Shown piece after piece: positions 1 to 21,128 of a stretch of DNA of 21,128 bases (within the stretch, counting starts at the first letter, position 1; each line of letters begins with the position of its first letter). The DNA is from a virus. The translations under genes were made by a program, and so were the position numbers. The stretch lies in the IMG/VR virus record IMGVR_UViG_3300042336_000423, positions 1 through 21,128 of that record; one strand, written 5' to 3'. The notes under the pieces are model-generated. The model saw nothing but the letters and a program-made list of their open reading frames with translations, was not told where the DNA came from and searched no databases.

Positions 1-1835
1 GTGGTTGATGTAATTTCATTCTTAACCATTTTCATGACTTCAATTGGGTCAACTCCTATATTTTTAATATTTTCAATCGCTTTTGGTTGGATTGGTGATT
101 TTATTAAATCTTTTATAAATTCTAATCCCGTTCCAGCAATAATTGTATCTTGAGGTAGTAATTCTATTTCTCCGTTAGGGGTAATTATAGTGTCTTCCGC
201 CTTTTGTTTTATTCTTTCTAAACTCTCGGTCAACGAAATGTTTGGACTTTTAAAGGCCTTTACAAAATCATCCATCGCGTTTTTAGCGGTTAAAATTGAT
301 GTGGTAAAATTTGTGGTAGTTGCGTTAGCGCTAGTAAGTGATGAAAAAATATTAGTAAATGATGTTCCTAGTTTAGTAAGAGGGTCTTTAAAGTTAGTAC
401 TTAATATACTACCAATTTCACTAAACACACCTGCAGTCTTAGTAAGCACCCCAGTGTAATCTTTTTGATTAAATAAACTTGTAAGAGTTTTATCAAGTGT
501 TACTGCAATATCACTCATACCAGGAATTAAGTTATCTTTTGCTTTATTAATCCCTTTTTCAAGTAAAGCTGCCATAGATTCCATTGATTTTACAGATATA
601 TCTAACAACGCCTCCCCTCCAGAAGTTTTTGCTAAAGCCCTTGGTAGTACGTTTGTTAGTTTTTCTATAGAAATTCTTAAATTATCTGTTGATGAAAGTT
701 GTAGTTTTACTAAATCTTGAGGTTCCTTTTTTTCACCTTGTTCTAATAATTTTTTAAATTGTTCCTCAGTTGAATTTTTTTCAAGTACCTTAGCCACATC
801 CTCCATTTCACCATTAACGTTAATTTGAAGTTGTCCGTCTTTCATTTCTGTAATATTTGCAAGTAATTTCTTTTGTTCTTCAGTTGCAAAATCGGGAAAT
901 TTGATTTTTGAAAGTTTGGTATCAAGTTCGGCAGAACTTAACGCCATCTTAGAAAGTTCTCCAGTACCAAATCCAAGGGCTTGTTCAATTTCTCTTAATT
1001 GTCTTTTAGCTCCGCGAAGTATTTCAAAGTTACCGTCTTTGTTGAGTTTCACAAATTGTTTTGACATTTCCGCAATTTGATTTTGTAACTCTGTAGGGTC
1101 ATTCTCAGCTAAATCTAATAGTTTTAAAGGGTCTAATAAATCACTTTGTGCAACACCAAGTCTTTGTAACGCGGCCGCCGCCTCAATAGCTCCTTCAGGA
1201 CTATAAACTTTTTCCGCAAATTTGAGAGTCTCCCCCATATCTATTCTGAGAGCCGCAGCATTTGCCGCCATTTTGGCCAATCCTTCAACACCTCCTTGGA
1301 AGTTATATTTGTTAAGTAATGATGTGTTTTGTAAAACTTTTTCACTAACTATTGTGGCGTTTACTCCTATTTCTCTAGCAGTATTTACTACAGTATTCAT
1401 TTGTTTTCCTGTATCGTACAATGAAAATCCCGCATTTTTAAAAGACCCCGCAATTTTATCCGCCGCTTGTCCTGAAGTTTGTGACGCAAAAAATAAATCT
1501 TTTTGTGCTTCAGTACCTAAAATTAAGTTTCTTCCTAATACTTTTCCAATTTCTAATTGTTGTTTATATGCAGTATCTTGGGATGCACCATATTGTATTA
1601 AAACTTCAGTTGCGGTTACGGTCGCCTTTGTAATATTGTCAATTTCAGATTTAGTTAAACCAAAATTTTTAGCGATACCAAAAGACCTCGTTTCAATTTC
1701 TTGAAGTCCTTTTAAAAAATCTAAATTTGATAATGTCGCTTTACTTAAAGCCGCGGCAATTTTATCTAAACTCGTTAAATCTGCGGGTTGTAAAGGACTT
1801 GATTGTTGTGATGGATTTGTTCCTTCTTGAAACAT
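1..1835 (-). CDS. Tail tape-measure-like protein, N-terminal 611 codons (partial)
   Basis: A long open frame starts at ATG 1835 (MFQEGTNPSQQ) and runs through the left edge without a stop, so the C-terminus is missing. It is rich in Ala, Lys, Leu and Thr with long helical stretches and few aromatics. A middle region reads YNFQGGVEGLAKMAANAAAL followed by EKVYSPEGAIEAAAALQRLG, a pattern I associate with tape-measure-like proteins of large AT-rich myophages. Tape-measure proteins set tail length and lie in the tube lumen, and they are normally encoded downstream of the tube and tail-assembly genes, which is the order here (tube at 4383-3895, frameshifting gp26-like gene at 2768-1868). No transmembrane or peptidase domain is visible in the part present. 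The start is supported by a putative late element 17 nt upstream. It could instead be another large helical virion protein; T4 gp29 itself is not obviously recognisable. Confidence 0.68.
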   Translation of the reverse strand, partial: MFQEGTNPSQQSSPLQPADLTSLDKIAAALSKATLSNLDFLKGLQEIETRSFGIAKNFGLTKSEIDNITKATVTATEVLIQYGASQDTAYKQQLEIGKVLGRNLILGTEAQKDLFFASQTSGQAADKIAGSFKNAGFSLYDTGKQMNTVVNTAREIGVNATIVSEKVLQNTSLLNKYNFQGGVEGLAKMAANAAALRIDMGETLKFAEKVYSPEGAIEAAAALQRLGVAQSDLLDPLKLLDLAENDPTELQNQIAEMSKQFVKLNKDGNFEILRGAKRQLREIEQALGFGTGELSKMALSSAELDTKLSKIKFPDFATEEQKKLLANITEMKDGQLQINVNGEMEDVAKVLEKNSTEEQFKKLLEQGEKKEPQDLVKLQLSSTDNLRISIEKLTNVLPRALAKTSGGEALLDISVKSMESMAALLEKGINKAKDNLIPGMSDIAVTLDKTLTSLFNQKDYTGVLTKTAGVFSEIGSILSTNFKDPLTKLGTSFTNIFSSLTSANATTTNFTTSILTAKNAMDDFVKAFKSPNISLTESLERIKQKAEDTIITPNGEIELLPQDTIIAGTGLEFIKDLIKSPIQPKAIENIKNIGVDPIEVMKMVKNEITST

Positions 1836-1852
1836 TTATATTACTTTAATTA

Positions 1853-1860
1853 ATAAATAT
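1853..1860 (-). promoter_or_regulatory. ATATTTAT element upstream of tape-measure gene (putative late promoter)
   Basis: The sense (minus) strand reads ATATTTATTAA, 17 nt before ATG 1835. It is one of seven matches to ATATTTATnnA lying just upstream of starts in this window. The promoter role is inferred by analogy with the T4 late element TATAAATA, to which it is similar in composition but not identical. Confidence 0.4.
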
Positions 1861-1867
1861 TCTTTAT

Positions 1868-2050
1868 TTATTTTTTTGGTGTATTATCCTCAATAATTCG
1901 GTTAATCAAGTGTTTTCTTGCATAAGTTGGCATGACAAAAAAATCAGAATAAGATATTCTGATAAATTTTGCCAAGAAATAATATTCTTCAAGTAAAGTT
2001 TGTCTATAATCAGAAGAAAGGACGAAAAAAGTCAACCCCAAAGTTAACAT
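1868..2050 (-). CDS. +1-frame extension ORF of the gp26-like gene (candidate frameshift product)
   Basis: This frame overlaps the end of the gp26-like gene and continues 142 nt past its stop. From position 2023 on it encodes about 51 residues (VLSSDYRQTLLEEYYFLAKF, then a segment ending MPTYARKHLINRIIEDNTPKK). The sequence is clearly protein-like: amphipathic helices and a conserved-looking MPxYxR motif. The part from its own possible starts (ATG 2050 or TTG 2059) up to the overlap is only a shifted reading of gp26-like codons and looks meaningless. I therefore think it is normally made by a +1 shift from the upstream frame at the TTT TTT CGT site, giving a product of about 299 residues. Alternatives are independent initiation, a real frameshift mutation, or a homopolymer sequencing error. 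Confidence 0.6.
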   Translation of the reverse strand: MLTLGLTFFVLSSDYRQTLLEEYYFLAKFIRISYSDFFVMPTYARKHLINRIIEDNTPKK

Positions 2051-2768
2051 CAACGTCAACTACTTCTCCTGAAGGGGCATATACTTTTTTGTTTAAGTCA
2101 AGTGATGGTACGTTTTCGTTTAAAAAAGTTCTAATGTATTTTGAGTCCATGATTGGTAGAGTTTCAATAAACATTGAGATTTGACCTCTGTCTGAGCTAT
2201 CATTAAGTTCAACAATTTGTTTATTTAATCTCCAAGATACTTTTGGAGCCACTCTTCCCGCAGGATAATTTTCAGACATTTTTTCTATTTCAATAGTATC
2301 CCCAAAGGTAAGTGGTTTTAACTTAACTTTTGCGTTTGTTTTAGGAAGAACGGTTGTAAATGTTCCATCTTCGTTAGGTGGTACTGTTCCTTGTTTAATA
2401 TTTAATTCATCTAATAATATTGATGAATCAAATTGTTTTGTTGTGTTTGGGTCAGTTAATTTAAAATTATATTCAGGACCAAAAGATGTGTTTCTTAAAA
2501 AAATTAATATTGCTTCAACGTCTTTATCTAATAAATCTTCAGGTTTTAAATCAGGTTCATATAATTTATTTCTTAATAAGGACAATACTAAATTTTCTCT
2601 TCCTTGTTGTATTGAACCTATAAGTACGTTTTCATCGTTGGCGGTTAAATAACCTACCTTAACGTGACGTTTCTTATTTTTATAAAATACTCCTCCAGTT
2701 GGTAGTTGGACTACGTCGTGTGGTAATGTGAAATTTTCTTGTCCGGCTTTAATTATATCTTGTTCCAT
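2010..2768 (-). CDS. Baseplate hub / tail assembly protein, T4 gp26-like
   Basis: A 252-residue protein beginning MEQDIIKAGQENFTLPHDVV. The N-terminal segment LPTGGVFYKNKKRHVKVGYL (about residues 22-41) followed by TANDENVLIG is the signature I associate with the T4 baseplate family typified by gp26. The middle is helical (LLDKDVEAILIFLRNTSFG) and a second beta segment reads VKLKPLTFGDTIEIEKM. T4 gp26 is about 208 residues, so this is somewhat longer. It sits between the tail tube and tape-measure genes, where other phages place their tail-assembly chaperones, and like many of those it has a second overlapping frame at its 3' end. ATG 2768 is the only plausible start; no Shine-Dalgarno is present. 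The gp26 assignment is moderate; the chaperone role is inferred. Confidence 0.65.
   Translation of the reverse strand: MEQDIIKAGQENFTLPHDVVQLPTGGVFYKNKKRHVKVGYLTANDENVLIGSIQQGRENLVLSLLRNKLYEPDLKPEDLLDKDVEAILIFLRNTSFGPEYNFKLTDPNTTKQFDSSILLDELNIKQGTVPPNEDGTFTTVLPKTNAKVKLKPLTFGDTIEIEKMSENYPAGRVAPKVSWRLNKQIVELNDSSDRGQISMFIETLPIMDSKYIRTFLNENVPSLDLNKKVYAPSGEVVDVDVNFGVDFFRPFF
2021..2033 (-). other. Candidate +1 ribosomal frameshift site (GAC TTT TTT CGT)
   Basis: On the minus strand the gp26-like frame reads GAC TTT TTT CGT CCT TTC TTC TGA. A peptidyl tRNA-Phe (anticodon GAA) sitting on the second TTT could slip one base forward onto TTC, its perfect match, and continue with GTC in the extension frame. 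The in-frame stop lies only a few codons later. If one T of the six-T run were absent, the two frames would be one gene, so a sequencing error in the run is the main alternative. Confidence 0.5.
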
Positions 2769-2805
2769 GGTTTTTATTTTAAAAATAATTTTTTTTTAAT
2801 AAAAA

Positions 2806-2934
2806 TCAATCTTTATTTTTACTTTGGTCTTTTTTATTTTTCTTTTTTTTGTGACGATTGTCAAATTCTTCTTTTGTTTCAAATACTTTACCACAAGTAG
2901 TACATGTATATCCTGTTATGTTTTCATTTTCCAT
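2806..2934 (-). CDS. 42-residue zinc-finger-like mini-protein
   Basis: A very short gene, MENENITGYTCTTCGKVFET followed by a KEEF-NRH segment and a tail of mostly Lys and Asn. It has one CxxC pair (C11, C14), the typical K-x-F of a C2H2 finger, and a single clear His (H28); the expected second His is replaced by lysines. Its ATG lies one base after the homing endonuclease stop (TAA-T-ATG), so the two are translationally coupled or at least co-transcribed. The finger resembles the one at the N-terminus of that endonuclease (CKICQKEF...H....H), suggesting a related or duplicated module. A DNA- or RNA-binding role is inferred only from the finger and the basic tail. Confidence 0.6.
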   Translation of the reverse strand: MENENITGYTCTTCGKVFETKEEFDNRHKKKKNKKDQSKNKD

Positions 2935-2935
2935 A

Positions 2936-3844
2936 TTATAAATTTAATTTGTTTTTTAAATCGTTTATAACCCACTCGGGTCTTTCATTAATATCTTTTT
3001 CCCAATACCTAATTAATTGAATGTTGTGGTTTTTACACCAAGTATTTTTTCTTTTATCATTCGTGATATTTTTTTTCTGTATATCATATTTAACTTCACT
3101 ATAATCACTATTTGGGTTACAATGATAAAAATCACCATCAGTTTCTATTATAATTTTTTTTGAAGGTATATAAAAATCAAAAAAAGTTTTGATATTTATA
3201 ATCAAATAATTATGAATGTAGTCAACATTTTGTTTTAACCCCATTTCATTAAGAATAGTCATGAATCTATTTTCAAGTTTAGATGTTTTAACTTTGGAAT
3301 TTTCTCTCATCCATTTTAATCTAAAAATAGATTGATTAACTTTTAATTGTGGATTATCTCTATATCTTTTCTTTTGTGATTCTGATAATTTTTTCTTAGA
3401 TTGTTCTGTTTTAGGAATACCTTTTAATTTATCTGAAATTTTTTTACCCCTATTTTTGTCGTTTTTTAATTTTTCTTTTATACCATCAATTTTTTTAATT
3501 GTTTCAGGACTTTTATCTTCCCACCAACCTTTATACTTACCTAATTTCCAATTTTTCTTTTGGGTTTCAATAGCCTTCTGATGTGTTTCAGGATTTTTAT
3601 GAAAATTATTTTTTCCCGGAACTCTATTATGATGTGATAAAACAAACTTATTAAATCCTTTATTTATAGAAATAAAAGAAGGTTTTTCACCGCACCCACA
3701 ACCACAAGAAGGTATTTCCCCATTCAAAAAATAATCTGTATATATTTTCTCGGGGATAACTTCATGTTTTTGGTATGAGTGAGAACTTAAAGATTTTAAA
3801 TTTTCAAATTCTTTTTGACATATTTTACAAATAAAAATTCCCAT
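2936..3844 (-). CDS. Free-standing homing endonuclease (C2H2 finger + NUMOD3-like + Vsr/EDxHD-like nuclease)
   Basis: I start this gene at the internal ATG 3844 (MGIFICKICQKEF) rather than the upstream ATG 3913, because the zinc finger begins there and the extra 23 residues would run back into the tube gene; this gives 302 residues. Order: a classical C2H2 finger (CKIC, 12 residues, HSYQKH); a Cys cluster SCGCGCGEKP common in phage endonucleases; a basic region with NUMOD3-like repeats (KLKGIPKTEQSKKKLSESQK); and a C-terminal Vsr/DUF559-like nuclease domain with FDFYIPSKKIIIETDGDFYH, whose D, E, D and H residues match the EDxHD homing endonuclease family, then a Lys-rich helix and LIRYWEKDI. 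Such proteins cut a nearby allele lacking the insertion. It splits the tube gene from the gp26-like gene. The start codon lies inside a perfect hairpin. Confidence 0.85.
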   Translation of the reverse strand: MGIFICKICQKEFENLKSLSSHSYQKHEVIPEKIYTDYFLNGEIPSCGCGCGEKPSFISINKGFNKFVLSHHNRVPGKNNFHKNPETHQKAIETQKKNWKLGKYKGWWEDKSPETIKKIDGIKEKLKNDKNRGKKISDKLKGIPKTEQSKKKLSESQKKRYRDNPQLKVNQSIFRLKWMRENSKVKTSKLENRFMTILNEMGLKQNVDYIHNYLIINIKTFFDFYIPSKKIIIETDGDFYHCNPNSDYSEVKYDIQKKNITNDKRKNTWCKNHNIQLIRYWEKDINERPEWVINDLKNKLNL

Positions 3845-3864
3845 ATAAATAAATATATGGGAAT
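3837..3864 (-). promoter_or_regulatory. Perfect 11-bp hairpin enclosing the homing endonuclease start codon
   Basis: ATTCCCATATA (3837-3847) and TATATGGGAAT (3854-3864) are perfect inverted repeats with a 6-base loop. On the sense strand the 3' arm contains the ATG (3844-3842). A transcript entering from the tube gene would fold so that the start codon is paired. The element ATATTTAT, a putative late promoter, spans 3856-3849 within the same structure, so a transcript starting there would lack the 5' arm and leave the ATG free. The hairpin is seen directly; the switch is inferred. Confidence 0.65.
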
Positions 3865-3894
3865 ATAACAATATTGTAAATGGACAGATGTATT

Positions 3895-4383
3895 CTAATA
3901 CACGAGTATACAACGGTCCATTTGAAGTGAGGTTGTAATAGTCGCTAAACCGTCAGTTGTGTATCCCAAAGAGTCAAAGTTAACTGAAGTTAAAAATGCT
4001 CCTTCGATAATCCATTTTTCCACAACAACACCTGTTGGGTCTAACATTTCAAGGTCAACATTCTTTTTATAACCCGCAGCATAACCCATACGACCTGTTA
4101 CCGATTCAGCACATAAACGTACCCACTCCATAAGAGCCTGAGACGCAGATGGTCCGATAGGGTCACGGAATTTCACACTAATTGGATTCCATTTAAATCT
4201 ACCCGCAACATAAGTTGAAGTATTTAGGAAAGGTATTTCAGTCGCATTAACTGTTAAAGAGGGTCTTGCGGCAGTTTCAACAAACCATTCATTAATACCC
4301 AACGTAGAAGGAAATCTCATAATAAATCGATTCTGTCTTTTTGGTTCGTAGGGTATGGGCATTTTCATTAATAAATCAGCCAT
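3895..4383 (-). CDS. 19: Tail tube protein, T4 gp19-like
   Basis: A 162-residue protein, almost exactly the length of T4 gp19 (163). It begins MADLLMKMPIPYEPKRQNRF with a beta segment FIMRFPSTLGINEWFVETAA and contains the tube-type hallmarks FKWNPISVKFRDPIGPSASQ, then ALMEWVRLCAES and a MGYAAGYKKNVDLEMLDPTG segment leading to EKWIIEGAFLTSVNFDSLGY. This matches the contractile-tail tube fold, where hexameric rings stack inside the sheath. It lies downstream of the sheath gene as in T4, but with a HAD-like gene inserted between the two. A putative late element lies 40 nt upstream of the ATG. The assignment rests on length, motif pattern and position. Confidence 0.85.
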   Translation of the reverse strand: MADLLMKMPIPYEPKRQNRFIMRFPSTLGINEWFVETAARPSLTVNATEIPFLNTSTYVAGRFKWNPISVKFRDPIGPSASQALMEWVRLCAESVTGRMGYAAGYKKNVDLEMLDPTGVVVEKWIIEGAFLTSVNFDSLGYTTDGLATITTSLQMDRCILVY

Positions 4384-4423
4384 TGTATTGTATTTTTTTA
4401 ATTTTTATTTTGTTTTATATTTT

Positions 4424-4431
4424 ATAAATAT
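4424..4431 (-). promoter_or_regulatory. ATATTTAT element upstream of tail tube gene (putative late promoter)
   Basis: The sense strand reads GATATATTTATAAAA, 40 nt before ATG 4383, in the 114-bp gap after the HAD-like gene. A separate promoter here would let the tube gene be expressed strongly independent of the gene upstream. A loose inverted repeat (4435-4442 with 4467-4474, 8-bp arms, 24-base loop) lies just upstream and is too open to call a terminator. Confidence 0.4.
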
Positions 4432-4497
4432 ATCAACTTAAACTTTTTCTCTTTACTTTGATTTATTTTAAGTTAAAATCCAGTTATAAGTATTATA

Positions 4498-5307
4498 TTA
4501 ATAAGGCTTTTTACTACCTCCATGTGTTGAATACATTTTTAATTCTGGTGTTTTTCCAAAATGTCCTTTAATTTTTTCTAAATTCTTTAAATCATCATCT
4601 GAAAAACCTACTAAAGGTGTAAATGTATTACTAACTTTATTTTTTAAGAACGCTTTTTTATGAAGGTTATTTCCCATTTCTTTTACATAGTTAATAAACT
4701 CCCTTAAAGCATTTATTTTTCCTTGTTCAGGACTTGCGGCACTTCCTTCTCCGTATGAGACAGGATAAAACCTACACAAATCCAAATATTCCCTAATCAT
4801 TTCTTTTTTTGGAAGAATTTCTTCGTCAGCTAAATTTCTATATTTTTCTAAATTTTTAACTAACTCATTTGAATTGAGACCATTATGATTTGAAATAATA
4901 AGGTTATAACAAGCTTCTTTCATAATTGAAGGTGTGTGTCCTCTAGCGGTAATAATTGAAAAAATTGACCCTCCATTAATCGCTTCTACAAAATCAGGCC
5001 ATGCGGGACCTGGTTTAGCAACCATTGAGTCAATTAAAAATTGTTTGTCCCCTTTAACTGTAAAGTTCATAAATGGCTCTTTAGAATAGTCAACAACCAT
5101 TTTTCCTTTATATTTAAAAGGTTCTTTTCCAATTTTACTTCTATAAGTTGCAAAATCTTCAGTTGACATTAAAACATCATCACCATTTTCATCTTTTAAG
5201 ATAAGTTTTGTTGGCATCATCATGATGTTGTCATCCCAATCAAAAGCGTAATACTTCATGTCTGGGGTACTTGTTTCTGATATTCCTTCTTTAAATTCGT
5301 TTTTCAT
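4498..5307 (-). CDS. HAD-superfamily phosphatase-like protein
   Basis: A 269-residue protein with the HAD motifs in order: motif I FDWDDN with nucleophile D23 and acid/base D25, motif II IITARG with T120, a Lys at about K197 in PEQGKINALREF (motif III), and GFSDDD near 233-238 as the metal-binding acidic motif IV. All catalytic positions look intact, so it is probably an active Mg-dependent phosphatase. The substrate cannot be read; nucleotides, nucleic-acid 3'/5' phosphates or phosphoproteins are all possible. It lies between sheath and tube genes, which are adjacent in T4. The gene is behind the sheath terminator, so it depends on read-through or its own promoter; none of the ATATTTAT elements precedes it. 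Confidence 0.75.
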   Translation of the reverse strand: MKNEFKEGISETSTPDMKYYAFDWDDNIMMMPTKLILKDENGDDVLMSTEDFATYRSKIGKEPFKYKGKMVVDYSKEPFMNFTVKGDKQFLIDSMVAKPGPAWPDFVEAINGGSIFSIITARGHTPSIMKEACYNLIISNHNGLNSNELVKNLEKYRNLADEEILPKKEMIREYLDLCRFYPVSYGEGSAASPEQGKINALREFINYVKEMGNNLHKKAFLKNKVSNTFTPLVGFSDDDLKNLEKIKGHFGKTPELKMYSTHGGSKKPY

Positions 5308-5313
5308 TTGGCT

Positions 5314-5343
5314 AAAAAGGGTGAGAGTTTTGTTCTCCCACCC
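5314..5343 (-). terminator. Intrinsic terminator after the tail sheath gene
   Basis: On the minus strand GGGTGGGAG, loop AACAAAA, CTCTCACCC forms a 9-bp stem with one G-U pair, followed directly by TTTTT. It lies between the sheath stop (5355) and the HAD-like ATG (5307). It would end or attenuate the highly expressed sheath transcript. Confidence 0.85.
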
Positions 5344-5354
5344 ATTTATAATTA

Positions 5355-8300
5355 TTAGATGTTTTCAAAAGATGCTCCTGTTGGAGTAATATAGAATGTG
5401 ATATCTATAAATTCTAATGAACGTGTTGGTTTAATGTAAATCTTACCTGTCATTTGATTTCTGTCTAAATCAGCAGTATCTGAAGAAACTGTTACACGGA
5501 AATCGTATAAACCTCTATCTCTTCTGATAGCATCTAAGATAGGATTAACCGCGTCTAAGAAATCTTGTCTCACTTTATCATCGTTTTGTTCAAACAACAA
5601 TCTAACTGAAACCGCAGATATTAATTTACGAGCTTGTAACAATAATCTTCTTACGTTAATTCTGTCAAGAGCGGATTCTCTAATTTGAAGAGTTTTGTTA
5701 CCCCATATTACAGTTCCAACATCTGAGAAAGTTGCGATTGGGTTGATTCTTCCTTTATATAGAGTATCTCTATCTTCTTGAGTTAGTTTCTTTCTCGCTT
5801 TAATCGCGTTTACAATACCACGAGTGTAACCCGCTGCCGCGAACCAAGGGAATGCAATGTTATCAGTTAATGCTAAGTTTCTTGTAACTTCGGCAGTAGC
5901 TGGAAGGTAAATTTGTGTATTATTCACAGAATCTCTTGTTAACACCCAAGGATAATAAGTTGCGGTGTAGTTCGAATCAATTCCTGTTTGTTCTAAGTTA
6001 TCTACCGCCTCTTGTGGGTAAATTAAATCCGTAGATTCTCCCGCAGTTGGTGTAAACAAGTTGTAATCAGGTGTTGTTACAATATACAATGAGTCAGCTC
6101 TGTCGTTTTCAATCATGTCGATTGCACTTTCCGCTAAATCAGAGTTATTTAAATAATCAATACCAGGTGTTACAAACACGTTAATATTAACCGCTTCAGG
6201 ATTTGAGAATGTTTGTTGTCCTAAAAGGTATGCGTAATAGTCGGTATTCGCATAATCTACAGTGTTATCACCAACTGTAATTTGTTTGAAAGCTCCCCAA
6301 CCATTCGCCGTAGGGTATTTTAATGAAGGACATGCTCCTCTTAAATAACCACTTCTACCTAATACGAATCTATCACCATTTGTTCTATATTCTCTATAGA
6401 TGTCCCATCCGTCAAAACCACCACTACATAGTAATGAGAATTTACGTGCGAATAAACGATAGTAAGGACTTGTTTCCGAATCAGGGTCTGATGTGAAAGG
6501 TGCTGAACCTACATAGAATTCAGGAGTACCACTTGTTGTAAACAAATCAGGAATTGTAATACCTGACGCATTTATGTCCATATGGAAACCTCTTGTTTTA
6601 TAAAACCATTCTTCACCTGTAACGTCAGTACAAATATCTAATGGTAATTGTTTACCTTTGTATCCATAAAAATCAACATCAATACCGATTGTGTCAGAAA
6701 TACCTAAGTAAGTTCTTCTAACATTATCTCCACCACTTCTGATTAAATCATCGGCACCTGATGCCAAACCAAATGGAGGATTATAAACAACTTCACCAGG
6801 GAAATCATATTTTGTTTTGTAAATTGGGAATGGAGGTCTAACACCAGCATATTCTCTAAAGTTGTATCCTAAGAAACCACAAGGTAATGCGTCAATTGGT
6901 GCGTCTTCATTAATCTCAACCATTATGTATTTTGAATTCAATTGGTATTCACCATTTAATGTACCTATTTTTTTCGCTATAAAGTTATTTTGGTTAGGGT
7001 CCATTGAACAGTTTGTAAATTTCTCAATAACTACAGGGTTTGCATCCGAATCAAAGAAATCACGAACAATAACATCAAAAGTACCATTACCAAATGAAAT
7101 ATTAGCAATTGATATTTTAACTTCAGTATTAGCCGCATCACCGTCAGCAATTGTTGTAAACTTAAATAAGTTAAATACTTTACTACCTCTAAGTTCAGAT
7201 ACAACCCACGGAGACGCCGGTGATTGATATCTTTCCAAATACCAAGCAATACTAGTTGGGTCAAATCCTTGTCTTGCGTCAGGTAAAGCGGTAAGTTGAC
7301 AACTTAAACCTCTGATATAACCTTTTCTCCAACCATAAGTCAATAAAGTTTGGAATCTTTCTTCAACAAATAAAGGAGTTGTTGCTCTTGGTTTAGAAAA
7401 GTTAGAAGTACCAAATACTTTACTAATGTACTTAGGGTCTGAATTAGTAAATGAAGTTTCAAATACAAAATTTTGAGAATCTTTATTTGTTACATTTAAT
7501 GCGAATGTTGCAAAAGGATTTTTAGTAACCGCTGAATAAGTACCTGAACAATCCATAGTAACATCAGTTAAACCCGATACTTCGTAAACAGGACCATTAT
7601 CACTTGAATAAGTTGCAATACCTCTTGAACGTAATGTTGCAACAACTAAATCATCATAGTCTAAATACGCAGTTCCTGAGTAGATATAAACTCTACCAAC
7701 TAAACTACCGCTATAACATTTTGTAGGTCTTACAGTAGTTGATGTAGTTGTTGAAGTTGGTGTTGGTGTAACACAAGGATTAGTTGTGGTAGTTGTAGTC
7801 GAAGTACTTGTTGATGTGGTTGTAGTAGTTATGATTTCAGTTAAACCTGTAACTATTGACCAATATGAATAACCTGAATAAGCTCCTCCTCCATTATTAT
7901 CGAATAATGCGTAATACCAAGGGTCGTTATTTGGGTCAGAATAATTTGCGGTACCGGCATTTACACTGTCTAAATTAAATACGTTAGTATCTGCCGTGAA
8001 TGTTGGAGATAAAATATCATAATCGTTTTCAGTAATAACACCATAATAATAAATTGATTCTTGTTCCAAAGTTCCTGTGCCAAAAGCATAATCAACCATG
8101 ACATCATAAATTTGTGAATTTATGTTTTGATTTAAAGTTGATACAGAACCGTTAAACTGTTCGTAAGGTAAGTTTAATTTTGCAACAATTTCACTTGGAA
8201 TTTGAGATGGTGTTACAAAAGAAATTGAAGTTGTGTTATTTGTACATCCTGTAAAATCAATTACAAAATCAATTGTTTTAAAATCCACACATTCGGTAAC

Positions 8301-8699
8301 ACAATTAGTTGTAACCGCGCTCTCACAAAAGAAGTTAACAGTTGTTGGGTCTACATTAGCTTTAGTTATGATAGACCAAGAAGGTCCTGCATCATAACCT
8401 GATAAACCTAAAATTCTTGTTACGAATAATTGGTTTGATTGTTGTAAATATGATTTAGCAATGTACGCCGCCTCGTATTTAGGGATTTGTGTGTTTATAA
8501 ACTTCTCGGGAGACGTACCTCCAAAGAAAGTTGAAAATTCGTCAAAATTAGTGATGAAGATTGGTTCGAAAGCGGGACCTTTTTGAGTCTCACCAACAAT
8601 ACCTAGAGTTGTAACACCTACACTCTGTGCTACAAAACTTAAATCAACTTCAGAGGTATAAACCCCAGGTGATACGAATACTTTGTTGTTTGATGCCAT
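5355..8699 (-). CDS. 18: Contractile tail sheath protein, T4 gp18-like, enlarged
   Basis: A 1114-residue protein whose ends are typical sheath. The N-terminus has KVFVSPGVYTSEVDLSFVAQ and ETQKGPAFEPIFITNFDEFS, then FFGGTSPE. The C-terminus has NPIATFSDVGTVIWGNKTLQ, then INVRRLLLQARKLISAVSVR and a final KIYIKPTRSLEFIDITFYIT. These are the conserved inner domains that bind the tube and neighbouring subunits and drive contraction. T4 gp18 has about 659 residues, so roughly 450 extra residues are inserted in the middle. Between residues 291 and 326 lies a Thr-rich linker (22 of 36 residues Thr, with Ser and Pro), followed by a Cys-containing beta-rich segment. The insertions probably form surface domains on the outside of the sheath. 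No Shine-Dalgarno; a putative late element lies 31 nt upstream. Confidence 0.92.
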   Translation of the reverse strand: MASNNKVFVSPGVYTSEVDLSFVAQSVGVTTLGIVGETQKGPAFEPIFITNFDEFSTFFGGTSPEKFINTQIPKYEAAYIAKSYLQQSNQLFVTRILGLSGYDAGPSWSIITKANVDPTTVNFFCESAVTTNCVTECVDFKTIDFVIDFTGCTNNTTSISFVTPSQIPSEIVAKLNLPYEQFNGSVSTLNQNINSQIYDVMVDYAFGTGTLEQESIYYYGVITENDYDILSPTFTADTNVFNLDSVNAGTANYSDPNNDPWYYALFDNNGGGAYSGYSYWSIVTGLTEIITTTTTSTSTSTTTTTTNPCVTPTPTSTTTSTTVRPTKCYSGSLVGRVYIYSGTAYLDYDDLVVATLRSRGIATYSSDNGPVYEVSGLTDVTMDCSGTYSAVTKNPFATFALNVTNKDSQNFVFETSFTNSDPKYISKVFGTSNFSKPRATTPLFVEERFQTLLTYGWRKGYIRGLSCQLTALPDARQGFDPTSIAWYLERYQSPASPWVVSELRGSKVFNLFKFTTIADGDAANTEVKISIANISFGNGTFDVIVRDFFDSDANPVVIEKFTNCSMDPNQNNFIAKKIGTLNGEYQLNSKYIMVEINEDAPIDALPCGFLGYNFREYAGVRPPFPIYKTKYDFPGEVVYNPPFGLASGADDLIRSGGDNVRRTYLGISDTIGIDVDFYGYKGKQLPLDICTDVTGEEWFYKTRGFHMDINASGITIPDLFTTSGTPEFYVGSAPFTSDPDSETSPYYRLFARKFSLLCSGGFDGWDIYREYRTNGDRFVLGRSGYLRGACPSLKYPTANGWGAFKQITVGDNTVDYANTDYYAYLLGQQTFSNPEAVNINVFVTPGIDYLNNSDLAESAIDMIENDRADSLYIVTTPDYNLFTPTAGESTDLIYPQEAVDNLEQTGIDSNYTATYYPWVLTRDSVNNTQIYLPATAEVTRNLALTDNIAFPWFAAAGYTRGIVNAIKARKKLTQEDRDTLYKGRINPIATFSDVGTVIWGNKTLQIRESALDRINVRRLLLQARKLISAVSVRLLFEQNDDKVRQDFLDAVNPILDAIRRDRGLYDFRVTVSSDTADLDRNQMTGKIYIKPTRSLEFIDITFYITPTGASFENI
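7720..7830 (-). repeat. Thr/Ser-rich low-complexity codon tract in the sheath gene
   Basis: Repeated ACT, ACA and ACC codons encode residues 291-326 of the sheath (TTTTTSTSTSTTTTTTNPCV and onward). On the plus strand it shows as gttgttg/gtagttg runs. It resembles an extended, possibly glycosylated linker between domains and is a likely place for length change by replication slippage. Confidence 0.7.
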
Positions 8700-8730
8700 T
8701 ATAGTTTTCTTTTATTTATTTATTTTATAG

Positions 8731-8738
8731 ATAAATAT
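8731..8738 (-). promoter_or_regulatory. ATATTTAT element upstream of sheath gene (putative late promoter)
   Basis: The sense strand reads AATATTTATCTATAAAA, 31 nt before ATG 8699. It fits ATATTTATnnA. It lies in the divergent gap shared with the RHH gene at 8817. Confidence 0.45.
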
Positions 8739-8787
8739 TATGAAAAAAACCAAAATTCTTTACTTTGCGAATACTATTTATAAATTG

Positions 8788-8816
8788 GGTAGAATATTTT
8801 CTACCTTTTTTCTACC
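8788..8816 (+). promoter_or_regulatory. Triple half-site operator abutting the RHH gene start
   Basis: GGTAGAA at 8788-8794, its inverse TTCTACC at 8799-8805 and again at 8810-8816. Start-to-start spacing is 11 bp both times, one helical turn, and the last copy touches the ATG at 8817. Inverted half-sites one turn apart in front of a ribbon-helix-helix gene are what an autorepressor operator looks like. The same sites lie about 90 bp upstream of the sheath ATG on the other strand. Confidence 0.6.
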
Positions 8817-8981
8817 ATGAAAGAAAACGAAAAGAAAATAAAAAATTTAAAAATATCTGTTGAGGTACATAATGTTCTAAAAACATACTGTGATAAAAAG
8901 GGTATTAAAATGTATCGATTTTTAGAAAAACTTATATTAGAAAAATGTAAGGAAAAAAAGGATATCTACGGTGAAAATTAA
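8817..8981 (+). CDS. Small ribbon-helix-helix (Arc/CopG-type) DNA-binding protein
   Basis: A 54-residue gene on the plus strand amid minus-strand tail genes: MKENEKKIKNLKISVEVHNV, then LKTYCDKKGIKMYRFLEKLI and a basic tail. The pattern is a basic N-terminus, a short beta strand KNLKISV, helix 1 EVHNVLKTYCDKKG and helix 2 MYRFLEKLILEKC, the RHH arrangement. RHH proteins bind DNA as dimers through the strand. Its stop overlaps the 3' end of the gp15-like gene by 4 nt, tail to tail. Three half-sites directly upstream suggest that it represses itself. It could also influence the divergent sheath promoter. The translation is clear and the fold call is moderate; the autoregulation is inferred. Confidence 0.7.
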   Translation: MKENEKKIKNLKISVEVHNVLKTYCDKKGIKMYRFLEKLILEKCKEKKDIYGEN

Positions 8982-10015
8982 AGTAACTTATCTTGGAAAT
9001 AAATGATACCTTCTTGTGTATCATCTAATTTAGAAACCATAATTTTTACAACGTCATTTGTATTAACTTGGATTTCGTTAACATCACTACCATAATATTC
9101 ATTGTTTATATAAACATCAAATGATTGAATATTTTTTGTTTCACCTAAAACCAAATTAGCAGTATAACTATAAAGTTGAGATATTGTTGTGTTACCAATA
9201 ACAAACAAAATTTCATTTGAAATGACAGTATTTTCTAAATCTTTTTTCTTTGCTCTTTTAGTAGTTGTTTTTTCAAACTCAATAACTTGGAGAACTCTTG
9301 AAACCGCAGGAGACACTTCAAATTCATCTTCATCAATTAAGAAACCTAACATGGTAAATTCGTAACTTTGAACATAGTACTTTCTTTTTTCAACATCCAT
9401 AACTGATTCATCGGTTATGTTGTTCATTACAATCGGTATGTAATGTCCTTTGATAACAGTATATGCCTGACGAGATGAGAATTTTTCTAAAACAATCTTA
9501 TTGAATTGATTTAATTCTCTCATTCTATTACAAACTATTTTAACAGAAAAAGTTATATCAACAGGAACTGGTTGTGGTATTTTATAGATATCTAACCCAC
9601 TTCTTTGTCCGTCCCAAGTTGGTACTTGTGCATAAAAAAATAATTTTCTATTAGGTATGGTATAAAGTATTGATGGGTTTGTTCCGTATTTTACTTCAGG
9701 ATTTCTAACTATTGTAACAAAAGGAGGTTCGGCGTTTTTATCTTGGTTTTGGAAAGTCCAAGTTTCTGTAAATTGAATCCAATTTTGAGTTGTTATGATT
9801 ATATCAACAGTTGGTACTGTTTTTCCGTCAACAACTAATTTTAAGTCTTCTTTAACAAAATTTAAAAATCCACCATCTAAATCAGCATGTAATATGGATT
9901 TAGGTAAATAAGTTCCATCCTTATTTATTTTTTCTAATAACTCTTCTCTTCTCGGTAATAGAGTTTTTGAGAAAGTTAATGGTATATCTTTTTTTATTTT
10001 TTTAGGTAATGGCAT
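8978..10015 (-). CDS. Tail completion / sheath-stabilising protein, gp15-like
   Basis: A 345-residue protein starting MPLPKKIKKDIPLTFSKTLL. The central part reads YTIPNRKLFFYAQVPTWDGQ and PVPVDITFSVKIVCNRMREL, then NQFNKIVLEKFSSRQAY and a late YYVQSYEFTMLGFLIDEDEF. This order (Pro-Val beta strand, helix with asparagine, then a G-x-L-I-D-E-x-E segment) is what I associate with T4 gp15 homologues, which cap the top of the tube and sheath and join the tail to the neck. T4 gp15 has about 272 residues; the extra C-terminal 100 residues here are beta-rich. Its start is 3 nt from the stop of the gp14-like gene, so the two form one operon, as expected for neighbouring neck proteins. Similarity is judged by eye, so confidence is moderate. 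Confidence 0.55.
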   Translation of the reverse strand: MPLPKKIKKDIPLTFSKTLLPRREELLEKINKDGTYLPKSILHADLDGGFLNFVKEDLKLVVDGKTVPTVDIIITTQNWIQFTETWTFQNQDKNAEPPFVTIVRNPEVKYGTNPSILYTIPNRKLFFYAQVPTWDGQRSGLDIYKIPQPVPVDITFSVKIVCNRMRELNQFNKIVLEKFSSRQAYTVIKGHYIPIVMNNITDESVMDVEKRKYYVQSYEFTMLGFLIDEDEFEVSPAVSRVLQVIEFEKTTTKRAKKKDLENTVISNEILFVIGNTTISQLYSYTANLVLGETKNIQSFDVYINNEYYGSDVNEIQVNTNDVVKIMVSKLDDTQEGIIYFQDKLL

Positions 10016-10018
10016 TTA

Positions 10019-10534
10019 TTATAATCCTCTGAATTCATTGTTAACTACCGCAGATGCAATTATTGACCTATAAAATGGCCTTGTTCCTGCGTAAGTGTGT
10101 TTATTATCTGATATAACACGACCATCATTCACAACAGTATAATATCTCACTCTTGTTTCTGACTCGTAATAACCAATATAATCCCCTATATTAATATCAA
10201 TATCCAATCCTTCAAGTTGGTTTTGATATACTCCAACTTTTAAATTACCGGGTTCTATTTGATTAATTTTACTGTTACCAATATTTTTGTTTTCAGGTTG
10301 AATAATTTGAACATACCCTTTAAATTCAACAGGGGGTAAAAATTTTATACCGTCCATAAGAGTTTCACCATACACATCATCGGTTTTAGTTTTTTGTCTA
10401 TCAACACGATATAATACTAAAGTAAAATTCATATCACCGTACAACCATTCTTGGCCGATTCCAACATCTAAATTGAAATCTTCGTCTCCAAAAAATTTTC
10501 CAAGACGAGTTATAGGAACTTTATGCTCTGACAT
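10019..10534 (-). CDS. Neck protein, gp14-like
   Basis: I start the gene at ATG 10534 (MSEHKVPITRLGKFFGDEDF), not at an upstream ATG 10636 that would run through the divergent helicase start. This gives 171 residues. Features reminiscent of T4 gp14 are NFTLVLYRVDRQKTKTDDVY with GETLMDGIKFLPPVEFKGYV, a middle linker, and a DIDINIGDYIGYYESE segment resembling the GDLIYFP-type motif near the end of gp14 proteins. T4 gp14 is longer (256 residues). The gp15-like gene follows 3 nt downstream. The gp13-like partner is encoded on the opposite strand about 3.4 kb away, so the T4 order 13-14-15 is split here. The putative late element is only 4 nt before the ATG. Confidence 0.5.
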   Translation of the reverse strand: MSEHKVPITRLGKFFGDEDFNLDVGIGQEWLYGDMNFTLVLYRVDRQKTKTDDVYGETLMDGIKFLPPVEFKGYVQIIQPENKNIGNSKINQIEPGNLKVGVYQNQLEGLDIDINIGDYIGYYESETRVRYYTVVNDGRVISDNKHTYAGTRPFYRSIIASAVVNNEFRGL

Positions 10535-10538
10535 ATTG

Positions 10539-10546
10539 ATAAATAT
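10539..10546 (-). promoter_or_regulatory. ATATTTAT element 4 nt before the gp14-like start
   Basis: The sense strand reads AATATTTATCAATATG, with the ATG of the gp14-like gene at the end. Spacing of 4 nt is the same as at 3844 and 15740. If the element works like a -10 box, the message would be leaderless or nearly so. Confidence 0.4.
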
Positions 10547-10589
10547 TAAAAAGTTTACTATTTTTATATTAAAACTTTTTTTTAGTGTT

Positions 10590-12353
10590 TTGATTACTGG
10601 ACAATCAATAAATCTTATCGAACAAAACGCACTCAAAATACTTGAGTCATATTCAGGTGCAAATAATTATATTCTCCGTATTCAAAATCAAATGAATACT
10701 AATAAAAAATTTTATCCGACAAGAGCTCAATCAGAATACATAATTAATTATCATGAAGTTACTCCTAAAATCGGAAAGAAATGGGTTGATTTAGACCCTT
10801 ATTTCGCCAAGAAAATTGCGGATGAAAAATTATATACAACCATACCAGAACAAGTTTGGATTGAAAAATTGTTAGTTGAAAAAGATAAATCTTACCATGT
10901 ATGGGGAAAAGTTTTTTCAGGAGAAACTATCCATGATTTTTGGTTACCAAAAGGAGCTATAATCAAAACTCATACAATACAAAAAGTTGAAATTGATTAC
11001 ACAAAATATTCTCACAGACCTCCTTTGAATCATCAAAAAGAATCAATTGAAAAGTTAGCTAGTTCTAAAAGATACATCTTAGCCGATGATATGGGGTTAG
11101 GAAAAACGACAAGTACTATTATTGCCGCCTTAGAAACGGGTTCAAAGAAAATCTTAATTATTTGTCCCGCATCATTGAAAATCAATTGGGAGAGAGAAAT
11201 TAGAAATTATACCGATAGAAGTGTATACATCGCCGAAGGAAAAAACTTTTCAACCGACTCTGATTTTTTAATTGTAAATTATGACATTTTAAAGAATTTT
11301 TACGATTTAAAAGAAAAAGAAAGTTCGATATTTTCTAAGTTTAAACCCGAATTAATTATCTTAGATGAGGCACATTACGTTTCAAACGCTCAATCCCAAA
11401 GAACAAAATTAGTTAATAGTTTTTGTAAAAAAGTTGATATATTATGGTTGTTAACAGGAACACCAATGACTTCAAGACCGATGAACTATTATAATTTGTT
11501 GAACCTAATTGAAAGTCCCGTTGCTCAAAATTGGATGGCTTACGCCATTAGATATTGTCAAGGTTATCAATTTAGAGCTGGTAAAAGAAAAGTTTGGAAT
11601 GTAAGCGGGGCATCTAATTTAGAAGAATTAAGAGATAGAACTTCCAAACAGGTTCTAAGAAGATTAAAAACTGAAGTTTTAGATTTACCTGATAAAATCA
11701 TTACACCAGTATATTTGAGATTGAAGTCCAAGTTATATGAAGGATTGATGGGAGAATACTATGATTGGTACAATAAGGGAAATGATGAAACAAATTCCTT
11801 AACAATCCAATTCTCTAAACTAATGAAAGTTAGACAAATTATCTCTGAAGAAAAAGTTGATAACACAATCGAATTGGTTCAAAATATTCTTGACCAAGAT
11901 AAAAAAGTTATTGTTTTTACCAACTTCACAAATACATTAAACAAAATTGCTGACCACTTTGGAAAGTCGGCAGTCAGATTAGATGGGTCAACATCAAAAA
12001 TACAAAGACAACATTCAGTTGACCAATTCCAAGAAAACGACAAGATTAAAGTTTTTGTCGGAAATTTACAAGCCGCAGGTGTGGGAATCACATTAACGGC
12101 AGGTGAGGCAGTAATTTTTAATGATTTATCATTTGTACCCGCACACCATCAACAAGCGGAAGATAGAGCTTACAGATACGGACAAAAAAATAATGTCTCA
12201 GTATATTATCCTATATTTGAAAATACCATAGAAGGTATCATTTACGACATGTTATCCAAGAAAAAAAATATTATCGACACAGTAATGGGTGATAATTTAG
12301 ACAAGGCTGATTTCATAGAAGAAATTATGAATAGAATTAATTCGATAAGATAA
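10590..12353 (+). CDS. SNF2-family DNA helicase/translocase (SMARCAL1/HepA-like)
   Basis: The ORF is open from ATG 10473, but that start would overlap the divergent gp14-like gene. Conserved-looking sequence begins around EQNALKILESYSGANNYILR, so I use TTG 10590 (587 residues); the first internal ATG is 10692 and would cut that segment. Domains: an N-terminal region (WVDLDPYFAKKIADEKLYTT, then IPEQVWIEKLLVEKDKSYHV), helicase lobe 1 with DDMGLGKTTST (Walker A, about residues 166-176), LIILDEAHYVSN (motif II) and LLTGTPMTSRP (motif III), and lobe 2 with KVIVFTNF, RLDGSTSK, GNLQAAGVGITLTAGEAVIF and QAEDRAYRYGQ. This is the SNF2 hallmark. Likely roles are fork remodelling, recombination or removal of bound proteins during phage replication. 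It precedes the SOD fusion gene by 41 nt on the same strand. Confidence 0.9.
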   Translation: MITGQSINLIEQNALKILESYSGANNYILRIQNQMNTNKKFYPTRAQSEYIINYHEVTPKIGKKWVDLDPYFAKKIADEKLYTTIPEQVWIEKLLVEKDKSYHVWGKVFSGETIHDFWLPKGAIIKTHTIQKVEIDYTKYSHRPPLNHQKESIEKLASSKRYILADDMGLGKTTSTIIAALETGSKKILIICPASLKINWEREIRNYTDRSVYIAEGKNFSTDSDFLIVNYDILKNFYDLKEKESSIFSKFKPELIILDEAHYVSNAQSQRTKLVNSFCKKVDILWLLTGTPMTSRPMNYYNLLNLIESPVAQNWMAYAIRYCQGYQFRAGKRKVWNVSGASNLEELRDRTSKQVLRRLKTEVLDLPDKIITPVYLRLKSKLYEGLMGEYYDWYNKGNDETNSLTIQFSKLMKVRQIISEEKVDNTIELVQNILDQDKKVIVFTNFTNTLNKIADHFGKSAVRLDGSTSKIQRQHSVDQFQENDKIKVFVGNLQAAGVGITLTAGEAVIFNDLSFVPAHHQQAEDRAYRYGQKNNVSVYYPIFENTIEGIIYDMLSKKKNIIDTVMGDNLDKADFIEEIMNRINSIR

Positions 12354-12365
12354 TTCAAAACTTCC

Positions 12366-12392
12366 GCTTATTTATTATAGAATAAAATAAGC
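12366..12392 (+). promoter_or_regulatory. Inverted repeat directly upstream of the SOD fusion gene
   Basis: GCTTATTT (12366-12373) and AAATAAGC (12385-12392) are perfect 8-bp inverted arms with an 11-base loop ending two bases before ATG 12395. It fills most of the helicase-SOD gap. It could be a translational hairpin or an operator; the lack of a T run and weak stem argue against a terminator. Confidence 0.4.
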
Positions 12393-12394
12393 AT

Positions 12395-13933
12395 ATGAAA
12401 AAAATACAAGAAAAAATCGAAGTCATCGAAAAACAACTTGTCTTAGAAGAAAAAAAAGTAGAACAAAAACTTTTCTTAAATGAAATGAAAAAAATTGGGA
12501 TTGATAAACTCCCTTACGCCTATACTGCTCTAAAACAATTTATTGACGCTGAAACAATGGAATACCATTATAATAAGCATTATAAAGGTTATGTTGATAA
12601 GTTGAACGCGGCGCTTTCTAAGAAAGATTACGGTGATTTAGAACTAGAACAAATGATTAAATCTATTAGTAGATTTAATAAAACAATCAGGAATAATGCG
12701 GGGGGAGCATTTAATCACGCTCTTTTTTGGAAAATGTTATCACCAAAAAAACAAAAACCAACCGAGGTAATTTCAAAATTAATTAATAAAGACTTCAAAT
12801 CATTCCAAGGATTTAAAACAAAGTTTGAAGAAGTTGCAAAAGAAAGATTTGGTTCGGGATGGGTTTGGTTAGTATTAACAAACAAAAATACTTTAAAAAT
12901 TTTATCTACGCCCAACCAAGACAATCCTCTTATGAATGTTATTGATAACGGTGGGTATCCTTTGTTAGGTTTAGATTTGTGGGAACACGCATATTATTTA
13001 AAATACAGAAACAAAAGAGATGATTATATTAAAAACTTTTGGAATTGTGTTAATTGGGAATTTGTTGAAAAGTTATATAAAATGAAAGTGAAAACTAAAA
13101 TAGAAGAAAGTAATTATTTAAAAACCATTATAAAAGAAGGTGTTTCTCAAAAATGTAGTAGAGAAATGAAAGAATCTATCAGATTTATCTTCAACGTAAA
13201 TCCTTCAGTTAAAAACATTTTTAGAAAAGGTATTGACGAAATTTTAAAAGAAGTATTCAAAGACAAATATTTTGACAAAGACCAATATGAAAAAGGAAGT
13301 ATGTCAGGAATTTACGACTTGGAAAGAAGTGGTAGGTCAGTAATTAATAAATTAAACACCAACTATAATGGGTTTTGTGTGTTACTACAAGATGTTAATA
13401 AAGTTTTAGTTAGTCAAAACAAACCTGAAATACGTTTAGTTGGACTCAAACCATTTGAACAAATAAGTGAAACCAAAAAATTTATTAATTTGATTCATAA
13501 TTACAGGTTTAGGATTTTTTCAACCAATTCGTCAACATTTCAGAATATAATGTCACTTTTAACTGAAACAGATAAATGGGGTGAAAAAACTGAAGATGAA
13601 ACTATCAAAATATTGAAGAAAAAATTTGGTGACGAAAACGTTGAGAAAATTGGGGAGTTAGGTGGTAAACAAGATATGATTGCCGGAATTGATTGTGAAA
13701 TAATTATTAATGGTCAAAAATTAACCGCACAAATTAAACCGTTTTCTAAAATTGAGGAAACTGACGATTCAATCACAATATTCGATACTGGTCAAGTTAA
13801 AAAATATTATACTAACTTATTAATATTTTCGAAGAAAAACAAAGAAATTTTAGTGTTCAATAATAAAAATTCTAAAATTGTTGACGGTAATTTTGTTTTT
13901 CCAAAAAGTGATTTGATTTATAGCTTGAGTTGA
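12395..13933 (+). CDS. Mn/Fe superoxide dismutase fused to a long nuclease-like C-terminal region
   Basis: A 512-residue protein. Residues 1-33 are a charged coiled-coil-like helix. Residues about 34-229 form a complete Fe/Mn superoxide dismutase: ligand H58 in METMEYHYNKHYKGYV-type motif (sequence TMEYHYNKHYKGYV), H108 in NNAGGAFNHALFW, and D194 and H198 in LGLDLWEHAYYLKY. Q175 in STPNQDNPLM and the GG before AFNH are features of the manganese subtype. SOD converts superoxide to H2O2 and O2. Residues about 235-512 are unlike any SOD. Their last 110 residues read KKKFGDENVEKIGELGGKQD (D427), GID (D433), then LTAQIKPF with Q446-x-K448, the layout of a PD-(D/E)XK nuclease core with Gln replacing the usual Glu. 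There is no signal peptide. The nuclease call is tentative; the frame is unbroken and base use is the same throughout. Confidence 0.88.
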   Translation: MKKIQEKIEVIEKQLVLEEKKVEQKLFLNEMKKIGIDKLPYAYTALKQFIDAETMEYHYNKHYKGYVDKLNAALSKKDYGDLELEQMIKSISRFNKTIRNNAGGAFNHALFWKMLSPKKQKPTEVISKLINKDFKSFQGFKTKFEEVAKERFGSGWVWLVLTNKNTLKILSTPNQDNPLMNVIDNGGYPLLGLDLWEHAYYLKYRNKRDDYIKNFWNCVNWEFVEKLYKMKVKTKIEESNYLKTIIKEGVSQKCSREMKESIRFIFNVNPSVKNIFRKGIDEILKEVFKDKYFDKDQYEKGSMSGIYDLERSGRSVINKLNTNYNGFCVLLQDVNKVLVSQNKPEIRLVGLKPFEQISETKKFINLIHNYRFRIFSTNSSTFQNIMSLLTETDKWGEKTEDETIKILKKKFGDENVEKIGELGGKQDMIAGIDCEIIINGQKLTAQIKPFSKIEETDDSITIFDTGQVKKYYTNLLIFSKKNKEILVFNNKNSKIVDGNFVFPKSDLIYSLS

Positions 13934-13940
13934 TATTTAT
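13933..13940 (+). promoter_or_regulatory. ATATTTAT element upstream of gp13-like gene (putative late promoter)
   Basis: Reads GATATTTATATAATAAAC, 18 nt before ATG 13959. The first A is the last base of the SOD fusion TGA stop. It is the only plus-strand member of the seven-site set, in the right orientation for the plus-strand gp13-like gene. Confidence 0.45.
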
Positions 13941-13958
13941 ATAATAAACAACACCCTC

Positions 13959-15080
13959 ATGGCAATCATAGCAGAACCAGAAAGAAGTAAATTATATACT
14001 AGATTAAGACATCAATTAGGTGCTCCACTTCGTAGTGTAGAATTGGAAGATGAACAATTAGATTCATTATTGGAACTCTCAATCGAGGATTATTCACAAT
14101 ATGTTCAAGATTGGTTAATCGAGTCTCAATGGACTTCTCTTTGGGGATTAAATTTGGATACACAATCTTTAACGAGAGCTTTCACAACAAAAAGTTTAGA
14201 TTATGAAACAAGATACACTTACGCATATTCTAAGATAGTTGGTTTACAGGCTGGTGGTGATTGGGTTTTGAAAAAAGATTACATACAACTTGCTCCAAAT
14301 CAACAAATTTACGAAATACCGGCAAATAGAGAGTTAAATGAATTATTATGGTTTACACCAAACGCATTAAATAATGTATTGTTTGACCCTTGGTCTTTTG
14401 GAGCTTTAGGAGGTGCTGGTTTTGGTGGACCTGCGGGTTATTCCCAAATGGGTGCCATTGGTTCATATTTTATGATGCCGGGTTTTGATATGATGTTGAG
14501 AATGCAAGACATCAATTTAAAAAGAAGAATTATTGGTGGTGATTTAACATATCGAATAACCGCTCTTCCTGATGGTAAAAAGGCGGTTCACCTAATGAAC
14601 ACACCAGGTGGTAAATTTGACTTTGGTAATGCCACTTTAATGAACGGTAAAGTTTGGTATTGGTATTATGATACTGAAGGTTCTGATAGAGATAAATGTT
14701 TAAAGGATAATCCCGATATTATAAAATTACCTTCAGATGTTCCATTTGATAAAATTAATTGGGTTGATTTAAATAATCCGGCACAAATTTGGGTTCGTAG
14801 ATGGTTTTTTGCTTACGCTAAAGAAACTTTATCAAGAGTTAGAGGTAAATTTAGTGGTAACTTAAAAACACCTGATTCTGAATTAACCATGGATTATTCC
14901 TCATTAGCAACTGAAGCTAAGGATGAAAAATCAAAATTAATTGAAGAACTTATTGGTGCTGAAGGTCGTTTAACAAGACTAAAACCTGAAAAAGTAATGG
15001 AACGTGAGGCAAATATTGCAGAAAACTTAAATAAGTCTCTGAAATATAGGGCAATGCCAAGACAAATTTACGTAATTTAA
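13959..15080 (+). CDS. Neck protein, gp13-like
   Basis: A 373-residue protein. The N-terminal helix region LYTRLRHQLGAPLRSVELED followed by EQLDSLLELSIEDYSQY matches the LxxxLGAPxxxxELxxxQLxxxIxxAxxxY pattern of T4 gp13 and related head-to-tail connector proteins. The middle has YIQLAPNQQIYEIPANRELN and a Gly/Met-rich segment (about residues 149-178), then a beta-rich region and NPAQIWVRRWFFAYAKETLS. The C-terminal third is helical and charged. T4 gp13 is 309 residues. In T4, gp13 and gp14 assemble on the portal vertex after DNA packaging to form the neck. Here it is separated from the gp14-like gene by two non-structural genes on the opposite strand. A small gene follows 2 nt after its stop. 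Confidence 0.75.
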   Translation: MAIIAEPERSKLYTRLRHQLGAPLRSVELEDEQLDSLLELSIEDYSQYVQDWLIESQWTSLWGLNLDTQSLTRAFTTKSLDYETRYTYAYSKIVGLQAGGDWVLKKDYIQLAPNQQIYEIPANRELNELLWFTPNALNNVLFDPWSFGALGGAGFGGPAGYSQMGAIGSYFMMPGFDMMLRMQDINLKRRIIGGDLTYRITALPDGKKAVHLMNTPGGKFDFGNATLMNGKVWYWYYDTEGSDRDKCLKDNPDIIKLPSDVPFDKINWVDLNNPAQIWVRRWFFAYAKETLSRVRGKFSGNLKTPDSELTMDYSSLATEAKDEKSKLIEELIGAEGRLTRLKPEKVMEREANIAENLNKSLKYRAMPRQIYVI

Positions 15081-15082
15081 TT

Positions 15083-15442
15083 ATGACAAATATCAAATCA
15101 AATTTAGTAAGAAAAAAAATTGGTGAAAAACATCATAGAGGTTTTGAATTTGAGTCAAATCAAAAACTTATATATAAGATTGTTACAACATCAGAATATA
15201 AAACAAATGATGAAGAATTAATTTTAGTAAAAGAAACGCCACATTGTAAACTTACTTTAGATTCTGATACAACAAATTATATCATCATAAAAGCACTTAC
15301 TAAAGTAACCATAATCACAAATAAAAATTACATAGATGAGTTTTATAATGAAATGGTAATAGATAAGGGTGCTTGTGTTGAATTATATAATTTAGAAGGT
15401 AGCTGGTATATTTTAAGTTCCGATGGTTTAAAACTTAGTTAA
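15083..15442 (+). CDS. Unknown small beta-rich protein, probably virion-associated
   Basis: I do not recognise this 119-residue protein. It begins MTNIKSNLVRKKIGEKHHRG, has a basic N-terminus, and is then mostly beta strand with alternating Ile/Thr/Val (NYIIIKALTKVTIITNK) and ends ELYNLEGSWYILSSDGLKLS. The combination of a strand-rich core and a G-S-W-Y-I-L-S-S-D-G ending resembles small decoration or fibre-related proteins of phages. It begins 2 nt after the gp13-like stop (TAA-TT-ATG), so it shares that gene's putative late message. The role in the particle is inferred from this linkage only. Confidence 0.6.
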   Translation: MTNIKSNLVRKKIGEKHHRGFEFESNQKLIYKIVTTSEYKTNDEELILVKETPHCKLTLDSDTTNYIIIKALTKVTIITNKNYIDEFYNEMVIDKGACVELYNLEGSWYILSSDGLKLS

Positions 15443-15472
15443 TTTGTTGTTTTTAGTTAAATTATCTTTTGC

Positions 15473-15604
15473 TCATAAAGGTTGTAGATTTGTATAATGA
15501 CAAAGTTTACACAAGTAACTAATTCCATTTTTCCGACTTGAGTCTTTACCAAATTCAGATAATTGTTTATCTACTTTACATTTACTACATTTTTTTGTCT
15601 TCAT
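15473..15604 (-). CDS. 43-residue Cys-pair (zinc-ribbon-like) mini-protein
   Basis: Starts MKTKKCSKCKVDKQLSEFGK and ends YLCKLCHYTNLQPL. Two CxxC pairs (C6/C9 and C32/C35) separated by 22 residues with an SEFGKD turn form a zinc-ribbon-like unit. This CxxC-xxxxxxxxEF-CxxC arrangement also occurs at the N-terminus of some phage HNH endonucleases, so it may be a remnant or a free-standing relative. Its ATG lies within the last codons of the RHH gene at 15740-15585, in another frame, with a 20-nt overlap, so the two are translated from one message. Confidence 0.6.
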   Translation of the reverse strand: MKTKKCSKCKVDKQLSEFGKDSSRKNGISYLCKLCHYTNLQPL

Positions 15605-15740
15605 AATAATCTCTAATTAATTTTTCTATTAATGTTGAGACACGAAACCCATCTTTTTTTATTTTTTGATAAAGCTTAGGGTCTAAGCTTATACCAAATT
15701 TTAATTTTTTATCACAATCTTTTATTTTTGGTCTCCCCAT
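15585..15740 (-). CDS. Small ribbon-helix-helix DNA-binding protein
   Basis: A 51-residue protein, MGRPKIKDCDKKLKFGISLD then PKLYQKIKKDGFRVSTLIEK and LIRDYYEDKKM. The MGRPK start, a strand KLKFGISLD, helix PKLYQKIKKDG and helix VSTLIEKLIRDYY are the RHH pattern of small phage repressors. It ends with TAG and overlaps the downstream Cys-pair gene by 20 nt. It is the second RHH protein of the window; the two differ in sequence beyond the fold. The start region is 18 of 20 bases identical to that of the homing endonuclease. Repressor function is inferred from the fold. A perfect inverted repeat (AAGCTTAG/CTAAGCTT, 15672-15690) lies inside the gene. Confidence 0.7.
   Translation of the reverse strand: MGRPKIKDCDKKLKFGISLDPKLYQKIKKDGFRVSTLIEKLIRDYYEDKKM
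15672..15690. repeat. Perfect 8-bp inverted repeat inside the RHH gene
   Basis: AAGCTTAG, GGT, CTAAGCTT: two 8-bp arms with a 3-base loop, encoding part of the strand-helix junction of the RHH protein. Each arm holds a HindIII sequence. A DNA-binding or hairpin role is possible but unproven. Confidence 0.5.
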
Positions 15741-15758
15741 ATGTATAAATATATGTAT
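15739..15758 (-). promoter_or_regulatory. Direct repeat and ATATTTAT element at the RHH start
   Basis: On the plus strand ATATGTAT occurs at 15739-15746 and 15751-15758, 12 bp apart, the first overlapping the start codon. The sense strand also has ATATTTAT (15752-15745) 4 nt before the ATG, as in the gp14-like and endonuclease genes. It may combine a late-type promoter with an autorepressor site. Confidence 0.45.
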
Positions 15759-15773
15759 CTATCAGTAAAAGTT

Positions 15774-18620
15774 TCACTTTTTTATTTGTAAATCAACAAA
15801 TTTTTCCCAACCATTTTCGGCCAACTCATAAATATAAAATGGGTCAATACCTCTTTTATCCCAATATTTTAATTCTTGTTCCGTTATAGTTAATAAATCT
15901 TCCACGCTATCTTGGTCTTTTTCTTCAAAAGGAATTCCATTTGTCAATTCACATTGTTCTTTAGTGAATAAACCTCTATCTTCAGGATTTAACACTAATA
16001 AATTATCTCTAATTTCATCTTTAAAAACAACTAATAAAGGTTCAATTCTTTTGTTGAATGTAACAATTGCTCTTGATACATTGTATTCACCTGTCATTTC
16101 AGGGTTATTTTCTAAAGTTTTTTGTTCCAACATGTAACAGTTTATTTGAACTTCAGTTTTGTCGGGAGGGGCATCTTTACCATGTAATTTAAAATATTCT
16201 TCTCTTTGTTTTTTAGTTAACTTAATAGGTGTTACTTTTTGAACGTCTCCTTGAGATGCCTTTGTTCCGTTGTTAACATAAAAAATAACATCCCCCAAAT
16301 TAACGTTGAGTTTGCTTTTCAATGCTAATTCCATATGAGCCATCATACTCATAGCGCCGCCAGACTTTGTTTTTTGTTTTGAACGTTTAATGTAATCGTC
16401 CATACTTAATTTAACTTTAGCTCTTTGAGCTATCTTCATAAGAGGAATTTGTTTATTGTAAATTTTTGTTAGGTATTCGTAATACCAATCAACAAATTTT
16501 TGACCCTTACCTTCCAACAACATTTTAACTCCTTTGTCCAAGAAATCTTCAATATAAAGAGGTAATTTTTTAGATTTAATTGTATTACCTGTTAATTTGA
16601 TTTTACCATTATGTTCCATTGTGGCGTAGTTCTTACGTGCAATGTTCATACAAGATTTCCACGTTCCATCACAATCAAGTCCCATAGCACCTTTCATAAA
16701 CGTATCATTAAATTCTGCAACATCCGCATCATATCCTCTGTACTCTTTACCGGCCTTAACTAACCAATTATTACCTTTACCTATATAAACTCTTTCTTCG
16801 ACACCTCCATCAGGTAATGAAAAATTCATACCGTCTGTATCACAAACTAAGGGGGTATAACCTTTTTTCATAAAAAAATAAAGCATCTGTCTTAAATACT
16901 GTCGACCAGTACAAGTAATCTGTTCTCCCATAAACATATCTCCCCAGTGAAATACTTGAGGTGCCGACAAGGCGCCAAATAAAGAATTTATAAAAATCTT
17001 GATTGGTAGTTGTTTTCTATCGTACGATAAAGATAATTTTTTATCTTTTGTTGAAAATTCTTTTGCTAAATTTTTGTATTTAATACGAGATTCTCTAAAA
17101 TATGATAACATTCCTTTCATGGCGCCTGTAACATCACATTCTGGAAATACATCATGAACCAATTGAATTGATGGGTATAATGAAGAGAAGTCTAACTTTA
17201 AAACATCGGTTGAGTACCCTACTTTTAAAAGTCTTGAGAGCCCTCCTACAAACTCGGTCTTATCTTGTTTTTTTGGAATTGCTAATTTGTATTTGTAAGA
17301 CCATGCCAACATTAACATTTTCCAAATTGTTGCGGTACCTAAAGTAGAAACTCTCTCATATGTTGTTGGTACCATTGACGCTAGTAAGAAAGTTCCTTGA
17401 TTGAATTGTTCGTCAACTAAAAGTGTTTCTTCTAAGTCATCATCAAGATATCTTTCTACAATATTATCACCTTTAACTTTTATATAAGTTCCTGGGAATC
17501 TTACGTCTAAATCGTTAAAATCAGGATTGTCAGCTCTTTTGTACTTACCATTTGTAACATTTAACCAATACTCATTTTTGTCTTTATACATTGAACCAAT
17601 ATCTTCGTGACTAATGTAAACTCGGTCAGGAGCCTCGGCCTCAATAAATTTTGTAATATACTTCAAACCCGCAGACTTAATGCTTGAATTAATCGCTTGA
17701 GCTCTTCTAACTGAATGTAAAATATCAATCACATTATATCCCCACATTCCAACCTGATTATATCTTTCAACTTCGTTTGCGAGTTTTAACATATTTTCGG
17801 TTTGTTTAATATTGTGATTTGGATTTAATGTTCTACAAATCTTTTTAATATCAACATTTAATGCCTTACACCTTTCAAAAATCCAATACCAGTCGAAGTT
17901 TGCCGAATTGTAACCACCTATAATACTTGGTTTTAATTCATCAATCACTCTAAAGAATTCTACCAACCCTCTTCTTTCTTGGTCTTCATCAGAACATTCA
18001 ATAACTCTTTGGTATCCTTTATTGGTTTTTAATCCAATCATGAAAATACGACCGTCTTTTGGTTCTAATGCGGTCGTCTCTAAGTCGAATACAAATCTTG
18101 TAACATCATTGTATTCTTCATATCCTTTAAATAAACGTTTTTCTTTTTGGATTAAGTACTGTTCTACAGGAGGTAGAATTAAAATAAGGTCTTTTGTTCT
18201 CTCACCCCAAGGGTCAACCCCACCATCACGAAAGAATTGAATTAAAGACCTGTAACCCTTTAAGGACTTAACCATAAATTTAAGACCGTCTTCAAGTCTT
18301 TGATTGTCTTTCGTTTCCAATTTTTCAATCATAATTCCATGTTTTGACATGGCTTCTTTTTGAAGTCCTTTTGATGATTGATAAAAATTTAACCCACGTA
18401 AATCTCCTACCCAAGCAAATGCGGTAAAAGTATCTTTCTTAATAATTTTTGGTTGTCCTGGCGGTTCTTTGATTTTAAAAATAGAGTCTGTGACGTAATC
18501 GAACTCTATTGAAACAATGTGTTCTTCGGGGTCGTTCCCATGTAAGAACGATTCAATTTCTTCTTGACTAATCATATTATACTTAATTTGTGGTTTATTT
18601 GCTGCCGAATAAATCGACAT
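15774..18620 (-). CDS. 43: Family B DNA polymerase with 3'-5' exonuclease, T4 gp43-like
   Basis: A 948-residue replicative polymerase (T4 gp43: 898). Exonuclease motifs are intact: Exo I FDLETT (D179, E181), Exo II YNSANFDW (N238, D243), Exo III YNVID (Y295, D299). Polymerase motif A is LDFSSLYPSI (D477), motif B RKQLPIKIFINSLFGALS with NSLFG, and motif C CDTDGMNF (D594, D596); all catalytic Asp residues are present. A KxY-type segment (RKNYATMEHNGKIKLTGNTI) matches the thumb-proximal region of B-family enzymes. The C-terminus ends VDLQIKK. The usual T4 neighbours are replaced by a 2OG-Fe(II) oxygenase gene 37 nt upstream. GTAAGGTAAATG at its start is the nearest thing to a Shine-Dalgarno in the window. 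No ATATTTAT element precedes it, in keeping with earlier expression than the virion genes. Confidence 0.95.
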   Translation of the reverse strand: MSIYSAANKPQIKYNMISQEEIESFLHGNDPEEHIVSIEFDYVTDSIFKIKEPPGQPKIIKKDTFTAFAWVGDLRGLNFYQSSKGLQKEAMSKHGIMIEKLETKDNQRLEDGLKFMVKSLKGYRSLIQFFRDGGVDPWGERTKDLILILPPVEQYLIQKEKRLFKGYEEYNDVTRFVFDLETTALEPKDGRIFMIGLKTNKGYQRVIECSDEDQERRGLVEFFRVIDELKPSIIGGYNSANFDWYWIFERCKALNVDIKKICRTLNPNHNIKQTENMLKLANEVERYNQVGMWGYNVIDILHSVRRAQAINSSIKSAGLKYITKFIEAEAPDRVYISHEDIGSMYKDKNEYWLNVTNGKYKRADNPDFNDLDVRFPGTYIKVKGDNIVERYLDDDLEETLLVDEQFNQGTFLLASMVPTTYERVSTLGTATIWKMLMLAWSYKYKLAIPKKQDKTEFVGGLSRLLKVGYSTDVLKLDFSSLYPSIQLVHDVFPECDVTGAMKGMLSYFRESRIKYKNLAKEFSTKDKKLSLSYDRKQLPIKIFINSLFGALSAPQVFHWGDMFMGEQITCTGRQYLRQMLYFFMKKGYTPLVCDTDGMNFSLPDGGVEERVYIGKGNNWLVKAGKEYRGYDADVAEFNDTFMKGAMGLDCDGTWKSCMNIARKNYATMEHNGKIKLTGNTIKSKKLPLYIEDFLDKGVKMLLEGKGQKFVDWYYEYLTKIYNKQIPLMKIAQRAKVKLSMDDYIKRSKQKTKSGGAMSMMAHMELALKSKLNVNLGDVIFYVNNGTKASQGDVQKVTPIKLTKKQREEYFKLHGKDAPPDKTEVQINCYMLEQKTLENNPEMTGEYNVSRAIVTFNKRIEPLLVVFKDEIRDNLLVLNPEDRGLFTKEQCELTNGIPFEEKDQDSVEDLLTITEQELKYWDKRGIDPFYIYELAENGWEKFVDLQIKK

Positions 18621-18657
18621 TTACCTTACATCGATAAGTATAATTGTTTAATAAAGT

Positions 18658-19293
18658 TTAATCAACTTTTTGAAAATATTTTTCTATCCTTTTACTTAAT
18701 CTAATTCTTGGGTCATCTTCATTTCGACCTGTAATATTATAAGGTACAATAAATCCAAAACTTAAAAAAACTCTTCTTGAATTAAATTCATTTGTCCAAT
18801 GTTTATAAATCGACGCCTCAAAACCATATAAATCAGATTGTTGAATGTTAATTGAATCTTTATCAATAAAAAAATCGTAGTCTTCGGATAAAACACTCAC
18901 ATTACATTTGTAATTTATGTACCCATCAACCGACGCATCATAATGTGGATTTATTTTTCCACCTTTATTCATATCAACCGCTTGTAGGAAGATGTTGTCT
19001 TTTGGAAAGTTAAACTCATCAGATATTCTGTCAATTATGTCGTAAATAAACTCAGGTAATGTGTCTTGAGATACATCAGAAATCGATTGAAATTTTGTAA
19101 TATAATTTGTTAAAGGAGTGTTGGAAATGTCAAATATATAAGATTTACCATTAAGTTTTTTGGATAATTCTGTTAGGTGATGATTACTATCATTACCACT
19201 ATGATTAACAGAATCAATCCAATTTACTATTTGGTTTACTTCATCTTTTGAGATAAACTTTTTTTTTATCTTATAGGTTTCCGTATTTTCCAA
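18658..19293 (-). CDS. 2-oxoglutarate/Fe(II)-dependent oxygenase-like protein
   Basis: A 211-residue protein. The iron-binding triad is visible as H117 and D119 in INPHYDAS and H165 in YKHWTNEF, with R173/R174 in SRRVFLSFGF as the likely 2-oxoglutarate anchor; the spacing and final beta strand (VFLSFGFIVPY) fit the double-stranded beta-helix oxygenases. The substrate is unknown: nucleic-acid demethylation (AlkB-like), DNA base modification or protein hydroxylation are all possible. The start is TTG 19293, overlapping the upstream gene by 23 nt; no ATG lies before M108. It sits just upstream of the DNA polymerase gene on the same strand, so a nucleic-acid substrate is attractive but unproven. 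Confidence 0.8.
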   Translation of the reverse strand: MENTETYKIKKKFISKDEVNQIVNWIDSVNHSGNDSNHHLTELSKKLNGKSYIFDISNTPLTNYITKFQSISDVSQDTLPEFIYDIIDRISDEFNFPKDNIFLQAVDMNKGGKINPHYDASVDGYINYKCNVSVLSEDYDFFIDKDSINIQQSDLYGFEASIYKHWTNEFNSRRVFLSFGFIVPYNITGRNEDDPRIRLSKRIEKYFQKVD

Positions 19294-19531
19294 TCTTTTT
19301 CAAATTGTGTTTTGCCAAAAATTCCTTTGGGTTCATTGCCTCAATTATGGTTAATTCCGCAGAATCAATCATCTGTTTTGCCTTTTCTTCAGGAACTGCC
19401 ATTACACACAATTTATGGGTTGCAGGTAATTCTCCTGTTGGTGATAAATCTATTTTTAAGATATTATCATTTTTCATTTTTTCTCTCGCTTGTGAAACTT
19501 TTGATTCTTCACATAATATACAGATTCTCAT
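19271..19531 (-). CDS. Unknown 86-residue conserved-looking phage protein
   Basis: Begins MRICILCEESKVSQAREKMK and continues NDNILKIDLSPTGELPATHK, then LCVMAVPEEKAKQMIDSAEL. The alpha-beta alternation, a SPTGELPATH segment in the middle and two helices after it suggest a small folded domain. I do not recognise a function. Its ATG is one base after the stop of the upstream 80-residue gene (TAA-T-ATG) and its 3' end overlaps the 2OG oxygenase gene by 23 nt, so all three are co-transcribed and probably translationally coupled. Confidence 0.7.
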   Translation of the reverse strand: MRICILCEESKVSQAREKMKNDNILKIDLSPTGELPATHKLCVMAVPEEKAKQMIDSAELTIIEAMNPKEFLAKHNLKKIGKYGNL

Positions 19532-19532
19532 A

Positions 19533-19775
19533 TTACTTGTTTTTTAATAAATTAAGTAGTTCTTTTTTTTCTTCTCTTGACATTGGTTTACTCTTAAACA
19601 TATTAAAAACTTCAGTTATTTCTTCAGAAGTATATGTATTAAGTAATGCGGTCTTTGTATCCACACACTCTTTATATGTCATTTCATAAGCGTCTTTTGC
19701 ATTGTCAACCCAAACATCATTTTCTAAAGATTGTAGAAACTTATTATCACTTTTTCTTTTAATATATTTTATCAT
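19533..19775 (-). CDS. Unknown 80-residue protein
   Basis: Begins MIKYIKRKSDNKFLQSLEND with a short beta hairpin followed by VWVDNAKDAYEMTYKECVDT and helices ending in a Lys/Leu/Asn-rich tail. The opening (I-K-x-x-D-N-K-F-L-Q) resembles small phage proteins with a strand-strand-helix fold, but no family is recognised. It lies 16 nt downstream of the fibre-like gene and one base before the next gene, in a run of minus-strand genes leading to the polymerase. The function cannot be inferred. Confidence 0.65.
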   Translation of the reverse strand: MIKYIKRKSDNKFLQSLENDVWVDNAKDAYEMTYKECVDTKTALLNTYTSEEITEVFNMFKSKPMSREEKKELLNLLKNK

Positions 19776-19791
19776 TTTTTTAAATTTTTTA

Positions 19792-21003
19792 TTAATCCGA
19801 AAAAACTTCGAAAGTTAATGTTCCACTAGAACAGAATTGATTTACTAAGTTGGTGGGCATTTCTAAAAGAACGCCACCATCTCCAGCGTCAGAGTATGTA
19901 CCCAAATAACTTATATTTGGTTCAGAGTTTAAGAAAATTATAAGTTCTGATATATCATTTACAGAACCACCTCCGTAAAGTGTTTGTATGTAATTTCCAT
20001 TACAAACCAAATTAATACTAGGGGCACTAAAAGGAAACGATGTTTCTACAGTTCCACTAATTACAATTGGTGTGGTATCTAAATCTTGTTTAATTTGAAT
20101 CTCGATAGGAAAATAATATAAATTATCAGAAACTGGTGTAGGTCCTTCACTTAAATCAAAAATCGCAACAACAACACTATCATCCTTCTCGTTAAAACTA
20201 ATAGGTAGTGCAAAAGTTTCTGATATGAAAGGTCCAAAAAATGGAATTGCTGACTCTCCTCCTTGAACGAATGTTGTGTTTCTATTAAAAGTATTATACA
20301 GTGGTCCTGTGGTTGAATTAAAACCTAAATAAAATCCTGGTTGGAATTCATCATCATTTGCCCACTCAATATCATAACCCAAATTGTTTTCTAATACTGT
20401 TACCGCTAAATTACCACTAGATACTAAAGTAGAACCGTTACTCCAATTTGTTGGTATTTCTCCTGTTGATACAAATACAGAACCTGTTGAATTTGGTGTT
20501 AAACCTGTAACTGTGATTGTTAGGTCGTTGGTCGGACTAGCACCCCCAATATCGGTACCTAATATTGTTATTGTATTACCCTCTTGATAACCTTGTCCAG
20601 GTAATGTGCAGGTTGTAGATGTAACTCCACTAGTGATAGAAACGTCAAAAGTTGCCCCAGTACCAAAACCATCTGTGGTTCCTGTAAGACCACTAAATGA
20701 CCCATCGGATGGTGAAACCCCACTGTAACTAATTCCGAGAACACCACCAGATTCTAAATCGGCAATATTACTAAAATCATCTCCTGATTCATATAAATTT
20801 ACGGTATATGTTTCACCTATAATTAAGCCATCATTAAAATCACCTAAGGTTGTACCGGTCTGAGAACCTAACTGAGTTAGTAGTGCTTTGTAAGTCGCCA
20901 AACTTCCTGTTGTAACTCCGGTAACATTTAAATTTCCATTAATGGTTATATCACCATTTATGGTTTGTCCCGGTACATTATTTACAATATATTTTGTTGC
21001 CAT
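19792..21003 (-). CDS. Tail fibre/appendage-like virion protein
   Basis: A 403-residue protein rich in Gly, Thr, Ser and Asn and poor in Lys and Cys. The start, MATKYIVNNVPGQTINGDIT followed by INGNLNVTGVTTG, is a triple-stranded beta-type fibre opening I know from phage appendage proteins. The middle holds modules such as ATFDVSITSG, GYQEGNTITI, ASPTNDLTITV and GEIPTNWSNGS, and NNLGYDIEWANDDEFQPGFY. The C-terminus ends in NQFCSSGTLTFEVFSD. The product probably sits on the outside of the virion and may touch the host surface. No chaperone or peptidase domain is visible. The next upstream (rightward) gene ends with a related C-terminus (YCPSGTYTINVFNN), suggesting tandem paralogues. The gene ends 16 nt before the 80-residue gene. 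Confidence 0.72.
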   Translation of the reverse strand: MATKYIVNNVPGQTINGDITINGNLNVTGVTTGSLATYKALLTQLGSQTGTTLGDFNDGLIIGETYTVNLYESGDDFSNIADLESGGVLGISYSGVSPSDGSFSGLTGTTDGFGTGATFDVSITSGVTSTTCTLPGQGYQEGNTITILGTDIGGASPTNDLTITVTGLTPNSTGSVFVSTGEIPTNWSNGSTLVSSGNLAVTVLENNLGYDIEWANDDEFQPGFYLGFNSTTGPLYNTFNRNTTFVQGGESAIPFFGPFISETFALPISFNEKDDSVVVAIFDLSEGPTPVSDNLYYFPIEIQIKQDLDTTPIVISGTVETSFPFSAPSINLVCNGNYIQTLYGGGSVNDISELIIFLNSEPNISYLGTYSDAGDGGVLLEMPTNLVNQFCSSGTLTFEVFSD

Positions 21004-21020
21004 TTTATTTTTTAAATTTT

Positions 21021-21128
21021 TTAATTGTTAAATACATTTATTGTGTATGTTCCACTTGGACAATACTGTTGTTTTAATGATGGGTTTATATACAAACCAA
21101 TTGTTCCATCATTATTATCAAAGAAATA
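21021..21128 (-). CDS. C-terminal end of a second fibre-like protein (partial)
   Basis: Thirty-five codons ending in TAA at 21023, frame open to the right edge: YFFDNNDGTIGLYINPSLKQ then QYCPSGTYTINVFNN. The ending YCPSGTYTINVF is similar to FCSSGTLTFEVF at the end of the neighbouring fibre-like protein, so it is probably a paralogue of it. Only the C-terminus is in the window, so its size and start are unknown. It would be read before the 403-residue gene with a 17-nt gap. Confidence 0.65.
   Translation of the reverse strand, partial: YFFDNNDGTIGLYINPSLKQQYCPSGTYTINVFNN

Follow-up and report, generated by a model that had tools for sequence, protein, structure and literature searches.

Introduction

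The internal head proteins that phage T4 ejects (IPI, IPII, IPIII and Alt) begin with a tag whose end is [IL]xE, followed by a dispensable enzyme (PMC7411985, PMC9958956, PMC5694885). The T4 protease gp21 strips the N-terminal targeting peptide from the IPs and Alt, both of which are then ejected into the host (PMC7411985); it cuts after [IL]xE, the sites in Alt being ITE-6 and LTE-619 (PMC5694885). Among the enzymes relevant here, viral Fe/Mn superoxide dismutase (SOD) has been proposed to act as an auxiliary metabolic gene, buffering reactive oxygen (PMC12542629), and the DREN nuclease of SPARDA uses the catalytic residues D41, Q60 and K62, a D...QxK set (PMC12205087). In the open-access literature searched, SOD homologues have been reported in poxviruses, and no report of a SOD–nuclease fusion was found. 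Here we describe such a chain, a SOD joined to a predicted nuclease, in a window of 21,128 nucleotides that comprises positions 1 to 21,128 of IMG/VR record IMGVR_UViG_3300042336_000423.

Organization and spread of the fusion gene

The gene and its two neighbours are arranged as follows (window coordinates).

10473..12353, plus strand: SNF2/UvsW-like helicase, conserved upstream neighbour (PF00176, 1.4e-30)
12395..13933, plus strand: whole gene, tag–SOD–linker–nuclease, 512 aa
12395..12484, plus strand: N-terminal helical tag (residues 1–30) ending in FLNE, with E30 followed by an invariant MK; putative capsid-targeting propeptide
12500..13072, plus strand: Fe/Mn superoxide dismutase domain, apparently Mn-type (residues 36–226)
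13097..13144, plus strand: linker (residues 235–250) with [LI]xE at E238 and E248; putative prohead-protease sites
13145..13579, plus strand: mainly helical region (residues 251–395) with a GRSVxNKLNTN motif, from AlphaFold2 models and conservation
13580..13930, plus strand: PD-(D/E)XK fold domain (residues 396–512) with D433 and Q446-x-K448, from fold comparison and conservation
13959..15080, plus strand: gp13-like neck protein, conserved downstream neighbour (head-tail adaptor Ad2/gp13-like, phrog_211, 1.4e-9)

The sequence-only reading of this DNA had described one unbroken fusion chain between a SNF2 helicase and a gp13-like neck gene, and both parts of that description hold. The chain is a single open frame of 512 codons with no internal stop and, because the SOD fusion is present in 148 of the 159 loci with the C-terminal domain, a read error or missing stop is excluded as its origin. 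The neighbours are confirmed by the PF00176 and phrog_211 matches, the neck gene starts after a gap of 25 bp, and the same helicase upstream and the same neck gene downstream were found at each of the 28 loci examined, of which 26 have the SOD and two lack it. The further claim that no SOD has such an extension was nearly right, but a 501-aa phage protein with the same C-terminal fold, A0A6J5L953, annotated merely as 'superoxide dismutase', is already in the viral structure library. No T4 late promoter (TATAAATA) lies just upstream of the gene, the window as a whole containing seven against 4.5 expected, and PADLOC returned no convincing defence match.

Two other genes of the window are recorded here for their own sake. 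A 325-aa protein encoded between tail genes (2936–3913, minus strand) combines a C2H2 finger with a weak DUF559 match and resembles a free-standing homing endonuclease, and a 1114-aa protein, sheath-like by eye (5355–8699, minus strand), contains a Thr/Ser-rich low-complexity insert (TTTTTSTSTSTTTTTTNPC...).

Relatives of the fusion protein are encoded by at least 597 IMG/VR stretches, many of them on contigs that are near-copies of one another, so that such numbers do not count separate events; the best 80 of the at least 597 are all full-length fusions, 57–100% identical. Two of the relative-bearing contigs measure 322 kb each, and the carriers are a large group of uncultivated T4-related giant phages. 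The nearest bacterial SODs come mostly from Bacteroidota (45–54% identity), and Bacteroidota is a plausible host phylum. Beside the capsid gene of one relative (L169:2699-6558) lie Bacteroidota-like signal-peptide proteins, one of them subtilase-like by eye, which fits such a host.

The superoxide dismutase domain

The first half of the chain had been read as an intact Mn-type SOD, which is borne out by Pfam, by structure-database sequences and by conservation. Both the alpha-hairpin and the C-terminal domain of Fe/Mn SOD are found (Sod_Fe_N, PF00081, E=6e-24, residues 36–116; Sod_Fe_C, PF02777, E=2.5e-39, residues 123–226), and the best PDB sequence match is the superoxide dismutase 6gsc (E=7e-61, residues 38–231). 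The three histidine and one aspartate ligands (H58, H108, D194 and H198) and Q175 are invariant among the best 80 of the at least 597 relatives. Across 86 distinct SOD domains of the wider family this invariance extends, beyond these five, to H62, Y66, W156, W158, E197 and Y201, which include second-sphere residues. The position of the glutamine, Q175, suggests the Mn type, and with this full set of residues the domain is very probably active.

Like bacterial Mn/Fe SODs of the Bacteroidota type, the phage domain has all ligands and the outer-sphere glutamine. In contrast to these, the phage SODs bear the tag and C-terminal modules, and they form one cluster apart from the bacterial enzymes, with support of 100/99 in a tree whose bootstrap is not fully settled. 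Standalone Fe/Mn SODs are also borne by Vibrio phage 2.275.O and the Pseudomonas phage PA5oct group; they are 27–29% identical to the query, and the Vibrio phage locus inspected encodes a single-domain SOD with no nuclease partner there.

The C-terminal domain

Residues 235–512 have no sequence match beyond chance level in Pfam, PHROGs or the PDB, with single sequences or profiles; a match of the C-terminal region to arenavirus nucleoprotein (E=0.034), covering 58 residues outside the nuclease core, was taken as chance. The region is modelled by AlphaFold2 with a mean pLDDT of 85.7. In VIA-align, residues ~396–512 are closest to Hjc resolvases (Z 8.5, rmsd 3.4 over 100 residues), followed by SPARDA (7.7), I-Ssp6803I (7.2) and several restriction enzymes. 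A Z near 8 is weak by itself and marks a match at superfamily level (the Foldseek E is just 0.015), but the top VIA-align rows are nearly all PD-(D/E)XK enzymes.

The superfamily motif is present as an acidic residue at beta2 and QxK in beta3: D433 lies at the start of beta2, just before the strand of residues 434–438, and Q446 and K448 lie in beta3 (residues 441–449), the clustering of D427, D433, Q446 and K448 being judged from these secondary-structure positions. All four residues are invariant among the best 80 of the at least 597 relatives, and a diverged nuclease paralogue with 27% identity retains E400, D427, D433, Q446, K448 and P449. Thus the PD-(D/E)XK layout that had been guessed from the letters is supported by the VIA-align ranking and by the D...Q-x-K set held in common with SPARDA. 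We conclude that a PD-(D/E)XK fold with an intact D...QxK site is supported for residues ~396–512, and on this model the domain probably cleaves DNA.

The domain resembles DREN, I-Ssp6803I and Hjc in fold, and DREN also in its D...QxK layout. It differs from all three in having no detectable sequence similarity to them and in its extra helical region of ~145 residues with the GRSVxNKLNTN motif. A pattern-based scan of ~85,000 bacterial and archaeal genomes confirmed no relatives of the C-terminal domain, tblastn against cultured phages gave a best E of about 2, and a profile of the nuclease core alone is too diverse to use for scanning.

That the top fold matches are Hjc resolvases, and that a helicase is the constant neighbour, would suit a nuclease acting mainly in packaging or recombination together with the UvsW-like helicase, as a stand-in for T4 endonuclease VII, with the SOD as a protective rider; in three relatives, moreover, no endonuclease VII was found above the cut-off and no RuvC. 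The catalytic motif of Hjc, however, is ExK. The domain has an invariant QxK instead, with no Pfam match above cut-off in the region, and the Z near 8 places it in the superfamily at large. Since the domain also gives way to unrelated ones, or is missing, in several relatives at the same locus, as would be unlikely for an essential resolvase, we regard this role as improbable.

Exchange and loss of domains at the locus

The tag and SOD are nearly constant between the helicase and neck genes, whereas the part C-terminal to them varies: 41 SOD-bearing loci have no C-terminus of the query type. What they have instead is given below.

L314 type: tandem QxK nucleases, distantly related to the query nuclease
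L316 type: one such distantly related QxK nuclease
L351, L356 and L381: a different domain with SPYDV..ISCK, PD-(D/E)XK-like by eye only
L315: a domain of no recognised family, unrelated to that of L314
L338: a short domain
Other SOD-bearing relatives, for example the SOD-only L386 and L355: no C-terminal domain

The L314 and L315 proteins are sisters in the SOD tree and yet have unrelated C-termini, and the joint is therefore a swap point. The C-terminal domain is thus one of several interchangeable modules, a property not visible to the sequence-only reading.

The SOD itself has been lost at least twice, as judged from the tree and alignments, in the L105 type, which resembles a SOD-bearing relative more closely than the 93% clustering cut-off, and in L146, which falls among SOD-bearing rows with moderate support. 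The SOD-less variants retain the tag and an E248-type site before the nuclease (SINE/MKK..IISE/G in L105 and ILSE/S in L146, each slash following the glutamate).

At the other end of the chain, a HExxH metallopeptidase-like domain is fused N-terminally in 26 of 226 loci, and a relative 51–60% identical to it is a separate 129-aa gene in genomes G001, G002 and G007; Pfam gave sub-threshold matches only for this domain. In L339 (2596-4119) it stands ahead of the SOD (HEWVHAHQ...GPDIGGQNEDEAN). The C-terminal module of the L339 fusion recurs as downstream genes with the leader MKIIISE/SQYKLIKE. Three consecutive small genes at L339:4103-5567 each have the MKIIISE leader, and two of them nearly duplicate the C-terminal module of the fusion, in a local duplication array.

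These losses and swaps bear on whether the protein is a structural component of the neck or tail, with the SOD and nuclease folds as inert building blocks. The gene order beside gp13 would agree with that, but variants exist that lack or exchange one or the other module, and the full catalytic sets of both are invariant, which makes inert folds very improbable.

[LI]xE motifs at the joints

The joints are marked by short conserved motifs that match the T4 prohead-protease consensus, [LI]xE. The motif occurs at E30 in all 27 non-redundant sequences and in 71 of 73 distinct types, and at E238 and E248 in 26 of 27 non-redundant sequences, with Leu or Ile (rarely Met) two residues before each glutamate. 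E30, E238 and E248 stand out within the two stretches of pLDDT below 50 (AlphaFold2, entropy table), where the flanking linker drifts and the glutamates stay. The P1' residue is Met at the E30 site and Ala, Ser or Gly at the others. In L314, the doublet recurs with 10-residue spacing between the two nuclease domains (KLME/SIRIIKE/E and KLTE/STRKNRLLLE/G); L351, L356 and L315 have a single linker motif only, and no motif follows the SOD in the SOD-only L386 and L355.

We note that [LI]xE is a weak motif for which genome-wide controls are mixed; it also occurs at the SOD active site (E197), by necessity. Internal doublets in three relatives number 8–9 against 6–7 in shuffled sequences, barely above expectation; at N-termini, doublets exceed the shuffled level about six- to twelvefold in the genome-wide control. 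An enrichment of single [LI]xE motifs at residues 6–10 in the relatives had looked like a genome-wide targeting signal, but it is specific neither to this spacing, LxxE being enriched too, nor to these phages, T4 and an E. coli stretch having it as well, and it is left out of the argument.

This weakness of the motif genome-wide favours an enzyme that is made during infection and never packaged, its SOD buffering superoxide in the cell as proposed for viral Fe/Mn SOD (PMC12542629), its nuclease degrading host DNA or processing phage DNA, and its [LI]xE reflecting helix or linker chemistry; that phages carry SOD as separate genes points the same way. We consider this rather unlikely, however, as it does not account for the retention of the three glutamates despite linker drift, for the tag and site kept in SOD-less variants, or for the reappearance of the linker doublet between modules, and the gene sits in a structural block beside gp13.

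An S77 prohead protease of the gp21 family (PF03420) is present in relatives G001, G002 and G004; it was not found in three shorter relative contigs, and the window, at 21 kb, does not include the head operon. The major capsid proteins of G001, G002 and G007 have SFLINE/A or SHLINE/A where T4 gp23 has SFLTE/A (equivalence by eye). In G002, the swapped nuclease has a standalone relative, whose leader is MKITISE/GQYKILSE/Y and which lies between the protease and scaffold genes.

In a 322-kb phage, a 318-aa QVKPF nuclease paralogue (L168:18104-19060) is flanked directly by the genes for the gp21-type protease and the scaffold. In G001, G002 and G007 (loci L163-L178 and L194-L225), many otherwise unrelated small proteins have common N-terminal leaders of ~22 residues (for example MKKVIRLTESDLxxLVKRIINEQ, MNLQENIHRIHQMMGVINE and MKKxxITEEEKxxIKSLYNLTEQ), which are possibly capsid-targeting leaders, the controls being mixed.

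Discussion

An injected virion protein was among the meanings first offered for this gene, and that idea gains indirect support from the conservation of the [LI]xE sites, from the genes around this one and from the paralogue that a relative has within its head operon. We tentatively favour a modular internal-head (ejection) protein whose precursor would be cleaved at maturation and whose SOD and nuclease would be injected, though we hold this at somewhat less than even confidence. The enzyme domains are identified from sequence and models, and we infer each step of their delivery. The precursor would be brought into the prohead core by its tag and [LI]xE sites, in the manner of the T4 capsid targeting sequence; a gp21-type protease would cut behind E30 and behind E238/E248 as the head matures, freeing SOD and nuclease; and both would remain inside the head and pass into the cell along with the DNA. 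There the SOD would clear superoxide at entry, shielding incoming DNA or metal enzymes such as iron–sulphur proteins; the nuclease would cut DNA of the host, a competitor or a plasmid. For packaging of the fusion protein in the virion, the sequence leaves the balance about even, and the same evenly poised judgement applies to cleavage of the precursor at E30, E238 and E248; injection of SOD and nuclease for action early in infection is a possibility we consider somewhat doubtful.

The likeness to T4 IPs and Alt comprises a putative N-terminal propeptide of ~30 residues with an [IL]xE end (71 of 73 types) and a phage group in which three relatives encode a gp21-type protease, and the SOD-less L105 and L146, with tag and site before the nuclease, have an Alt-like layout. 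The differences are that the cargo is a SOD and a nuclease and that there are several enzyme domains per chain with [LI]xE in the linkers. More speculatively, and with rather low confidence, the gene may encode a capsid-delivered, self-partitioning polyprotein from which the prohead protease would yield (a metallopeptidase,) SOD and nuclease, with the C-terminal slot as a recombination site that swaps effectors injected with an antioxidant enzyme; such effectors possibly counter host defences or rival phages.

The swaps at putative protease joints suggest a modular enzyme package inside the virus particle. If the protein is packaged, an antioxidant enzyme would join the injected phage proteins, T4-style ejection proteins would come to include multi-enzyme precursors whose effector slot is swappable, and a sequence signature would be available for spotting further effectors that uncultivated giant phages inject.
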